DNA of 64,000 nucleotides from positions 1 to 64,000 of the forward strand of contig JAQBPX010000019.1 in assembly GCA_028287305.1 (NCBI GenBank). The letters are read 5' to 3'. This stretch comes from Gemmatimonadota bacterium. Lineage in GTDB: Bacteria; Gemmatimonadota; Gemmatimonadetes; Gemmatimonadales; Gemmatimonadaceae. Position numbers and translations under genes: made by a program. A model generated the notes under the pieces. The model was not told the DNA's origin. It saw nothing but the letters and a program-made list of their open reading frames with translations, and did not search any database. Position 1 is the stretch's first letter; every line of letters begins with the position of its first letter. Positions 1-64,000 of the stretch are shown here, piece after piece.

Positions 1-323
1 TGCGCCTCCTGACGCTTTTCGCGGCCGGCGTCGGTCACACTGACGATGCGGCTGCGGCCGTCCGCGCCGGGACCCAGATGAAGCCAGCCGGCATCGATCA
101 GCGGGCGCAGGTTGCGGGTGAGCGTGGAGGCGCTGATTTTCATTTCGCGCGCGAGGTCACCGGGCCGGATCGGCCCGAGCTTCACGGCATAGGACAGCAG
201 CGAATACTGGGTGCCCTTCAGGCCGGCCTTGCCGACTTCCGCGTCATAGTGCTGCGCCACACGCCGCAGCAATTGGCGCAATTTGATGTTGGTGCAGCCC
301 TGGGGCTTGACAGCGGTATCCAT
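1..323 (-). CDS. MarR-family transcriptional regulator (3' end outside window)
   Basis: The gene reads leftward out of the window, so only about 107 N-terminal residues are present and the C-terminus is missing. The visible part has the MarR/winged-helix pattern: an N-terminal dimerisation helix, then a helix-turn-helix around PGDLAREMKISASTLTRNL, then the start of a wing (GPGADGRSRIVSVTDAG). Start ATG is at 321-323. It is divergent from the PaaI-type thioesterase gene, with a 58-bp AT-rich gap holding nested palindromes, so it probably controls that gene and itself. The ligand cannot be read from sequence. Confidence 0.85.
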   Translation of the reverse strand, partial: MDTAVKPQGCTNIKLRQLLRRVAQHYDAEVGKAGLKGTQYSLLSYAVKLGPIRPGDLAREMKISASTLTRNLRPLIDAGWLHLGPGADGRSRIVSVTDAGREKRQEA

Positions 324-338
324 ATTTATTATTGTAGC

Positions 339-358
339 TGCAATTGTTGCATATGCAA
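339..358. promoter_or_regulatory. nested palindromes, probable MarR operator
   Basis: Two overlapping inverted repeats lie in the divergent gap. TGCAA-3 nt-TTGCA spans 339-351, and the perfect 12-bp palindrome TTGCATATGCAA spans 347-358. They share one TTGCA arm. This is one of the few AT-rich stretches nearby and fits the size of sites bound by MarR dimers. Assignment to the neighbouring regulator is inference from position. Confidence 0.5.
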
Positions 359-381
359 GTTAATCCCTGAAGGAAACAGCG

Positions 382-927
382 ATGACCCAGATGAACCAGC
401 TCGAAGCCTGGCTGGCCCAGGAGCGTGAAGTGAGGGCGGCGCTCGATGCCGGCGTGGGCGCCGGTGTGGCCAAGCCAGAGCAACTAGCCGGCAAGAGCGG
501 CCTGGAGATGATGCAGGCGATGCTGCGCGGCGAGCTCCCCTATCCGCCGATCGCGCAGACGCTCGATTTCACGCTGATGGAAGTGGACGCGGGCCGCGCC
601 ATGTTCCAGGGCACGCCGGGCCCGGCCCACCTGAACCCGATGGGCACGATCCATGGCGGCTGGTACGCGACGCTGCTGGATTCGGCGCTGGGCTGCGCCG
701 TGCACACCATGATGCCGGCCGGCCGCGGCTACACCACCGCCGAACTGGGCGTGAACCTGGTGCGCGCCATCGGCGCCAAGGCGCCGCGCGTGCGCGCCGA
801 GGGCAAGGTGATCCACTGCGGCCGCCAGCTCGCCACCGCCGAGGCGCGGCTGTACGGGCCGGACGGCACGCTGTACGCGCACGCCACGACGACCTGCCTC
901 GTATTCGAGCTGCCGCCCCAGCGTTAG
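382..927 (+). CDS. PaaI-family hotdog-fold thioesterase
   Basis: This 181-residue protein carries the hotdog acyl-CoA thioesterase signature of the PaaI family, HGGWYATLLDSALGCAV, near residues 91-107, in which the HGG loop and the following Asp belong to the active site. A Shine-Dalgarno-like AAGGAAAC sits just upstream of ATG 382. The N-terminal 50 residues form an extra helical segment before the hotdog core. It probably hydrolyses an acyl-CoA thioester of unknown identity, perhaps aryl- or phenylacetyl-type. It is divergent from a MarR regulator and its stop overlaps the convergent TauE/SafE-like gene by 3 bp. Confidence 0.85.
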   Translation: MTQMNQLEAWLAQEREVRAALDAGVGAGVAKPEQLAGKSGLEMMQAMLRGELPYPPIAQTLDFTLMEVDAGRAMFQGTPGPAHLNPMGTIHGGWYATLLDSALGCAVHTMMPAGRGYTTAELGVNLVRAIGAKAPRVRAEGKVIHCGRQLATAEARLYGPDGTLYAHATTTCLVFELPPQR

Positions 928-1601
928 GCCAAGCCGCACCACACCGCGACGCGGTGAGCAACGTCCATCCACAGCGCCCACACCGTCGCCGCCACCAGCA
1001 GTACGCCGGCGGCACGCGTGCCCCAATCCTGGCGTAAGCGGTTTCCGGTTTGCTGCAGCCGCGCCAGCAGCCGCGGCGCCAGCGCGAGCGACAGGCCGCT
1101 GCCCAGCGCGAACAGCGCCATGCACGCGGCGCCTTCGAGCGCGCCACCGCTGAGCGACGCCACCAGCAGCGCCGAGTACAACAGTCCGCACGGCATGAAG
1201 GCCCACAGCGCCCCGGCAGCCAACACGCCGCCGCGCGCCGCCGCCATCGGCCGCACTCGCGTCCAGACATTGCGCCCCGCGCTGCTCACCCAGATAGGCT
1301 GGCGGACCTGCGCGACCAGCATCAGCCCCCAGGCCAGCACCGCCAGGTGGAAGAACGTCCAGAGCGGCCGCAGGGCCGCGGTGTCGGTGGTCAGCCACGC
1401 GAAGCTTTGCACCGCGAGTCCCGCGCCCGCGCCGGCCGCCGAATAGCCCGCGAGCCGCCCGGCCTGGAACACCCAGAGCGAGCGCGACGGCGATTTGCCC
1501 AGCCGCGCCAGGCCGCCGCAGGCAGCGCCGCACATCGCCGCGCAATGCGGGCCGCCGGCCAAGCCCATCAACAGGGCGGAGAGCGCAAGAGTCGGCTGCA
1601 T
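924..1601 (-). CDS. TauE/SafE-type (DsbD_2-like) membrane protein
   Basis: A 225-residue polytopic membrane protein. The N-terminus has the GGPHCAAMCGA motif typical of the UreH/DsbD_2 branch that databases label 'sulfite exporter TauE/SafE'. Two cysteines sit in this motif and about six hydrophobic segments follow. Members of this branch are often found beside cbb3 oxidase or copper genes and are thought to help metal or cofactor delivery; sulfite export is not shown for them. Here it lies 7 bp downstream of hemN on the same strand, inside an oxygen-response island, so a role in heme/copper oxidase assembly is more likely than sulfite transport. Confidence 0.75.
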   Translation of the reverse strand: MQPTLALSALLMGLAGGPHCAAMCGAACGGLARLGKSPSRSLWVFQAGRLAGYSAAGAGAGLAVQSFAWLTTDTAALRPLWTFFHLAVLAWGLMLVAQVRQPIWVSSAGRNVWTRVRPMAAARGGVLAAGALWAFMPCGLLYSALLVASLSGGALEGAACMALFALGSGLSLALAPRLLARLQQTGNRLRQDWGTRAAGVLLVAATVWALWMDVAHRVAVWCGLA

Positions 1602-1608
1602 GCGGGGC

Positions 1609-2991
1609 TCAGATGATGCGCGAGAACATCGCGCGGTTGCGGCCGGCCTGCAGGTAGCGGTCGAACACCATGGCGACAGCGCGCACCAGGAACCAGCCGC
1701 TGGCCGTCACCTGGATGCCCGCCTCGTCCATCACCACCAGGCCCTGGTCCGCCAGTTCGTCCAATTGCTCGAGTTCGCCGGCGAAATAGCTCTTGAAGTC
1801 GAGCAGCCAGGCCACTTCGATCGACTCGAACAGCACCTGTCCCTGGCACATCAGCGCCATGATCACCGCGCGGCGCGCCAGGTCGTCGCGACTGAGGGCC
1901 AGGCCGCGCACCACCGGCAGCCGGCCTTGCTCGATGTGGTCGCGATACTCCTCCATCGTCTTGGCGTTCTGGCTGTAGGTCGCGCCGACGCGCCCGATGG
2001 CGGACACGCCCAGCCCGATCAGGTCGCAGTCCGGCTGCGTGCTGTAGCCCTGGAAGTTGCGGTGCAGGCGGCCCTGGCGCTTCGCCACCGACAGCGCGTC
2101 GCCGGGCAAGGCGAAGTGGTCCATGCCGATGTAGTCGTAGCCCGCATCCTCGAAGGCTGCCAGCGATTGCGACAGCATGTCCAGCTTCCCGCCGGCGCCG
2201 GGCAGCTCGATCGCGATGATGCGGCGCTGCGGCTTGAAGCGCTGGGGCAGGTGCGCGTAGCCGTACAGCGCGATCCGGTCGGGCCGCAGCTCGCGCACCT
2301 GCTCCAGCGTCCGCGCGAAGGTCAGCGCGGTCTGCCGGGGCAAGCCATAGATCAGGTCCACGTTGATGGAGTCGAACCCGACCCGGCGCGCCTCCCGCAT
2401 CAGCGCGAACACCTGTTCGGCCGGCTGGATGCGTTGCACGGCTTTCTGCACCTCGGCGTCGAAGTCCTGCACGCCGAAGCTGATGCGGTTGAAACCCAGG
2501 CCGGCCAGCACTTCCAGCCGCTTGCCATCCACCGTGCGCGGATCGACTTCGATCGATTGCTCCGCGCCGGGCGCCAGCGCGAAGCCGCGCCTGAGCATGG
2601 CCATCAGGGTCCGCAGTTCTTCATCGGACAGGAAAGTCGGCGTGCCGCCCCCCAGGTGCAATTGCGTCACGGCCTGGCCCACGCCAAGCAGCGCGGTGTG
2701 CAGGTCCACCTCGCGTGCAAGCAAGCGCAGGTAAGGGGCCGCGCGATCGTGGTGTTTGGTGATGATCTTGTTGCAGGCGCAGAAGTAGCACAGCGATTCG
2801 CAAAACGGCAGATGCACGTACAGCGACAGCGGCTGAGCCAGCGCGGCGCGGCCGGCCTTGCGCTGCGCCAGGGCCTGCGCGTAGTCGGCGGCGGTGAACG
2901 CCTCGACAAAGCGGTTGGCGGTCGGATAGGAGGTATAGCGCGGCCCCGGGATGTCGAACCGGCGCAGCAGATCGGGGGAGACGTGGGTCAT
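1609..2991 (-). CDS. hemN: oxygen-independent coproporphyrinogen III oxidase
   Basis: A 460-residue cytoplasmic radical-SAM enzyme that decarboxylates coproporphyrinogen III to protoporphyrinogen IX without O2. The cluster motif CESLCYFCACNK is at residues 64-75, with the CX3CX2C cysteines at 64, 68 and 71. The substrate-side GGGTPTFL segment and the C-terminal HemN domain follow. I chose ATG 2991 (MTHVSPDLLRRFD) over an upstream in-frame start at 3057, because that longer start would run into the FNR box. A perfect FNR palindrome at 3044-3057 is centred about 60 bp upstream, which fits anaerobic induction. Confidence 0.95.
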   Translation of the reverse strand: MTHVSPDLLRRFDIPGPRYTSYPTANRFVEAFTAADYAQALAQRKAGRAALAQPLSLYVHLPFCESLCYFCACNKIITKHHDRAAPYLRLLAREVDLHTALLGVGQAVTQLHLGGGTPTFLSDEELRTLMAMLRRGFALAPGAEQSIEVDPRTVDGKRLEVLAGLGFNRISFGVQDFDAEVQKAVQRIQPAEQVFALMREARRVGFDSINVDLIYGLPRQTALTFARTLEQVRELRPDRIALYGYAHLPQRFKPQRRIIAIELPGAGGKLDMLSQSLAAFEDAGYDYIGMDHFALPGDALSVAKRQGRLHRNFQGYSTQPDCDLIGLGVSAIGRVGATYSQNAKTMEEYRDHIEQGRLPVVRGLALSRDDLARRAVIMALMCQGQVLFESIEVAWLLDFKSYFAGELEQLDELADQGLVVMDEAGIQVTASGWFLVRAVAMVFDRYLQAGRNRAMFSRII

Positions 2992-3043
2992 TCGCGGGCT
3001 TGGGGTGATGAGCTGACTGTGCGGCCTGCCAAGCCGCCACCGC

Positions 3044-3057
3044 TTGATCTGGATCAA
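3044..3057. promoter_or_regulatory. FNR/ANR box, perfect consensus, between hemN and rquA operon
   Basis: TTGAT-CTGG-ATCAA matches the FNR consensus TTGAT-N4-ATCAA at all ten conserved positions. It lies in the 122-bp gap between divergent hemN and the small-membrane-protein/rquA operon, centred 60 bp from one start and 63 bp from the other. Either or both genes could be activated from it. An FNR protein with the matching recognition residues is encoded at 6840-7622. Confidence 0.85.
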
Positions 3058-3113
3058 ACACGCGCGGTGCCGGCCGCGCCATAGTGGGCTTCCAACCCCA
3101 GGAGCCAGACACC

Positions 3114-3590
3114 ATGAATGACCTGATACTTTTCGCCCATCCCACCTTCGGGGTGCTGGGCATATTGGCCGCCGTGTGGGTGTTCGTCGAAACCCTCAAC
3201 GCCGGCGCGGACAACGCCAGGCGCATCCGCATCGCGGCGCTGGCCGTGGCGGTGTTCATGCTGCTGTCATGGGTCCTGGCCGGCTACTGGTACGTCAACT
3301 TCTATTCGCCGGACAAGGCGCTGATCCTGAAGGGTCCGTGGCCGTGGGCGCACAAGATCTTCATGGAAACCAAGGAACACCTGTTCTTCATCCCGCTCCT
3401 GCTGGCCTTCTACCTGCCGTTCGCGACGCGCGAGCGGCTGTTCGCCAACAAGGTGGCCCGCACCATGGTGCTGTCGGTGGCGGCAATGATCGCCGCGTCG
3501 GGCTTTGCCATCGAAGGCGCGGGCGCCGTCATCAACTACGGCGTCAAGGTTTCGCTTCTCCAATCCGCAACCCAAAGGACACAGCCATGA
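3114..3590 (+). CDS. unknown four-helix membrane protein, first gene of rquA operon
   Basis: I do not recognise this 158-residue protein. It has four predicted membrane helices (about 3-27, 39-60, 87-104 and 116-138) and three histidines at or near membrane faces (H9, H80, H89), with an aromatic loop GPWPWAHKIF between helices 2 and 3. That layout would allow heme or quinone contact, but nothing proves it. ATG 3114 follows a GGAG. Its stop overlaps the next gene by 4 bp (ATGA), so it is translationally coupled to the second small membrane protein and then rquA. The FNR box upstream suggests low-oxygen expression. Confidence 0.8.
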   Translation: MNDLILFAHPTFGVLGILAAVWVFVETLNAGADNARRIRIAALAVAVFMLLSWVLAGYWYVNFYSPDKALILKGPWPWAHKIFMETKEHLFFIPLLLAFYLPFATRERLFANKVARTMVLSVAAMIAASGFAIEGAGAVINYGVKVSLLQSATQRTQP

Positions 3591-3955
3591 CAACGCATGC
3601 CGCCAAGTTCGACGACGTCGCCGGGTACGCCCCGCAAACCTCGGGCAGCACGATCCTGCTCAATCCCGCCTCCTCGGCGTTCGCGCTGTCGGCCGCGATC
3701 GCAATCGTGTTCAACACGCTGCTCACCTGGGGCAAGGAAGCCTACCCGGCCCTGAATGCGTTCATGGCCTCCCTCAGCGGCCACCATTGGATCACCCATG
3801 GCCTGGCCGACGTCGCGGTGTTCATCGCGCTGGGGCTGGTGTTCATGACATTCGGGACGGCCAGCCAGATGAGCCCCAAGCAATTGGTGGCCGTGCTGGT
3901 GTCTGCGGTGTTTTCAGCGGGGCTGGGCCTCGCGGCCTGGTTTGTCCTGGGGTGA
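3587..3955 (+). CDS. unknown small membrane protein, second gene of rquA operon
   Basis: I do not recognise this 122-residue protein. A hydrophilic N-terminus of about 28 residues is followed by about three hydrophobic helices. A histidine cluster, SGHHWITHGLAD (H66, H67, H71), lies just before the second helix. It overlaps the preceding gene by 4 bp (ATGA) and rquA by 4 bp (GTGA). Tight coupling to rquA and the paired histidines suggest a membrane partner in quinone chemistry or electron transfer; this is inference only. Confidence 0.8.
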   Translation: MTTHAAKFDDVAGYAPQTSGSTILLNPASSAFALSAAIAIVFNTLLTWGKEAYPALNAFMASLSGHHWITHGLADVAVFIALGLVFMTFGTASQMSPKQLVAVLVSAVFSAGLGLAAWFVLG

Positions 3956-4644
3956 GCGCCGTCCTGCCGCTCGCGCCGGCGATTCCCCGGTACCTCGAGC
4001 AAGCTTACTGGTGGGCGTATGTGCACCCGCGCGCGGTGCGGCTGTTCGAGCGCGAGTGGCTGGTGAACCTGATCCTCTTCGGCAACTACGGACGCCTGCG
4101 CGACGCCGCGCTGGCGGAACTCGGTGAAACGGTGCCAGGCCGGACCTTGCAGGTCGCCTGCGTCTACGGCAACCTCACGCCCCGCCTGCGCCAACGGCTG
4201 GCCCCGGACGCCAGCCTGGACGTGGTGGACATCCTGCCGATCCAGCTCAAGAACCTGGCCTCGAAGATGCCCGCCGACGAGCGCGTGACCTTGCTGCGAA
4301 GCGACTCGCGCGCCCTGCCCTCTCCCGACGCGCGCTACGACCAGGTGCTGCTGTTCTTCCTGCTGCACGAGCAGCCCGAGGCGGTGCGCCGCGCGACCTT
4401 GTCCGAGGCGATGCGCGTGGTCAAGCCGGGCGGCAAGATCGTGATCGTGGACTACCACCGCCCGGTGCGGCTGCATCCGCTGCGCCCGTTGATGACGGGA
4501 GTGTTCCGCACGCTCGAACCCTATGCGATGGACCTGTGGGAACACGACATCGCCCAATACCTGCCGGCAAACGCAAGACCGTCGTCGTCCGAGAAGCGGA
4601 CCTACTACGGCGGCCTGTACCAGAAGCTGGTTCTGGTGCGCTGA
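3952..4644 (+). CDS. rquA: rhodoquinone biosynthesis protein RquA
   Basis: This 230-residue protein matches the RquA family, which converts ubiquinone to rhodoquinone, a low-potential quinone used to drive fumarate reduction. Recognisable blocks are AYWWAYVHPRAVRLFERE (18-35), the altered SAM-motif region VACVYGNLT (68-76), VVDILPIQLKN (91-101), LLFFLLHEQP (133-142) and VKPGGKIVIVDYHRP (157-171). Ordinary methyltransferases carry a glycine-rich GxGxG where this has VACVYGNL, which is an RquA hallmark. GTG 3952 overlaps the previous stop; upstream in-frame sequence is antisense-like and was excluded. The next gene, 10 bp downstream, is a dicarboxylate-type transporter. Confidence 0.9.
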   Translation: MSAVLPLAPAIPRYLEQAYWWAYVHPRAVRLFEREWLVNLILFGNYGRLRDAALAELGETVPGRTLQVACVYGNLTPRLRQRLAPDASLDVVDILPIQLKNLASKMPADERVTLLRSDSRALPSPDARYDQVLLFFLLHEQPEAVRRATLSEAMRVVKPGGKIVIVDYHRPVRLHPLRPLMTGVFRTLEPYAMDLWEHDIAQYLPANARPSSSEKRTYYGGLYQKLVLVR

Positions 4645-4654
4645 AAGGACCCTC

Positions 4655-6181
4655 ATGAGCGCCATCCTCCATCCGCCCATCCTCGAACCCATGCCGGCGC
4701 ATTCCGGCAGGGACTGGATCAAGACCCTGGCTCTGTTCGTCGCGCTGGCCGCACTGGCTGCCATCGTGCTGATGCCCAGGCCGGAAGGCTTGCCCCAAGC
4801 CGGCCAATTGATGCTGGGGATCCTCGCCTTCGCGGTGATCGTCTGGATGACCGAGGCGCTCGACTATGCGGTGAGTGCGGTGGTGATCGCCGCGCTCATG
4901 GTTTTCCTGCTCGCCTACGCGCCCGATGCGGCCAAGCCCGCGGGCGCCGACATGGGCACCGGCGCTGCGCTCACCCTCGCCTTGTCCGGCTTCTCCAACA
5001 ACGCCGTGGCCCTGGTGGCCGCGGCCTGCTTCATCGCAGCGGCAATGACCGCCACCGGGCTGGACCGCCGCATCGCGCTGTTCGTCCTCTCGAAGGTGGA
5101 TGCCCGCACCAACCACATCGTGATCGGTGCGATGGCCGTGGGCTTCCTGCTGTCGTTCATCGTCCCCAGCACCACCGCACGGGTCGCCTGCCTGGTGCCG
5201 ATCATGATCGGCTTCATCCTGGCATTCAAGGTGCAGAAGCGCAGCCGCTTCGCCGGCCTGCTGGTGATCACCGCGGCGCAGACCGCCAGCATCTGGAACA
5301 TCGGCATCAAGACCGCGGCGGCGCAGAACATGGTGGCGATGGGCTTCATCGAAAAGCAACTGCAGGCCACCATCACCTGGGCCGAATGGTTCATCGCCGG
5401 GGCGCCGTTCTCCGCCCTGACGAGTGTCGCGCTGTACTTCATCATGACCCGCATGATGAAGCCGGAAACCAAGGAGATCGTCGGTGGCCGTGACGCCATC
5501 CGCCTGCAGCGCGACGCGCTCGGCCCCATGACGGCCAGGGAATGGAAGCTGCTGGCGATCGTGCTGGTGCTGCTGGGCTTCTGGGCCACCGAGAAGGTGC
5601 TCCATGACTTCGACACCTCGTCGACCACCATCGCCGCCATCGCCCTGATGCTGTTGCCGCGGCTGGGCGTGATGGACTGGAAGGAGTCGCAAAAGGGCTT
5701 CCCGTGGGGAACCGTGGTGCTGTTCGCCATCGGCATCAGCGTCGGCACCGCGCTGCTGCGGACCAACGCGGCCGGCTGGCTCGCCAACCTGATCGTGCAG
5801 AACCTCGGGCTGCAACAGGCCAGCGCCTTCGCGATCATGATGCTGCTGTCGCTGTTCCTGGTGGTGATTCACCTGGGCTTCGCCAGCGCGACGGCCCTGG
5901 CCTCGACCATGATTCCGATCATCATCAGCGTCTTGGTCGCCGTGAAGACACCCGGCATCAACGTGGTCGGCATGACCATGCTGCTGCAGTTCGTGGTGAG
6001 TTTCGGCTTCATCCTGCCGGTGAACGCGCCGCAGAACATGATCGCTTATGGCACCGGCACATTCGATGCGCGCGACTTCATCCGCACCGGCCTGGCACTG
6101 ACGCTGGCCGCGGCGGTGCTGCTGGTGATCTTTTCGCTGACCTACTGGCCCTGGATGGGTTACATGACCCAGCCTGGTTGA
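4655..6181 (+). CDS. SLC13/DASS-family anion (dicarboxylate) transporter
   Basis: A 508-residue polytopic membrane protein of the divalent anion:sodium symporter family. It has two repeated halves, each with an SNT-like or substrate-binding hairpin; examples are SGFSNNAVALVAA in the first half, PSTTARVACLVP after it, and a late FILPVNAPQNMIAYGTG block. Family members move succinate, fumarate, malate, citrate or sulfate. ATG 4655 is 10 bp after rquA, on the same strand. With rhodoquinone production upstream, C4-dicarboxylate uptake or exchange for fumarate respiration is an attractive role, but the substrate is not readable from sequence. Confidence 0.85.
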   Translation: MSAILHPPILEPMPAHSGRDWIKTLALFVALAALAAIVLMPRPEGLPQAGQLMLGILAFAVIVWMTEALDYAVSAVVIAALMVFLLAYAPDAAKPAGADMGTGAALTLALSGFSNNAVALVAAACFIAAAMTATGLDRRIALFVLSKVDARTNHIVIGAMAVGFLLSFIVPSTTARVACLVPIMIGFILAFKVQKRSRFAGLLVITAAQTASIWNIGIKTAAAQNMVAMGFIEKQLQATITWAEWFIAGAPFSALTSVALYFIMTRMMKPETKEIVGGRDAIRLQRDALGPMTAREWKLLAIVLVLLGFWATEKVLHDFDTSSTTIAAIALMLLPRLGVMDWKESQKGFPWGTVVLFAIGISVGTALLRTNAAGWLANLIVQNLGLQQASAFAIMMLLSLFLVVIHLGFASATALASTMIPIIISVLVAVKTPGINVVGMTMLLQFVVSFGFILPVNAPQNMIAYGTGTFDARDFIRTGLALTLAAAVLLVIFSLTYWPWMGYMTQPG

Positions 6182-6194
6182 GGCAGGACGCGGT

Positions 6195-6803
6195 TCAAGT
6201 TGAAATCGGTTCGACTTCCCGCAAGCTGCGGCCCACGCCGATCGGTGCCGGCGCCGTGAGGACGATCCGGGTGAACAACCGGTCGAAGCCCGGTAGGCCG
6301 GCGCCGGCACCCAGCGGGTCGGGATCGGCGAGAAAGGCGGCGTCGAGTTCGGCCCAGTCGGCGGGCGTCAACAGCCGCTGCGCCGCGGGCAACAGCTGGA
6401 CTTCCTCGATCCGCATGTGCTCGAGGTAGAAGCTGACGTACTGGCGGGCGGCCTGCTCGAAGTCGGCGCGGCGCGATTCGCCCAGCAGCTCCCAGGCCAG
6501 CAGCAGGTGCTGCAAGGCGCGCACCTTGTGCTCGCCCTTCATGTGGTCGGCTTCCAGCGCCTGGATCACCGGCATCAATTCCGGCGCGGCGCGCACCAGC
6601 TTCGGAAACAGCAGGTCCGACTCCTTCGGGTGATGGTGCTGCTCGGGATACTCGTCGATGTAGAAGAGCATCGCGCGCAGCACGTCGAAGAACCGCTCCG
6701 GCTCGTCGGCCGGGCCCTTGTCGACCATCGCCACGAGCGAGCGGAGAACCGCGGTGATCGAGCTATGCTGGTCGCGGATGATTTGCGCTGCGCCGGTGTT
6801 CAT
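6195..6803 (-). CDS. hemerythrin-domain protein
   Basis: A 202-residue soluble protein with the hemerythrin HHE four-helix fold. Likely diiron ligands appear in order: DQHSS near the N-terminus, EQHHHPKESDLL, ADHMKGEH and LEHMRIEEVQLLP. Such proteins bind O2, NO or iron and often help repair iron-sulfur clusters or sense oxygen. I preferred ATG 6803 over the upstream TTG at 6815. It lies 37 bp upstream of the fnr stop-side region on the same strand, so it may be expressed from its own promoter ahead of nothing else in the unit. It is convergent with the DASS transporter, 13 bp apart. Confidence 0.85.
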   Translation of the reverse strand: MNTGAAQIIRDQHSSITAVLRSLVAMVDKGPADEPERFFDVLRAMLFYIDEYPEQHHHPKESDLLFPKLVRAAPELMPVIQALEADHMKGEHKVRALQHLLLAWELLGESRRADFEQAARQYVSFYLEHMRIEEVQLLPAAQRLLTPADWAELDAAFLADPDPLGAGAGLPGFDRLFTRIVLTAPAPIGVGRSLREVEPIST

Positions 6804-6839
6804 CTGGTTTTCCAATGCGGGTGTGTGACGGCGCCGCGC

Positions 6840-7622
6840 TCAGCGCATGCGCAATTCGAAGGAGCGCTTCAGGCCTTCGGGGTTGACGATGCGGATGTGT
6901 CGCTTGTCCACTTCCAACAGGCCCTGCAGCGCGAAGGCCGAGAAGGTGCGGCTGACGGTCTCCAGCTTCATACCCAGGTAGCTGCCGATCTCCGCGCGCG
7001 ACATGCGCAGGTGAAATTCATGGGCCGAATAGCCGCGCGCCTTCAGCCGCTGCGACAGGTTCAGCAGGAAGGCCGCCAGCCGCTCCTCGGCGTTCATGCT
7101 GCCGAGCAGCATCATCAGGCTGTGCTCGCGCACGATCTCGCGGCTCATCAGGCGAGTGACGACGTGCTGCATGTTGGCGGCGCTGCTGGACAACTCGCTC
7201 AGCAGCGAATACGGAATGGCGCAGATCTCGGTGTCTTCCAGTGCGATCGCGCTGCTGGCATAGGCGCCCTGCGCCAGGCCGTCCAGCCCCATCAACTCGC
7301 CGGCCATGTAGAAGCCGCTGACCTGGTCGCGGCCGTCGGCCAGCGTGAGGCTCGCCTTGAAGGTGCCGCTGCGCACCGCGTAGATGAAGAGGAACTTGTC
7401 GCCCTCCAGGTACAGCGCCTCACCGGCCTTGACCTTGCGGCGGGCGAACATCAGGCCGTCGAGGCTGTCGACGTCGGCCTCGGCCAGGCCACAGGGCAGG
7501 CACAGGTCGCGCAGGTGGCAGCTGGAGCAGTGCGTCTTGATGGCAATCACCGACGGGACCGGTACGGAGTAGATGGTGGTGCGGACGGAGCGGGAAGGTG
7601 CTTCGAGCATTGCGGCGTGCAT
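6840..7622 (-). CDS. fnr: FNR/ANR-type oxygen-sensing regulator
   Basis: A 260-residue Crp/Fnr protein with an oxygen-labile [4Fe-4S] centre. N-terminal cysteines at 32, 35 and 41 (HCSSCHLRDLC), with an extra Cys at 44, and the remote Cys134 (TEICAIP) match the four FNR ligands. A cAMP-like beta-roll occupies about 55-165. The helix-turn-helix SRAEIGSYLGMKLETVSRTF keeps the Glu-Ser-Arg triad that reads TTGAT half-sites. ATG 7622 is 14 bp after the receiver-only gene stop, so the two are probably co-transcribed. FNR boxes at hemN/rquA, ccoN and ccoI/uspA are its likely targets. Confidence 0.95.
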   Translation of the reverse strand: MHAAMLEAPSRSVRTTIYSVPVPSVIAIKTHCSSCHLRDLCLPCGLAEADVDSLDGLMFARRKVKAGEALYLEGDKFLFIYAVRSGTFKASLTLADGRDQVSGFYMAGELMGLDGLAQGAYASSAIALEDTEICAIPYSLLSELSSSAANMQHVVTRLMSREIVREHSLMMLLGSMNAEERLAAFLLNLSQRLKARGYSAHEFHLRMSRAEIGSYLGMKLETVSRTFSAFALQGLLEVDKRHIRIVNPEGLKRSFELRMR

Positions 7623-7636
7623 GGGGTTCCTCGGGC

Positions 7637-8041
7637 TTATTGGGGTTGGGGTTTGGTGGCCGGCAGGAGCCGCGGCGCGGCGGCCACGGCCTGGGGGAGC
7701 TGGTCGAATTCGGAACTCTTGTCGAGGAAGCGCACAGCGCCCTCGCGCAGGTAGCGCTGGCGGTAGGCGGGTCCGGAGTTGTTGCTGAAGACCACGAACG
7801 CGATCTCCGGCTGCGCGGCGCGGACGGCGCGCATGACATCCAGGCCGGGCCCGCCTTCGAGCTGGACGTCCAGCACCACCACATCGGGGCGGGTGGACAG
7901 GATGCCGTCGATGGAGCCTTGCGGGGTCTCGGCCTGGCCGACGACGGTCATCGGCGCGCCCAACATCCGGGCGACGCGGGCGCGTATCAGGACGGAGTCG
8001 TCGGCCAGGAAAACCTTGATGGGAACGATGCGGTGCGGCAT
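7637..8041 (-). CDS. single-domain response-regulator receiver protein
   Basis: A 134-residue CheY-like receiver with no output domain. The acidic pair is D14-D15, the phospho-acceptor is D58 (VVVLDVQLEGGPG), a conserved Ser/Asn stretch VFSNNS replaces the usual Thr region, and the Lys appears in FLDKSSE. It is immediately upstream of fnr on the same strand. It could act as a phosphate sink or adaptor for the PAS kinase encoded nearby at 9033-10127; that pairing is inference from neighbourhood. Confidence 0.85.
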   Translation of the reverse strand: MPHRIVPIKVFLADDSVLIRARVARMLGAPMTVVGQAETPQGSIDGILSTRPDVVVLDVQLEGGPGLDVMRAVRAAQPEIAFVVFSNNSGPAYRQRYLREGAVRFLDKSSEFDQLPQAVAAAPRLLPATKPQPQ

Positions 8042-8194
8042 GTGCCCACTTTGGCCGCACGCGGCCCGCCTGGGTATCGGCGCACCCTGAATCGCGCCCT
8101 AGGCCGCGCCCGAAAATCGCGCTGGCCGGCGCCGAGGCCGGCTAGGAATCGCCCTAGGCGCCTGTGCCGGGCGATGGATGCGCGAGCTGCTGTC
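8042..8194. promoter_or_regulatory. upstream region of receiver-fnr unit with two CCTAGG motifs
   Basis: This is part of a 347-bp stretch (8042-8388) without a gene. It contains two similar motifs, GAATCGCGCCCTAGGC ending near 8105 and GAATCGCCCTAGGC ending near 8159, each centred on the palindrome CCTAGG (8098-8103 and 8153-8158), 55 bp apart. They could be operator sites for the leftward receiver-fnr unit. No clear sigma-70 promoter or FNR box was seen. The rest of the gap is the dispersed inverted repeat at 8195-8308 and an unremarkable 80-bp tail. Confidence 0.3.
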
Positions 8195-8308
8195 TTTTTG
8201 AACGCAGAGGGCGCAGAGGATTCGCAGAGGGCGCAGAGGAATGCCAAAATCTTTGTTGGTTTTTCTCTGCGTCCTTTGCGTGATCTTTGCGTCCTCTGCG
8301 TTCAAAAA
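8195..8308. repeat. dispersed inverted-repeat element, copy 1
   Basis: A 114-bp hairpin-forming element. Its outer arms TTTTTGAACGCAGAGG (8195-8210) and CCTCTGCGTTCAAAAA (8293-8308) are perfect complements. The left arm holds four CGCAGAGG units at 8203, 8212, 8223 and 8232 (spacing 9, 11, 9), and the right arm mirrors them with CTCTGCG/CTTTGCG units at the same 9-11-9 spacing. A close copy lies at 24234-24347. The A-rich side is 3' on both strands, so it is not a canonical intrinsic terminator. Confidence 0.85.
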
Positions 8309-8388
8309 TACGGCGGCCCGGGATCGCGCACGAGGCCTGGATGCCGGATCGGGCCCGGCATGACAAAGCTTTTCCGTCGCTCAGGCTT

Positions 8389-9036
8389 CTAGGGCTCGAG
8401 CGGGTCGGCCAGGCCGTGCTTCATCGCGTAGCGGACCAGTTCGCTCGCGTTTTGCAGCCCCATCTTCTGCATCAGGTTGGCCTTGTGCGTGCTCACGGTC
8501 TTGGCGGACAGGTTCAGGCGCGTCGCGATCTCGGTGACCGACACGCCGGCCGCGAGCAGCCGCAGCACCTCGAACTCGCGGGCCGAGAGCGACTCGTGCG
8601 ACGCCGCGGCCGGTGCGCCGGGCATGGCGCCCAGCGCCAGTTGCTCGGCCACTTCGGCGGTGACGAAAGCGCCGCCGCCGGCGATCTTGCGGATCGCCTG
8701 CTCCAGTTGCGCGGGCGCGCTCTCCTTGGTGAGGTAGCCGCTGGCACCGGACTTGATGGCGCGCACGGCGTACTGCAATTCCTGGTGCATGCTCAGGATC
8801 AGGATGCGCAATTGCGGCTTTTCGGCCTTCACCAATTTGATCAGCTCCATCCCGCTGCGACCGGGCATTGACAGGTCCAGCACCAGCACGTCGAACTCCA
8901 GCTCGCGCACGCGCTGCATGACCTCGGTGCCCTCGGCGGCCTCGCCGGCCACCTGCATGTCCCGCACCTCCGAAACGATGCGCTTGAGGCCTTCGCGCAC
9001 GATGGCGTGGTCGTCCGCGATGACGATCCTGATCAT
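8389..9036 (-). CDS. NarL/FixJ-type response regulator
   Basis: A 215-residue two-domain regulator. The receiver domain covers about 1-120, with D8-D9, phospho-acceptor D54 (VLVLDLSMPGRSG) and the late Lys in GYLTKES. A LuxR-type helix-turn-helix (ESLSAREFEVLRLLAAGVSV, then ATRLNLSAKTVSTHKANLMQKM) occupies about 148-208. The start overlaps the stop of the upstream PAS histidine kinase by 4 bp (ATGA), so they form a cognate pair. Its position between fnr and the cco cluster suggests control of micro-aerobic respiration, similar in logic to FixL-FixJ. Confidence 0.92.
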   Translation of the reverse strand: MIRIVIADDHAIVREGLKRIVSEVRDMQVAGEAAEGTEVMQRVRELEFDVLVLDLSMPGRSGMELIKLVKAEKPQLRILILSMHQELQYAVRAIKSGASGYLTKESAPAQLEQAIRKIAGGGAFVTAEVAEQLALGAMPGAPAAASHESLSAREFEVLRLLAAGVSVTEIATRLNLSAKTVSTHKANLMQKMGLQNASELVRYAMKHGLADPLEP

Positions 9037-10127
9037 GGCGCGGCCTGCGCCGTCTGCAGCGGAATGCGCACCTCCACGCGGGTACCGCGGCCGGGTTCGC
9101 TTTCGATGGCGACCACGCCCCTGAGCAATTGCGCCCGTTCATGCAGGCCCAGCAGGCCCAGCGACTGGGCCTTGCGCGGTGCCGACAGCGAATAGCCGCG
9201 GCCGTTGTCGCGGACGGCCAGCACCACCGTCTCGCCCATCTTCTCGATGCTGATCGTCACTTGCGAAGCGGCCGCATGCTTGGCCACGTTGGCCAGCGAC
9301 TCCTGGACGATGCGAAAGACCGCCGTGGCGTACGGCTCGTGCAGCTCCAGCTCCTCGTTCACCGACAGTGTGCAGGCCACGCCGCTGCGCTGGCTGAAAT
9401 TGCTGGCCAGCCACTCGATCGCCGGCACCAGCCCGAGGTCGTCCAGCAACAGCGGCCGCAGGTCGGCGGCAATGCGGCGGGTCGACGCGACCGCCCGGTC
9501 CAACATCACCAGCATGTCGTCCAGCTTGCCGCGGGCCACTTCCGGCGATCCTGCCGCGTTGTCGCGCACCCAGATCGTGTCCATCTTCAGCGCGGTGAGG
9601 GTTTGCGCCAACTCGTCGTGCAGTTCGCGCGCCACCCGGGACTTCTCTTCTTCGCGGATGGCGTGGGCGGCGGCGGCAAAGGCGCTGTGTTCTTCCTGCG
9701 CCCGTACCCGCTCGGTCACGTCGCGCACGATCACCGTGAACAATTTGCCTTCGGGGGTATCGAGCTGCGAGATCGATGCGTCCATCGGAAACTCTTCACC
9801 GTTGGCGCGCAGGCCGTAGATCACCGTGCCGTCCCCCATGCGGCGCGACGTGACGCCGGTGGCGGCAAAGCGCTTGATGTGCCCGCCGTGCCCGCCGCGA
9901 AAGCGCGCGGGCATGAACTTGTCCAGCGGCTGGCCCAAGGCCTGGTCACTGGGCCAGCCGAAAATCTTCTCGGCTGCGAGGTTGTACAAGACGATGCACT
10001 GCGTCTCGTCCACCGTGATGATGCCGTCCATCGCCGATTCGAGCAGGCCCGCCAGGCGCGCCGCCGCGTTGCCGGGGTCGCGGCCGGGAAGGATTGTGTC
10101 AACGCTGTAGGCGCGGGAAAATGGCAA
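9033..10127 (-). CDS. PAS-domain sensor histidine kinase (HisKA_3 type)
   Basis: A protein of about 364 residues. One PAS domain (about 24-138) is followed by a HisKA_3 dimerisation helix with phospho-acceptor H170 (SRVARELHDELAQT) and a HATPase_c domain ending near 360 with DNGRGY and a GLLGLHER block. There is no membrane segment, so it is a cytoplasmic sensor. The PAS segment RGGHGGHIKRF (77-87) aligns with the FixL helix that carries the heme-ligating His, putting H80 at that place; this pattern also occurs in PAS domains not known to bind heme. The only early start is TTG 10127, so the N-terminus is uncertain. Confidence 0.88.
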   Translation of the reverse strand: MPFSRAYSVDTILPGRDPGNAAARLAGLLESAMDGIITVDETQCIVLYNLAAEKIFGWPSDQALGQPLDKFMPARFRGGHGGHIKRFAATGVTSRRMGDGTVIYGLRANGEEFPMDASISQLDTPEGKLFTVIVRDVTERVRAQEEHSAFAAAAHAIREEEKSRVARELHDELAQTLTALKMDTIWVRDNAAGSPEVARGKLDDMLVMLDRAVASTRRIAADLRPLLLDDLGLVPAIEWLASNFSQRSGVACTLSVNEELELHEPYATAVFRIVQESLANVAKHAAASQVTISIEKMGETVVLAVRDNGRGYSLSAPRKAQSLGLLGLHERAQLLRGVVAIESEPGRGTRVEVRIPLQTAQAAP

Positions 10128-10159
10128 GGGGATTCGAGGCCAAAGCCCTGAATCTACTC

Positions 10160-10405
10160 CTATGGCGGCGTCGCCGCGTGGTTGCGGCCCTGCAATGCCG
10201 GCATCCGGGCCTTGTCATGCGCCAGCGTCTTGTTGATCTCGATGCCGCGGCGATAGTAGTCCTCGGCCAGCACCGGGTCCGCGTTGCGCACGGCGATCCA
10301 GGCCGTGACCAGCCCCGCCACCACCACGATGGCCGGGCCGGAGATCACCAGCCAGACATGGCCGTAGCGCCACCAGGGACCGCTTACAGATGAGCTTGCC
10401 TTCAT
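10160..10405 (-). CDS. ccoH: FixH/CcoH-like cbb3 oxidase assembly protein (short)
   Basis: An 81-residue protein with one N-terminal membrane helix (about 18-39) and the FixH-family segment DPVLAEDYYRRGIEIN just after it. Typical FixH proteins have about 150 residues, so this is a short form that keeps the anchor and the DYY motif but lacks most of the periplasmic beta domain. It starts 10 bp after ccoG on the same strand. The family helps assembly or stability of the cbb3 oxidase. Confidence 0.85.
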   Translation of the reverse strand: MKASSSVSGPWWRYGHVWLVISGPAIVVVAGLVTAWIAVRNADPVLAEDYYRRGIEINKTLAHDKARMPALQGRNHAATPP

Positions 10406-10415
10406 ACATGACTCC

Positions 10416-11831
10416 TTATCGGGGTACCAGGAACACCGACTTCTCGCTCACGTGCGCGTCGCCCGAGGAAGTGCCGATGTCGAAATGGATAGCGTGCGAG
10501 CCGGGCGCCGCCGAGCCGTCGGGAATCTGCAGCCGCACGGCGACCCAGCGCGACTCGGCGGGGCCCACGGTCACGTCGGCGGGCGACGCCAGCAGCAGGC
10601 CCGGCAGGCCCTGCACCGAGACCCGATAGTCCTGCGGCTGCTCGGTGGCGTTCATGACCTGCAGCCGGTACACGTTCTCCAGGTTGCCGCCGGCCACCAG
10701 GCGCGACAGCGCGCCGCGGTCGCGGACCACGTCCACCTTCAGCGGCGTGCGCGCCACCAGGCTCCACAGCAACGCCGCGCAAAGCACCGCCAGCACGGCG
10801 CCGTACAGCAGCACCCGCGGGCGCAGCACCCGCCGCCACATCTGCGCCGGGCTCCATCCCTGCGCCAGCGCGTTCTGGGTGGTGAAGCGGATCAGGCCGC
10901 GCGGATAGTTCATCTTGTCCATCACGGTGTCGCACACGTCCACGCAGCCGGCGCAGCCGATGCATTCGTACTGCAGCCCGTCGCGGATGTCGATCCCGGT
11001 GGGGCAGACCTGCACGCACAGGCTGCAGTCCACGCACGCGCCCAACGACAGCGCGGCCGGGTCGGCCTTGCGCGAGCGGGAACCGCGCGGTTCGCCGCGG
11101 GCCGCGTCGTAACTCACGATCAGCGTGTCCTTGTCGAACATCGCGCTCTGGAAACGCGCATACGGGCACATGTACTTGCACACCTGCTCGCGCAGGAAGC
11201 CGGCGTTGCCGTAAGTGGCGAAGCCGTAGAAGAACACCCAGAACACTTCCCAGGAACCCATGCGCGTCTGCAGGAACTCCATGCCCAGTTCGCGGATGGG
11301 CGAGAAATAGCCGACGAAGCTGAAGCCGGTCCACATCGCCAGCCCGATCCACAGCAGGTGCTTGAACCACTTCTTCACCAGTTTTTCCAGCGACATCGGC
11401 GCCGAATCCAGCCGCATCCGGCTGATGCGCTCGCCTTCCACCTTGCGCTCGATCCACAGGAACATCTCGGTGTACACGGTCTGGGGACAGGCAAAGCCGC
11501 ACCACAGCCGCCCCGCCACTGCCGTGAACAGGAACAGCGACAGCGCGCTGGCGACCAGCAGGCCGGTGAGGTAGATGAAGTCCTGCGGATACAGCACCAG
11601 CCCGAAGATGTAGAAGCGCCGCGCGGCCAGGTCGAACAGCACCGCCTGGCGCTGGCCCCACTCAAGCCACGGCAAGCCGTAGAAGATCAGCTGCGTCAGG
11701 ACGACCATGCCCCAGCGCCAGCGCGCGAACACGCCGGTGACCTGGCGCGGGTAGATCGTCTTTTGCGCCTGGTAGGGCGCCTCGGGCGCGTGGCCGCCGG
11801 ACGGCACGGGCGTGACGGGGATCACTTTCAT
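10416..11831 (-). CDS. ccoG: cbb3 oxidase accessory protein CcoG (FixG/RdxA)
   Basis: A 471-residue membrane iron-sulfur protein. Five or so helices in the N-terminal half carry the GRLWCGFACPQTVYTE motif, followed by two ferredoxin-type [4Fe-4S] motifs, CVDCSLCVQVCP and CIGCAGCVDVCD, and a C-terminal Ig-like FixG domain in the periplasm. The family reduces Cu(II) to Cu(I) for copper delivery to cbb3 oxidase. It precedes ccoH and follows the ccoNOQP unit and a membrane pseudo-GGDEF gene. A degenerate FNR-like site lies about 41 bp upstream of the start. Confidence 0.95.
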   Translation of the reverse strand: MKVIPVTPVPSGGHAPEAPYQAQKTIYPRQVTGVFARWRWGMVVLTQLIFYGLPWLEWGQRQAVLFDLAARRFYIFGLVLYPQDFIYLTGLLVASALSLFLFTAVAGRLWCGFACPQTVYTEMFLWIERKVEGERISRMRLDSAPMSLEKLVKKWFKHLLWIGLAMWTGFSFVGYFSPIRELGMEFLQTRMGSWEVFWVFFYGFATYGNAGFLREQVCKYMCPYARFQSAMFDKDTLIVSYDAARGEPRGSRSRKADPAALSLGACVDCSLCVQVCPTGIDIRDGLQYECIGCAGCVDVCDTVMDKMNYPRGLIRFTTQNALAQGWSPAQMWRRVLRPRVLLYGAVLAVLCAALLWSLVARTPLKVDVVRDRGALSRLVAGGNLENVYRLQVMNATEQPQDYRVSVQGLPGLLLASPADVTVGPAESRWVAVRLQIPDGSAAPGSHAIHFDIGTSSGDAHVSEKSVFLVPR

Positions 11832-11865
11832 CGCCCGATGATGCGGGCTTTCCCGCAGCCGCGTG

Positions 11866-11879
11866 TTGATCCAGGTCAG
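11866..11879. promoter_or_regulatory. degenerate FNR-like site upstream of ccoG
   Basis: Read on the plus strand this is TTGAT-CCAG-GTCAG: one perfect half-site and one half-site matching 3 of 5. Its centre lies about 41 bp before the ccoG start codon, in a 91-bp gap. It is weaker than the three other boxes in this island and may be a chance match. Confidence 0.4.
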
Positions 11880-11922
11880 CTGCGCGGGCCTATCGCGCGT
11901 TCCGGCGGCGCGGCCGGGCCGG

Positions 11923-13128
11923 TCAGTCGGCGGTCGGCAGCTCCGCGATCTGCTGCGAGGCTTCGTCGTACCAGGCCATGCGGCTCGGGTAGCCCCAGGC
12001 CGTGCGGGACATCGCGCGCGCGCCGGCGATGGCGAGTTCGAATGCCTCGCCCGACGCGGCGATCAGCAGGCCGACGCCAACGCTGGCCTCCCAGGTGTCG
12101 CGGCTGGCTTCCAGGGCCGTGATGTCGCGGGTGATGCCCAGGGCCACCCCGCGCGACAACCGCTGGAAGACGAGGCGCGCGTACTTGACCATCTGGTTCG
12201 GATCGGGCGGATTGCGCAGCAGCAGCAGGAACCCGTCCTCCGGCAGCCGCGACAGCTCGGCACCCGGCAAGGCCATGCGGCGAAGCCGCGAGGCACACAC
12301 GAACAGCGCGTGGTTGTACGCGGCCCGGCCGTGCAACTCCTCCAGCATCTTGAGGTTGCTGATCGAGACGACGATGACCCCATTGGGACGCCCTTCGGCC
12401 GGCGCGAACGCATCTCCCGGCGGGCGCCCCGTCTCGTAGGCCGGCATCGAGGTGACCGGGTCGAAGTTCGGCCCGTGCGTCATCACCTTGCTGACTTCGA
12501 TCAGGTAGGCATACCGGATCCACATCGCCGTGGCGATGCACAGCAGGTAGGCAATGCCGCCGATCGCGCTGAGCGCGTGCAATTGCCATGGCGTGTTCTC
12601 CGGATGGAACGCATACCAGGCCAGCACGGCGACGCCGACGCAGACGCAGGGCAGCGCCGCCAGGGCGAGCCAGCCGGCGCGCTCGCCCCTGGACGCGCTC
12701 GTCACCGACACGCCCATCGCCGACAACGCGACCGCCACGTCGATCAGCACCGCCAGTTCGAGCGCGTCGGCCGCGGGCAGCAGCCAGGCGGCGGCGAACG
12801 CGACCGCCGCCAGGACGGCGACGACGAGGCGGACCCGCCGGCGCGCTTCGCGCTCGCGAAAGGTTCCCAGCAGCGCAAACAGCAGCAAGGCCAGCACCGC
12901 GGCCGTCGCGATCGCCGTCAATGCCTGGAGGCGCCGCAACAGCGCCACATCGGATACCGGGATCCAACCGAGGAACACCAGCGCATACGCCGCCGACAGC
13001 AGCGCCGCCAGCGCTCCGGTTATCGCCACCCGGCGCGCGGACCCGGTGAAGGCGAGGAGCGCGGCCACCAGGCACAGGCCCGCGGCGCCGAAGAACGCAC
13101 CCCAGAAGCCGACAGCCAGCATGTTCAT
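11923..13128 (-). CDS. membrane protein with degenerate GGDEF-like domain
   Basis: A 401-residue protein between ccoP and ccoG. The N-terminal 220 residues contain about seven hydrophobic helices. The C-terminal half has the outline of a GGDEF domain: FDPVTSMPAYE in place of DxLTGLxNR, a GVIVVSISNLKMLEELHG strand-helix, and RLPEDGFLLLL where GGDEF should be. Catalytic and metal residues are lost, so diguanylate cyclase activity is very unlikely; a binding or scaffolding role is possible. It is on the same strand as the cco genes, 19 bp after ccoP, so it is probably part of that operon. Confidence 0.75.
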   Translation of the reverse strand: MNMLAVGFWGAFFGAAGLCLVAALLAFTGSARRVAITGALAALLSAAYALVFLGWIPVSDVALLRRLQALTAIATAAVLALLLFALLGTFREREARRRVRLVVAVLAAVAFAAAWLLPAADALELAVLIDVAVALSAMGVSVTSASRGERAGWLALAALPCVCVGVAVLAWYAFHPENTPWQLHALSAIGGIAYLLCIATAMWIRYAYLIEVSKVMTHGPNFDPVTSMPAYETGRPPGDAFAPAEGRPNGVIVVSISNLKMLEELHGRAAYNHALFVCASRLRRMALPGAELSRLPEDGFLLLLRNPPDPNQMVKYARLVFQRLSRGVALGITRDITALEASRDTWEASVGVGLLIAASGEAFELAIAGARAMSRTAWGYPSRMAWYDEASQQIAELPTAD

Positions 13129-13147
13129 GGGGGCAGTATGACAACAC

Positions 13148-14065
13148 TTAAGGCTTTGCCGGCTCCGGCTTGTTCGACAGGCCCCAGACGTACGCCGCCA
13201 GCACGTGGATCTGCGCCTCGGTCAGCTTGCCGGCCTGCGCCGGCATGTCGTTGCTCTTGCCGTTGTTGATCATCGCGACGATGGCCTGCTCGCCCCAGCC
13301 ATGCAGCCAGGTGTCGTCGGTCAGGTTGGGCGCGCCCAGGGCCTGGTTGCCCTTGCCGTCGACGCCGTGGCAGGCCGCGCAAGCCATGAAATGCGACTTG
13401 CCCAATTGGGCGCGAACCGAGTCGCTGGGGCTGCCGGACAGGCTCAGCACGTAGTTGGCGACGTTCTTCACGTCGTCCGGCGTGCCCACGGCCGCGGCCA
13501 TCGGCGGCATCTGGCCGTGCCGGCCCCGCGTGATGGTCTCCACGATCTTCGCGGGCGCGCCGCCGTGCAGCCAGTCGGTATCCGCGAGATTGGGGAAGCC
13601 CTTGCTCCCTCGCGCATCCGAGCCGTGGCACTGCGCGCAGTTGTTCATGAACAGGCGCTCGCCGATGCCCATCGCTACAGCGTCCCCGGCGAGCTCTTCG
13701 GTCTTCTTGGCGGTGAATTGCGCATACAGCGGCGCCAGTTCCCGCTCGGCGCTGGCGATCTCGTCGGCATACTCGGCGCGGGTGCTCCATCCCAATTGGC
13801 CCTGGTACGTGCCCAGGCCCGGATAGGCGACCAGGTACAGCAGGCCGAAGACGATCGATACCACGAACATCCACATCCACCAGCGCGGCATCGGGTTGTT
13901 CATCTCGCGCAGGTCCTCGTCCCAGACGTGGCCTGTGGTGTTGTCCGCGCGGGACGGGATCTTCTTGCGCGCCGTGATCCACAGCAGCAGCACGCAGGCC
14001 AGCACGCTCGCGAGCGTCATCGCGGCCACATACAGGGACCAGAAATTGCCGGTGAAATCGCTCAT
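13148..14065 (-). CDS. ccoP: cbb3-type cytochrome c oxidase subunit III (diheme cytochrome c)
   Basis: A 305-residue membrane-anchored diheme cytochrome c. An N-terminal helix (about 8-30) and a second hydrophobic segment near 60-80 precede two c-type heme motifs, NCAQCHGSD and ACAACHGVD, with Met ligands expected in the QMPPM and DMPAQ regions. It passes electrons from soluble cytochromes to CcoO. The gene starts 13 bp after ccoQ in the order N-O-Q-P. Confidence 0.95.
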   Translation of the reverse strand: MSDFTGNFWSLYVAAMTLASVLACVLLLWITARKKIPSRADNTTGHVWDEDLREMNNPMPRWWMWMFVVSIVFGLLYLVAYPGLGTYQGQLGWSTRAEYADEIASAERELAPLYAQFTAKKTEELAGDAVAMGIGERLFMNNCAQCHGSDARGSKGFPNLADTDWLHGGAPAKIVETITRGRHGQMPPMAAAVGTPDDVKNVANYVLSLSGSPSDSVRAQLGKSHFMACAACHGVDGKGNQALGAPNLTDDTWLHGWGEQAIVAMINNGKSNDMPAQAGKLTEAQIHVLAAYVWGLSNKPEPAKP

Positions 14066-14078
14066 GGCGGCTCCTGGG

Positions 14079-14216
14079 TCAGTCTTGCCGGAAGGGAATG
14101 GCCGCGTCTTCGTCGAAGCGCGCCTGGTTGCGCCGGGCGTAGGCCCAGTACAGGATTCCCAGGAAAGTCGCGAAGCACAGCAGCGTCGCCAGCACTCGCA
14201 ATGTGGTGATGTCCAT
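14079..14216 (-). CDS. ccoQ: cbb3-type oxidase small subunit CcoQ
   Basis: A 45-residue single-helix protein (MDITTLRVLATLL..., ending AAIPFRQD) lying exactly between ccoO and ccoP, too short to be noticed in a normal length-filtered scan. The helix is followed by YWAYARRNQARFDED, typical of FixQ/CcoQ, which stabilises the oxidase. I chose ATG 14216 because AGGATGG sits 5-6 bases upstream; an in-frame ATG at 14225 would add three residues but lacks proper spacing. Confidence 0.88.
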   Translation of the reverse strand: MDITTLRVLATLLCFATFLGILYWAYARRNQARFDEDAAIPFRQD

Positions 14217-14227
14217 GATTTCCATCC

Positions 14228-14857
14228 TTACTTGAGGGCCAGGCCCAGCGACTGCAGGTACGCCACCAGCGCATCCATGTCGGTCTTGCCGTTCACTTCG
14301 CCGGCGGCCGCGGCGATCTGCGCGTCGGTATAGGGCACGCCGACCATTCGCAGCGCCTTCATGTGCGAACCGATGGCGTCGGCGTCGACCCTGCCCTTGT
14401 CAAGCCAGGAATACGCGGGCATGTTCGACTCCGGCACCAGGTCGCGCGGGTTGTTCAGGTGGATGCGCTGCCAGTCGTCGCTGTACTTGCCGCCGACGCG
14501 GTGCAGGTCGGGGCCGGTGCGCTTGCTGCCCCACTGGAACGGGTGGTCGTAGACGAATTCACCGGCCACCGAGTAGTGGCCGTAGCGCAGGGTCTCCGCG
14601 CGGAACGGCCGGATCATCTGCGAGTGGCAGTTGTAGCAGCCCTCGCGCAGGTAGATGTCGCGGCCGGCCAATTGCAGCGAGGTCAGCGGCACCACCCCGG
14701 TGACCGGCTCGGTGGTCGACTTCTGGAAGAACAGCGGGACGATCTCGACCAGGCCGCCGACGGCGATCACCAGCAGGATCAGCACGATCATCAGGAAGTT
14801 GTTGGTCTCGATCTTCTCGTGCGAGAAGCCGGCCGAAGAGGTTTTCGTGTCGCTCAT
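14228..14857 (-). CDS. ccoO: cbb3-type cytochrome c oxidase subunit II (monoheme cytochrome c)
   Basis: A 209-residue protein with one N-terminal membrane helix (about 21-43) and one heme c motif, [14 protein letters not shown], in the periplasmic domain, with the axial Met expected in the SNMPAY segment. It relays electrons from CcoP to the CcoN active site. It starts 13 bp after ccoN and ends 11 bp before ccoQ. Confidence 0.96.
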
Positions 14858-14870
14858 GGGGCTCTTTCGT

Positions 14871-16310
14871 TCAGGCGGCGGCTGGCGCCAGCACCGGCAC
14901 CGGCACGTGCACCGACCGGCCTTGCGTGACGGTCATCCAGGTATTCCAGGCCATCACCAGCATGCCGCCGAGGTACAGCACGCCACCCAGCACGCGCACG
15001 ACGTAGAACGGATAGGTGGCCTTGACGGATTCGACGAAGGTGTAGGTGAGCGTGCCGTCGCCGTTGATGCCGCGCCACATCAGGCCCTGCATCACGCCGG
15101 CGATCCACATCGCCGCGATGTACAGCACGATGCCGACGGTGGCCAGCCAGAAATGCAGTTCGATGGCCGGCACCGAATGCATCTCCTTGCGGCCGTACAG
15201 GCGCGGGATCAGGTAGTAGAGCGAGCCCATCGAGATCAGCCCCACCCAGCCGAGGGCGCCGGAGTGCACGTGGCCGATGGTCCAGTCGGTGTAGTGCGAC
15301 AGGGCGTTGACGGTCTTGATCGACATCATCGGCCCCTCGAAGGTGCTCATGCCGTAGAACGACAGCGAGACGATCAGGAAGCGCAGGATCGGGTCGTCGC
15401 GCAATTTGTGCCAGGCGCCCGACAGCGTCATCACGCCGTTGATCATCCCGCCCCAACTGGGCGCCAGCAGGATCAGCGAGAACACCATGCCGATCGACTG
15501 GGTCCAGTCCGGCAGCGCGGTGTAGTGGAGGTGGTGCGGGCCGGCCCACATGTAGGTGAAGATCAGGGCCCAGAAGTGCACGATGGTAAGCCGGTAGCTG
15601 TACACCGGCCGCCCAGCCTGCTTGGGGATGAAGTAGTACATCATCCCGAGGAAGCCGGCGGTGAGGAAGAAGCCCACCGCGTTGTGGCCGTACCACCACT
15701 GGATCATCGCGTCCTGCACGCCGGCGTAGGCCGAGTAGGACTTCATCCAGCCCGCGGGCACCGCGGCGCTGTTGACGATGTGCAGGATGGCCACGGCGAT
15801 GATGAACGCGCCGTAGAACCAGTTGGCCACGTAGATGTGCCGCACCTTGCGGATGCCGATGGTGCCGAAGAAGACGATGGCGTACGACACCCAGGCGATG
15901 GTGATGAGGATGTCGATCGGCCATTCCAGCTCGGCGTATTCCTTGCCTTGCGTGTAGCCCATGGGCAGGCTGATGGCGGCGGCGACGATCACCGCCTGCC
16001 AGGCCCAGAAATGGAACGACGCCAGCTTGCCCAGGAACAGCGGCACCTGGCAGGTGCGCTGGACCACGTAGTAGCTGGTCCCCATCAGGGCGCAGCCGCC
16101 GAAGGCGAAGATCACCGCGTTGGTGTGCAGCGGCCGCAAGCGCCCATAGCTGAGCCAGGGAATGCCGAAGTTCAATTCCGGCCACGCCAGTTCGGCGGCG
16201 ATGAACAGGCCCACCAGCATGCCCACCACGCCCCAGACCACGGCCATGATGGAGAACTGCCGCACCACGGTGTCGTTGTAGAGCGCGGCCTGCGCGGGGT
16301 TTGGGTTCAT
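14871..16310 (-). CDS. ccoN: cbb3-type cytochrome c oxidase subunit I (catalytic)
   Basis: A 479-residue, roughly 12-helix heme-copper oxidase of the C family. Heme and copper histidines occur in [36 protein letters not shown] and the late [11 protein letters not shown] segment. It reduces O2 to water with high affinity and pumps protons. It is the first gene of ccoNOQP. An FNR-type box at 16367-16380 is centred about 63 bp before the ATG, which puts an activated start site at a sensible distance. Confidence 0.97.
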
Positions 16311-16366
16311 AGTGAGCGCCTTTTGTCGTGACGCTTCGAGTTTCCGGCCGCGGGCGCTGCGCGGCC

Positions 16367-16380
16367 TTGACGAATATCAA
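16367..16380. promoter_or_regulatory. FNR box upstream of ccoN
   Basis: TTGAC-GAAT-ATCAA matches FNR consensus at 9 of 10 conserved positions. It overlaps the stop codon of ccoS (16377-16379), so the ccoNOQP unit seems to have its own promoter nested at the end of ccoS. Centre to ATG is about 63 bp, compatible with an activator at -41.5 and a leader of about 20 nt. Confidence 0.8.
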
Positions 16381-16514
16381 TCCGCCTCGAGAATGCGCTG
16401 CGCTTCCGCGTCGATGCCCTCGAACTGGCCCCGCCACACGGCCCAGCCCAGCGCCGCGATGATGATCAGGGCCAACGCCACCGACAGCGGGATCAGCAGG
16501 AACAGGATGTCCAT
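16377..16514 (-). CDS. ccoS: cbb3 oxidase assembly protein CcoS
   Basis: A 45-residue protein with one membrane helix (MDILFLLIPLSVALALIIIA...) and the family tail WRGQFEGIDAEAQRILEAD. CcoS is needed for cofactor insertion in cbb3 oxidase. The start codon directly follows the ccoI stop with no gap. It was recovered by reading the minus strand between ccoI and ccoN. Confidence 0.92.
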   Translation of the reverse strand: MDILFLLIPLSVALALIIIAALGWAVWRGQFEGIDAEAQRILEAD

Positions 16515-18749
16515 TCAATGCTCCGCGGGCAGGCGGGCCAGTCGCGCCGAATTGGCCACCACCAGCAGCGAGCTGAGAGCCATGCCGAGCCCGGCCAGCC
16601 ACGGCGGCATCGCGCCGATCACGGCAAGCGGCACGCAGACTGTGTTGTACGCGGCCGCCCACAGCAGGTTTTCGCGGACCACCCGGCGGGTGCGGCGCGC
16701 CTGCGACAGCAGGAGCGGGATCGCGCCCAATTGGCCGCCCAGCACCACGAAATCGGCCTTGGCCTGCGCCAGCGGCACCGCTTGCCCCATGGCGATCGAC
16801 ACGTCCGCTCGCGCGAGAGACGGCCCATCGTTGACGCCATCGCCGACCATCGCCACCCGGCGCCCCTGGCGCTGCGCCCGGCTGACGTGCCGCAATTTGC
16901 CTTCGGGCGAGCAGTCGCCCCATGCAGCTTCGATGCCCACGCGCCGGGCCAGCCGCTGCACGGACACGCTGCGGTCGCCGGAGAGCAATTGCACCGAGAG
17001 GCCCTGCGCTCGCAGCGCTTCGATCGCTGCTTGCGCGTCGGGGCGCAGCGCCTCGTCGAATTCGAACACCGCGAGCCAGCCCGCTTCATCGGCCAGGTGC
17101 ACCTCCAGGCCCAGCGCGGTGTGGCGGCGCGCCGGCGCATCGCAAAACGAAGCCGCGCCCAGCCGCAATTGGCGCGCGTGCCGGCCACCGTCTTGCGACA
17201 CCGTGGCCCGCAGGCCGTGCCCGGCCAGCTCGGTCAAGCCCGTCGCGATGCAGTCCACTTTGCCGGCCGCCGCCGCGATGGCGCGCGACGCCGGATGCAA
17301 CGAATGCTGCGCCAGCGCGCCGGCGAGCGCGAGCGCCCGCGCCGGCTCGATGCCGGGCCGGCAGCGTGTGGCGAGCAGCGCCATCGGCGCAAGGGTGAGC
17401 GTGCCGGTCTTGTCGAACACGACGGTGTCGATCGATGCGCAAGCCTCCAGCGCCTGCAACCGGCGGACCAGCACGCCCCGCCGGGCCAGTGCGCCGGCGG
17501 CAGCGAGGGTGGCGGCCGGCGTGGCCAGCGAGAGCGCGCAGGGACAGGTGACGATCAGCACCGCAATGGCCACGCCGACGGCGTGGCTCGGATCGGTGGA
17601 CCACCACCATGCGGCGGCAGCGGCGGCGGCGGCCACCACCGCAAACAGGAACGGCGTGGCGATGCGGTCGGCGATCCGCGCCAGCCGCGGCTTGTCCATC
17701 GACGCCTGCTCCATCAGGGTGACGATCTGCGCATAGCGTGTCTGCTCGCCGATGCGTTCCACGCGCATGGCCAGCATGCCGCTCAAGTTGTGGCTGCCCG
17801 CAACCACCAACTGCCCCTTGCCTCGCGGCACGGGCATCGACTCGCCGGTCAGCAAGGCCTCGTCGACCTGGCTCTCGCCATCCGTCACGACGCCATCGGC
17901 GGGAAAGATTTCACCGGGCAGCACACGGACCAGGTCGCCCGCCACCAGCCGGCGCACCGGCACCCGCTCGAAGCCGCCGCCGGGCAGCGCACGCTCGATC
18001 GTTTGCGGCAACCGGCGCATCAGCGCTTCCAGCGAGCCTGCCGTGCGGTCGCGCAGCCGCTGCTCCAGCAGGCGCCCGGACAGCAGGAAGAAGACGAACA
18101 TCGTCACCGAGTCGTACCAGACCTCGTGGCCCAGCGGCCCGGTGGGATCGAACGTGGCGACGGTGCTGGCGCCGAACGCGATGGCGATGCCCAGCGCCAC
18201 CGGCACGTCCATGCCGATGCGGCCGTGCCGCAGGTCACGCAGCGCGGTGCTGAAAAAAGGCCAGCAGGAAAAAAGCACCACCGGCAGCGTCAGGACCCAG
18301 GACGCCCAGCCGAGCAGGCCGGCGATATCGGGCGTGATGTCGCCGGGCGACGCCACGTACGCCGGTACCGCGTACATCATCACCTGCATCATGCAAAAGC
18401 CCGCCACCAGCCAGCGCCAGAGCAGCACGCGCTGCGCTTGCCGCCGCGGCGCGGCCAGCAGCAGGTCGCCCGCGGGTAGCGCGCCATAGCCCGCACCCGC
18501 CAGCGCGGCCAGCCAGGCCGACGGGCGGGTCAGGCGTGGCGACCACGCGATCAAGGCCGTCGCGCTGGCCCCGTTGACTCGCACGTTGTCGACGCCGGGC
18601 AACAGCGCCAGGGCATGCTCGACCGTGAGCGCGCAGGCGGCGCAGTGCATCCCTTCGATCGCCAGGTAGCACTCGCGCCAGCCGTCGCGCCCGGCCAGCG
18701 GGCGGCTGAAGCCTTCCCATTCGGCCGGCTCGTCCAGGGCGGTTTGCAT
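16515..18749 (-). CDS. ccoI: copper-transporting P1B-type ATPase CcoI (FixI)
   Basis: A 744-residue heavy-metal ATPase that supplies copper for cbb3 oxidase. An N-terminal metal-binding domain carries MHCAACA (C36, C39). Eight membrane helices follow, with the transport motif TCPCALSLATP, the phosphorylation motif DKTGTLT and the hinge GDGVNDGPSLA. An actuator TGES loop is present (LLTGESMPVPRG). It is the first gene of the ccoIS-ccoNOQP series. An FNR-type box lies 35-48 bp upstream, in the gap shared with the divergent universal stress gene. Confidence 0.95.
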   Translation of the reverse strand: MQTALDEPAEWEGFSRPLAGRDGWRECYLAIEGMHCAACALTVEHALALLPGVDNVRVNGASATALIAWSPRLTRPSAWLAALAGAGYGALPAGDLLLAAPRRQAQRVLLWRWLVAGFCMMQVMMYAVPAYVASPGDITPDIAGLLGWASWVLTLPVVLFSCWPFFSTALRDLRHGRIGMDVPVALGIAIAFGASTVATFDPTGPLGHEVWYDSVTMFVFFLLSGRLLEQRLRDRTAGSLEALMRRLPQTIERALPGGGFERVPVRRLVAGDLVRVLPGEIFPADGVVTDGESQVDEALLTGESMPVPRGKGQLVVAGSHNLSGMLAMRVERIGEQTRYAQIVTLMEQASMDKPRLARIADRIATPFLFAVVAAAAAAAAWWWSTDPSHAVGVAIAVLIVTCPCALSLATPAATLAAAGALARRGVLVRRLQALEACASIDTVVFDKTGTLTLAPMALLATRCRPGIEPARALALAGALAQHSLHPASRAIAAAAGKVDCIATGLTELAGHGLRATVSQDGGRHARQLRLGAASFCDAPARRHTALGLEVHLADEAGWLAVFEFDEALRPDAQAAIEALRAQGLSVQLLSGDRSVSVQRLARRVGIEAAWGDCSPEGKLRHVSRAQRQGRRVAMVGDGVNDGPSLARADVSIAMGQAVPLAQAKADFVVLGGQLGAIPLLLSQARRTRRVVRENLLWAAAYNTVCVPLAVIGAMPPWLAGLGMALSSLLVVANSARLARLPAEH

Positions 18750-18783
18750 GGTTGCAGCCTAAGCGAGGCTGTCTGCACCGCGT

Positions 18784-18797
18784 TTGACCTGGATCAA
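18784..18797. promoter_or_regulatory. FNR box between ccoI and universal stress gene
   Basis: TTGAC-CTGG-ATCAA matches FNR consensus at 9 of 10 positions. Its core and flanks resemble the site at 3044-3057 (both read GATCAAACA-like on the right). It is centred about 41 bp from the ccoI start and 65 bp from the divergent UspA-family start, so it fits best as the activator site for the rightward gene and perhaps both. Confidence 0.8.
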
Positions 18798-18855
18798 ACA
18801 CCGCGCTGTGCGCCGCGCCTAAGCTTCGGCAAGCAGCAACCACCGGAGAGACGCC

Positions 18856-19299
18856 ATGTACCAGAAAATCCTGATCGCCACCGACGGCACCACACTTTCG
18901 ACCAAGGCCGTTCGCAGCGCGATCGACCTGGCAGCCTCGATCGACGCGCAACTGGTTGCGCTCTACGTGGTGCCGATCTACCCCGTCAGCTATTTCGAGG
19001 GCGGCGCCACCGTCTCACCGCAACAGGTCGCGCGCACCGAGAAACAATGGGCCGACAAGGGCCAGGCGGTGGTCGACACCGTGCAGCAGATGGCGCAGGC
19101 CGCGGGTGTCGTGGCCAAGGCGGTCGTCTCGCGATCCGACCTCATCGCCGAAGCGATCATGGCCGCCGCCAGGAAGCACAAGTGCGACCTGGTCGTCATG
19201 GCTTCGCATGGCCGCAAGGGGCTCAAGCGCATCCTGCTGGGCAGCGAAACACAGCACGTGCTCACGCACAGCGACATCCCGGTGCTGGTGCTTCGCTAG
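18856..19299 (+). CDS. universal stress protein, UspA family
   Basis: A 147-residue UspA-fold protein. The N-terminal strand MYQKILIATDGT holds the usual Asp, and the C-terminal ATP-binding pattern is GRKGLKRILLGSETQHVLTHSDIPVLV, matching G-2x-G-9x-G(S/T). It is therefore probably the nucleotide-binding type. It is divergent from ccoI and shares the FNR box at 18784-18797, so low-oxygen induction is likely, as for several Pseudomonas Usp proteins under Anr. Confidence 0.9.
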   Translation: MYQKILIATDGTTLSTKAVRSAIDLAASIDAQLVALYVVPIYPVSYFEGGATVSPQQVARTEKQWADKGQAVVDTVQQMAQAAGVVAKAVVSRSDLIAEAIMAAARKHKCDLVVMASHGRKGLKRILLGSETQHVLTHSDIPVLVLR

Positions 19300-19300
19300 T

Positions 19301-19978
19301 TCAGAGTCCGCGCAGGAAGGCCGGCACCGGCCGCCCCACCGAGGCGAGCCACGCGGCCATCGCGCCGGCCACGGTGCGCACCGCGGGCCGCTGCGTCATG
19401 CGATCGCGCCACGCCAGCAGCCGCGGGGTATCGGCACCGAGCGGCGCGCCCTTTCGCTCGCCGAACAGCGCCGCCATGTAGAACGCGATGTCGGCGAACG
19501 AAAAGCTTCCCGCCAGGTAGTCGCGGCCCTGCAATTGCGCCTCCATCTCCCGATAGAACTGCGACGCGGCGCTGATCGCAGCCACAGCGGCATCGCCTTG
19601 CAAGTCCTGCTCCAGGCTCATCAGCCGGACGACGTGCGGGAAATAGACCTCGTCGGATTTGTGTTCGAGCAGCCGCGCCCGGGCGCGCTCGCGCAGGTCG
19701 CGCGGCCACAGCGCGGGGTTGGGCTGCAGGTCTTCCAGCTATTCGAAGATCTGCGTCGAGTCGAAGATTTCCAGGTCGCCGTGCACCAGCACCGGCACCT
19801 GCCGCTTGGGATTGACGCGCAGCACTTCCGGGTGCTTGGGCGTGTACAGGGCCGTGAAGTCGAACGGCACCATGACCAGCTCGAAGTCCAGGCCCTTCTC
19901 CAGCGCGGCGATCTGCGCCTTGGCGCCGAACATGCTGAGTGGGCCTGAGTAGAGAGTGAAGCGCGCGGAAGTATTCAT
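19301..19978 (-). pseudogene. glutathione S-transferase interrupted by in-frame amber codon
   Basis: Reading from ATG 19978, a thioredoxin-like GST N-domain (RFTLYSGPLSMFGAKAQI, then RQVPVLVHGDLEIFDSTQIFE) runs to residue 79, then hits TAG at 19739-19741. The same frame continues without loss as LEDLQPNPALWPRDL and a full helical C-domain to the stop at 19301. GSTs normally have a Tyr in 'I-x-E-Y-L/I', so a TAC/TAT to TAG change is the simplest explanation. Total length 225 codons is normal for GST. Either a recent pseudogene or a base error; a downstream restart giving only the C-domain would not be an active GST. Confidence 0.85.
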
Positions 19979-20025
19979 GCGCCGGAACATAGCAGTTTTG
20001 CGCGCAGGATATTGACGGTAGCCCC

Positions 20026-20050
20026 GGAAGGCTGCAGGCTGGAGCCTTCC
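20026..20050 (+). other. hairpin in amidase 5' leader
   Basis: GGAAGGCT (20026-20033) and AGCCTTCC (20043-20050) form a perfect 8-bp stem with a 9-nt loop, ending 15 bases before the amidase ATG. It may affect translation or mark a leader structure; there is no U-run, so it is not a terminator. Confidence 0.4.
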
Positions 20051-20065
20051 GACCCAAGGCACGCC

Positions 20066-21514
20066 ATGACCATCCCCGAACTCTGGACACTCTCGGCCAC
20101 CGGCATCGCCAACCTTGTGCGCACGCGCGAAGTCTCCGCAACGGAAGTTGCGCAGGCGTCGCTGGCGCGGCTCGAAGCCGTCAACCCGGCGCTGAACGCG
20201 GTGGTCGAATGCCGCCCCGATGAAGTGCTGGCGCGGGCACGGCAGATCGACGAAGCGATCGCGCGCGGCGAAGACGCCGGGCCGATGGCCGGCGTCAGCG
20301 TCTGCACCAAGGTCAACGTCGACCACTGCGGCTACGCGACCACCAACGGACTGCGGTCGCAGAAAGACCTGGTCGCGCGCAGCAGCAGCCCGGTGGTCGA
20401 CGCCCTGCTGCACGCCGGCGCCGTGGCGGTGGGCCGCACCAACACGCCCGCATTCAGCTACCGCTGGTTCACCGGCAACCTGCTGCATGGCACGACGCGC
20501 AATCCGCACGATCCGGCACTGACGCCCGGTGGGTCATCCGGCGGTTCGGCCGCCGCGGTGGCGTCCGGCATCTGCCATCTCGCGCACGGCACCGACATCG
20601 CGGGCTCGATCCGCTATCCGGCCTACGCCTGCGGCATTCATGGCCTGCGGCCTTCGCTCGGGCGCGTCGCCGCGTACAACGCCACCGCCACCGTGGACCG
20701 GCCGATCGGCGGGCAGCTGATGGCGGTGTCGGGCCCGATCGCGCGGACCATCGCCGACCTGCGCCTGGGGTTGCAGGCGATGGCGCGGCCCGATGCGCGC
20801 GACCCGTGGTGGGTGCCCGCGCCGCTGGAAGGACCGGTGCTGCCGCGCCGCGTGGCGATGTGCCTGCGGCCCGACGGCCTGGACACACAGCCCGAAGTCT
20901 GCGCCGCGCTGCTCGATGCAGCCGGGCGCCTGCGCGATGCGGGCTGGACTGTCGACGAAGTGGGCGAGCTGCCGCCGTTGAAGGAAGCAGTCGCGATCCA
21001 GGTCGCGCTGTGGATGGGGGACGGCTACGAAGCGCTGGTGCAGGCGGCGCAGCGCGAGGGCGATCCCGGCGCGATCGCGGCGCTGGCCGGCCAGGCGGCA
21101 ATAGCGAGCTCCATCGGCCTGCCGGAATTCTCGTCGGCCCTGTCGCGGCGCCTGGGCATCGCGCGGGCCTGGCAATTGTTTCTCGAGCGCTACCCGGTCG
21201 TGCTGCTGCCGGTCTGCGCGGAACTGCCCTTCCCCAACGACCTCGACCTGCAGGGACCCGAAGCCTACGAGCGCGTCTGGCGCGCGCAGATGCCGATGAT
21301 CGCGCTGCCGGTGACGGGCCTGCCCGCGCTGAGCGTCAACACGGGAATGTGCGCCAGCGCGCCGGTCGGCGTGCAACTGGTGGCCGGGCGCTTTCGCGAA
21401 GACCTCTGCCTGGCGGCAGGCGCGGATATCGAGGCGCGCGGTCAGCCCAGGGGCTGGCCGGACGGAGTCCAGAGCCCTTTCTCGAGCCGCACCGCGTCCA
21501 ACGTGCCGCGGTAA
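20066..21514 (+). CDS. amidase-signature family hydrolase
   Basis: A 482-residue amidase-signature enzyme with the Ser-cisSer-Lys triad: K82 (VCTKVNVD), cis-Ser S157 in TPGGSSGGSAAAV and nucleophile S181 in TDIAGSIRYPA. It cleaves an amide whose identity is not clear (not GatA by context). ATG 20066 was chosen over the upstream in-frame 20012, because the earlier codons lie in the leader hairpin. The last 24 codons run into the convergent GNAT gene (73 bp overlap) and look like antisense of it, so the true ancestral stop near AAGADIEARG may have been lost. Confidence 0.85.
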   Translation: MTIPELWTLSATGIANLVRTREVSATEVAQASLARLEAVNPALNAVVECRPDEVLARARQIDEAIARGEDAGPMAGVSVCTKVNVDHCGYATTNGLRSQKDLVARSSSPVVDALLHAGAVAVGRTNTPAFSYRWFTGNLLHGTTRNPHDPALTPGGSSGGSAAAVASGICHLAHGTDIAGSIRYPAYACGIHGLRPSLGRVAAYNATATVDRPIGGQLMAVSGPIARTIADLRLGLQAMARPDARDPWWVPAPLEGPVLPRRVAMCLRPDGLDTQPEVCAALLDAAGRLRDAGWTVDEVGELPPLKEAVAIQVALWMGDGYEALVQAAQREGDPGAIAALAGQAAIASSIGLPEFSSALSRRLGIARAWQLFLERYPVVLLPVCAELPFPNDLDLQGPEAYERVWRAQMPMIALPVTGLPALSVNTGMCASAPVGVQLVAGRFREDLCLAAGADIEARGQPRGWPDGVQSPFSSRTASNVPR

Positions 21515-21924
21515 TAGCCGGGCACGGTGCCGACCTGCTCGTAGCCCTGCTCGCGATAGAAGGCGATGGCGGTGGGGTTGTCCGCGCGGGCTTCCAGCTG
21601 CACGCGCTCCAGCCCGGCAGTGACGGCGCATTTTTCCAGCCAGGAGAGCAGGACGGCGCCGAGCCCGCGCTTGCGCTGGGCCGGCTGCACCGCCAGCAGC
21701 GTCAGGTGGGCCCGCTGCTCGCCGTAGCGCATGATGCCGAAGCCCAGGACGAAGCCTTGCTCACGGATGATCGCCACGTTGGTGGCCCGGTCCTGCATCG
21801 CCTTGAGCACCCGCGCATGGGTCCAGCTCCAGCCCAGCCCGTACTCGATGTAATCGCGCGACATCTCGGCAATGCTGCGCGCGTCGGCCACGACGGCGAG
21901 GGTGACGTTGGGGATCTGGACCAT
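21442..21924 (-). CDS. GNAT-family N-acetyltransferase
   Basis: A 160-residue GCN5-related acetyltransferase. The acetyl-CoA loop is in LLAVQPAQRKRGLGAVLLSWLE (Q/R-x-x-G-x-G/A pattern), followed by the late motif DNPTAIAFYREQGYEQVG. ATG 21924 begins MVQIPNVTLAV; longer in-frame sequence upstream is antisense of the next gene. Substrate unknown. The 3' end overlaps the convergent amidase by 73 bp. Confidence 0.85.
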   Translation of the reverse strand: MVQIPNVTLAVVADARSIAEMSRDYIEYGLGWSWTHARVLKAMQDRATNVAIIREQGFVLGFGIMRYGEQRAHLTLLAVQPAQRKRGLGAVLLSWLEKCAVTAGLERVQLEARADNPTAIAFYREQGYEQVGTVPGYYRGTLDAVRLEKGLWTPSGQPLG

Positions 21925-22005
21925 GGCGATGACGCAGCATAACGCCCAATCGCTCCAGTCATGCACTATTGCTGGACGCGCCACCACCCTGCACAATGGC
22001 ATCCG

Positions 22006-23802
22006 ATGTGCCGCATCGAATCCCGTCGTTGGGTCTGCGCGCTGGCCCTGTCCGCCGCCGCCTTCGGGGCCGCGGCGCAGCCCGGCGGTGCGGCGCCGCC
22101 GCAACCTCCCGTCATCTCGCTGTCGCAAGCATCCCTGGACGTTTCCACTTCCGGAGCGGCCTGGGTCGAAGCGGGCGATTCCGCCACCATCGACCAGGTG
22201 GCCCAGGGCCTGGGGCAATTCGAGGTCCGGCCGGAGCGGGTGATCCACCACCTGGGCCGCGGCAAGACGCTCTGGATGCGCCTGTCGCTGCTGCGCGGCC
22301 GTGACGCCCAGCCCGAGTGGGTGCTGCAGGTACCGATGCCGGTGCTCGATTCGGTCACCGTGTACCAGCGCGACCTGTCGGGGGCCTGGAAGGGGCAGGC
22401 GGCGGGCGACACCATCGACAAGGCCTTGTGGCCCGAGCCGGGGCGCTATCCCTTCTTCCGCGTGAACCTGCCCGCGGGCGAAACGCGCGACATCTATCTC
22501 AAGGTCCGCCACTCCACGCCCGTCAGCCTTCCGGTGCGGCTGGTGACCGTGGCCAGCCACGACCAGCGCATGCAGATGGAATACCTCGGGCTGGGCGTGC
22601 TGTTCGGCGCCATCGTGCTGCTGATCGGCCTGACGGCCGCGCGCGGCTGGGTCCTGCGCGACAGCGGCTACGGCTGGTACACGCTCTATGCGGTGGTGAG
22701 CCTGCTGGCCGTCGCCGCCTACACCGGCGTCGCGGGACAGCTGTTGTGGCCGGAGAGCGGCTTCTGGATCGACGCGGCGCCCGGCGTGCTGGCGCTGCTG
22801 GCGGCCAGCGCCGCCCTGCTGATCGTGCGCAGCCTGAGCGGCGTCGTGACGCGCCATCGCTGGCTGGGCCGCGTGATCTTCGGCGCCGGCATGGCGGGGC
22901 CGCCGCTGGCGGCGATCTACCTGGCCATCGACCGGCCCGCCGGCGTGGCGATCCTCGGGCTTTACCTGCTGGCGGTGGCGGTGCTCTCGCTGGCCGCGGC
23001 CAGCCTGGCCTGGAGCCGCGGCGACGAAGTGGGCGTGTGGATGATGGCCGGCGCCCTGCCACTGGCGTTTGCGGTGGCGCTGGCGCTGGCCAGCGTCTTC
23101 GGCTGGGTGCAGGCGTCGTGGGTCACCGAGTACGCGCTGGTCAGCGCCATCGCGCTGGACCTGCCGCTGCTGCTCGGCGCCTTGCACAACCGGTCGCGCG
23201 AGCGCCGCGGCGCGGAGTTCCGGCAACGGGCCAGTTCCAGCCAGGACGCGCTCACCGGCCTGCTGACGGCCCGCGTTTTCGGGGCGCGGCTGGCGCAGGC
23301 GATCGCGCGGTTCCGCAAGCGCCGCGAGGGCGCGGCCGTGATGCTGATCGAGATGGCGAACTACGGCTGGATCAAGGAGCAGCACGGCTCGGCGGTCGCC
23401 GAACAATGCCTGTTGCGCGGCGTCATCCTGCTGCGCCGACTGGTGCGCGACGTCGACACCACCGGCCGCGTCGGCGAAGCCCGCTTCGGCCTGATCCTGG
23501 AAGCCATCGAGTCGCGCGCCCTGGTCACCGACCGCGCGACCCGGCTGCTGGCCGCCGGCTTGCGGCCCGGCCCCCAGGAAACCGGCGACGTGACGCTGCA
23601 GTTCCACGTGGCCGCGGCGCTGCTGGACGAGCACGAGCAGGAGCTGGACCCGGCGACGCTGATGTACGCCCTGGGCGACGTGCTGGGCGGCATGTCGGTC
23701 CACACGCACAGGCCGATCCGCTTCCTGGGCTCCGGCGACATGCAATCGTCCAGCCCCGAGTCGGCGTCGGCCCCGCTGGGCGCCGCGCAGCCGGCGCGCT
23801 GA
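22006..23802 (+). CDS. 7TMR-DISM membrane sensor with degenerate GGDEF domain
   Basis: A 598-residue protein. A signal peptide (cleavage near AFGAAAQ) is followed by a periplasmic 7TMR-DISMED2-type beta domain (about 40-180), seven membrane helices (about 190-390) and a C-terminal GGDEF-like domain starting at [15 protein letters not shown]. The catalytic GGDEF signature is replaced by [10 protein letters not shown], and [14 protein letters not shown] stands where the metal-binding Asp loop would be. It is probably an enzymatically inactive receptor or effector. ATG 22006 was preferred to 21961 because it directly precedes the signal peptide. Confidence 0.8.
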
Positions 23803-23819
23803 GCGCTCATAATCGCGCC

Positions 23820-24215
23820 ATGAGACTCCTCCACACCATGCTGCGCGTCGGCGACCTGCAACGCTCCATCGATTTCTACACCCGTGTGCTCGACATGAAA
23901 TTGCTGCGCACCACCGAACGGCCCGAGCAGAATTACTCGCTGGCCTTCGTCGGCTACGGCACCAACCCGGACCATGCCGAGATCGAGCTGACCTACAACC
24001 ACGGCGTCGACCACTACGAGCTGGGCACGGCCTACGGCCACATCGCGCTGGGCGTGCCGGACGTGTATGCGTCCTGCGAGAAAATCCGCGCCGGCGGCGG
24101 CAACGTCACGCGCGAAGCAGGGCCGGTCAAGGGCGGCACCACCGTGATCGCCTTCGTCACCGACCCGGACGGCTACAAGATCGAGCTGATCCAGCGGGAG
24201 AACGAACTGGGCTGA
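23820..24215 (+). CDS. gloA: lactoylglutathione lyase (glyoxalase I)
   Basis: A 131-residue metalloenzyme that isomerises the methylglyoxal-glutathione hemithioacetal to S-lactoylglutathione. The four metal ligands sit at the Escherichia coli positions: H5 (MRLLH), E56 (AEIELTY), H74 (YGHIAL) and E122 (YKIELIQ). The start, ATG 23820, directly follows a TAATCGCGCC leader 15 bp after the preceding gene. The short form without the extra loop is the nickel-dependent bacterial class. It is followed at once by a dispersed inverted repeat. Confidence 0.95.
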
Positions 24216-24233
24216 GGCTGCACGCGCATCGGT

Positions 24234-24347
24234 TTCTTGAACGCAGAGGGCGCAGAGGATTCGCAGAGAACGCAGAGGAATACCAATACTTTTTGGCTGT
24301 TTTCTCTGCGACCTCTGCGTAACCTTTGCGCCCTCTGCGTTCAAAAA
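24234..24347. repeat. dispersed inverted-repeat element, copy 2
   Basis: Second copy of the element at 8195-8308, same length and same architecture: outer arms TTCTTGAACGCAGAGG and CCTCTGCGTTCAAAAA, four CGCAGAG units per arm. Homology continues a few bases beyond the arm (ATACRGCGG). It fills the gap between convergent gloA and eda, where it may cap transcripts from both sides. Confidence 0.85.
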
Positions 24348-24361
24348 TACAGCGGAGTGAG

Positions 24362-24999
24362 TCAGCCCTTCAACGCAGTAGCTTCCCGCGCCAGCTGCGT
24401 GATCCGCGCCCAGTCGCCCTGCGCGATGGCGTCCGCCGGCGTCAGCCAGGAGCCGCCGACGCACACGACGTTCGCGAGCGCCAGAAACTCCGCGGCATTG
24501 GCCGCGGTGATGCCGCCGGTGGGACAGAACTTGACGTCGCCGAACGGCCCCTGCCAGGCCTTGAGCATGGCCAGGCCGCCGGCCTGCAGCGCGGGGAAGA
24601 ACTTGAGTTCGGTGTAGCCGTCTTCCTGCGCCGCCATGATCTCGCCGCCGGTCGCCACGCCGGGCAGCAGCGGCAATCCCAATTCATGGCAGGCCTTGCC
24701 GACAGCGTGCGTGTAGCCCGGGCTGACGGCGAAGCGCGCGCCGGCCATCGCCGCGGCCTGCGCGTCGGCCGCGCTGCGCACGGTGCCGGCGCCGGCCACG
24801 GCCTCGGCCACTTCACGCGCGATGGCTTCGATGCAGGCCAGCGCCACCGGCGTGCGCAGCGTCACCTCCAGCATCCGGATGCCGCCCGCGACCAGCGCGC
24901 GCGCCAGCGGCACGGCGTGGGCCAGATCCGAAAGGACGATCACCGGAATCACCGGCGCGTCGGTCATCACGGCGTGCGGCGTCAGCGGGCCGGCGTTTG

Positions 25000-25009
<10 letters not shown>
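24362..25009 (-). CDS. eda: KDPG aldolase (Entner-Doudoroff)
   Basis: A 215-residue class I aldolase that splits 2-keto-3-deoxy-6-phosphogluconate to pyruvate and glyceraldehyde-3-phosphate. The Schiff-base Lys is in TELKFFPA, the catalytic Glu in RMLEVTLRT, and the phosphate site in [18 protein letters not shown] 25009 overlaps the edd stop by 10 bp, so the two are translationally coupled. Confidence 0.95.
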
Positions 25010-26841
<1,832 letters not shown>

Positions 26842-26848
26842 CTCGTCT

Positions 26849-26863
26849 GGTAACTAAATTACA
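26849..26863. promoter_or_regulatory. HexR-like operator upstream of edd
   Basis: GGTAACTAAATTACA matches 13 of 15 positions of the HexR consensus TGTARTTWAATTACA as I recall it, and keeps the GTAA...TTAC dyad. HexR is a KDPG-responsive repressor of central carbon genes, and edd is a classical target. The site sits very close to the start codon, just before the ribosome-binding region. No hexR gene is in the window. Confidence 0.6.
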
Positions 26864-26962
26864 GGTTTCATCGTACCCCGGAAAGGCGCATTGCGTGTGT
26901 GGCGGCGTTACGAACCGGTTACCAACATGCGGGGGCAAGCGCGGGGCGCTAAAGTGGCGCGG

Positions 26963-27550
26963 ATGACAGATGTGTTGAAGCCGTTGCGCGACCCGGCGCC
27001 CATGCTTGAGAAGGCGCTGCAGGAATGGGGCGGGCACGAGGACCTGTGGATCTTCGGCTATGGCTCGCTGATCTGGAAGCCCGATTTCGAATTCGCGGAG
27101 CGCAGGCCCGCGAAGGTGCACGGCTGGCACCGCGCGCTGAAGATGTGGAGCCGCATCAACCGCGGCACGCCGGAGCGGCCGGGCCTGGTGTTCGGCATGC
27201 TGTCGGGCGGCTCGTGCCAGGGCATGGTGTTTCGCATCCCCAGGCACAGCGGGCAGGAGATCCTCACCCGCCTGTGGACGCGCGAAATGTCCCTGGCCGT
27301 CTACGACCCCAGGTGGCTGACCTGCCACACCAGCCACGGGCCGGTGCAGGCGCTGGCCTTCACGCTGTCGCGCAAGAGCCCGAGCCACACCGGCACCCTG
27401 ACCGAAGAGGAGTACCGCAGCATCTTCGAGCAGGCCACCGGCATCTACGGCACCACCGCCGAGTACGCGCATCGCACCCTGGAGGAGCTGCGCCTGCACA
27501 ACATCCGCGACCGCGGGCTGGAGCGGCTGCTGCGGCTGTTGAAGCGATAG
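26963..27550 (+). CDS. ChaC-type gamma-glutamylcyclotransferase
   Basis: A 195-residue protein of the gamma-glutamylcyclotransferase fold. The phosphate/carboxylate-binding YGSLIW loop is at 33-38, and the likely catalytic Glu is E108 in LWTREMSLAVY. ChaC members split glutathione into 5-oxoproline and Cys-Gly. ATG 26963 (MTDVLKPLRD) was taken over 26891, since the earlier codons lie in the divergent promoter region facing edd. Exact substrate is inferred from family. Confidence 0.88.
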   Translation: MTDVLKPLRDPAPMLEKALQEWGGHEDLWIFGYGSLIWKPDFEFAERRPAKVHGWHRALKMWSRINRGTPERPGLVFGMLSGGSCQGMVFRIPRHSGQEILTRLWTREMSLAVYDPRWLTCHTSHGPVQALAFTLSRKSPSHTGTLTEEEYRSIFEQATGIYGTTAEYAHRTLEELRLHNIRDRGLERLLRLLKR

Positions 27551-27622
27551 TTTTCGAGGATTGCCCGGCCGGGCGCTTGGGCCTAAAGTGAGCGCCGAGT
27601 CCAACAACAACGGAGACATGCC

Positions 27623-28144
27623 ATGGCCCAGCGACTGCACGCCACCCTCATCCTCGCCGCCGCAGCCGCCCTGGCCGGCTGCGCCACCCCGGCCGGCCCC
27701 CGCGCCGTCGCCACGCTGGCGCCCACGGCCGGAAATTCCGTCACGGGTACGGTGCAGTTCGTCCAGTCGGGCAACAAGGTGCTGGTCAGCGGCGAAGTCC
27801 GCGGCCTGAAGCCCGATGCCCAGCACGGATTCCACGTCCACGAAAAAGGCGATTGCTCCAGCCCCGACGGCATGAGCACCGGCGGCCACTTCAATCCCAC
27901 CGGCGCGGCGCACGGCAACCACGACATGGGCGAGCACCATGCCGGCGACCTGCCGGTGCTCAAGGCCGATGCCAGCGGCACGGCGAAGTTCAACTATGAG
28001 TCCACCACCATCAGCGTGGGCAGCGGTGCGACCGACATCGTCGGCAGGGGCCTGATCGTGCATCGCGACCCGGACGACTTCAAGACCCAGCCCACCGGCA
28101 ACTCCGGGCCGCGGCTGGCCTGCGCGGTGGTCGTCAGGTCTTGA
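27623..28144 (+). CDS. sodC: Cu/Zn superoxide dismutase, lipoprotein
   Basis: A 173-residue periplasmic Cu/Zn superoxide dismutase. The lipobox LAGC20 predicts a lipid-anchored N-terminus. Metal ligands include H71 and H73 (HGFHVHEKGDC), H89 (TGGHFNP), further His at HGNHD and EHHAGD with the Zn Asp, and the late IVHRD His. C78 and a Cys near the C-terminus (RLACAV) form the usual disulfide. ATG 27623 follows GGAGACATGCC. The 3' end overlaps the convergent gene by 11 bp. Confidence 0.95.
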   Translation: MAQRLHATLILAAAAALAGCATPAGPRAVATLAPTAGNSVTGTVQFVQSGNKVLVSGEVRGLKPDAQHGFHVHEKGDCSSPDGMSTGGHFNPTGAAHGNHDMGEHHAGDLPVLKADASGTAKFNYESTTISVGSGATDIVGRGLIVHRDPDDFKTQPTGNSGPRLACAVVVRS

Positions 28145-28829
28145 TCGCGGCGCGGTCCGCCGGCGTCATCGCCAGGCGAAGGCGATAGACGCCGCTGGCC
28201 TGGGACGGCAGCGCTCCGGCACCAGCCAGCGCGCTGGCGCTCAACTCATCCGACAGCAAGGCTTCCAGCACGCCGGATTCATAGCCACCGACCAGCACCA
28301 CCCAGTCCGCCGCCGCATCGGCGCCGCCGCGAATCTTCTGCTCCTGCGTTGGCGGGATGTCCGGTGTCTGCGTTTGCAGCAAGTGACCGCCCGTCAGGCC
28401 CGCACGAGCGGGGATCGCGCCGAGCAGGTCGCGCAAGTGTCGCCGCAGCGCATCGCCGCGTCCGGGCGCCGGTGACAAGCGCAGCGTCAGCAGCGACCGG
28501 CCGATGCCGCCGCCGCAACTCTCGAGCACCCGGCACTGGCTGCGCACCATGTTGCTGTGGTGCGGCATCAATTTCCTGGACCAGGGCGTCGGATCGTTGA
28601 GGCGTTCGAGGTAAGGGGCGGACGTGAGGATGTCGTAGGCATCCAGCTCGTACATCACGAAAAATCCGTTCCCGCCGGATGCATCCGCCCAGCGCGAGCC
28701 GCGCAGGAAGCCGGGGATGCCCAGCCGTTCGGGAAAGTGCTCGTGCGAGTGCCAGTCCTCGAATTCAACGCGATACGCCGGCGCCATGTCCCACCACATC
28801 GCAATCGCCGCGGGCCCCAGAAGTGCCAT
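28134..28829 (-). CDS. EthD/dimeric alpha-beta-barrel-like protein, function unknown
   Basis: A 231-residue protein whose N-terminal part (MWWDMAPAYRVEFEDWHSHE, then HFPERLGIPGFLRGSRW) resembles the DUF4286/EthD-like ferredoxin-fold family, in which a His-rich HSHEHFPER motif is conserved. A second, weaker alpha-beta repeat seems to follow in the C-terminal half (RSLLTLRLSP...). The family has no settled function; some members act on aromatic compounds. No signal peptide. It is on the same strand as the cyclic-nucleotide-binding gene, 16 bp downstream. Confidence 0.7.
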   Translation of the reverse strand: MALLGPAAIAMWWDMAPAYRVEFEDWHSHEHFPERLGIPGFLRGSRWADASGGNGFFVMYELDAYDILTSAPYLERLNDPTPWSRKLMPHHSNMVRSQCRVLESCGGGIGRSLLTLRLSPAPGRGDALRRHLRDLLGAIPARAGLTGGHLLQTQTPDIPPTQEQKIRGGADAAADWVVLVGGYESGVLEALLSDELSASALAGAGALPSQASGVYRLRLAMTPADRAAIKT

Positions 28830-28845
28830 TCGCCGGTCCTTGCCT

Positions 28846-29568
28846 TCAGGCGGAAATCGCCGGCGCTGACGCCCGCTCGGACGCCTGCGCCTCCAGTTCG
28901 CCGACCCTCTTGCGCAGCCGCTCGATGTCGGCGCCGAGCCGCTGGGTGATCAGCCCGGACACGTGGAAAGCGAATGTCGGGTTCTGGAAATACAGCTGCT
29001 TGAAAGTGGACTCCACGATGCCGAGCACCACGCATTCGGTGACGCAACGCGCCGACAGGGTGCGGGCGTGGTCCGGCGCGAAAAAGGAAATCTCGCCGAA
29101 CAGCTCGCCCGGCGCCTGCCGCTTGCCGATCTCGACCCATTCGAGCTCGCCCTCCACCAGCAGGTACAGCGAGTCCGCGGGGTCGCCCTTGCTGAACAGC
29201 ATGGTGCCCGCCGGCAGGCGCCGTGACTTCATGTAGGGCTTGAGCCAGACGCCCGACAGCTCGCGCTGCTCGGACGCCTCGATCACGCGGCGGGTCAGGC
29301 GGACGATCTCCATCAGCCGGTAGCTGTTGAGCGGGATCAGTACCAAATAGATGAGGATCGATGCGGGGTTAGGGTTGAGCACCGCCGCCGTCAGCAGCAG
29401 CACGTTGCTGAGCACCGTGAGGGTCCGCAGCGGCACCATCGTCCGCACGAACGAAGCCCCGACGACGAGCGCAAGCCCCAGGAAGGTCGCCACGACCCCG
29501 GCCGCGCCCCGGGCGGTATCGAACGGGCGCGTCAGGTCGGAAGCGATGCCGGTGACCAGGTCGAGCAT
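28846..29568 (-). CDS. membrane-anchored cyclic nucleotide-binding protein
   Basis: A 240-residue protein. About three hydrophobic helices (about 23-85) precede a cNMP-binding beta-roll (about 112-205) with phosphate-binding cassette GELFGEISFFAPDHARTLSA that keeps the conserved Glu and Arg. A C-terminal coiled segment (IERLRKRVGELEAQ) follows. There is no helix-turn-helix, so it is not a Crp-type factor; the topology resembles Popeye-domain proteins. It is divergent from a class III cyclase gene, 62 bp apart, which suggests a local cyclic-nucleotide circuit. Confidence 0.82.
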   Translation of the reverse strand: MLDLVTGIASDLTRPFDTARGAAGVVATFLGLALVVGASFVRTMVPLRTLTVLSNVLLLTAAVLNPNPASILIYLVLIPLNSYRLMEIVRLTRRVIEASEQRELSGVWLKPYMKSRRLPAGTMLFSKGDPADSLYLLVEGELEWVEIGKRQAPGELFGEISFFAPDHARTLSARCVTECVVLGIVESTFKQLYFQNPTFAFHVSGLITQRLGADIERLRKRVGELEAQASERASAPAISA

Positions 29569-29630
29569 GTCGGCTCCTTGTCAGAAGTGACAAACTATAG
29601 GGCACCTTTCCCTTTTGGGGACCCTGCGCC

Positions 29631-32528
29631 ATGCACGAATCCATCGCCGAACTCTCGCATGCACTGCTCTTGACGGACATCGTCGACAGCACGTCGCTGA
29701 CCGAGCGCCTGGGCGACGCCGCGATGGCCGCGGTCTGGGCCGCGCACGACCGCTGCGCGCGCGACCTGTTGCCCGCCTGGCGCGGCCGCGAGATCGACAA
29801 GAGCGACGGCATGCTGCTGCTGTTCGACAGCGTTGCCGACGCCGCGGGCTTCGCGCTGCAGTACCACCGCATGCTGGCGACCCTGGAGCCGCCGCTGGCC
29901 GCGCGCGCCGGCATCCACCTGGCGCCCGTCATCCTGCGCAGGAACAGCGCGTCCGACGTGGAACGCGGCGCCAAGCGGCTGGAGGTCGAGGGCGCGGGCA
30001 AGGCCATGGCCGCCAGGGTGATGTCCATGGCGCTGGGCGGCCAGACCCTGCTCAGCGAGCAGGCCCGCGCGGGCCTCGAAGGCACGCTGCGTGTCGAATC
30101 GCACGGGCATTGGCGGATGAAAGGCTTCGACCATCCGGTCGAGGTGTTCCAGGCGGGCGACAGCGCGACGCAGTTCGCGCCGCCAACGGATGCCGCCAAG
30201 TGCTACCGCGTGGTGCGCGCGCAGGACCGCTGGGTGCCGGTGCGCGAGATCCGGCACAGCCTGCCGGCGGAGCGCGACACTTTCGTCGGACGCGGCGAAA
30301 CCTTGCTCGAACTGGCGCGCCGCTTCGACAACGGCGCGCGCCTGGTGACGGTGCTGGCCATGGGCGGCATGGGCAAGACGCGGCTGGTCACGCGATTCGG
30401 CTGGTCCTGGCTCGGCGATTTCCCGGGCGGCGTGTGGTTCTGCGACCTGTCGGTGGCGGGCAGCCTCGACGGCATCGCCGATGCGGTCGCGCAGGGCCTG
30501 GGCGTTCCGCTCGCCAACGAGGACCCGCTGGCCCAACTGGGACAGGTCATCGCGGGCCGCGCGAATTGCCTGGTCATCCTCGACAACTTCGAGCAGGTCG
30601 CGGTGCACGCCGAAGCGACGCTCGGCCGCTGGCTGGCGCGCGCGCCCGAGGCGCAATTCGTGGTCACCACGCGCGAGCTGCTGGGGTTGCCGGGCGAGGA
30701 GACGCTGATCGTGCCGCCGCTCGACACACCCGACGCCGCCCGGCTGTTCCTGCAGCGGGCCCGCGCGGCCAAGCCCGGCTTCGAGCCGACCGCGGAAGAC
30801 AGCGCGGCGATCGGCCGCCTGGCCGTGCTGCTGGATGCGCTGCCGCTCGCTGTCGAGCTGGCCGCAGCGCGGGTGAATGTGATGACGCCCGCGGCCCTGC
30901 TCACCCGGCTTTCCAATCGCTTCGCCGTGCTGTCGTCGACCGCGCGCGGCCGCGGCCGGCAAGCCACGCTGCGCGGGGTGTTCGACTGGTCATGGGAATT
31001 GCTCGACGAGCCGGAAAAGGCGGCGCTGGCGCAGCTGTCGGTGTTCGAGGGCGGCTTCGACCTCGCCTCGGCCGAGGCGGTGGTCCGGGTGGGCGACGAT
31101 GCGCCCTGGGTCATGGACCTGCTGCAGTCGCTGGTGCAGAAATCCTTCGTTCGCGGGCTGGCCGACGACAGGTTCGACCTGCTGGTCAGCGTGAAGGAAT
31201 ACGCCGCCGAGCACCTGCAGACGCCGGGCCGGTTCGCCGGCAGCGGGCCGCAGATGCTGCGTGAGAGCGAGTCGCGCCACTGTGCGCATTTCGCCGGCCT
31301 TGACTGGCGCGGCGCATCCACGCATACCGGCGCGGACCTGGACAACTTCGTGGCCGCGTGCAGGCGCGCAGCGGCGCAGGGCAACGCGGAGCTGGCCAGC
31401 CGCGCCCTGGAAAACGCCTGGGAGCTGACGCATTTGCGCGGTCCGTACGGCGCCGCGCTGGACCTGGCGCGCAGCGTGATGCAGGTGCCGGGCATTCCTG
31501 TCGTGGCGCGCGCCCGCGTGGCTTGCGTCATGGGCCGTGCCGCCGCCGCGCTGGGCCGAGGCAGCGAAGCGCGCGAGGCCTTCGAATCGTCGGTGCGCGA
31601 GGCGCGGGAAGCCGCCGACGCCGAATGCGAATGCCGCGCCCTGACCGGGCTCGGCCACGGCCATGCGATGGCCGGGCGAACCGAGCCCGCGGCCGAATGC
31701 CTGCGCGCCGCCCTCGCGATCGCCCAGCGCATGGGCGACCCGACGCTCGAAGCCGAGGCCCGCAACTCGCTCGCCGTCGCCGAGTTCTTCGCAAGCCGGC
31801 CGGACGCCGCGCGTGCGGAGTTTGCCGCGGCGCTCGCGCTGGCCCGCAAATTGAAGGACAGCAACCTGGAGGGCCGTGTCCTCGCGAATCTCGGGGTCCT
31901 GTGCGTGGACTCCGGGGCCATGGGCGACGCGCGCAGCTACTACGAACAGGCCCTGGCCGCGGCGCGCAGCAGCGGCAACCGCACGCTGCAAGCCAGCGCG
32001 CTGTGCAACCTGGGGCTGGTCCACCAGGTGCAGGGCCGCTTTGCCGAATCGCTGGACTGCCTCAGCGCGGCGCTGGACGAGGTCCAGGACATCGGCAACG
32101 GCCGCGTCCAAGGCATCGTGCAGTGCAACCTCGGCATGGTGTGCGAAAGCCTGGGCCGCGTGCAGGATGCCCGCCGCCATTTTCACGACGGACTGCAAAC
32201 CACGCGCGGGCTCGCCGACGGCCGGCTGGAGGGCCAGATCCTCGGCTATCTCGGCCTGCTGTGCGCAAGACAGGGTGAGGAGGAGGCCGCGCGCGATTGC
32301 CTCACGAAGGCCGATGCCCTGTTGCGCGCGCTGGCCGACCGGGCCAGCCTGGGCATCGTTCTTTGCGCCCGCGCTGAAGCGGAGCACCTCGCAGGGCACC
32401 GTGCGACAGCGCAGCAGGCGCTTGACGAAGCGCGGGCAATGTCCGTGGAATTGTCGGCCGCGCCCGATTCGGAGTTCGGGCTGGCGCTGGTGAGGGTGCG
32501 TGAAACGCTCTCGCGGCCTGCGTCCTGA
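29631..32528 (+). CDS. class III adenylate cyclase-STAND ATPase-TPR protein
   Basis: A 965-residue multidomain protein. The N-terminal class III nucleotide cyclase domain (about 8-185) has LLLTDIVDSTSLTERLGD with metal Asps D16 and D19/20 and the second-metal region IDKSDGMLLLF (D59). An NB-ARC/AAA-type ATPase follows, with P-loop LAMGGMGKTRLV near 243-253 and CLVILDNFE as Walker B, then winged-helix-like sequence and TPR repeats from about 600 to 940. Such proteins probably switch cyclase activity by an ATPase/TPR sensor. Start ATG 29631 follows a short promoter-like gap facing the cNMP-binding gene. Confidence 0.88.
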   Translation: MHESIAELSHALLLTDIVDSTSLTERLGDAAMAAVWAAHDRCARDLLPAWRGREIDKSDGMLLLFDSVADAAGFALQYHRMLATLEPPLAARAGIHLAPVILRRNSASDVERGAKRLEVEGAGKAMAARVMSMALGGQTLLSEQARAGLEGTLRVESHGHWRMKGFDHPVEVFQAGDSATQFAPPTDAAKCYRVVRAQDRWVPVREIRHSLPAERDTFVGRGETLLELARRFDNGARLVTVLAMGGMGKTRLVTRFGWSWLGDFPGGVWFCDLSVAGSLDGIADAVAQGLGVPLANEDPLAQLGQVIAGRANCLVILDNFEQVAVHAEATLGRWLARAPEAQFVVTTRELLGLPGEETLIVPPLDTPDAARLFLQRARAAKPGFEPTAEDSAAIGRLAVLLDALPLAVELAAARVNVMTPAALLTRLSNRFAVLSSTARGRGRQATLRGVFDWSWELLDEPEKAALAQLSVFEGGFDLASAEAVVRVGDDAPWVMDLLQSLVQKSFVRGLADDRFDLLVSVKEYAAEHLQTPGRFAGSGPQMLRESESRHCAHFAGLDWRGASTHTGADLDNFVAACRRAAAQGNAELASRALENAWELTHLRGPYGAALDLARSVMQVPGIPVVARARVACVMGRAAAALGRGSEAREAFESSVREAREAADAECECRALTGLGHGHAMAGRTEPAAECLRAALAIAQRMGDPTLEAEARNSLAVAEFFASRPDAARAEFAAALALARKLKDSNLEGRVLANLGVLCVDSGAMGDARSYYEQALAAARSSGNRTLQASALCNLGLVHQVQGRFAESLDCLSAALDEVQDIGNGRVQGIVQCNLGMVCESLGRVQDARRHFHDGLQTTRGLADGRLEGQILGYLGLLCARQGEEEAARDCLTKADALLRALADRASLGIVLCARAEAEHLAGHRATAQQALDEARAMSVELSAAPDSEFGLALVRVRETLSRPAS

Positions 32529-32544
32529 ACGACGCCACAGCAGT

Positions 32545-33489
32545 TCAGCGGATCGCGACACCCCAGGGCGATTCACCTACGGCGATATCGAGAATCCGCT
32601 GGCCTGCCCGCGTATCGACGACCGACACGGAGTTGGACCGGCCGTTCGCGACGTAGAGCTTGCGGCCATCCGGTGTCAGCGCCATGTTCCAGGGCCGCTG
32701 GCCGACAGGGATGGTGGACTCCACCTTGTGGGTCCGCGCATCGATGACACTGACGCTCGCCCCGCGTCCGTTGGACACATAGACCTTGTCGCCTTGCGGG
32801 CTGACCACCACGCCGTTCGAAAACTCGCCCACCTGGATCCTGGCAAGGGTCGCCCGGCTCGCCACGTCGATCACGTGGACGGTGCCGTCCAGTTCGCACG
32901 CGACGTACGCGCGCGCGCCGTCGGGCGTGAAGCCGATGCCTCGCGGACGGCGTCCCACCAGCAGTGTCGCGACCTGCTTGCGCAGCGCCAGGTCGATCAC
33001 GTCCACCTGCGAAGCGTCCTCGGCGCTCACATACAGCCAGCGACCGTCCGGTGAAAACACCGCATGCTCGGGGTTCTTGCCCGCGGTCGTGATGGTCGCC
33101 GCCACTTCGAGGCGTTGCGTGTCGACCAGCAGCACCGAGTTCGCGATTTCACTGGTGGCCGCCACCCAGCGCCCGTCCGCCGAGACATACACGCCTTCCG
33201 GCGATTCGCCCAGCGCGACCCGGCTGACGACACTCTTGCCGGCCGCATCGATCACGAGGAGCGAACCCGCCGACTGTTCGCTCACGTAGATGAATTTGCC
33301 ATCCGGGCTGGCCGCGATGCCGCGCGGCTTGCCGCCTGTGGCAACGGTGCTCACCACCTTGTCGGTTGCGGTGTCTATGACCGACAGGCTGCCCGACTTT
33401 TCGTTGGGCACGAATGCAAACGGCGCGGCGGCCGCGGCTGCCGTCCACATCCACGCAGCAATTGCAAGACCGGTGCGAAATTTCTTCAT
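32545..33489 (-). CDS. periplasmic YVTN-family beta-propeller protein
   Basis: A 314-residue protein with a signal peptide (cleavage near AAAAAAPFAF) and about seven 40-residue YVTN repeats, with motifs such as SPDGKFIYVSEQSAGSLLVI and TPDGRKLYVANGRSNSVSVV. Proteins like this accompany PQQ alcohol dehydrogenases (ExaA/PedH/XoxF regions) but their task is unknown; binding of a partner or cofactor is likely. The start overlaps the cytochrome b561 stop by 4 bp, so the two form one leftward unit divergent from the PQQ dehydrogenase operon. Confidence 0.88.
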   Translation of the reverse strand: MKKFRTGLAIAAWMWTAAAAAAPFAFVPNEKSGSLSVIDTATDKVVSTVATGGKPRGIAASPDGKFIYVSEQSAGSLLVIDAAGKSVVSRVALGESPEGVYVSADGRWVAATSEIANSVLLVDTQRLEVAATITTAGKNPEHAVFSPDGRWLYVSAEDASQVDVIDLALRKQVATLLVGRRPRGIGFTPDGARAYVACELDGTVHVIDVASRATLARIQVGEFSNGVVVSPQGDKVYVSNGRGASVSVIDARTHKVESTIPVGQRPWNMALTPDGRKLYVANGRSNSVSVVDTRAGQRILDIAVGESPWGVAIR

Positions 33490-34031
33490 GAGATGAGCCC
33501 CCGCACCGGCAGTCCGACCGAACCCGCGATTTCATGCCGCTTCCACCAGTGCCACAGGCCGGCGACCGCATGCACCGCAATCAAGATCATGAACAGCCAG
33601 ACGCAGCCGAAGTGCAGCGCGGAAAACGCGTGCTTTGCCTCCGGCCAGTCCCTGTTCCAGCCCGGCAGCGCGATGCCGAAATACAGGACCGGGTAGCGCG
33701 TGCTGAATGAGCCGAGCAGGCCCGACAGCGGGATCAGCACCATCAAGGCGAACAGGAGCGAATGATTCGCCCTGGCCGCGACCCTTTGCCAGCGCGGCAG
33801 TTGCTCCATCGAGCGACTTGTCTCGCGTGGGCGCAGCAGGCGCCAGGCGAGCCAGGTCACCGTGGCCAGCGCGATCGTCAGGCCGATCGACTTGTGCAGG
33901 TTGAACCAGCCCGCGCGCACGCCCGGCGGCTGCTTGGGCACGTCGAGCATCCACCACCCCAGGGCGAGTTGCGCGAGGATCGCGAGGGCCAGCAGCCAGT
34001 GCATCGAGATTCGCAGGTTCAATGTTTTCAT
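33486..34031 (-). CDS. cytochrome b561
   Basis: A 181-residue, four-helix diheme b-type cytochrome of the bacterial b561 family. Likely heme histidines lie in RISMHWLLALA, NLHKSIGLT, ANHSLLFALM and VHAVAGLWHWWKRHE. It transfers electrons between quinone and periplasmic partners. ATG 34031 begins MKTLNLRISM; the longer in-frame start upstream lies in the divergent promoter. It is coupled with the downstream YVTN protein and faces the PQQ dehydrogenase gene across 165 bp. Confidence 0.9.
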   Translation of the reverse strand: MKTLNLRISMHWLLALAILAQLALGWWMLDVPKQPPGVRAGWFNLHKSIGLTIALATVTWLAWRLLRPRETSRSMEQLPRWQRVAARANHSLLFALMVLIPLSGLLGSFSTRYPVLYFGIALPGWNRDWPEAKHAFSALHFGCVWLFMILIAVHAVAGLWHWWKRHEIAGSVGLPVRGLIS

Positions 34032-34083
34032 TGGCGGAAAACGTCTGCTCGACAGTGCGCAAGTGCACCACAATGTTGCGATT

Positions 34084-34130
34084 GACCGATAAACTATACG
34101 CACAAGAACAGGTTCTGTGGGTTGTCGGTC
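34084..34130. promoter_or_regulatory. inverted repeats in divergent promoter of PQQ dehydrogenase operon
   Basis: The 165-bp gap holds two nested dyads. CACAAGAACAGGTTCTGTG (34101-34119) is nearly perfect around AGAAC-AG-GTTCT. It is flanked by GACCGA (34084-34089) and TCGGTC (34125-34130), which are complementary and 35 bp apart. An AT-rich TTGACCGATAAACTATA lies at the left end. This looks like a regulator-controlled promoter for the dehydrogenase operon, the b561 unit, or both; the regulator is unknown. Confidence 0.5.
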
Positions 34131-34196
34131 TTCAATAAGACGAGTCGCAAAACGCGCGCAGGAGATGGGGCTTCACGAGTCGACGGGAGTGACCGG

Positions 34197-35981
34197 ATGA
34201 AGCGATTGGGGTCGTTGGCTGGAGCATGGATCACACTTCTTGGGCTGGGCCTGCCCGCTACGGCCCAGCTGCCGCCCGACGACGGGCAATGGCTGCGCCC
34301 CGCCAAGGATTACGCCAGCACCCGCTTCAGCGGGCTCGACCAGGTCCATGAGCGCAACGCATCGCAGCTCAAGCTTGCGTTCAGCTTTTCGACCGGCGTG
34401 GTGCGGGGCCATGAGGCGGCGCCCATCGTCGCGGGCGGCACGATGTACATCGTCGGCCCCTATCCCAATACGCTGTTCGCGCTGGACCTGACCAAGCCGG
34501 GCGCGCCGCTGAAGTGGACGTTCGATCCCAAGCCCGACCCGAGCGCGAAGGGTGTCGCATGCTGCGACCTGGTCAATCGGGGGGCGGCCTACGCGGACGG
34601 CCGCGTCTTCTTCAACACGCTCGACAACCAGACGCTCGCCGTCGACGCGGCGACCGGCAAGGAGTTGTGGCGGGCGAAACTGGGGGAAATCAAGCTCGGC
34701 GAAAGCATGACGATGGCGCCGCTGGTGGTCAAGGACAAGGTCCTGGTGGGCAACAGCGGCGGCGAGTTCGGCGTACGCGGCTGGCTGACGGCGCTCGATG
34801 CGGCAACCGGCCGCATCGTGTGGCGCGCATTCAGCACGGGCCCGGACAAGGACGCGCTGATCGGGCCGAACTTCAAGCCGTTCTATGCGCAGGATCGCGG
34901 CGCCGACCTGGGCGTGAGCAGCTGGCCTCCCGATGCCTGGAAGATCGGCGGCGGCAATGCGTGGGGCTGGATTTCGTACGATCCCGCGCTGGACCTCATC
35001 TACTACGGCACCGGCAACCCGGGTCCGTGGAACCCCGAGCAGCGGCCGGGCGACAACAAGTGGACATCGGGCGTGTTCGCGCGCAAGCCCGACACCGGCG
35101 AGGCGATCTGGTACTACCAGTACAGCCCGCATGACCTGCACGACTACGACGGCGTCAACGAACACGTGCTGATCGACGCGAACCTGGCCGGGCAGCCGCG
35201 TAAGCTGCTGGTGCACCCCGATCGCAATGGGCATGTCTACCTCATCGACCGCACGACCGGCCAGGTGCTGTCCGCCAACGCCTTCGTGCCGGTGACCACC
35301 TCGAGCGGGGTGGACCTGCAGACCGGCAGGCTGCGCTACAACCCGGACAAGGAACCGCGCGCCGGCGAGACCATCCGCAACATCTGCCCAGCCTCTCCCG
35401 GCGGCAAGGACTGGCAGCCGTCGGCCTGGTCGCCGCGCACCGGGCTGCTCTATATCCCACACCAGAACCTGTGCCAGGACGCGGAGACATCGCAGGTGAG
35501 CTACATCGCCGGCACGCCCTTCGTCGGCGCGGACATCAAGATGAATCCCGGGCCCGGCGGCAGCCGCGGCCTGTTCACCGCCTGGGATCCGCTCACCGGC
35601 AAGAAGGCCTGGAGCATCGCCGAACACTTCCCGGTGTGGAGTGGCGCCCTCGCGACCGCGGGCGACGTGGTGTTCTACGGGACCATGGACGGCTGGTTCA
35701 AGGCAGTGAGCGCGAAGACCGGCACGCTGCTGTGGCAGTACAAGACGGCGTCGGGCATCATCGGCCAGCCGATCGCCTACCGCGGGCCGGACGGCAACGA
35801 GTACATCGCCGTGCTCTCGGGCATCGGCGGCTGGGCCGGAGCGGTGGTCGCGGGCAACCTGGACACGCGCGACGGCACGGCTGCCGGAGGTTTCGCCAAT
35901 GCGATGAAAGACCTGAAAGCGGCGACCACGCTGGGGGGCATGCTCTACGTGTTCGCGTTGCCGCCGGCGGGAGTGCGCTGA
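34197..35981 (+). CDS. PQQ-dependent alcohol dehydrogenase, lanthanide-type (XoxF-like)
   Basis: A 594-residue periplasmic eight-bladed quinoprotein with a signal peptide (cleavage near ATAQ). The vicinal disulfide next to PQQ is C122-C123 (GVACCDLVNRG). Metal ligands match XoxF: E190 (SGGEFG), N274 (GTGNPGPWN), catalytic D316 and the extra D318 in HDYDGVNE; spacing 84, 42 and +2 is like XoxF (84, 43, +2). Asp at +2 is the signature of lanthanide use. Substrate (methanol, ethanol or other) is unclear. It opens an operon reaching an oxidase. Confidence 0.9.
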   Translation: MKRLGSLAGAWITLLGLGLPATAQLPPDDGQWLRPAKDYASTRFSGLDQVHERNASQLKLAFSFSTGVVRGHEAAPIVAGGTMYIVGPYPNTLFALDLTKPGAPLKWTFDPKPDPSAKGVACCDLVNRGAAYADGRVFFNTLDNQTLAVDAATGKELWRAKLGEIKLGESMTMAPLVVKDKVLVGNSGGEFGVRGWLTALDAATGRIVWRAFSTGPDKDALIGPNFKPFYAQDRGADLGVSSWPPDAWKIGGGNAWGWISYDPALDLIYYGTGNPGPWNPEQRPGDNKWTSGVFARKPDTGEAIWYYQYSPHDLHDYDGVNEHVLIDANLAGQPRKLLVHPDRNGHVYLIDRTTGQVLSANAFVPVTTSSGVDLQTGRLRYNPDKEPRAGETIRNICPASPGGKDWQPSAWSPRTGLLYIPHQNLCQDAETSQVSYIAGTPFVGADIKMNPGPGGSRGLFTAWDPLTGKKAWSIAEHFPVWSGALATAGDVVFYGTMDGWFKAVSAKTGTLLWQYKTASGIIGQPIAYRGPDGNEYIAVLSGIGGWAGAVVAGNLDTRDGTAAGGFANAMKDLKAATTLGGMLYVFALPPAGVR

Positions 35982-35982
35982 C

Positions 35983-36789
35983 ATGTGGCAACGCCCGCTC
36001 TTCCTTGCGGCTTTCGCGCTGAGCGCGATGGCCCTCGCGTCCGCCGCCGGCGCCGCCGATGCGCTGCGTGTCTGCGCCGATCCCGACAACCTTCCGTTCT
36101 CGCACGAGGACGGCAGCGGTTTTGAAAACCGCATCGCCCGCCTGCTGGCGGACGACCTGGGCGCGCCACTGCAATACGAATGGCTGCCGGATCGCCGCGC
36201 GTTCGTGCGCAAGACCCTGGGCGCGGGTTTGTGCGATGTGATCATCGGCGTGCCGGTCGATTTCGAGCGCGTGCTGCCGACGCGGCCGTACTACCGCTCG
36301 ACCTACGTGTTCGTCGAGCGTGAGCCGAAGGGCCAGCCGCCGCTGGTGTCCTTCGACGACCCGCGCATCCGGCAGCGCCGCATCGGCATCCAGCTGATCG
36401 GCAACGACCTGCTGGCATCGCCGCCGGGCTACGCGCTGACGCGCCACGGCGCGATCGACAACGTGGTGGGCGTGACGCTGGCGGGCGACACGCCACCCGC
36501 CGACCGGCTGCTCCGGTCGCTCGCCGCCGGGCAGCTCGACGCGGCGCTCGTCTGGGGCCCGCAAGCCGGGTACTACGCGATGCGATCGCCGGTGCCGCTT
36601 CGCATCAGCCCGGCCGTGCGGCCCGCCGACTTGCCGCTGCCGTTCGAGTTCTCCATCGCGATGGGCGTGCGCCGCGGCGACAAGGCGCTGCAGTCCAGGC
36701 TCGACGAAGTCATCGAGCGCCGCGGTGCGGACATCCGGCGCATCCTGGTGGAGTACGGCGTTCCCCTCGTTCCGGAGCCGCGCCCATGA
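35983..36789 (+). CDS. quinoprotein-associated periplasmic binding protein (XoxJ/MxaJ-like)
   Basis: A 268-residue protein with a signal peptide (ASAAGAADALRV) and a family 3 solute-binding fold. The N-terminal ADPDNLPFSHEDGSGFENRI stretch and DVIIGVPVDFERVLPTRPYYRSTYVFV are typical of the XoxJ/MxaJ group found next to PQQ methanol and ethanol dehydrogenases. These are thought to help activate or fold the dehydrogenase rather than import a solute. It begins 1 bp after the dehydrogenase stop. Confidence 0.88.
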   Translation: MWQRPLFLAAFALSAMALASAAGAADALRVCADPDNLPFSHEDGSGFENRIARLLADDLGAPLQYEWLPDRRAFVRKTLGAGLCDVIIGVPVDFERVLPTRPYYRSTYVFVEREPKGQPPLVSFDDPRIRQRRIGIQLIGNDLLASPPGYALTRHGAIDNVVGVTLAGDTPPADRLLRSLAAGQLDAALVWGPQAGYYAMRSPVPLRISPAVRPADLPLPFEFSIAMGVRRGDKALQSRLDEVIERRGADIRRILVEYGVPLVPEPRP

Positions 36790-37364
36790 GAGCCGCGGCG
36801 CTGTTGTCCGTTCTCGCGGTCGCCACGGCGCTCGCGGCCTGCGAACGCGAAGCCCGGCGCTTCGAGACCACTGTCCCCTCCCCGGGCGCCAGCGCGCCGG
36901 AGTCGCCGCGCGTCGGCGCGTTGCAGCCCGCCACGCCGCAGCAGGGCGGCGTGAAGCTCTCGACGGTGAGCCAGGGACCCTACGAGGGAAACGCATTCGC
37001 GGTGAACCAGGGCAAGCGCCTCTTTCGCTGGTACAACTGCAACGGCTGCCATGCGATGGGAGGCGGCTCCATCGGCCCCGCGCTGATGGACGACCAGTGG
37101 AAGTACGGCAGCTCGTCGTCGGCGATCTTCGCATCCATCATGCAAGGCCGGCCGGAGGGCATGCCCTCGTTCGGCGGCCACATCACCGACGACCAGGCCT
37201 GGCAGATCGTCGCCTACGTCCGCTCGATGAGCGGCCAGTTGCGCAAGGACGTCGAGCCCAGCCGCGGCGATACGCTCAGCGGCGGCGAGCCCGAAGTCGC
37301 GCGCAAGCCGGAAAAGCCCAGGCCGGCGGACCCGCCGCCCCAACCACCCGTCGGGAGCCGCTGA
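36786..37364 (+). CDS. lipid-anchored cytochrome c, likely electron acceptor of the PQQ enzyme
   Basis: A 192-residue monoheme cytochrome c. The N-terminus LAVATALAAC is a probable lipobox. The heme motif YNCNGCHAMGGG is near residue 85, with the axial Met expected in EGMPSFGG. A proline-rich tail (about 165-192) follows. It overlaps the XoxJ-like gene by 4 bp and the oxidase subunit II gene by 1 bp, so it fits as the carrier between dehydrogenase and oxidase (XoxG role). Confidence 0.88.
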   Translation: MRAAALLSVLAVATALAACEREARRFETTVPSPGASAPESPRVGALQPATPQQGGVKLSTVSQGPYEGNAFAVNQGKRLFRWYNCNGCHAMGGGSIGPALMDDQWKYGSSSSAIFASIMQGRPEGMPSFGGHITDDQAWQIVAYVRSMSGQLRKDVEPSRGDTLSGGEPEVARKPEKPRPADPPPQPPVGSR

Positions 37365-38311
37365 TGTTCGAACCCGCGGGGCCGCAGGCCCATCTCATCC
37401 TCCAGCTGTGGCACCTCATCGCATGGACCTGCGCGGGCGTCTTCGCCGCGATCCTGCTGGTGCTGGTCGCGATCCTGCTTCGCACGCCAAGAGCTCCCAT
37501 GCCGGCGGCGCCCGACCTTTCTACCACCGACAAGGCCGAGCCCGGGCCGAGGCGCAGCGTCGCGACCGCGGTCGTGGCCTCGGCGCTGCTGCTGCTCGCG
37601 CTGGTGGTAGCCAGCGTCTTCACCGACCGCGCGGTGGCGCGCATGTCCCTGGTCGACGCGGTCAACATCGAACTCACGGGCCACCAGTGGTGGTGGAGCG
37701 CGCGCTACATCAACGGGCCGGTGTCGGACACTTTCACCACCGCCAACGAAGTCCACATCCCGGTGGGACGGCCCGTCATCTTCACGCTCAAGGCCGACGA
37801 CGTCATCCACAGCATCTGGGTGCCGCGGCTGGCCGGCAAGAAGGACCTGATCCCGGGCCGCACCGCGAGCCTGCAATTGCGCGCCGACGAACCGGGGGTG
37901 TACCAGGGCCGCTGCGCCGAATTCTGCGGCCTGGAACATGCGTTCATGGGCCTGCAGATCGTGGCCGATCCGGCGGACCGGTATGAGGCCTGGGCCGCGG
38001 CGCAACGCCGCCCCGCGAGCGAACCCGCGGACGCGCAAGCCCTGCGCGGGCGCGAGCTGTTCCTCAGCCAGAGCTGCGCGATGTGCCACGCCGTGCAAGG
38101 AACGACCGCCGGCGCCCAGCACGGACCGGACCTGACGCACGTGGCGGGCCGGCGCGAACTCGCGGCCGGCACGCTGCCCAACACGCGGGAGAACCTGCAA
38201 GCCTGGATCGCCGACCCGCAAAAACACAAGCCCGGCACCAACATGCCTTCCACGCCCTTGTCGCAGGCCGACCTGTCGGCACTCGTCACCTACCTGGAAA
38301 CGCTGAAATGA
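37364..38311 (+). CDS. coxB: caa3-type cytochrome c oxidase subunit II with fused heme c domain
   Basis: A 315-residue subunit II. Two N-terminal helices (about 10-43 and 64-87) precede the CuA cupredoxin domain with GHQWWWSARY and the ligand loop GRCAEFCGLEHAFMGLQ, then a C-terminal cytochrome c domain with SCAMCHAVQG and Met in GTNMPSTP. The fused heme marks the caa3 type, which can take electrons straight from another cytochrome. ATG 37364 shares one base with the previous stop; the next gene overlaps by 4 bp. Confidence 0.93.
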   Translation: MFEPAGPQAHLILQLWHLIAWTCAGVFAAILLVLVAILLRTPRAPMPAAPDLSTTDKAEPGPRRSVATAVVASALLLLALVVASVFTDRAVARMSLVDAVNIELTGHQWWWSARYINGPVSDTFTTANEVHIPVGRPVIFTLKADDVIHSIWVPRLAGKKDLIPGRTASLQLRADEPGVYQGRCAEFCGLEHAFMGLQIVADPADRYEAWAAAQRRPASEPADAQALRGRELFLSQSCAMCHAVQGTTAGAQHGPDLTHVAGRRELAAGTLPNTRENLQAWIADPQKHKPGTNMPSTPLSQADLSALVTYLETLK

Positions 38312-40287
38312 AACGCCAGCCGAGCGAGCAGGAAATCCGGGACGCCGCGCCGCGCCTGCGGGACGGGCCCGGCCCCGGCTCGCCGGAGGCGCGCGCCCTG
38401 GATGAAACCTGGAGCGATGCCCCGGGCCTCATCGGGTGGTTCAGCGCCATCAACCACAAGACGATCGCGCTGCGCTTCGTGGTGGCGACGATGCTGTTCT
38501 TCGGTGCCGGCGGCATCCTGGCGGCGCTGATGCGCCTGCAGCTCGCGCGGCCGGGCAACAAGCTGATGGGCCCGGACATGTACAACCAGGTGTTCACGAT
38601 GCACGGCACCACGATGATGTTCCTCTTTGCGGTGCCGGTGATGCAGGCGGTAGCGGTGTACCTCGTTCCCTTGATGGTGGGTACGCGCAGCATCGCCTTC
38701 CCCCGCCTGAATGCCTACGCGTTCTGGGTGTTCGTCTTCGGCGGGCTGATGCTGTATGCCGCGTTCTTCGTCAACGCCGGCGCCGACGCGGGATGGTTTT
38801 CCTACGTGCCGCTGGCGGGCCCGGACTTCTCGCCGGGCAAGCGGGTGGACTTCTGGGCGCAGATGATCACGTACACCGAGCTGTCGGCCATCGTCGAGGC
38901 CATCGTCGTCATCACCACGGCGCTGAAACTGCGCGCGCCGGGCATGACGCTCAACCGCATGCCGCTGTTCGTGTGGGCGATGCTGGTCACGGCCTTCATG
39001 ATCCTCTTCGCCATGCCGGCTGTGATGCTCGCCAGCACGGCGCTCATCATGGACCGCCTGGTCGGCACGCATTTCTACAACCCCGCCGAAGGCGGCGACG
39101 CCCTGCTCTGGCAGCACCTGTTCTGGTTCTTCGGCCATCCCGAGGTGTACTTGATCTTCATTCCCGGGCTGGGCTTCATCTCGGCCATCATTCCCACCTT
39201 CGCGCGCCGCCCGATGTTCGGCTACACGGCGATGGTGCTGTCGCTCATCGCCACGGCGTTTCTCGCGTTCGGGCTGTGGGTGCACCACATGTTCGCCACC
39301 AACCTGCCCGAGCTGGGCAAGAGCTTCTTCACGGCGGCGAGCATGATGATCGCCATCCCCACGGCCACCCAGATCTTCTGCTGGCTCGCCACGCTGTGGA
39401 CCGGCCGGCTGAACTTCAAGACACCGCTGCTGTTCGTGCTGGCGTTCTTCTTCATCCTGGTGCTGGGCGGCTTGACGGGCATCATCCTCGCGGCGGTGCC
39501 CATCAACCTGCAGGTGCACGACAGCTACTTCGTCGTCGCGCACCTGCACTATGTGCTGATCGGCGGCGCGGTGTTCCCGCTGTTCGGCGCCTTCTATTAC
39601 TGGTTCCCCAAATTCACGGGCCGCATGATGAGCGAGAGGCTCGGCCGCTGGAATTTCTGGCTGATGTTCGTGGGCTTCAACGTCGCCTTCTTCCCGATGC
39701 ACTTGCTGGGGATGCAAGGCATGCCCCGGCGTGTCTACACCTACCAGGCGGAAAGCGGCTGGGGCCAGATGAACTTCGTGTCCACCGCCGGTGCCCTCGT
39801 CCTCGCGGCCGGCGTCCTGCTGTTCGTGATCAACGCGCTGCGCAGCTGGCACGCGGGCGCGGCGGCCGGAAACGACCCCTGGGGCGGCGGCACACTCGAA
39901 TGGGCGGCGTCTTCGCCGCCCGCGCCATGCAATTTCCATGCGCTGCCGGTGGTGCACTCGCGCGACCCGGTGTGGCAGCCCCTGCCCTCCGGTCCACCCG
40001 CGCAGCCGCCCTTGCCTACCCACGTCATGGGACTCACGGCGGACGAGCGGCAATTGCTGGTCACCACCGTCGTCGATGCCCGGCCCGATGTGCTGCACAC
40101 CTTTCCGCGCCCGTCGATCTGGCCCTTTGCCTGCGCGGTCGCGACCACGGTGCTGTTCACCGCATCGATCTTCACGGCGTGGGCGGTGGTCTGGGGCATG
40201 GTTCCGGTGGCGATCATCCTGACGCTGTGGTTCTGGCCGCACCGCCACGAGACGGCGCGGCACCTGGCCATGGAGCGCAAGCCATGA
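38308..40287 (+). CDS. coxA: cytochrome c oxidase subunit I, extended C-terminus
   Basis: A 659-residue heme-copper oxidase of the A family. The CuB/Tyr motif FGHPEVYLIFIPG, GLWVHHMFATN, and the heme pair in VVAHLHYVLIGG are present, and the initial MHGTTMMFLFAVP helix has the low-spin heme His. An extra C-terminal stretch (about 540-659) has a long linker and two more helices, which may stand in for a subunit IV. It overlaps both neighbours by 4 bp. Confidence 0.95.
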   Translation: MKRQPSEQEIRDAAPRLRDGPGPGSPEARALDETWSDAPGLIGWFSAINHKTIALRFVVATMLFFGAGGILAALMRLQLARPGNKLMGPDMYNQVFTMHGTTMMFLFAVPVMQAVAVYLVPLMVGTRSIAFPRLNAYAFWVFVFGGLMLYAAFFVNAGADAGWFSYVPLAGPDFSPGKRVDFWAQMITYTELSAIVEAIVVITTALKLRAPGMTLNRMPLFVWAMLVTAFMILFAMPAVMLASTALIMDRLVGTHFYNPAEGGDALLWQHLFWFFGHPEVYLIFIPGLGFISAIIPTFARRPMFGYTAMVLSLIATAFLAFGLWVHHMFATNLPELGKSFFTAASMMIAIPTATQIFCWLATLWTGRLNFKTPLLFVLAFFFILVLGGLTGIILAAVPINLQVHDSYFVVAHLHYVLIGGAVFPLFGAFYYWFPKFTGRMMSERLGRWNFWLMFVGFNVAFFPMHLLGMQGMPRRVYTYQAESGWGQMNFVSTAGALVLAAGVLLFVINALRSWHAGAAAGNDPWGGGTLEWAASSPPAPCNFHALPVVHSRDPVWQPLPSGPPAQPPLPTHVMGLTADERQLLVTTVVDARPDVLHTFPRPSIWPFACAVATTVLFTASIFTAWAVVWGMVPVAIILTLWFWPHRHETARHLAMERKP

Positions 40288-40898
40288 CCGCGGCGCGCGT
40301 GCGCGGGACGGCGCTCGACGTGTCGAGCCTGCCGACCTATGGCTTCTCGCATCGCAGCATCGTGTGGTGGGCGACTCTGGGCATGATCGCGGTGGAGGCC
40401 ACCGTGTTCGCGCTGGCGATCGCGACCTACTTCTACCTGCGCAGCCATGCCACCACATGGCCGCTGGCCGGCAAGCCGCCCGACCTGCTGTGGGGCACGA
40501 TCAATACGCTCGTGATGCTGGGCAGCCTCCTTCCCAACCACTTGGCCAAGAAAGCCGCCGAGAAAGACAACGTGAGCCGGGCGCGCTTGTGGATGGCCGT
40601 TTGCCTCGCGATGGGGCTGCTGTTCCTGGTCATTCGCATCTTCGAGTTCCGGTCGCTCAACACCGGATGGGACACCGACGCCTACGGGTCCATCGTGTGG
40701 ACGCTTCTGGGCCTGCACACCGTCCACCTGGTCACGGATTTCTACGATTCGGCGGTGCTCACGCTGCTGCTCTTCATCGGGCCGCTGGAGGGCCGGCACA
40801 TGCAGGACGTGAGCGAGAACGCGTTCTATTGGTACTTCGTGGTGGCGTCCTGGCTGCCGATCTACCTCGTCATCTACTGGGCCGCGCGCCTGCATTGA
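40284..40898 (+). CDS. coxC: cytochrome c oxidase subunit III
   Basis: A 204-residue membrane protein of the CoxC family with about five helices, a short form compared with seven-helix versions. Family blocks include WWATLGMIAVEATVFALAI, ATYFYLR, LLGLHTVHLVTDF and NAFYWYFVVASWLPIYLVIYW. It surrounds subunit I and stabilises proton pumping. ATG 40284 overlaps the coxA stop by 4 bp. Confidence 0.92.
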   Translation: MTAARVRGTALDVSSLPTYGFSHRSIVWWATLGMIAVEATVFALAIATYFYLRSHATTWPLAGKPPDLLWGTINTLVMLGSLLPNHLAKKAAEKDNVSRARLWMAVCLAMGLLFLVIRIFEFRSLNTGWDTDAYGSIVWTLLGLHTVHLVTDFYDSAVLTLLLFIGPLEGRHMQDVSENAFYWYFVVASWLPIYLVIYWAARLH

Positions 40899-40909
40899 GG
40901 AGTTCCTGC

Positions 40910-41254
40910 ATGCGCGTCTGGCTCGCTCTCTTCGCCGCTCCCAGCCTGGTCCTGGCTTGCCAGGCCACGCTTTACGCGCTGGTGACGCCGTCGTGCGCCA
41001 TGCAGACCCGCGCCGTGCTGCACGCCGTCGCGGCGGGCAGCCTGGCGGTGACGCTGGTCTTCACGCTGCTGGCGCTGCGCGAGTGGCGCTTGCGGGCGGC
41101 CGGCACGGGCAAGGTGCTCGACAGCGACGGTGCCGACACCGCGACTTCGCGGCGTTTTCTCGCCATCGTGGCGACCAGCGTCGGCCTGCTGTCCTGCCTG
41201 GCCATCGCCGCCATGTGGATCACCATCTGGGTGCTGTCGCCGTGCTGGAATTGA
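40910..41254 (+). CDS. small membrane protein of the oxidase operon, unknown
   Basis: I do not recognise this 114-residue protein. It has about three helices (about 4-28, 35-58 and 82-108) and ends WVLSPCWN. ATG 40910 follows a good GAGGAG site 11 bp after coxC. Position between coxC and the CtaG-type gene suggests an oxidase accessory or assembly role. Its 3' end overlaps the next gene. Confidence 0.8.
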   Translation: MRVWLALFAAPSLVLACQATLYALVTPSCAMQTRAVLHAVAAGSLAVTLVFTLLALREWRLRAAGTGKVLDSDGADTATSRRFLAIVATSVGLLSCLAIAAMWITIWVLSPCWN

Positions 41255-42150
41255 AACGCGCCTGCCGGCTGGCTGGATTGGCCGTGCTGGCCGCGGCGGC
41301 TTGCGGGCTTGTTTCGGCGCATGCGATAGACGACACTGGCTCGCCATTGGCGCGGTGGACTTTCGAGCCTTGGGTCATCCTGCCGATGCTGCTCTCGCTG
41401 TGCGCCTACGCCGTCGGCGCGGCGCGGCTCTGGCGCCACGCGGGCAACGGCCGCGGCCTGTCCGTGGGAAATGCTTCGGCGTTCGCGGCCGGCTGGCTTG
41501 CGCTCGCCGTGGCGCTGGTTTCGCCCCTCGACGCCCTCGGGGCGCAATTGTTTTCGGCGCACATGGTGCAGCATGAAGTGCTGATGCTGCTTGCCGCGCC
41601 GCTCATGGTCACGGGCCGGCCGCTCGCCGCCTGGGCTTGGGCGCTGCCGGCGCCGTGGCGCAAGAGGCTGCCGGCGTCGTTGCACAGGGCGTGGCTGGCA
41701 CGCAGCTGGAGCGCCATCACCGACCCGCTTGCCGCGTGGGCACTGCATGCGCTCGCCCTCTGGCTGTGGCACGTGCCGGCGCTGTTCGAGGCGGCGCTCC
41801 ACAACGAAGGCGTGCACGCGCTGCAGCACGCGAGTTTTCTCGCGACGGCGCTGCTCTTCTGGTGGGCGGTGCTGGGGCCGGACACCCGGGCCCGCCGCGC
41901 GGGCCTCGCATTGCTGCTGCTGTTCACCACCATGCTGCACACCGGCGCGCTCGGTGCCCTGCTCGCCCTGGCCCCGACGCCCTGGTATCCGCCCTACGTG
42001 GACAGCGCCGTCGCCTTGGGCCTGGACCCGGTGCAGGACCAGCAACTCGGCGGGCTGATCATGTGGATACCTGGCGGCGTGGCATACCTCGGGGTGGGCC
42101 TGTACGTGGTGGCGCGGCTGCTGCGGCGCAGTTCGAGGGCACTCGCATGA
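41242..42150 (+). CDS. caa3-type oxidase assembly factor (CtaG family, PF09678-like)
   Basis: A membrane protein of about 300 residues with seven helices and the family His motifs SAHMVQHEVLMLLAAPLM, WLWHVPALFEAALHNEGVHA and QLGGLIMWIPGG. This CtaG type (unrelated to Cox11) helps copper insertion in caa3 oxidases and fits the caa3-type CoxB here. The start is uncertain: GTG 41242 or TTG 41251, the latter giving a 4-bp overlap with the previous stop. The ATG-type overlap continues to the next gene. Confidence 0.88.
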   Translation: MLELKRACRLAGLAVLAAAACGLVSAHAIDDTGSPLARWTFEPWVILPMLLSLCAYAVGAARLWRHAGNGRGLSVGNASAFAAGWLALAVALVSPLDALGAQLFSAHMVQHEVLMLLAAPLMVTGRPLAAWAWALPAPWRKRLPASLHRAWLARSWSAITDPLAAWALHALALWLWHVPALFEAALHNEGVHALQHASFLATALLFWWAVLGPDTRARRAGLALLLLFTTMLHTGALGALLALAPTPWYPPYVDSAVALGLDPVQDQQLGGLIMWIPGGVAYLGVGLYVVARLLRRSSRALA

Positions 42151-42572
42151 AATTGATTCGAACCTGCCTATTCCTGGCCATCGCCGCCACGGCCTGCGCG
42201 TGCGACTCGCCCAAGACACTGCTGGAACTCGACGACATCCAGCGGGCCGCCCGGGACACGGCCAGCCTCGCGGCCGAGAGCGCGCTGCTGGTCGAGCAGA
42301 TCCGGCAAGGCCGGCTGGGCGACAACTACGTCTGGGTTCACCAGCAGGCGCTGCAGGAAGAGTCGCGCAAGGCGGCGCAGTCCTTGCAAAAGCCGGCGCG
42401 CCCCGACTTGCGGGAACGCCAGCAGCTCGCCGTGGTCCTGGATGCGCGATTGGCGCTGGGCCTGCAGCAGGTGGCCCAGGGGATGGCGGACCCCGCCGAG
42501 CTCCAGCGTCTCGCCAAATCGTTCAACGACATCGAAACGCAGGCCAATGCCTTGAAGGGCGGCAAGAAGTGA
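42147..42572 (+). CDS. putative lipoprotein, unknown, in oxidase operon
   Basis: I do not recognise this 141-residue protein. The N-terminus MKLIRTCLFLAIAATACAC looks like a lipoprotein signal with Cys at 17 or 19. The rest is mostly helical and charged, with no Cys or metal motif. It overlaps the CtaG-type gene and the Nramp-like gene by 4 bp each (ATGA, GTGA), so it belongs to the same operon. Confidence 0.75.
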   Translation: MKLIRTCLFLAIAATACACDSPKTLLELDDIQRAARDTASLAAESALLVEQIRQGRLGDNYVWVHQQALQEESRKAAQSLQKPARPDLRERQQLAVVLDARLALGLQQVAQGMADPAELQRLAKSFNDIETQANALKGGKK

Positions 42573-43804
42573 GCAGCATCCTCGAACTCGCCCTGGGAAT
42601 CATGACCGCGCTCGGCGGTTTCGTGGACATTGGCGAGCTGGTGTTTGCCGTGGAGGCCGGCGCGAAGTTCGGCTACGGCCTTCTTTGGGTCGTGGTGACG
42701 GGCACCATCGGCATCGCGATTTTTGGCGAGATGTCGGGCCGCATCGCCGCGGTGCTGAAGAAGCCGTCGTTCGAAATCGTGCGCGACCACTTCGGTTTCG
42801 GCCGCGCGCTGGGCGTGCTCATCGCCTCCAATATCGTCAACGTCCTTACCTGCGCCGCCGAGATCGGCGGGCTGGCGATCATCCTGCAACTGGTGTTCGG
42901 CGCCAACTACAGCTTGATGCTCGCCGCCGCCGCCGGCCTTTTGCTGGTGACGGTGTTCGTCCTGCCGTTCCGCTGGATAGAGCGGGTGTTCGGCCTGTTC
43001 GGCCTCACGTTGCTGGTCTATGCTGTCGCCGCCGTGCAGTTGGGACCTGACTGGGGCGAGGTGGCCCGGGGCCTCGTGCCGAAATTGCCCGAGCCCGACA
43101 TGCCGGGCCTGCCGATCTATGCGTACTACGTGGTGGGCTTGCTCAGCTCCATTCTGATGCCGTACGAGATCTATTTCTATTCATCGGGCGCCATCGAGGA
43201 CAAGTGGACGCCGAAGGACCTGCCGATCAACAAGCTCACCGCCGGCGTGGGGTTCGCATTGGGCGGCCTGCTCACCATGGCGCTGATCGTCGTGGGGGCG
43301 GACGTATTCCTGCCCCTTCACATCGATCCGCAGCGGCTGAGCTCGGTGGTGCTCGGCGCGGCCGTGCCGTTGGGCCACGCCGGTTTCCTGTTCGCATTGG
43401 CCGGCATCTTCTTCGCCGTCGGCGGGGCCGCGGTGGAGACGGCGCTCTCGGCTGGCTACAACGCCGCGCAGTTCTTCGGCATTCCCTGGGGCAAGTGCCA
43501 CAAGCCCAGGGCGGTGCCGCTCTTCACGCTGTTCTGGATGGTGGCCATCCTGCTGGGCACCGGCATCGCCATGAGCGGCGCCAACCCGATCGAGGTGGTG
43601 GAGTATTCCGTGATCTTCGCCGTCGTGGTGCTGCCGTTCACCTACTACCCCATATTGCGCCTGGCCGACAACCGCAAGGTGATGGGCAAGCACGTGAACT
43701 CGCCCATCATCCGCGTGCTCGGTTGGGGCTACTTCGGCCTGATCTGCCTGGTCGCGGCCGCCGCCATTCCACTGCTGGTGGCCACCCACATGGGGCAGCG
43801 CTAG
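42569..43804 (+). CDS. Nramp-like transporter lacking the canonical DPGN motif
   Basis: A protein of about 411 residues with eleven helices in the Nramp/APC layout. In helix 1 the metal-binding DPGN is replaced by GGFVDIGEL, and in helix 6 the M-P-H motif is replaced by LMPYEIYFYSSGAIE. These are the positions that select Mn/Fe, so the substrate may differ (Mg, trivalent metals or a non-metal). GTG 42569 overlaps the lipoprotein stop; an ATG near 42602 is an alternative. It is the last gene of the PQQ dehydrogenase-oxidase operon. Confidence 0.8.
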   Translation: MSSILELALGIMTALGGFVDIGELVFAVEAGAKFGYGLLWVVVTGTIGIAIFGEMSGRIAAVLKKPSFEIVRDHFGFGRALGVLIASNIVNVLTCAAEIGGLAIILQLVFGANYSLMLAAAAGLLLVTVFVLPFRWIERVFGLFGLTLLVYAVAAVQLGPDWGEVARGLVPKLPEPDMPGLPIYAYYVVGLLSSILMPYEIYFYSSGAIEDKWTPKDLPINKLTAGVGFALGGLLTMALIVVGADVFLPLHIDPQRLSSVVLGAAVPLGHAGFLFALAGIFFAVGGAAVETALSAGYNAAQFFGIPWGKCHKPRAVPLFTLFWMVAILLGTGIAMSGANPIEVVEYSVIFAVVVLPFTYYPILRLADNRKVMGKHVNSPIIRVLGWGYFGLICLVAAAAIPLLVATHMGQR

Positions 43805-44364
43805 GGCGCGTCGCGCAAACGCAGGTACAACATTTCCAGCCGTTCGGCTTGGGCCAGGTCCTGCACCGTGTCGATGTCGGTCACGATCCCGGCGTCGTCC
43901 AGTTCCAGTTGCGCAACCGGCTGGAGCGCCGCCCGCGCGCGCACCACCAATGCCGCGCCTTGCGGCCCCTTGAGCGCGAGCAATGCTTCGCGGCAGTTTG
44001 CCGAGAAACCCACCGGGTGGCCGCGCTGCCCGCGATAGTGCGGCAGCACGACATCGTTGCCGGGCAGCGCCGCGGCGACAGCTTGCAAGCTGCCTGGCTG
44101 CACCAGCGGAAGATCGGCCGGCAATACCAGCCAGCCTGCGGCGTTCCGCGTGGCGCGCACCGCGGCGGCGATGGAATCGCCCATGCCTTCGTGCCCCGCG
44201 TCTTCCAGGTGCCAGGGCAAGCCGCTGGCGCGCACGGCATCGAGCGTGCGCTCGAGGACCGGCTTGCCGGCCAGCAACGCTTGCAGTTTGGAACCGGTGC
44301 CGCCGGAAGCGATGAAGCGCTCGCCTTTGCCGGAAGCCAGGATGAGGATGGTGGGTTGGCTCAC
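43801..44364 (-). CDS. molybdenum cofactor nucleotidyltransferase (MocA-like)
   Basis: A 187-residue MobA-like NTP transferase. The nucleotide loop is LILASGKGERFIASGGTGSK and the Mg site is WLVLPADLPLVQP; RGHPVGFS is the cofactor-side motif. MocA-type enzymes add CMP to Mo-molybdopterin for xanthine-oxidase-family enzymes. It overlaps xdhC-like by 4 bp and closes the operon of two molybdenum hydroxylases. The stop overlaps the convergent Nramp-like gene by 4 bp. Confidence 0.88.
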   Translation of the reverse strand: MSQPTILILASGKGERFIASGGTGSKLQALLAGKPVLERTLDAVRASGLPWHLEDAGHEGMGDSIAAAVRATRNAAGWLVLPADLPLVQPGSLQAVAAALPGNDVVLPHYRGQRGHPVGFSANCREALLALKGPQGAALVVRARAALQPVAQLELDDAGIVTDIDTVQDLAQAERLEMLYLRLRDAP

Positions 44365-45341
44365 GCCACCGCGCAGCCTGCGGCCGGCTGGGCGGTCTTC
44401 GAAACCTCGTTCTTGCGCTCGATGATCTGCGCGACGATGGAAACCGCGATCTCGGCCGGCGTCTTGGCGCCGATGCGCAGGCCCACCGGGCCGTGCAGCC
44501 GCGCGAGTTCCGTTTCGGTCAACTCGAAATGCTCGGCCAGGCGCTTCTTGCGCGTGGCCTGGTTGCGCGCCGAACCGAGCGCGCCGACGTAGAAAGCATC
44601 GGAGCGCAACGCCTCCAGCAAGGCCATGTCGTCGAGCTTGGGGTCGTGCGTGAGCGCGACGATGGCGGTGTGCGCGTCGGGCCGCAACTCGCGCACCACG
44701 TCATCGGGCATGCCGGGCAGGTGGGCCGCACCGGTGAGGCCCAGGCTCCCGGCGTACTCTTCGCGCGGATCACACACCAGCACCTCGAAGTCCAGCATCT
44801 GCCCCATCTGCGCCACGGCCTGCGAGAGCTGGCCGGCGCCGATCAACAGCAGCCGCCACTTCGGGCCGAACAGCGTCGTGAGCTTGATGCCGTCGAACTG
44901 CATGCGCTCGTCGCGCGAAGCGGGCGCCAGCGTGACGGCGCCGGTGGCAAGCGTCAGCGTCCTGGCGACCAGTTCATGGGCGGCGGTGCGCGCCAGCAGT
45001 TCCTCGACCCAGGCGGTGTCGCCCAGCGGCTCCTGCACCAGCCGCAAGGTGCCGCCGCAAGGCAGGCCGAAGCGCGCGGCTTCTTCTTTGCTGACGCCGT
45101 AGGCGATCATCGACGGCGCGCCGTGGCGCTCGCCGGCCTTGACCCGCGCGATCAGGTCGTCCTCGACGCAGCCGCCCGATACCGAGCCGCTGACGGCGCC
45201 GTCGCCGCGCACGGCCAGCAGCGCGCCCGCCGGGCGCGGCGCGCTGCCCCAGGTTTCGACGACGGTGACGAGCGTGACCGCATGCCCGGCGCGGCGCCAC
45301 GCCAGCGCATCGCCGAGCACACGGAGGTCGAGGCTTTCCAT
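44361..45341 (-). CDS. XdhC/CoxI-family molybdenum enzyme maturation factor
   Basis: A 326-residue protein of two parts. An N-terminal XdhC_CoxI domain has ETWGSAPRPAG and GSVSGGCVEDD, and a C-terminal Rossmann domain has LLLIGAGQLSQAVAQMG and VALTHDPKLDDMAL. XdhC binds sulfurated molybdenum cofactor and hands it to xanthine-oxidase-type enzymes. It follows the two hydroxylase gene pairs, 15 bp after the last one, and overlaps the MocA-like gene. Confidence 0.9.
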   Translation of the reverse strand: MESLDLRVLGDALAWRRAGHAVTLVTVVETWGSAPRPAGALLAVRGDGAVSGSVSGGCVEDDLIARVKAGERHGAPSMIAYGVSKEEAARFGLPCGGTLRLVQEPLGDTAWVEELLARTAAHELVARTLTLATGAVTLAPASRDERMQFDGIKLTTLFGPKWRLLLIGAGQLSQAVAQMGQMLDFEVLVCDPREEYAGSLGLTGAAHLPGMPDDVVRELRPDAHTAIVALTHDPKLDDMALLEALRSDAFYVGALGSARNQATRKKRLAEHFELTETELARLHGPVGLRIGAKTPAEIAVSIVAQIIERKNEVSKTAQPAAGCAVA

Positions 45342-45356
45342 CCGGTGATTGTGCCT

Positions 45357-47498
45357 CTATGCGGCTTTGATCGCGTCGGCCGTGATCGGCAACTTGCGCA
45401 CGCGCTTGCCGGTCAGCGTCGCGACCGCGTTGGCAATCGCCGGCACGATCACCGCCGTCGCCGGCTCGCCGATGCCGCCGGGCTTTTCGGTGCTTTCGAC
45501 CAGGATGATGTCGATGGCAGGCGCCTCGCTCATCCTCACCACCGGGAACTGGTGGAAGTTGGTCTGCTGCACCCGGCCCTTGTCGAGCGTGATCTCCTGC
45601 ATCAGCGCGGCGCCCATGCCGAAGACGACACTCGACTGGATCTGCGCCTCAACCGTGTCGGGATTGACCATGCGGCCCGGGTCGGCCGCCACCGTCACCC
45701 GATGCACCCGCACCGCGCCGGACGCATCGAGGCTGACCTCGGCGACCTGCGCCATGTAGGTGTCGTAGCCTTCCATCAACGCGATGCCCCGCGCATGCCC
45801 CGCCGGCAGCGGCCGGCTCGCCGCCTTGTCCATGGCGAGCTTGAGCACGTTGGCGAAGCGCGGCTGGCCGGCCAGCATAGCCATGCGGTACTGGTACGGA
45901 TCCTGGCCCGCCTCCTTGGCCAGCTCGTCGACGAAGCTTTCATTGGCGAACGCGTTGAGCAGGTGGCTCACCGACCGCCAATAGCCCACCCGCAGGCCGG
46001 CGTCGTGCTTGATCGCGTCGTGGTGGATCGCGGGGATCGCATAGGGCGCGACCGCCGCCTCCATCATCAGGTCATCGGGCACCTCGTTCGGCAACCCGAA
46101 GACGCGCCCCGTCACCGACTGCGAAGTCAGCCGGAAGGTCATCGCCGTCGGCTTGCCGTCCGCGCCCAGCGATGCGGCCAACTGGTGCACCGACTGCGGC
46201 CGGTAGAAGTCGTGCGTCATGTCGTCCTCGCGCGACCACACCAATTTGACCGGCTTGCCGATCGCCTTGGAGATCTGCGCCGCCTGCACGATGAAGTCCA
46301 GGTCGATGCGCCGGCCGAAGCCGCCGCCCAGGAAGGTGGTCTGCACGCCGATGTCTTCCGGCTTCATGTCGATGGCCTTGGCCACCGCGCCCTGCGCGCC
46401 GTCCTGCCACTGGGTCGGGCCGATCAGCAGCATCTTGCCGTTGGCGTAGCTGGCCGTGAAGTTCATCGGCTCCAGCGGCGAGTGCGAGAGCAACTGGCTC
46501 ACGTACTCGGCGCGCACCACGCGGTTCGACGCGGCGATCGCTGCGGGCGCGTCACCGACGGCCTTGATCGGCAGCGGCCTGCCGCTCTTCGATGCGGCGC
46601 GGATGCCTTCGAGCATGGCCTTGTCGTTGAGCGTGGCGCCGGCGCCCTCGTCCCAGACGATGGCCAGGGCCTTGCGGGCCTGGTTGGCGCGCCACCAGCT
46701 GTCGGCGACGACGGCCACGCCATCGGGAATCTGCACCACCTCGATGACACCGGGCATCGACTTGGCACGGGCCGCGTCGACGCTCTTCACCGTTCCGCCG
46801 ATGACGGGGCATTGCTCCAGCGCGGCGTACACCATCCCGGGCAATTTCACGTCGATGCCGAACTCGGCCGAGCCGTTGACCTTGGCCGGCGTGTCCAGCC
46901 GCTTGGTGCGCTTGCCGACGATGCGGAAATCCTTCGGGTCCTTGATCGACACCTTGACCGGCAGGGGCATCTTCGAGGCGGCCTCGGCCAGTTCGCCATA
47001 GGTGGCCTTCTTGCCGTTGGGGCCGAGCACGGTGCCGTTCTCGGCTTTGAGCTCGCTGCGATCGACGTTCCAGCGCGCCGCGGCCGCGCTGATCAGCATC
47101 TCGCGCACTTGCGCGCCGGCGACGCGCAGGTTTTCCCAGCCGTCGCGCACCGAGGTCGAACCGCCGGTCAATTGCGTGCCGCCGAGCAGCGCGTTGCCGT
47201 ACAGCTTGGCGTCGGGCGCCGCGATGGCGACCTTGACGCGGCGGATGTCGACGTTCAGTTCCTCGGCGATCAGCATCGGCATCGAGGTGTACACGCCCTG
47301 CCCCATTTCCGAGCGGGCCGACAGCAGCGTGATGGTGTTGTCGTCGGCGTTGTGGACCCAGGCGCTGGGCGTGTGGAGCGTGCCGGCGGCTTGCGCGTCG
47401 CCGAACGTCAACAGCGGGACGCCCATCAGCAGGCCGCCGGAGGTGATGGCGGTGGTCTTGAGGAAGTCGCGGCGGGAGGTTTGTGCAGTGGTGTTCAT
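45357..47498 (-). CDS. Tat-exported molybdenum hydroxylase large subunit (copy A)
   Basis: A 713-residue xanthine-oxidase-family molybdopterin subunit of the IorB-like type. The N-terminus SRRDFLKTTAITSGG is a twin-arginine signal, so it works in the periplasm. Molybdopterin-binding segments include SEMGQGVYTSMPML, TFLGGGFGRRIDLDF and the catalytic-Glu motif GGIGEPATA. Substrate is unknown (aldehyde or N-heterocycle class). It pairs with the 2Fe-2S gene 11 bp upstream. It is paralogous to the large subunit at 48115-50295. Confidence 0.92.
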   Translation of the reverse strand: MNTTAQTSRRDFLKTTAITSGGLLMGVPLLTFGDAQAAGTLHTPSAWVHNADDNTITLLSARSEMGQGVYTSMPMLIAEELNVDIRRVKVAIAAPDAKLYGNALLGGTQLTGGSTSVRDGWENLRVAGAQVREMLISAAAARWNVDRSELKAENGTVLGPNGKKATYGELAEAASKMPLPVKVSIKDPKDFRIVGKRTKRLDTPAKVNGSAEFGIDVKLPGMVYAALEQCPVIGGTVKSVDAARAKSMPGVIEVVQIPDGVAVVADSWWRANQARKALAIVWDEGAGATLNDKAMLEGIRAASKSGRPLPIKAVGDAPAAIAASNRVVRAEYVSQLLSHSPLEPMNFTASYANGKMLLIGPTQWQDGAQGAVAKAIDMKPEDIGVQTTFLGGGFGRRIDLDFIVQAAQISKAIGKPVKLVWSREDDMTHDFYRPQSVHQLAASLGADGKPTAMTFRLTSQSVTGRVFGLPNEVPDDLMMEAAVAPYAIPAIHHDAIKHDAGLRVGYWRSVSHLLNAFANESFVDELAKEAGQDPYQYRMAMLAGQPRFANVLKLAMDKAASRPLPAGHARGIALMEGYDTYMAQVAEVSLDASGAVRVHRVTVAADPGRMVNPDTVEAQIQSSVVFGMGAALMQEITLDKGRVQQTNFHQFPVVRMSEAPAIDIILVESTEKPGGIGEPATAVIVPAIANAVATLTGKRVRKLPITADAIKAA

Positions 47499-47509
47499 GC
47501 TGTTTCTCC

Positions 47510-47977
47510 TCAGGCCTTGCGCATCGAAGCGGCGGCATCCTTGATGGCCGCGCGCACGCGGGGGTAGGTTCCGCAGCGGCAGATGTTGCCGCTCATGGCG
47601 GCGTCGATGTCGGCGTCGCTCGGGTTCTTGTTGGAAGCCAGCAGCGCCGCTGCGCTCATCAACTGGCCCGACTGGCAGTAGCCGCACTGCGGCACGTCGT
47701 GCTTGATCCAGGCCACCTGCAGCGGATGCGTGTTGCGCGTGCCGGACAGGCTTTCGACGGTGGCCACCCTCTTGCCCGCCACCGACGAGACCGGGGTCTG
47801 GCAGGAGCGCACGGCGGCGCCGTTCACGTGCACGGTGCAGGCACCGCACAGGGCCATGCCGCAACCGAACTTGGTGCCGGTCATGCCCAACTCATCGCGG
47901 ATCACCCACAGCAGCGGGGTGTCGGCTTCGGCCTGGGCCGTGACGGCCTTGCCATTGAGGTTGAAGGTCACGCTCAT
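47510..47977 (-). CDS. 2Fe-2S subunit of molybdenum hydroxylase (copy A)
   Basis: A 155-residue protein with the two 2Fe-2S motifs of the xanthine-oxidase family: plant-type [17 protein letters not shown] and the helical CGYCQSGQ plus NICRCGTY. It has no signal peptide of its own, so it is probably exported with the Tat-signal-bearing large subunit. ATG 47977 has a good upstream site. It is the first gene of pair A. Confidence 0.93.
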
Positions 47978-48114
47978 GTGTTGTCTCCTAAATGTTGAGC
48001 TTGCGCATGAACAGCCTATGCCGATGACGCCAAAAGTTCATCGGGAATACCCTGCAGCGGGCGCGGCATTCGCAAATTGATACAGGCTGCCGCCGAATGG
48101 CGCCAGCCTGTGCG

Positions 48115-50295
48115 TCACGCGAACTTGAACGGCAGGTCGCGCGGTGTCTTGCCTGTCAACTTGGCGACTGCATTCGCAAAAGCGGGCGCCAACGGCGGCA
48201 AACCGGGCTCGCCGATCCCCGTCGGCGGTTCCGCGCTCGGCACGATATGCACGGTGATCTGCGGCATGTCGGTGATGCGCGGCACCGTGAAATCGCCGAA
48301 ATTGCCTTGCTCGACCACGCCGTCCTTGAGCGTGATCGCGGCGCCCGGCAGGCACATCGACAGGCCCATGACGGCCGCGCCCTGCACCTGCGCTTCCACG
48401 CTGGTGGGGTTCACCGCGAGGTTGCAGTGCACGCCGGCGGTGACGCGGTGCAACCTGGGCGTGCCCTTGTCCATCGAAGCCTCGACCACATAGGCCACCA
48501 CCGACTGGAACGACTCGTGCACCGCCACCCCCCAGGCACGGCCGGGCGCGAGCGCGCGCTTGCCATAGCCGGAGTGGTCCACCGCCAGTTGCAATGCCGC
48601 CTTGTGGCGCGGGTGCTTGTCGCCCATCAGTTTGAGGCGGTACGCCACCGGGTCCTGGCCGGTCGCGCGGGCGACTTCGTCCAGCAGCGTCTCCATGGCG
48701 TAGGCGGTGTGGGTGGAACCCACGCTGCGCCACCACAGCACCGGCACATTGACCTGCGGGTGGTGCACCGAGAGGCGCATCGGCACGTCGTACGGCTCTT
48801 TCATGCCTTCGACCATGGTGCTGTCGATGCCGTCCCTGACCATGAACGATTCGAACGGCGTGCCCTTCAGGATCGACTGGCCGACGATCACGTGGTCCCA
48901 CGCCAGGATGTTGCCCTGCTCGTCGAAGCCGATCTCGGCCCGGTGCAGATGCATCGGCCGGTAGTAGCCGCCCTTGATGTCGTCCTCGCGGCTCCAGAGG
49001 GTGCGCACCGGCGCATCCAGCCCGGCCGCGCGCGCGGCCTTGGCCACCTCGCAGGCCTCGACCACGTAGTCACTGGTGGGGATGGCGCGGCGCCCGAAGC
49101 CGCCGCCGGCCATCTGCGTATTCACCTTGATCGCCTGGGGCGCGACGCCCAGCACATTGGACGCGGCGAAGGCATCCAGCCCCGGCATCTGCGTGCCCAT
49201 CCAGAGTTCGGCCGCGCTGCCGGTGAACGCCACGGTGCAATTGAGCGGCTCCATCGGCGCGTGCGCGAGATAGGGGAAGGTGTACTCGGCGCTGATCTTC
49301 TTGGGCGCCGAGGCGAGTTTCGAAACATCGGCGTTGTACTTGATGGCGCCGAGCTTGCCCGCCAGCTCGCGATAGCTGGCCAGCAGCCTGGCGCTGTCGG
49401 CCTTCTCCACGCCGGCGGTGTCCCATTCGAGCTTGAGCGCGTCGCGGCCCTGCTTGGCGGCCCAGTAGCCGTCGGCGACCACGGCCACGCCTTCACCGCC
49501 CCGGTCCACCGGCACGCGCAGCACCGCCTTCACCCCCTTCACGGCCTTGGCCGCGGAGTCGTCGACCGACTTGAGCTTGGCCGCGAACACCGGCGGCCGC
49601 GCGACCACCGCCGTCAGCATGCCGGGCAGGCGCACGTCGATGCCGTAGCGCTGCTGGCCGCTGGACTTGGCGCGCGCGTCGATGCGGCCTGTGGGCTTGC
49701 CGATGATGCGGAATTGCTTCGGGTCTTTCAGCGCCACTTTCTCCGGCACCGGCAATTTCATCGCCGCTTCGGCCAATTCGCCGTAACCGAGTTTCTTGCC
49801 GCCGGCGCCGACCACGTCGCCGTTTTCGGTGCGCAGCGTGCCCGCGTCGACATTCCATTGCGTCGCGGCGGCCGAGACCAGCATGGCGCGGGTGCGGGCG
49901 CCCAGCTCGCGGTATTGCGTGTAGGAGTTCTTGATCGAGGCCGAGCCGCCGGTCAGGTGCATGCCGAACGCGGGGTCGACATAGGCCGGGTTGGCGTTGC
50001 CGTGCTCGCTGCGCACCTTGGACCAGTCGGCGTCCAGCTCCTCGGCCAGGATCATCGGCAGGCCGGTCTGCACACCCTGGCCGAAGTCCAGGCGGTTGAT
50101 GGTGACGGTGACGATGCCGTCGGGCGTGATGCGCACGAAGGCCGAAGGTTGTTCGGTGGCCTTCAGGCCGGCGGCAGGCGGTGTGCCCTGCGCAAGGATG
50201 GCAAGCGGAAAGGCGCCGAGCGCGAAGCCGGAAGCGGTGGCGACCTTCAGGAAGGTGCGGCGCGGCAATTCAGGGGTGAGGGTGTCGAAGTTCAT
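48115..50295 (-). CDS. Tat-exported molybdenum hydroxylase large subunit (copy B)
   Basis: A 726-residue paralogue of copy A, with twin-arginine signal PRRTFLKVATASGFALGA and the same molybdopterin blocks (GQGVQTGLPMILAEELD, MAGGGFGRRAIPTSDY) and catalytic-Glu motif PTGIGEPGLPPL. I chose ATG 50295 because the strong AAGGAGG is 7 bases upstream; the ATG at 50301 is only 1 base from it. It follows its 2Fe-2S partner by 12 bp. Confidence 0.92.
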   Translation of the reverse strand: MNFDTLTPELPRRTFLKVATASGFALGAFPLAILAQGTPPAAGLKATEQPSAFVRITPDGIVTVTINRLDFGQGVQTGLPMILAEELDADWSKVRSEHGNANPAYVDPAFGMHLTGGSASIKNSYTQYRELGARTRAMLVSAAATQWNVDAGTLRTENGDVVGAGGKKLGYGELAEAAMKLPVPEKVALKDPKQFRIIGKPTGRIDARAKSSGQQRYGIDVRLPGMLTAVVARPPVFAAKLKSVDDSAAKAVKGVKAVLRVPVDRGGEGVAVVADGYWAAKQGRDALKLEWDTAGVEKADSARLLASYRELAGKLGAIKYNADVSKLASAPKKISAEYTFPYLAHAPMEPLNCTVAFTGSAAELWMGTQMPGLDAFAASNVLGVAPQAIKVNTQMAGGGFGRRAIPTSDYVVEACEVAKAARAAGLDAPVRTLWSREDDIKGGYYRPMHLHRAEIGFDEQGNILAWDHVIVGQSILKGTPFESFMVRDGIDSTMVEGMKEPYDVPMRLSVHHPQVNVPVLWWRSVGSTHTAYAMETLLDEVARATGQDPVAYRLKLMGDKHPRHKAALQLAVDHSGYGKRALAPGRAWGVAVHESFQSVVAYVVEASMDKGTPRLHRVTAGVHCNLAVNPTSVEAQVQGAAVMGLSMCLPGAAITLKDGVVEQGNFGDFTVPRITDMPQITVHIVPSAEPPTGIGEPGLPPLAPAFANAVAKLTGKTPRDLPFKFA

Positions 50296-50307
50296 GTGCA
50301 TTCCTCC

Positions 50308-50766
50308 TTACGCCAGCTGCGTCGCAGCATCCTTGATCGCGCTGCGAATCCGCGCGTAGGTGCCGCAGCGGCAGATGTTGCCGGCCATGGCGGCATCGAT
50401 GTCGGCGTCGGTCGGTTTGCGGTTGGTCTTGAGCAGCGCCGTGGCGCTCATCACCTGGCCGCTCTGGCAATAGCCGCACTGCACGACGTCGTGCTTGACC
50501 CACGCGTCCTGTACGGCCTTGCCGACGCGATCCGAGGCCATCGCCTCGATGGTGGTGATCTTCTGGCCTGTCGCCGCCGAGATCGGCGTCACGCAGCTGC
50601 GGATCGGCGCGCCGTTCAGGTGCACGGTGCAGGCGCCGCACAGCGCCTGGCCGCAGCCGAATTTGGTGCCGGTCATGCCGAGCGTGTCGCGCAGGGCCCA
50701 GAGGATGGGGGTGGAGGGGTCGGCGTCGACCGCGAGGTCCTTGCCGTTGACGTTCAGCGTGGCCAT
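50308..50766 (-). CDS. 2Fe-2S subunit of molybdenum hydroxylase (copy B)
   Basis: A 152-residue protein with both cluster motifs ([25 protein letters not shown] and NICRCGTY), strongly similar to copy A. It is the first gene of the whole six-gene leftward operon and is divergent from pdxH across 69 bp. Confidence 0.93.
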   Translation of the reverse strand: MATLNVNGKDLAVDADPSTPILWALRDTLGMTGTKFGCGQALCGACTVHLNGAPIRSCVTPISAATGQKITTIEAMASDRVGKAVQDAWVKHDVVQCGYCQSGQVMSATALLKTNRKPTDADIDAAMAGNICRCGTYARIRSAIKDAATQLA

Positions 50767-50835
50767 GGAATCTCCCTGGGGAAAGGCGGAATGTACCTCT
50801 CCCATTCTTAGCTGGCGATGAGACAATCCCCTGCA

Positions 50836-51483
50836 ATGAACACGACCTCTTCCCGCTTGGCCGAATTGCGCAAGAGTTACGAGCGCGCCGAACTCAGCGA
50901 GGACGCTTCCAACGCCGATCCGCTGCAACAGTTCGACCGCTGGCTGACCGAGGCGATCAGTGCCGAGCTGCCCGAGCCCAACGCGATGACGCTGGCGACG
51001 GTGGCGAGCGACTTGCGGCCCAGCACCCGCGTGGTGCTGGTCAAGGGCTACGACGAGCGCGGCATCGTCTGGTACACCAATTACGACAGCCGCAAGGGCC
51101 ACGAGCTCGCCGGCAATCCGTTCGCCGCGCTGCAGTTCCATTGGGTCGAGCTGGAACGCGTGGTGCGCATCGAGGGCCGCGTCGAAAAGACCAGCGCACA
51201 GGAGAGCGACGCCTATTTCGCCAGCCGCCCGCTCGATTCGCGCATCGGTGCCTGGGCCAGCCCGCAAAGCGAGGTGATCGCCGGCCGCGCGGTGCTGGTC
51301 GCCAACGCCGCCCGGTACGGCGCGCAATACCTGCTCAATCCGCCGCGGCCGCCGCACTGGGGCGGCTACCGCCTGGTGCCGCAGCAATGGCAGTTCTGGC
51401 AGGGCCGCAAGAGCCGCCTGCACGACCGGTTGCGCTACACGCTCACCAACGGCACCTGGGTGCGCGAGCGGCTGGCGCCGTAG
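50836..51483 (+). CDS. pdxH: pyridoxamine 5'-phosphate oxidase
   Basis: A 215-residue FMN enzyme that oxidises PNP/PMP to pyridoxal 5'-phosphate. Family blocks: [51 protein letters not shown] and the C-terminal [14 protein letters not shown] with RERLAP. ATG 50836 was chosen over 50818, since [15 protein letters not shown] matches the family N-terminus. It ends 2 bp from the convergent AEC gene. Confidence 0.96.
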
Positions 51484-51485
51484 CG

Positions 51486-52427
51486 TCAGGCCAGCAGCGA
51501 CATCACCAGCGAAAGCGTCAGCAGGGCCAGCGCCGTGGACACTGCGACGCTGGCCGTGACCAGCTCCTCGGCCACCTTGTAGCGCTGGGAAAAGAGAAAC
51601 ACGTTGGCGCCGATCGGCAGCGCGGCCGCGACCACCATCACCGCCAGTGGAACACCGTGCAGGCCGAGCGCCCACGCAACCGCCGCTACCAGTGCCGGAT
51701 GCACGAGGTTCTTGACCGCCGCCAGCCCGAGCGCGCCGCGCCAGTGCTCGCCGATCGGCGTGGCCGAAAGCGTGACCCCGACCAGCAGCAACGCCAGCGG
51801 GCCGAACGCGTTGGCGAGCAACTGCAGCGGCCGGTCGACCACCGCGGGCAAGGCCAGGCCGGTCTGCGCGAACAGCAGGCCCAGGAAGATCGGCAGGAAC
51901 ACCGGGTTGATGGTGGCGTTGCGCACGGCCAGCAGCACGGTGTGCGCCATGTGCCTGTCGCCGTGCCGGCCCGCCAGCGCTTCCTCGCGCACCACCGCGA
52001 ATTCCAGCACCACCGTCGCGGCGGTGAGCAGCACCAGCGAGTGCACCGAGATCAGCGTGAACAGGATGACCAGGCCCGCGTCGCCATAGGCCAGCGACAC
52101 GACGGGGATGCCGATCATCACCGTGTTGCTGAAGGTGTTGGCCAGCGCCAGCACCGCGGCGCGCCGGTTGAAGCCGCGCAGCGCCAGCGTGGCGAAGAAG
52201 ATCACCGCCACTGCGATGAAATAGCTGGCGACCGGCCGGAAATCCAGTTGTTCGACATGCACCGTGCTCATGGTGCGAAACAGGAGCGGCGGCGTCAGCA
52301 CGATGAACACCAGGGCCGAAAGATCCTTCACCCCCGCCGCGCCGATCCAGCGCATCCGGCCCGCGAAAAAGCCGATGGCGATCAGCAGGACGACCGGGAT
52401 GAGGGCGGAGAGGACGGGGGAGTTCAA
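51486..52427 (-). CDS. AEC-family (auxin efflux carrier type) transporter
   Basis: A 313-residue protein with about ten helices in two five-helix halves, typical of AEC/bile-acid-like carriers. Characteristic parts are LIAIGFFAGRMRW, LVFIVLTPPLLFRTM and the central FSNTVMIGIPVV with LPIGANVFLFSQRYK. Bacterial members are often malonate or malate permeases, but the substrate here is not readable. Confidence 0.88.
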   Translation of the reverse strand: MNSPVLSALIPVVLLIAIGFFAGRMRWIGAAGVKDLSALVFIVLTPPLLFRTMSTVHVEQLDFRPVASYFIAVAVIFFATLALRGFNRRAAVLALANTFSNTVMIGIPVVSLAYGDAGLVILFTLISVHSLVLLTAATVVLEFAVVREEALAGRHGDRHMAHTVLLAVRNATINPVFLPIFLGLLFAQTGLALPAVVDRPLQLLANAFGPLALLLVGVTLSATPIGEHWRGALGLAAVKNLVHPALVAAVAWALGLHGVPLAVMVVAAALPIGANVFLFSQRYKVAEELVTASVAVSTALALLTLSLVMSLLA

Positions 52428-52497
52428 GTTTTCTGGCGACGCTTGGCAATTCGGGCAGGACGCGCTAGTCTAGTATCACGTTTGCTTGTCCAAAGTC

Positions 52498-52725
52498 ATG
52501 TACCTTCTCAAGTTGATCCCAATCGGTGAAGACCTCGCTGTCCAATTGCCACCGGACGTCATCGCCAGGCATGGGTTGAAATCGGGCGGCGACCTGGTCA
52601 TGTACCAAACCGATGAAAGTTGGAAAATTGCACTCCCCGGCACGGCCCTTGATGAACAACTGAGGGCCGGGCTACGAATCATGGCCGAGCACCATGACGT
52701 GCTGAGCCAGCTTGCGCGTAGCTAG
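52498..52725 (+). CDS. AbrB/SpoVT-like small DNA-binding protein (orphan)
   Basis: A 75-residue protein with one swapped-hairpin AbrB-like segment: KLIPIGEDLAVQLPPDVIARHGLKSGGDLVMYQTDESWKIAL would be it, in which L-x-LPxxVhxxxGLKxGDxL is the family pattern. Many such proteins are antitoxins (MazE/VapB type), but no toxin gene follows in the next 100 bp or beyond. ATG 52498 was chosen; TTG 52486 is possible. Probably a solitary regulator. Confidence 0.65.
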   Translation: MYLLKLIPIGEDLAVQLPPDVIARHGLKSGGDLVMYQTDESWKIALPGTALDEQLRAGLRIMAEHHDVLSQLARS

Positions 52726-52828
52726 TGTCCTGTCCCGCAAACCCGGTTGCAACAATCCGCTCTGCGGGTAAGATACCGACCTCTCGCCGCTGCGCAAGTC
52801 TGATACAGGCAGCAGCCGAGTCCAATCG

Positions 52829-53155
52829 ATGCGTACGCCGATCCCTCTTCGTGGCCTGATGTTTCGCCTGCTGCTTTCGCTGCTGCTGCTATTTGCGCAG
52901 CAGCAGGCGGTGCTGCACGAACTCCAGCATGATTTCGACGCGGTCGCGCACAAGTCCTCGTCCGGTGCGCCGCACAGCGAAGTCTGTGCGAAGTGCGTTT
53001 TCTTCGCCCAGCTGGACCATGCAGCCGGGTCCAGCATCGCCGTCCCGCCGCCCGGGCACGGCGGTCATGCGCCGGCGCCCGCTGCCGCGTTCACGAGCGC
53101 CTACTCTGCCGTTCCCGCGGCATATCTGAGCCGCGGCCCTCCCAGCCACTCCTGA
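52829..53155 (+). CDS. small His/Cys-containing exported protein before TonB receptor
   Basis: A 108-residue protein with an N-terminal hydrophobic signal or anchor (LMFRLLLSLLLLFAQQQ). It contains HELQHDFDAVAHKSSSGAPH followed by CAKCVFFAQLDH and a late GHGGHAP, a pattern of His and paired Cys that suits metal binding. DUF2946-type proteins beside metal receptors look like this. It is 67 bp upstream of the TonB-dependent receptor on the same strand. Confidence 0.75.
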   Translation: MRTPIPLRGLMFRLLLSLLLLFAQQQAVLHELQHDFDAVAHKSSSGAPHSEVCAKCVFFAQLDHAAGSSIAVPPPGHGGHAPAPAAAFTSAYSAVPAAYLSRGPPSHS

Positions 53156-53222
53156 AGCAGTCGTGCTGCGGCGCCTCGATGCGCCCGTAGTTCATTCCTT
53201 TTTCGCTTTCAGGAGATCCCTC

Positions 53223-55394
53223 ATGGGCAGTATGAAGTTCTGCGCCCTGGCCGTGGCCATGGCAGCTATTTACCCGGCCGCTCGCGCGGCCGACCCCGGC
53301 GACTCGCTGCTGGCGCAAACCGCAGCCGATCCGGCTACCACCCCCCCCGCACCAACACCGACGGGGGCCGCGACCCTGAAGACCGTCAGCGTGACGGCCA
53401 AGCGGCTCGACGCCGCGCGCAACGAGCTGTCGCCGGAAACGGGCAGCACGATTTACCGGTTCAGGCAGGACGACATCGACGCGCTTCCGCTGGGCAATTC
53501 CACGCCGCTCAACCAGGTCCTGCTGCAGGCGCCCGGGGCGGCGCAGGACTCGTTCGGGCAATTGCACCTGCGCGGCGATCACTCCAACCTCCAGTACCGC
53601 ATCAACGGCGTCCTGATCCCCGAGTCGATCTCCGGCTTCGGCCAGGCCCTGGACACGCGCTTCGCCAACCAGATCAACATCCTGACCGGCGCCCTGCCGG
53701 CGCAGTACGGATACCGCACGGCCGGCGTCATCGACATTCGGACCCAGGGCCGAGACGCGGGCGATGCGGGCAATACAGGGAGCATCAGCGTGATCGGCGG
53801 CAGCCGCGGTCACCGCGAGGTGAGCGGCGATGTCGGCGGCAGCGTGGCGGGTTGGGACTATTTCCTGACCGGCTCCTATCTGCACAACAACATCGGAATC
53901 GAGAGCCCGACGGCGGAGCGCAACGCGCTGCACGACACGACGAACCAGGCCAAGGGCTTCGGCCTGTTCTCCCGCGTGCTCGACGAGAAGAGCCGCGTGA
54001 GCATCATGTTCGGTGCGGCAGACAACCGGTTCCAGATTCCCAACGTGCCAGGGCAAAGCCCGAGCTTCATGCTGGACAACGCGCCGCCGGTCGACTCTGC
54101 GGCGCTCGACGCCCGCCAGCGCGAGAAGAACAGCTTCCAGATCCTCTCCTACCAGGCCAGCCCGACCGACAAGCTCGACTACCAGATCGCGTTGACGCAC
54201 CGCTACAGCGACGTGAACTACAAACCCGACCCGGTGGGCGACCTGGTTTTCAACGGCATCGCCGCGAACATCCTGCGCAAGAACGACGCGTTTGGCCTGC
54301 AGGGCGACATGAGTTACAAGCTCAACCCGCAGCACACACTGCGGGCCGGCGTTTTCATGCAGCGCGAGCGCTTCACGGTCGAGAACACCGCATCCGTATT
54401 CCCGGCGGACGACGACGGCAACCAGACCAGCGGGGTGCCCGTGACGATCGTGGACAACACCCGCCTGGCGGGCCGGCTGTTCGGCGTCTACCTGCAGGAC
54501 GAATGGAAGGTCACGCCGGCGCTCACGGTGAACTACGGCGCACGCTATGACCGCGTCAGCAGCGTCGTGAACGAGCAGCAATTGAGCCCGCGCCTGGGCC
54601 TGGTGTACGACCTCGGCCCCCGCACGCGGGTGCACGCGGGCTACGCGCGCTACTTCACGCCGCCGCCGACTGAGAAGATCGATACGACGTCGATCGCGAA
54701 ATTCCTGAACACCACCAATGCGCTGCCGTCCGACGCCAACACCGCCGTTTCCTCGGAACGGTCGCACTACTTCGACGTGGGCTTGTCGCACCAGGTCACG
54801 CCGGCGCTGACGCTGGGCATCGACGCCTACTACCGCAAGGTGAAGAACCTGCAGGACGAGGGCCAGTTCGGCAACGCGCTGATCTTCTCGGCCTTCAACT
54901 TCGAGCAGGGGCGCATCGGTGGCGTCGAGCTGTCGGCGTCGTACCGTGCCAAGGGCCTGTCCGCCTACGCGAACGTTTCGGTCTCGAAGGCCCGCGGCAG
55001 GGGCATCGCCACCGGCCAATTCAACTTCGACCAGGACGAGCTGGATTACATCGCCGCGAACTGGGTCCACCTGGACCATGAACAGATCGTTTCCGGATCG
55101 GCCGGGGTGTCATACCAGTGGGGGCCGACGAAGATCGGCGCCGACCTGCTGTTCGGCAGCGGGCTGCGCCGGGGCTTCGCCAATACCGAGCACCTGCCCG
55201 CCTACACGCAGGTGAACGCGAGCGTCGTGCGGACATTCGAGACCGGATCGCTCGGCAAGGTCGACGCGCGGCTGGCCGTCATCAACGTGTTCGACCACGT
55301 CTACCAGATCCGCGACGGCAGCGGCATCGGCGTGGGCGCGCCGCAGTTCGGCCCGCGGCGCGGAGTCTTGGTCGGCTTGACGAAGTATTTCTGA
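53223..55394 (+). CDS. TonB-dependent outer-membrane receptor
   Basis: A 723-residue receptor with a signal peptide (AIYPAARAAD), a plug domain (about 45-180: VSVTAKRLDAARNELSP, then LHLRGDHSNLQYRINGVLIPE) and a 22-strand barrel ending in the aromatic tail VGLTKYF. AGGAG sits before ATG 53223. The ligand is probably a metal complex, because neighbours are a His/Cys protein and a DUF3299/ABC set. No FecA-type signalling extension was seen. Confidence 0.92.
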   Translation: MGSMKFCALAVAMAAIYPAARAADPGDSLLAQTAADPATTPPAPTPTGAATLKTVSVTAKRLDAARNELSPETGSTIYRFRQDDIDALPLGNSTPLNQVLLQAPGAAQDSFGQLHLRGDHSNLQYRINGVLIPESISGFGQALDTRFANQINILTGALPAQYGYRTAGVIDIRTQGRDAGDAGNTGSISVIGGSRGHREVSGDVGGSVAGWDYFLTGSYLHNNIGIESPTAERNALHDTTNQAKGFGLFSRVLDEKSRVSIMFGAADNRFQIPNVPGQSPSFMLDNAPPVDSAALDARQREKNSFQILSYQASPTDKLDYQIALTHRYSDVNYKPDPVGDLVFNGIAANILRKNDAFGLQGDMSYKLNPQHTLRAGVFMQRERFTVENTASVFPADDDGNQTSGVPVTIVDNTRLAGRLFGVYLQDEWKVTPALTVNYGARYDRVSSVVNEQQLSPRLGLVYDLGPRTRVHAGYARYFTPPPTEKIDTTSIAKFLNTTNALPSDANTAVSSERSHYFDVGLSHQVTPALTLGIDAYYRKVKNLQDEGQFGNALIFSAFNFEQGRIGGVELSASYRAKGLSAYANVSVSKARGRGIATGQFNFDQDELDYIAANWVHLDHEQIVSGSAGVSYQWGPTKIGADLLFGSGLRRGFANTEHLPAYTQVNASVVRTFETGSLGKVDARLAVINVFDHVYQIRDGSGIGVGAPQFGPRRGVLVGLTKYF

Positions 55395-55415
55395 GCGGCG
55401 CGGTGCCCTGGCCCG

Positions 55416-55907
55416 CTACTTCACGCCCACCGCTTCGGTGATCCGGTAGTACAGGCCGTAGGGATCGTCGTTCAGCACGGCGAACTTGCCTTCCACCGTG
55501 ACCGCGTCCATCGTGTAGCGCACGGGTGTCCGGGTCTTCACCTCGACCATGCTCTCGGGACCGCCGGGCGTGCAAAACGCGCAGGTCAGCGGCACCGAGC
55601 TGAGCAGGAAGTGGCTCTGCTTCTCGCCGGGCTCCAGCGGCATCATGAAGCCCTGGACGCGCTGGGTCTTCTGGTTCAGCGCCAACTGCGCCTTGTCGAA
55701 AGCGGGCAGCAGGCGGTTGTTCTCGGCCCGGGTCTTGACGGCCGACAGCACCGTCCACGAAACCACGTCGCCGCGCTCGGCCAGCGGCGCGAACGGGCTG
55801 TTGGGGCTGTGCACGCCGGGGCCCGTGCCCAGCGGCACCGGTGAACTCAATTGCGCGCCCGCCGAAAAGGCGATCGCGGCAGCGAGCAAGGCAATTGCTC
55901 TCTTCAT
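55416..55907 (-). CDS. DUF3299 periplasmic protein
   Basis: A 163-residue protein with a signal peptide (AIAFSAGAQ) and the DUF3299 core: GFMMPLEPGEKQSHFLLSS, then PLTCAFCTPGGPE with a CxxC pair, and a final beta region. As I recall, the same family sits beside an ABC ATPase/FtsX-type permease in the zinc-responsive PA4063-PA4066 set of Pseudomonas aeruginosa. Here it follows the permease on the same strand by 35 bp. Exact role unknown; the CxxC could bind metal. Confidence 0.85.
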   Translation of the reverse strand: MKRAIALLAAAIAFSAGAQLSSPVPLGTGPGVHSPNSPFAPLAERGDVVSWTVLSAVKTRAENNRLLPAFDKAQLALNQKTQRVQGFMMPLEPGEKQSHFLLSSVPLTCAFCTPGGPESMVEVKTRTPVRYTMDAVTVEGKFAVLNDDPYGLYYRITEAVGVK

Positions 55908-55942
55908 GGCATGACCCCCGGGTGTTGCATCATTTTCCTCCC

Positions 55943-57181
55943 TCACCGTGCATTGAGCAACTGCGCCACGTCGATGCGATAGGCGGTTACCGAGGGAATC
56001 AGCGCGGCCAGAGTCGCCACGCCGACGGCGGCAACCGGGATCCACGCTTCGGCCGGAACCCAGATGCGCCCGCTGATGGGCAGCGAATGCTGCGCTTCGA
56101 GCATGTAGCCGACCAGTGCGGTGAGGCCGTGTCCCGCGGCCAGCCCCAGCACCGAAGCCAGCAAAGCGAGCCACAGGGCCTCGGACAGCAGCAGCGCCGC
56201 CACCTTGGTGGGCGTGGCACCGAGCATGCGCAGCATGGCCAGGTCCTCGCGGCGTTCGCGCACGGCGTTCCACAACGCGATGAAGACGCTCAGCGCGGCG
56301 GTGAACAGCAGTACGGCGCCGACGCCGCGCAGCACTTCCGAGCCGACGCCCAGCAGGCGCAGCAGGCGCGACACTTCCAGCGCCGGCGCCGCGGCCTGCA
56401 TGCGGGTGCTGCTGTTGACCCAGCGCGGCAACGTGGCCGCCGCCAGCGGGCTCTTGTAGGTGATCAGCGCCATGGTGATTTCGCGCGGCGGCTCCTGCGC
56501 CGCGTGGGCTTCATGCGTGTCGCCTGCCGCATCGGGCATCGGCGCGGCCACCGGCATCGGGGCTTTCTCGTGGACCTGCCAGACCGATTCGGTGGCCGTC
56601 AGGATCAGCCGGTCGGCCACGCAGCCGCAGGGCGCCAGCACGCCCTTGATGCGGTACAGGTTCTCGCCGTGGTCGTGCCCCCCGCCGCCGCCCAGGCCGT
56701 GGCTGCCCACGAAGGTGTCGCCCAGCACCATGCCGGTCGAGCGCGCCACCTGCGCACCCAGCACCGCCTCCATCGGCCGGACCCAGGCCTGCCCTTGCGC
56801 GAACGCCATCTTGTAGTGCTCAAGGTAGTCGACCGTGGTGCCGACGATGCGAAAGCCGCGAAATGTATCGCCCATGCTCAAGGGGATCAGCTGGGCCACC
56901 TGCGGGTGCTTGCGCAATTCCTGCGCGTCCTGCAGCGAGATGTTGCCCGGCGGCACGTCGATGTGGAACACGCCGGCCAGGATCAGTTGCATCGGGCTGC
57001 CCTTGGCGCCCACCACCAGGTCGATGCCGGCCAGGTCGCGCTGGAAGGCGCGGTCGATCTGCTCGCTGGCCAGCAGCACGAAGGTGATCGACGCCAGCCC
57101 CAGCGTGAGCATCAGCAGGTTGAGCAGCGCCTGCAGCGGGCGCGACCAGAGGTAGCGGAAAGCCAGCGCGACGGTCTTCAT
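55943..57181 (-). CDS. MacB/FtsX-type ABC transporter permease
   Basis: A 412-residue protein with one N-terminal helix, a large periplasmic domain (about 45-275) and three C-terminal helices with the FtsX pattern RREDLAMLRMLGATPTKV. The periplasmic part has a glycine-histidine loop GGGGGHDHGEN and a second HEAHAAQ stretch plus PCGC, suggestive of metal contact. It overlaps the ATPase gene by 4 bp and precedes the DUF3299 gene. Confidence 0.9.
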   Translation of the reverse strand: MKTVALAFRYLWSRPLQALLNLLMLTLGLASITFVLLASEQIDRAFQRDLAGIDLVVGAKGSPMQLILAGVFHIDVPPGNISLQDAQELRKHPQVAQLIPLSMGDTFRGFRIVGTTVDYLEHYKMAFAQGQAWVRPMEAVLGAQVARSTGMVLGDTFVGSHGLGGGGGHDHGENLYRIKGVLAPCGCVADRLILTATESVWQVHEKAPMPVAAPMPDAAGDTHEAHAAQEPPREITMALITYKSPLAAATLPRWVNSSTRMQAAAPALEVSRLLRLLGVGSEVLRGVGAVLLFTAALSVFIALWNAVRERREDLAMLRMLGATPTKVAALLLSEALWLALLASVLGLAAGHGLTALVGYMLEAQHSLPISGRIWVPAEAWIPVAAVGVATLAALIPSVTAYRIDVAQLLNAR

Positions 57182-57849
57182 GGCAGCGTGTCGCTCCACG
57201 CGGCCGCGGCGGCGCGCCCGATCTGGTACACGGTGGCCTTGGGCAAGGCCTTCTGCACGCGCCGGTCGTGCGTGGCGATCACCAGCGTGGCATTGCACTG
57301 GAACGCGCAGTTCTCCAGCAGCTTGAGACCCGTGAGCGCGGTCTCGTCGTCCAGGCTCGCCGTGGGCTCGTCGGCCAGGATCACCCGGGGCTCCATCAGG
57401 ATCGTGCGCGCCAGCGCGACGCGCTGCGCCTGTCCGCCCGACAACTGCGAAGGCCTGCGGCCCGCGAGTTCGGCGACGCCCAGCAGCCCCAGGGCGCGGG
57501 TCAGGGTGACGCGGTTTTCCGGCACGCCGGCGGCGTAGAAAGCCAGCGCGAGATTGCGCTCGACGGTGAGCGCGTCGCTCAGGTGCAGCTTTTGCGGAAG
57601 GAACCCGACGGTGCGCGCGCGCCAGGCATCGCGGGCGCCGCGCGACAGCCGCGACAGCGGCTGGCCGGCGATGACGATCTCGCCCGCCTTCGGTGTGAGC
57701 ATGCCGGCGGCCAGTGCCAGCCAGGTCGACTTGCCGGCGCCGGAGTTCCCGCGCAGCAACAAGGTCCCGCCTTGGCGGACGTCGACGTCGTCGAAGGACA
57801 GTGTGGGACCGGAGGGATATTCATAGCGCAGCGCGCGGGTCTCGATCAT
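57178..57849 (-). CDS. LolD/MacB-type ABC transporter ATPase
   Basis: A 223-residue ATPase. Walker A is LRGNSGAGKSTWL, Q-loop GFLPQKLHLSD, signature SQLSGGQAQRVALART, Walker B MEPRVILADEPTASLD and switch His in VIATHDRRV. It powers the FtsX-type permease encoded downstream with a 4-bp overlap. Together with DUF3299 and the TonB receptor it may form a periplasmic/outer-membrane metal-handling set. Confidence 0.93.
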   Translation of the reverse strand: MIETRALRYEYPSGPTLSFDDVDVRQGGTLLLRGNSGAGKSTWLALAAGMLTPKAGEIVIAGQPLSRLSRGARDAWRARTVGFLPQKLHLSDALTVERNLALAFYAAGVPENRVTLTRALGLLGVAELAGRRPSQLSGGQAQRVALARTILMEPRVILADEPTASLDDETALTGLKLLENCAFQCNATLVIATHDRRVQKALPKATVYQIGRAAAAAWSDTLP

Positions 57850-57871
57850 CGGTCCTTGGGTTCCTTGTCCG

Positions 57872-58414
57872 TCACGCCTTCACGAGTTCCGAGAACGTCT
57901 TGCGGAACTTGGCCACCTTGGGGCCGGCCACCGCGACGCAATAGCCCTGGTTGGGGTTCTTCTCGAAAAAGTCCTGGTGGTATTCCTCGGCCGGCCAGTA
58001 GTTGGAGAGCGGCAGCACCTCGGTCACGACCGGCTTGCCGAACAGTTTGTCCTGGTTCATCTGGCGGATCGTCTCGTCGGCCACCTGCTTTTGTTCCGGC
58101 GTCGTGTAGTAGATGCCGCTGCGGTACTGCGTGCCACTGTCGTTGCCCTGACGGTTCAGCGTGGTCGCATCGTGGATCACGAAAAAGATTTCCAGGATCT
58201 GCCGCGTCGTGATCTGCGCCGGGTCATAGGTCAGCTTGACCACTTCGTTGTGGCCGGTGGTGCCGGTGCACACGTCTTCGTAGCTGGGCCGCTCGGCCTT
58301 GCCATTGCTGTAGCCGGACTCCACATCGGTGATGCCGCGCACCTTCACATAGACAGCTTCGGTACACCAGAAACAGCCGCCGCCCAGCACCAGGGTTTGA
58401 TTGGATGAGGACAT
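57872..58414 (-). CDS. msrA: peptide methionine (S)-S-oxide reductase
   Basis: A 180-residue MsrA that repairs oxidised methionine. The catalytic motif is GGGCFWCTEAVY, and family blocks RPSYEDVCTGTTGHNEVVKL and AEEYHQDFF are intact; the C-terminus lacks extra resolving Cys pairs except in NQGYCV. It is on the same strand as the ABC genes, 22 bp upstream. Confidence 0.96.
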   Translation of the reverse strand: MSSSNQTLVLGGGCFWCTEAVYVKVRGITDVESGYSNGKAERPSYEDVCTGTTGHNEVVKLTYDPAQITTRQILEIFFVIHDATTLNRQGNDSGTQYRSGIYYTTPEQKQVADETIRQMNQDKLFGKPVVTEVLPLSNYWPAEEYHQDFFEKNPNQGYCVAVAGPKVAKFRKTFSELVKA

Positions 58415-58494
58415 GTCTTATCTCCAGGCAAAGGCTGTGAGTCGCGGCAAAGGGCGCCATCTTACGCTGCGCCGGCGGGCGCCTGGGCCCGCGT

Positions 58495-58776
58495 TCAGGA
58501 ACGGTCGCGCGACTTGCTCTTGCCGGCGCGCATCGGCCCGACGGAATGGCGCAGCAGCTTCAGGATCAGCAGCATGACGACGGCGCCGGCAATGGCATAG
58601 GCCAGCGAGCCCACGCTGAAGACCTTGTCGTTGGTGACGCCCTTGTTGATCATCGAGACGACGAAATCGCCGCCGATGAAGGCGCCGAAGACGCCGACCA
58701 GGACGCTCTCGATCAGGGCGACGCGGCCCTCGCTGCTCGACATCAGCGCGGCCAGCCAGCCGATGAGGCCGCCCAC
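58495..58776 (-). CDS. GlsB/YeaQ/YmgE-family membrane protein
   Basis: A small protein of about 93 residues with three helices and the family N-terminal pattern VGGLIGWLAALM, then LVGVFGAFIGGDFV and a late helix. GlsB-type proteins are stress-linked membrane proteins of unclear function. The annotated GTG start (58774-58776) has no ribosome site and falls inside the first family motif. In-frame upstream sequence INSYIWCA fits the family and would begin at ATC 58798-58800, preceded by AGGGAG; see findings. Confidence 0.75.
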   Translation of the reverse strand: MGGLIGWLAALMSSSEGRVALIESVLVGVFGAFIGGDFVVSMINKGVTNDKVFSVGSLAYAIAGAVVMLLILKLLRHSVGPMRAGKSKSRDRS

Positions 58777-58954
58777 TGCACACCAGATATATGAATTGAT
58801 ACCGTACTCCCTGACGCAATCACTGCCCCATCATGTTCTCTTTCCAGCCGCGTGCGGCCCTGCGCCGCCTTTACCCCTGATTTACCTTGAAAAACAGCCA
58901 CTTGGGCGCCCTACCGGTGGCTCAACGGTTGACGGCTGGGAGCCCGAAAGTTAC

Positions 58955-58978
58955 ATTACTAACCAGTCAGTCATTAAT
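58955..58978. promoter_or_regulatory. putative TetR operator upstream of efflux operon
   Basis: An AT-rich imperfect dyad, ATTACTAACCAG/TCAGTCATTAAT, matching 7 of 12 positions between arms, lies 8 bp upstream of the TetR start. The core AACCAGTCAGTCATT resembles sites often seen before tetR-RND operons. It also lies about 155 bp from the divergent GlsB-like gene. Confidence 0.45.
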
Positions 58979-58985
58979 TTAATCC

Positions 58986-59651
58986 ATGTCGCTTTCCAAA
59001 TTGATCGGGGTGCGCACCGACGAAGTGCAGGCCAAGCGCGAGCGGCGCAAGGAGGCGCGGCCGGGCGAACTGCTCGACGCGGCGCTCGACCTTTTCGTCG
59101 AAAAGGGCTTCGCCGCGACGCGCGCCGAGGAAGTGGCCGCTCGCGCAGGCGTGTCCAAGGGCACCTTGTTCCTCTATTTCCCGAGCAAGGAAGAACTGTT
59201 CAAGGCCGTCGTGCGGGAGAACATTTCCGGCCGTTTCAAGGAATGGAACGAGGAGTTCCAGGCTTTCGAGGGCACGACGGCCGAAATGGTGCGCGCCTGC
59301 ATGACGATCTGGTGGGAACGGGTGGGCGCCACCAAGGCTTCCGGCATCACCAAATTGATCATCAGCGAGGCGCGCAACTTCCCCGATATCGCGGCCTTCT
59401 ACCAGCAGGAAGTGATCGCACCCGGCCAGGACCTGGTGCGCCGCATCCTGAAGCGCGGGATGGATCGCGGCGAGTTCCGGGTGCTGGACCTCGACTATGC
59501 GACCTTCAGCATCACGGCGCCGATGGTGTTCCTGATCATGATGAAGCACTCGCTGGGCGCGTGCATCCCGCAGGACTATCCGCTGGACCCGCAGCGCTAC
59601 ATCGCCTCGCAGGTGGACTTGCTGCTCGACGGCTTGCAGGTGCGCAAATGA
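58986..59651 (+). CDS. TetR/AcrR-family regulator of RND efflux operon
   Basis: A 221-residue repressor. The N-terminal helix-turn-helix is [20 protein letters not shown], then [23 protein letters not shown], at about 29-72, and the C-terminal ligand-binding helices follow. Its stop overlaps the membrane-fusion gene by 4 bp (ATGA), so it is the first gene of the efflux operon and probably autoregulates through the AT-rich dyad just upstream. Confidence 0.92.
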
Positions 59652-60784
59652 CGAGGCGTCACTACAAGTGGATCGCCCTGGGCCTGGTCGCGCTGCTGAT
59701 CGTGTTCAGCGTGGTGCGGGCGCTGTCGGCCCGCAAGGCCCAGCAGGAAGCCGTGCAGGAGGCCAGCGTGGCCAAGGCGCAGTCCGTGGTGGAACTGGCC
59801 GCCAGCGACGTGGTGAAGGCGCAGGTGCGCGACCTGGCGCAGGGCCTGCCGATCTCCGGTTCGCTCAAGGCGGTGAATTCCGCCGTCGTGAAAGCCCGTG
59901 CCGCCGGCGAAGTGCAAGGGCTCACGGTGCGCGAAGGCGACATCGTCAAGGCCGGGCAGGTGCTTGCCCGCGTCGATGCGACCGAGTACGGCCACCGGGT
60001 CAAGCAGGCGCAGGAGCAGGCCGACTCGGCCAAGGCGCAGATCGACATCGCGCAGCGCCAATGGGACAACAACAAGGCGCTGGTCGACCAGGGCTTCATT
60101 TCCAAGACCGCGCTGGATACCTCGCTGAACAACCTTGCCGCGGCCCAGTCCAACCACAAGGCGGCGCTGGCCGCGGTCGACATGGCGCGCAAGACCCTGG
60201 ACGACACCGTGCTGCGCTCGCCGATCGCCGGCGTGGTGGCGCAGCGGCTGGTCCAGCCCGGCGAGCGCGTGAGCATCGACGCCCGCGTCGTCGAGGTGGT
60301 GGACTTGAGCCGGCTGGAGCTCGAGGCCACGCTCAGCGCCGGCGATTCGATCGACGTGCGCGTCGGCCAGGAAGCCGCGCTGCAGATCGAAGGCAGCAAC
60401 CGGCCGGTGCAGGCCAGGGTGGTGCGCATCAATCCCAGCGCGCAAGCCGGCAGCCGCAGCGTGCTGGCCTACCTCACCATCGCCGACGCGAGCGGCTTGC
60501 GCCAGGGCCTGTTCGCCCAGGGCACGCTGGGGACCGGGCGCGCCTCGGCGCTGGCCGTGCCGCTGTCGGCGGTGCGCACCGACAAGCCTGCTCCTTATGT
60601 GCAAGTGGTGGAGAACAACCAGGTGGCGCACAAGGGTGTGGAAACCGGTGCGCGCGGCGAATCGGACAAGGAACTGATGATCGCCGTCAAGGGCCTGGCG
60701 CCCGGCGCCGTCGTGATCAAGGGCAACGTCGGCTCGCTGCGCGAGGGCACAGCCGTGCGATTCACCAAGCCTCCGAGCCCGTAG
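59648..60784 (+). CDS. RND efflux periplasmic adaptor (membrane fusion protein)
   Basis: A 378-residue HlyD-type adaptor with one N-terminal signal-anchor helix (about 7-24). It has a lipoyl half-motif [28 protein letters not shown], a coiled-coil hairpin (about 120-190, [20 protein letters not shown]), the second lipoyl half [20 protein letters not shown] and beta-barrel domains. It links the inner-membrane pump to an outer-membrane channel. No TolC-like gene is in the window. The pump gene starts 6 bp downstream. Confidence 0.93.
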
Positions 60785-60790
60785 CCGCGT

Positions 60791-63700
60791 ATGTGGTTCA
60801 CCCGCATCAGCCTGAAGAACCCGGTCTTCGCGACCATGGTGATGCTCGCCATCGTGGTGCTGGGCCTGTTCTCCTACCAGCGGCTGAAGGTCGACCAGTT
60901 CCCAAACATCGACTTCCCGGTCGTCGTGGTGACGGCGGAATACCCGGGCGCGTCGCCCGAGATCGTCGAGAGCGAAGTCACCAAGAAGATCGAGGAAGGC
61001 GTCAACTCGATCGCCGGCATCAACGCCCTCACCTCGCGCAGCTACGAGAGCCAGTCGGTCGTCATCATCGAGTTCCAGTTGCACATCGACGGGCGCAAGG
61101 CGGCCGAGGACGTGCGCGAAAAGATCGCTTCGATCCGGCCGCTGTTCCGCACCGAAGTGAAGGAGCCGCGGGTGCTGCGCTTCGACCCGTCCGCGCGGGC
61201 GATCTGGTCGCTGGCGGTGTTGCCCGACTCGGGCAAGGGCACCGCCATGACGTCGGTGGAGCTGACCAACTGGGCCGACCAGGTACTGAAGAAGCGCCTG
61301 GAGAACGTGCGCGGCGTCGGCTCGGTCACGCTGGTGGGCGGCACCAAGCGCGAGATCAACGTCTACCTGAACCCGGCCGCGATGGAATCGCTGGGCATCA
61401 CGGCCGACCAGGTGGTGGCTGCCGTGCGCAACGAGAACCAGGACCTGCCGGTCGGCGCGATCCGTTCGCTGGCGCAGGAGCGGGTGGTGCAGATCGACGC
61501 GCGGATGCAGCGGCCCGAGGACTTCGGCAAGATCATCGTGGCGAGAAAGAACGGAGCGGCGGTGCGTGTCGACCAGGTGGCCCGCATCTCCGACGGCGCG
61601 CAGGAGATCGACAGCCTGGCGCTCTACAACGGCCAGCGCACGCTGTTGCTGACGGTGCAGAAATCGCAGGACGAGAACACCATCGAAGTGGTCGACGGCC
61701 TGAAGAAGACCGCCGCCGAAATGACGGCGCAATTGCCGCCCGGTGTGCGGCTGGAGCAGATCACCGACGGCGCGCGCCCGATCCGCGTGTCGGTGGAAAA
61801 CGTTCGCCGCACGCTGATCGAAGGGGCGCTGCTGACGGTGCTGATCGTGTTCCTGTTCCTCAATTCGTGGCGCAGCACGGTGATCACCGGCCTGACGCTG
61901 CCGATCTCCATCATCGGCACCTTCCTCTTCATGAACATGTTCGGCTTCACCATCAACATGGTGACGCTGATGGCGCTGTCGCTGTGCGTCGGCCTGCTGA
62001 TCGACGACGCGATCGTGGTGCGCGAGAACATCGTGCGGCACCTGGAGATGGGAAAGGATCACTTCGCCGCGGCCCGCGAGGGCACCGACGAGATCGGGCT
62101 GGCGGTGATGGCGACGAGCTTCGCGGTGATCGCCGTGTTCTTTCCCGTGGCCTTCATGGGCGGGATGATCGGCAAGATCTTCTTCCAGTTCGGCGTGACC
62201 GTCGCCTTCGCGGTACTCGTGTCGCTGTTCGTGTCGTTCACGCTCGACCCGATGCTCTCGAGCATCTGGATGGACCCGGAGGTCGAGCATGCGAGCGGCC
62301 CCGAGGGCGAGGCGCGCATCGCGGAGCAGCGCAAGCGCGCGAACCCGGTGCGTCGCGTGGCGTTCGCGTTCAACGACTGGTTCGAGCGCGTCGCGGACCG
62401 CTATCCCGGCTGGCTCACGTGGGCCCTCTCGCATCGCCTGGTCATGCTGGCGATGGCCGCGTCCACCGTGGTCGCGAGCTTCATCATCCTCCCGCGGCTC
62501 GGGTTCACGTGGATGCCCGACGTGAATGGCGACGAGTTCAACGTGGGCTACAAGACGCCACCGGGCTCGCGCCTGGAGTACACGCTCCAGAAGGGCCGCG
62601 ACATCGTGGCGATGCTGCAGAAGCAGCCCGAGACGGACTTCACCTACCTCACGGTGGGCGGCGGGTTTCGCGGCACGCCGAACAACGGCCAGATCTTCGT
62701 GCGGCTCAAGCACGACCGGAAGAAGTCGCTGTTCGAGATCCAGGGGGAGCTGCGCGGCAAGCTGCGCGCGATCCCCGGCATCAAGCCGGCCATCACTGGG
62801 CAACAGTCCATCTTCGGCGGGCGTGGGCAGCCCATCCGCGTGAACGTGCAGGGGCCGGAGCTCTCGCGACTGAAGATCGCCGCCGCCCGGGTGCTCGAGG
62901 TCATGAAGGACGTCCCGGGCATCGCCGAGCCGAACTCCACCGACGAGGGCGACATCCCCGGGCTCGACGTGCAGGTGGACCGTGCCGAGGCGTGGCGCGC
63001 CGGGCTGGGCGTGGGCGCCGTGGCGGCCACGCTGCAGCCATTGTTCGCGGGCCAGCGCGCCACCACGTGGGAGGACGCGCAGGGATTCAACCACGACGTC
63101 GTGGTGGTCTTTCCCGATTCGCTCCGGACCTCGGCGGCCGACGTCGCGCAGCTCCCGGTGGCCAGCACCTCGGTGGGCGCGAACGGCATGACCACCATGG
63201 TGCCGCTCTCGCAGGTGGCCGACGTGCGCGCCGGCGTGGGGCCGCAGCAGATCGAGCGGCGACAGCTCGAGCAGCAGGTGCAGATCTCCGCCGGCGTGCT
63301 GCCGAACTACGCAATGGGCGACGTGGCGGCGAACGTCGAAAAGGCGATCGACGCGATGGGGCTGCCGCCGGGCTATCACGCCGTGTTCGGCGGCGACGTG
63401 CAGAACCTCAACGAGACCAAGGGCTACGTTCTGGAGGCCCTGATGCTCGCCGTGGTGTTCATCTACCTGATCCTGGCGTCGCTCTTCGGCTCCTTCCTGC
63501 AGCCGCTGGCCATCATGCTCGCGCTGCCGCTCAGCTTCATCGGCGTGGCGCTCGCCCTGCTCATCACGAAGGGCAACATGAACGTGATGACGATGATCGG
63601 CATCATCATGCTCATGGGCCTCGTGACCAAGAACGGGATCCTGCTGGTGGACTTCGCCAACCAGCGCCGGGAGCTGGGCGACGATCGCGAGCATGCGCTG

Positions 63701-63985
63701 CTCACCGCGGGGCGCATCCGCCTGCGCCCGATCATCATGACCACCGTGGCGATGATCTTCGGCATGATCCCGCTTGCCCTGGCGATCGGCGCCGGCGCCG
63801 AGCAGCGTGCCCCCATGGCGCGCGCCGTGATCGGGGGGCTCATCACCTCCACGCTGTTGACCCTCTTCGTGGTGCCGGTGGTCTACACCATCCTGGACGA
63901 CCTGTCCGCCTGGGTGCTGGGGCGCTGGGGTGCGTCCCATCCGCACGGAACGGCCCCGGAAATCCTGGCGCCAGCCCGCGACTGA
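60791..63985 (+). CDS. RND multidrug efflux pump (HAE1/AcrB-like)
   Basis: A 1064-residue, twelve-helix pump with AcrB features: first helix NPVFATMVMLAIVVLG, the FPNIDFPVVVVTAEYPGASP porter block, the TM4 proton-relay pair in SLCVGLLIDDAIVVREN and the TM10-12 block MTMIGIIMLMGLVTKNGILLV. It is the last gene of the TetR-adaptor-pump operon; the frame is intact. Codon choice changes strongly near 62,200: CTC for Leu and GAG for Glu become common and ACG replaces ACC. This may reflect recombination or assembly of two sources. Confidence 0.93.
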   Translation: MWFTRISLKNPVFATMVMLAIVVLGLFSYQRLKVDQFPNIDFPVVVVTAEYPGASPEIVESEVTKKIEEGVNSIAGINALTSRSYESQSVVIIEFQLHIDGRKAAEDVREKIASIRPLFRTEVKEPRVLRFDPSARAIWSLAVLPDSGKGTAMTSVELTNWADQVLKKRLENVRGVGSVTLVGGTKREINVYLNPAAMESLGITADQVVAAVRNENQDLPVGAIRSLAQERVVQIDARMQRPEDFGKIIVARKNGAAVRVDQVARISDGAQEIDSLALYNGQRTLLLTVQKSQDENTIEVVDGLKKTAAEMTAQLPPGVRLEQITDGARPIRVSVENVRRTLIEGALLTVLIVFLFLNSWRSTVITGLTLPISIIGTFLFMNMFGFTINMVTLMALSLCVGLLIDDAIVVRENIVRHLEMGKDHFAAAREGTDEIGLAVMATSFAVIAVFFPVAFMGGMIGKIFFQFGVTVAFAVLVSLFVSFTLDPMLSSIWMDPEVEHASGPEGEARIAEQRKRANPVRRVAFAFNDWFERVADRYPGWLTWALSHRLVMLAMAASTVVASFIILPRLGFTWMPDVNGDEFNVGYKTPPGSRLEYTLQKGRDIVAMLQKQPETDFTYLTVGGGFRGTPNNGQIFVRLKHDRKKSLFEIQGELRGKLRAIPGIKPAITGQQSIFGGRGQPIRVNVQGPELSRLKIAAARVLEVMKDVPGIAEPNSTDEGDIPGLDVQVDRAEAWRAGLGVGAVAATLQPLFAGQRATTWEDAQGFNHDVVVVFPDSLRTSAADVAQLPVASTSVGANGMTTMVPLSQVADVRAGVGPQQIERRQLEQQVQISAGVLPNYAMGDVAANVEKAIDAMGLPPGYHAVFGGDVQNLNETKGYVLEALMLAVVFIYLILASLFGSFLQPLAIMLALPLSFIGVALALLITKGNMNVMTMIGIIMLMGLVTKNGILLVDFANQRRELGDDREHALLTAGRIRLRPIIMTTVAMIFGMIPLALAIGAGAEQRAPMARAVIGGLITSTLLTLFVVPVVYTILDDLSAWVLGRWGASHPHGTAPEILAPARD

Positions 63986-64000
63986 GCCCCTGGCGCAGGG

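Follow-up and report, generated by a model that had tools for sequence, protein, structure and literature searches.

A rare, conserved pair of membrane-protein genes in an FNR-boxed rquA operon also occurs in vanadium-nitrogenase operons

We analysed a stretch of DNA of 64 kb (hereafter the window), which forms the first 64 kb of a 286-kb contig. Within it, four packed plus-strand genes lie 3' of an FNR box: two small open reading frames (ORF1 and ORF2), rquA, and a gene for a DASS-family transporter. A first-pass annotation of this DNA had the gene set begin at 3044; it is the box that starts there, and the first gene follows at 3114. The features of the locus are these:

1609..2991, minus strand: hemN (oxygen-independent coproporphyrinogen oxidase), divergent neighbour, named from its sequence
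3044..3057, no strand: FNR box TTGATCTGGATCAA, an exact palindrome, common to the divergent hemN and ORF1
3080..3085, plus strand: CATAGT, a weak candidate -10 element (4/6) at class II FNR spacing
3114..3590, plus strand: ORF1, 158 aa, four predicted transmembrane helices; invariant H9, GPWPxAH (80) and MExKEH (85-89)
3587..3955, plus strand: ORF2, 122 aa, three predicted transmembrane helices; GHHWxxHG motif (65-72); ATGA overlap with ORF1
3952..4644, plus strand: rquA, starting with GTG and overlapping ORF2 by GTGA; encodes the enzyme of rhodoquinone synthesis (SAM-dependent amino transfer to ubiquinone)
4655..6181, plus strand: DASS-family transporter, 508 aa; 10-bp gap after rquA
6195..6803, minus strand: hemerythrin-domain protein (PF01814), convergent neighbour
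6840..7586, minus strand: Fnr-type regulator, 219 bits to NF008365, just below the cut-off of 228

The palindrome of FNR-regulated promoters, TTGATNNNNATCAA, has an exact match in the window. Moreover, FNR boxes with at most one mismatch number five in the 64-kb window versus 0.49 expected, and none of 100 shuffles reached five. The exact box falls within the 122 bp that separate the divergent hemN (start 2991, minus strand) from ORF1 (start 3114); it could serve hemN, ORF1 or both, and its action may be confined to hemN. The centre of the box (3050.5) lies 41.5 nt 5' of the start site implied by CATAGT, a class II spacing as judged from the letters alone, and a sigma-70 scan found no full sigma-70 promoter. 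Around the box we found fnr, a cbb3 oxidase cluster and hemN, and the Fnr-type protein encoded at 6840..7586 is the likely regulator of the site at 3044..3057. One-mismatch boxes also lie directly 5' of ccoN (16367-16380) and between ccoI and a universal stress protein gene (18784-18797); we took these as a local FNR regulon. The 4-bp overlaps (ATGA and GTGA) support the earlier suggestion of coupled translation.

The window appears to be foreign to the assembly in which it was deposited. Its CcoG shares 75-83% identity with CcoG of Ramlibacter-type Burkholderiaceae and 33-36% with CcoG of the assembly's own family, and composition changes sign from the final 4-kb bin of the window to the one after it, with no Ns. 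From the sequence we conclude that the window, and with it the operon, belongs to a Ramlibacter-like member of the Burkholderiaceae, while the proteins of the remainder of the contig read as those of Gemmatimonadota. The contig is either chimeric or carries a foreign arm joined at about 64 kb, and is probably a chimera. The switch in composition at about 64 kb is sharp (window 1-64000 versus contig positions 64001-84000), and the rest of the contig resembles the assembly's other contigs. Because the window is a Burkholderiaceae segment, relatives of the assembly are not the right genomes to compare it with; the ORF1 matches among them (288 genomes of the order, 394 of the class) were rejected as chance, being rhomboid-like, phosphoethanolamine-transferase-like and kinase-like on inspection. 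The nearest syntenic relative keeps the order ccoG-fixH-HK-RR-fnr-HHE, and the rquA operon is absent from the syntenic place.

The product of rquA scores 307.7 bits against NF038261, for which the equivalog cut-off is 175, and is 81% identical to the nearest Burkholderiaceae RquA. Rhodoquinone serves as an electron carrier when oxygen is absent. RquA is both necessary and sufficient to convert ubiquinone to rhodoquinone in vitro (PMC9814641), a conversion known for the family (PMC9814641, PMC11707229), and the RquA of the window would be expected to carry it out as well. Since RquA suffices alone in vitro (PMC9814641), ORF1 and ORF2 are not needed for this chemistry, and the idea that they are membrane partners of RquA is weakened.

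The transporter, aligned over its full length, scores 234.5 against TIGR00785 (cut-off 198.6) and 347 bits against PF00939, and thus falls in the same family as INDY and as CitT, TtdT and YbhI of E. coli, to which it is 27-28% identical. A grouping with sulfate carriers, which the first-pass annotation had named as counting against its proposal, was not seen at the sequence level: NadC-type INDY and chloroplast dicarboxylate transporter chains (E 1e-26 to 5e-22) are nearer than those of the sulfate carrier SLC13A1 (E about 1e-6). Judging by its family, the carrier probably supplies or exchanges dicarboxylates, although a similar sequence need not mean the same substrate. The carrier of the window reads PSTTA at the position of PSNTA in CitT and YbhI, which may reflect a different substrate.

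We then compared the operon with other rquA loci. Across 84,980 species genomes, one scan yielded 80 of these, with flanks covered up to 6 kb; neighbour counts are lower bounds, some contigs being short. In 43 of the 80 loci, rquA has frd genes next to it, arranged either as rquA-frdABCD or as frdABCD-rquA. Such operons of Burkholderiaceae (Ramlibacter, Rhodoferax), for which an anaerobic role is expected, encode RquA proteins 55-81% identical to that of the window, which in contrast has ORF1-ORF2 and the DASS carrier in place of the frd genes. None of the 80 loci has ORF1, ORF2 or the DASS gene of the window next to rquA within flanks of up to 6 kb, an ORF1 homologue is absent from the 39 whole rquA-bearing genomes covered by the same search, and the 64-kb window holds no frdA. 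An earlier survey found rquA near respiratory genes, but near no noteworthy hypothetical genes (PMC5953543). At seven other betaproteobacterial rquA loci, a distant hemerythrin-domain gene lies about 1 kb 3' of rquA; it is 28-32% identical to the window's own, which adjoins the rquA operon.

The ORF1-ORF2 pair does exist elsewhere. An even sample of 388 Pseudomonadota held real ORF1 homologues in two genomes (54% and 37% identity), and a third carrier was found in the family of the second. In all three (G1121, G1351 and G1186), an ORF2 homologue lies directly 3' of ORF1: the two genes are thus adjacent and in the same order at 4/4 loci with intact copies, window included, and the three other intact pairs all lie away from rquA. 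As read from the sequence, the stop-start overlap of the window's pair is found in G1121 and G1351 as well. In these two genomes, the pair comes last in an operon that also holds vnfG, vnfK, a gene for a 294-aa protein without family and one for a NifX-like protein. The vnf operons that end in ORF1-ORF2 homologues are found at L180 8350-12351 and L177 1073-4716. VnfG and VnfK of G1121 pass the vanadium cut-offs; an iron-only nitrogenase was rejected for this genome, as the Fe-only cut-offs were not passed. Directly 3' of the pair in G1121, on the same strand, is a ZIP-like membrane gene, named by eye and with no NCBIfam match. In G1186, the pair is a stand-alone unit, and about 220 nt 5' of it is an FNR-like box with one mismatch. 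This box is not special, given that its 19-kb stretch has five such matches versus 0.44 expected; rquA was not found in the roughly 1.1 of 2.9 Mb of this genome that was covered.

Other searches yielded little. ORF1 had one chance match only in 401 Burkholderiaceae genomes and was absent from 60 genomes of the genus Ramlibacter; viral contigs gave no match; and the only match in the plasmid search was a decayed, truncated ORF2, without ORF1, beside an IS3-type transposase on plasmid pMTS1 of Cupriavidus sp. P-10 (L182 8459-9213). Homologues common without rquA had been named in advance as a sign against the link to rhodoquinone: homologues with no rquA next to them do exist, but they are very rare. 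ORF1 and ORF2 are a conserved, very rare and hitherto undescribed gene pair found with other partners. Because this other company includes vanadium nitrogenase genes, the pair is probably not dedicated to rhodoquinone; our verdict is that it is mobile and was captured here in the rquA operon.

Neither ORF1 nor ORF2 matched anything above a curated cut-off among the Pfam, NCBIfam and PDB families. In ORF1, 41 of 158 positions are invariant in four homologues, including H9, H80, E85, E88 and H89; in ORF2, K50, G65, H66, W68 and H71 are invariant in five, and a single decayed copy has Tyr at H67. His and Glu conservation is clustered at H9 and in GPWPxAH and MExKEH (joined as GPWPxAHxxxMExKEH) of ORF1, and in GHHWxxHG of ORF2; the membrane-edge histidines noticed earlier are invariant at H9, H80 and H89 (n=4) and at H66 and H71 (n=5). 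Hydropathy and charge predict four helices for ORF1 and three for ORF2, and suggest that the conserved loops of both proteins lie on one membrane face, the periplasmic one, a topology call that rests on few charges. Structure models made with no alignment were poor (pLDDT 62 for ORF1 and 58 for ORF2), and Foldseek with the poor ORF1 model returned nothing with E < 2.6.

Two known origins were considered for the pair and rejected. The fumarate reductase anchors FrdC and FrdD are likewise a pair of small membrane proteins, similar in size and encoded in rquA operons, but they have three helices each, versus four predicted for ORF1, and show no profile similarity to either protein; descent of ORF2 from them was dismissed, with a weak phmmer score (E 0.6 or worse versus FrdC) and an hhalign score only at control level. 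The weak phmmer score of ORF2 matches the same upstream gene in Rhodoferax rquA loci. A split COX3/CyoC (heme-copper oxidase subunit III), with ORF1 and ORF2 fused, had looked suggestive from the 4+3 helix layout and the SExMFF-like and GxHGxHV-like starts until profile tests proved negative: CyoC ranks below unrelated controls, and there was no PDB match.

Our preferred explanation, to which as a whole we assign a probability of roughly 0.4, is that the four genes form an FNR-responsive operon for low oxygen in a Ramlibacter-like betaproteobacterium, and that rquA and a DASS carrier of the dicarboxylate type are combined there with a rare membrane unit, separate from them and encoded by two genes. 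This explanation builds on the genes, box and overlaps of the locus, on the family membership of RquA and the DASS carrier, and on a conserved pair that has other partners elsewhere. As oxygen drops, RquA would turn ubiquinone into rhodoquinone, and the carrier, probably as an exchanger, would move fumarate, malate or succinate and so feed fumarate reduction. ORF1 (four helices) and ORF2 (three) may form one seven-helix membrane complex, whose conserved periplasmic-face His and Glu residues would hold heme or metal; the complex could then shuttle electrons, with the quinone pool at one end and a periplasmic partner or oxygen at the other. In this view, the pair would assist low-potential or oxygen-sensitive metabolism in general and would not be a subunit of RquA. 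It is the FNR, rquA, cbb3 and hemN neighbourhood, together with the vnf operons, that leads us to favour a low-oxygen or low-potential redox role. The specific proposal that ORF1-ORF2 is a new two-subunit membrane redox protein, binding heme or metal on its periplasmic side, supporting low-potential metabolism and common to rhodoquinone and vanadium-nitrogenase operons, is tentative and rather unlikely. A b-type cytochrome would have heme bound by His ligands; what the two sequences show is conserved histidines.

The same residues could instead be used to transport or sense metals. That the pair is a transporter, or an assembly factor, of a metal or small molecule and has no part in electron transfer is a further, rather unlikely reading: small multi-helix proteins with periplasmic His and Glu would suit it, as would the ZIP-like gene next to the pair in G1121, yet conservation lies in charged and aromatic loop motifs (GPWPxAHxxxMExKEH and GHHWxxHG) and not in polar residues within the membrane. 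Alternatively, the pair could be a small device for handling oxygen, which as a membrane oxidase or scavenger would protect oxygen-sensitive enzymes much as Anf3 is proposed to do. Anf3, a flavocytochrome oxidase encoded 3' of anfHDGK, is a proposed shield of Fe-only nitrogenase (PMC6579470), and the place of the pair at the end of the vnf operons of G1121 and G1351 resembles that of Anf3 after anfHDGK-anf1-anf2 (PMC6579470); low-oxygen control in the window is also consistent with such a device. The likeness, however, is one of position only: Anf3 is soluble, is a heme/FAD protein of the PNPOx type and is unrelated in sequence to both ORF1 and ORF2, and the pair has no oxidase signature and no profile similarity to CyoC or a subunit III-like protein. 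We consider an oxygen-handling device unlikely.

The first-pass annotation had instead proposed a self-contained rhodoquinone/fumarate module, with ORF1 and ORF2 as RquA partners or rhodoquinone-specific carriers. The genes do overlap in one operon, and the linkage of rquA to frd in other genomes makes fumarate coupling of RquA itself plausible. Nonetheless, the pair and this DASS gene are missing beside rquA at all 80 other loci (flanks of up to 6 kb), the 39 rquA genomes lack ORF1 by the same search, the window lacks frdA, the other intact pairs are not beside rquA, and RquA alone is sufficient in vitro (PMC9814641). We therefore regard the module as improbable, and the earlier reading as a whole as partly supported: the FNR box, RquA, the DASS carrier, the two membrane proteins outside known families, their histidines and the coupling were all supported, and the self-contained module was not.

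What the operon offers is an undescribed membrane pair joined to rquA, with the same pair in vanadium-nitrogenase operons. Should the pair act in redox chemistry or in the handling of oxygen, it would supply a missing piece of how bacteria exploit low-potential electrons close to the boundary between oxic and anoxic conditions.
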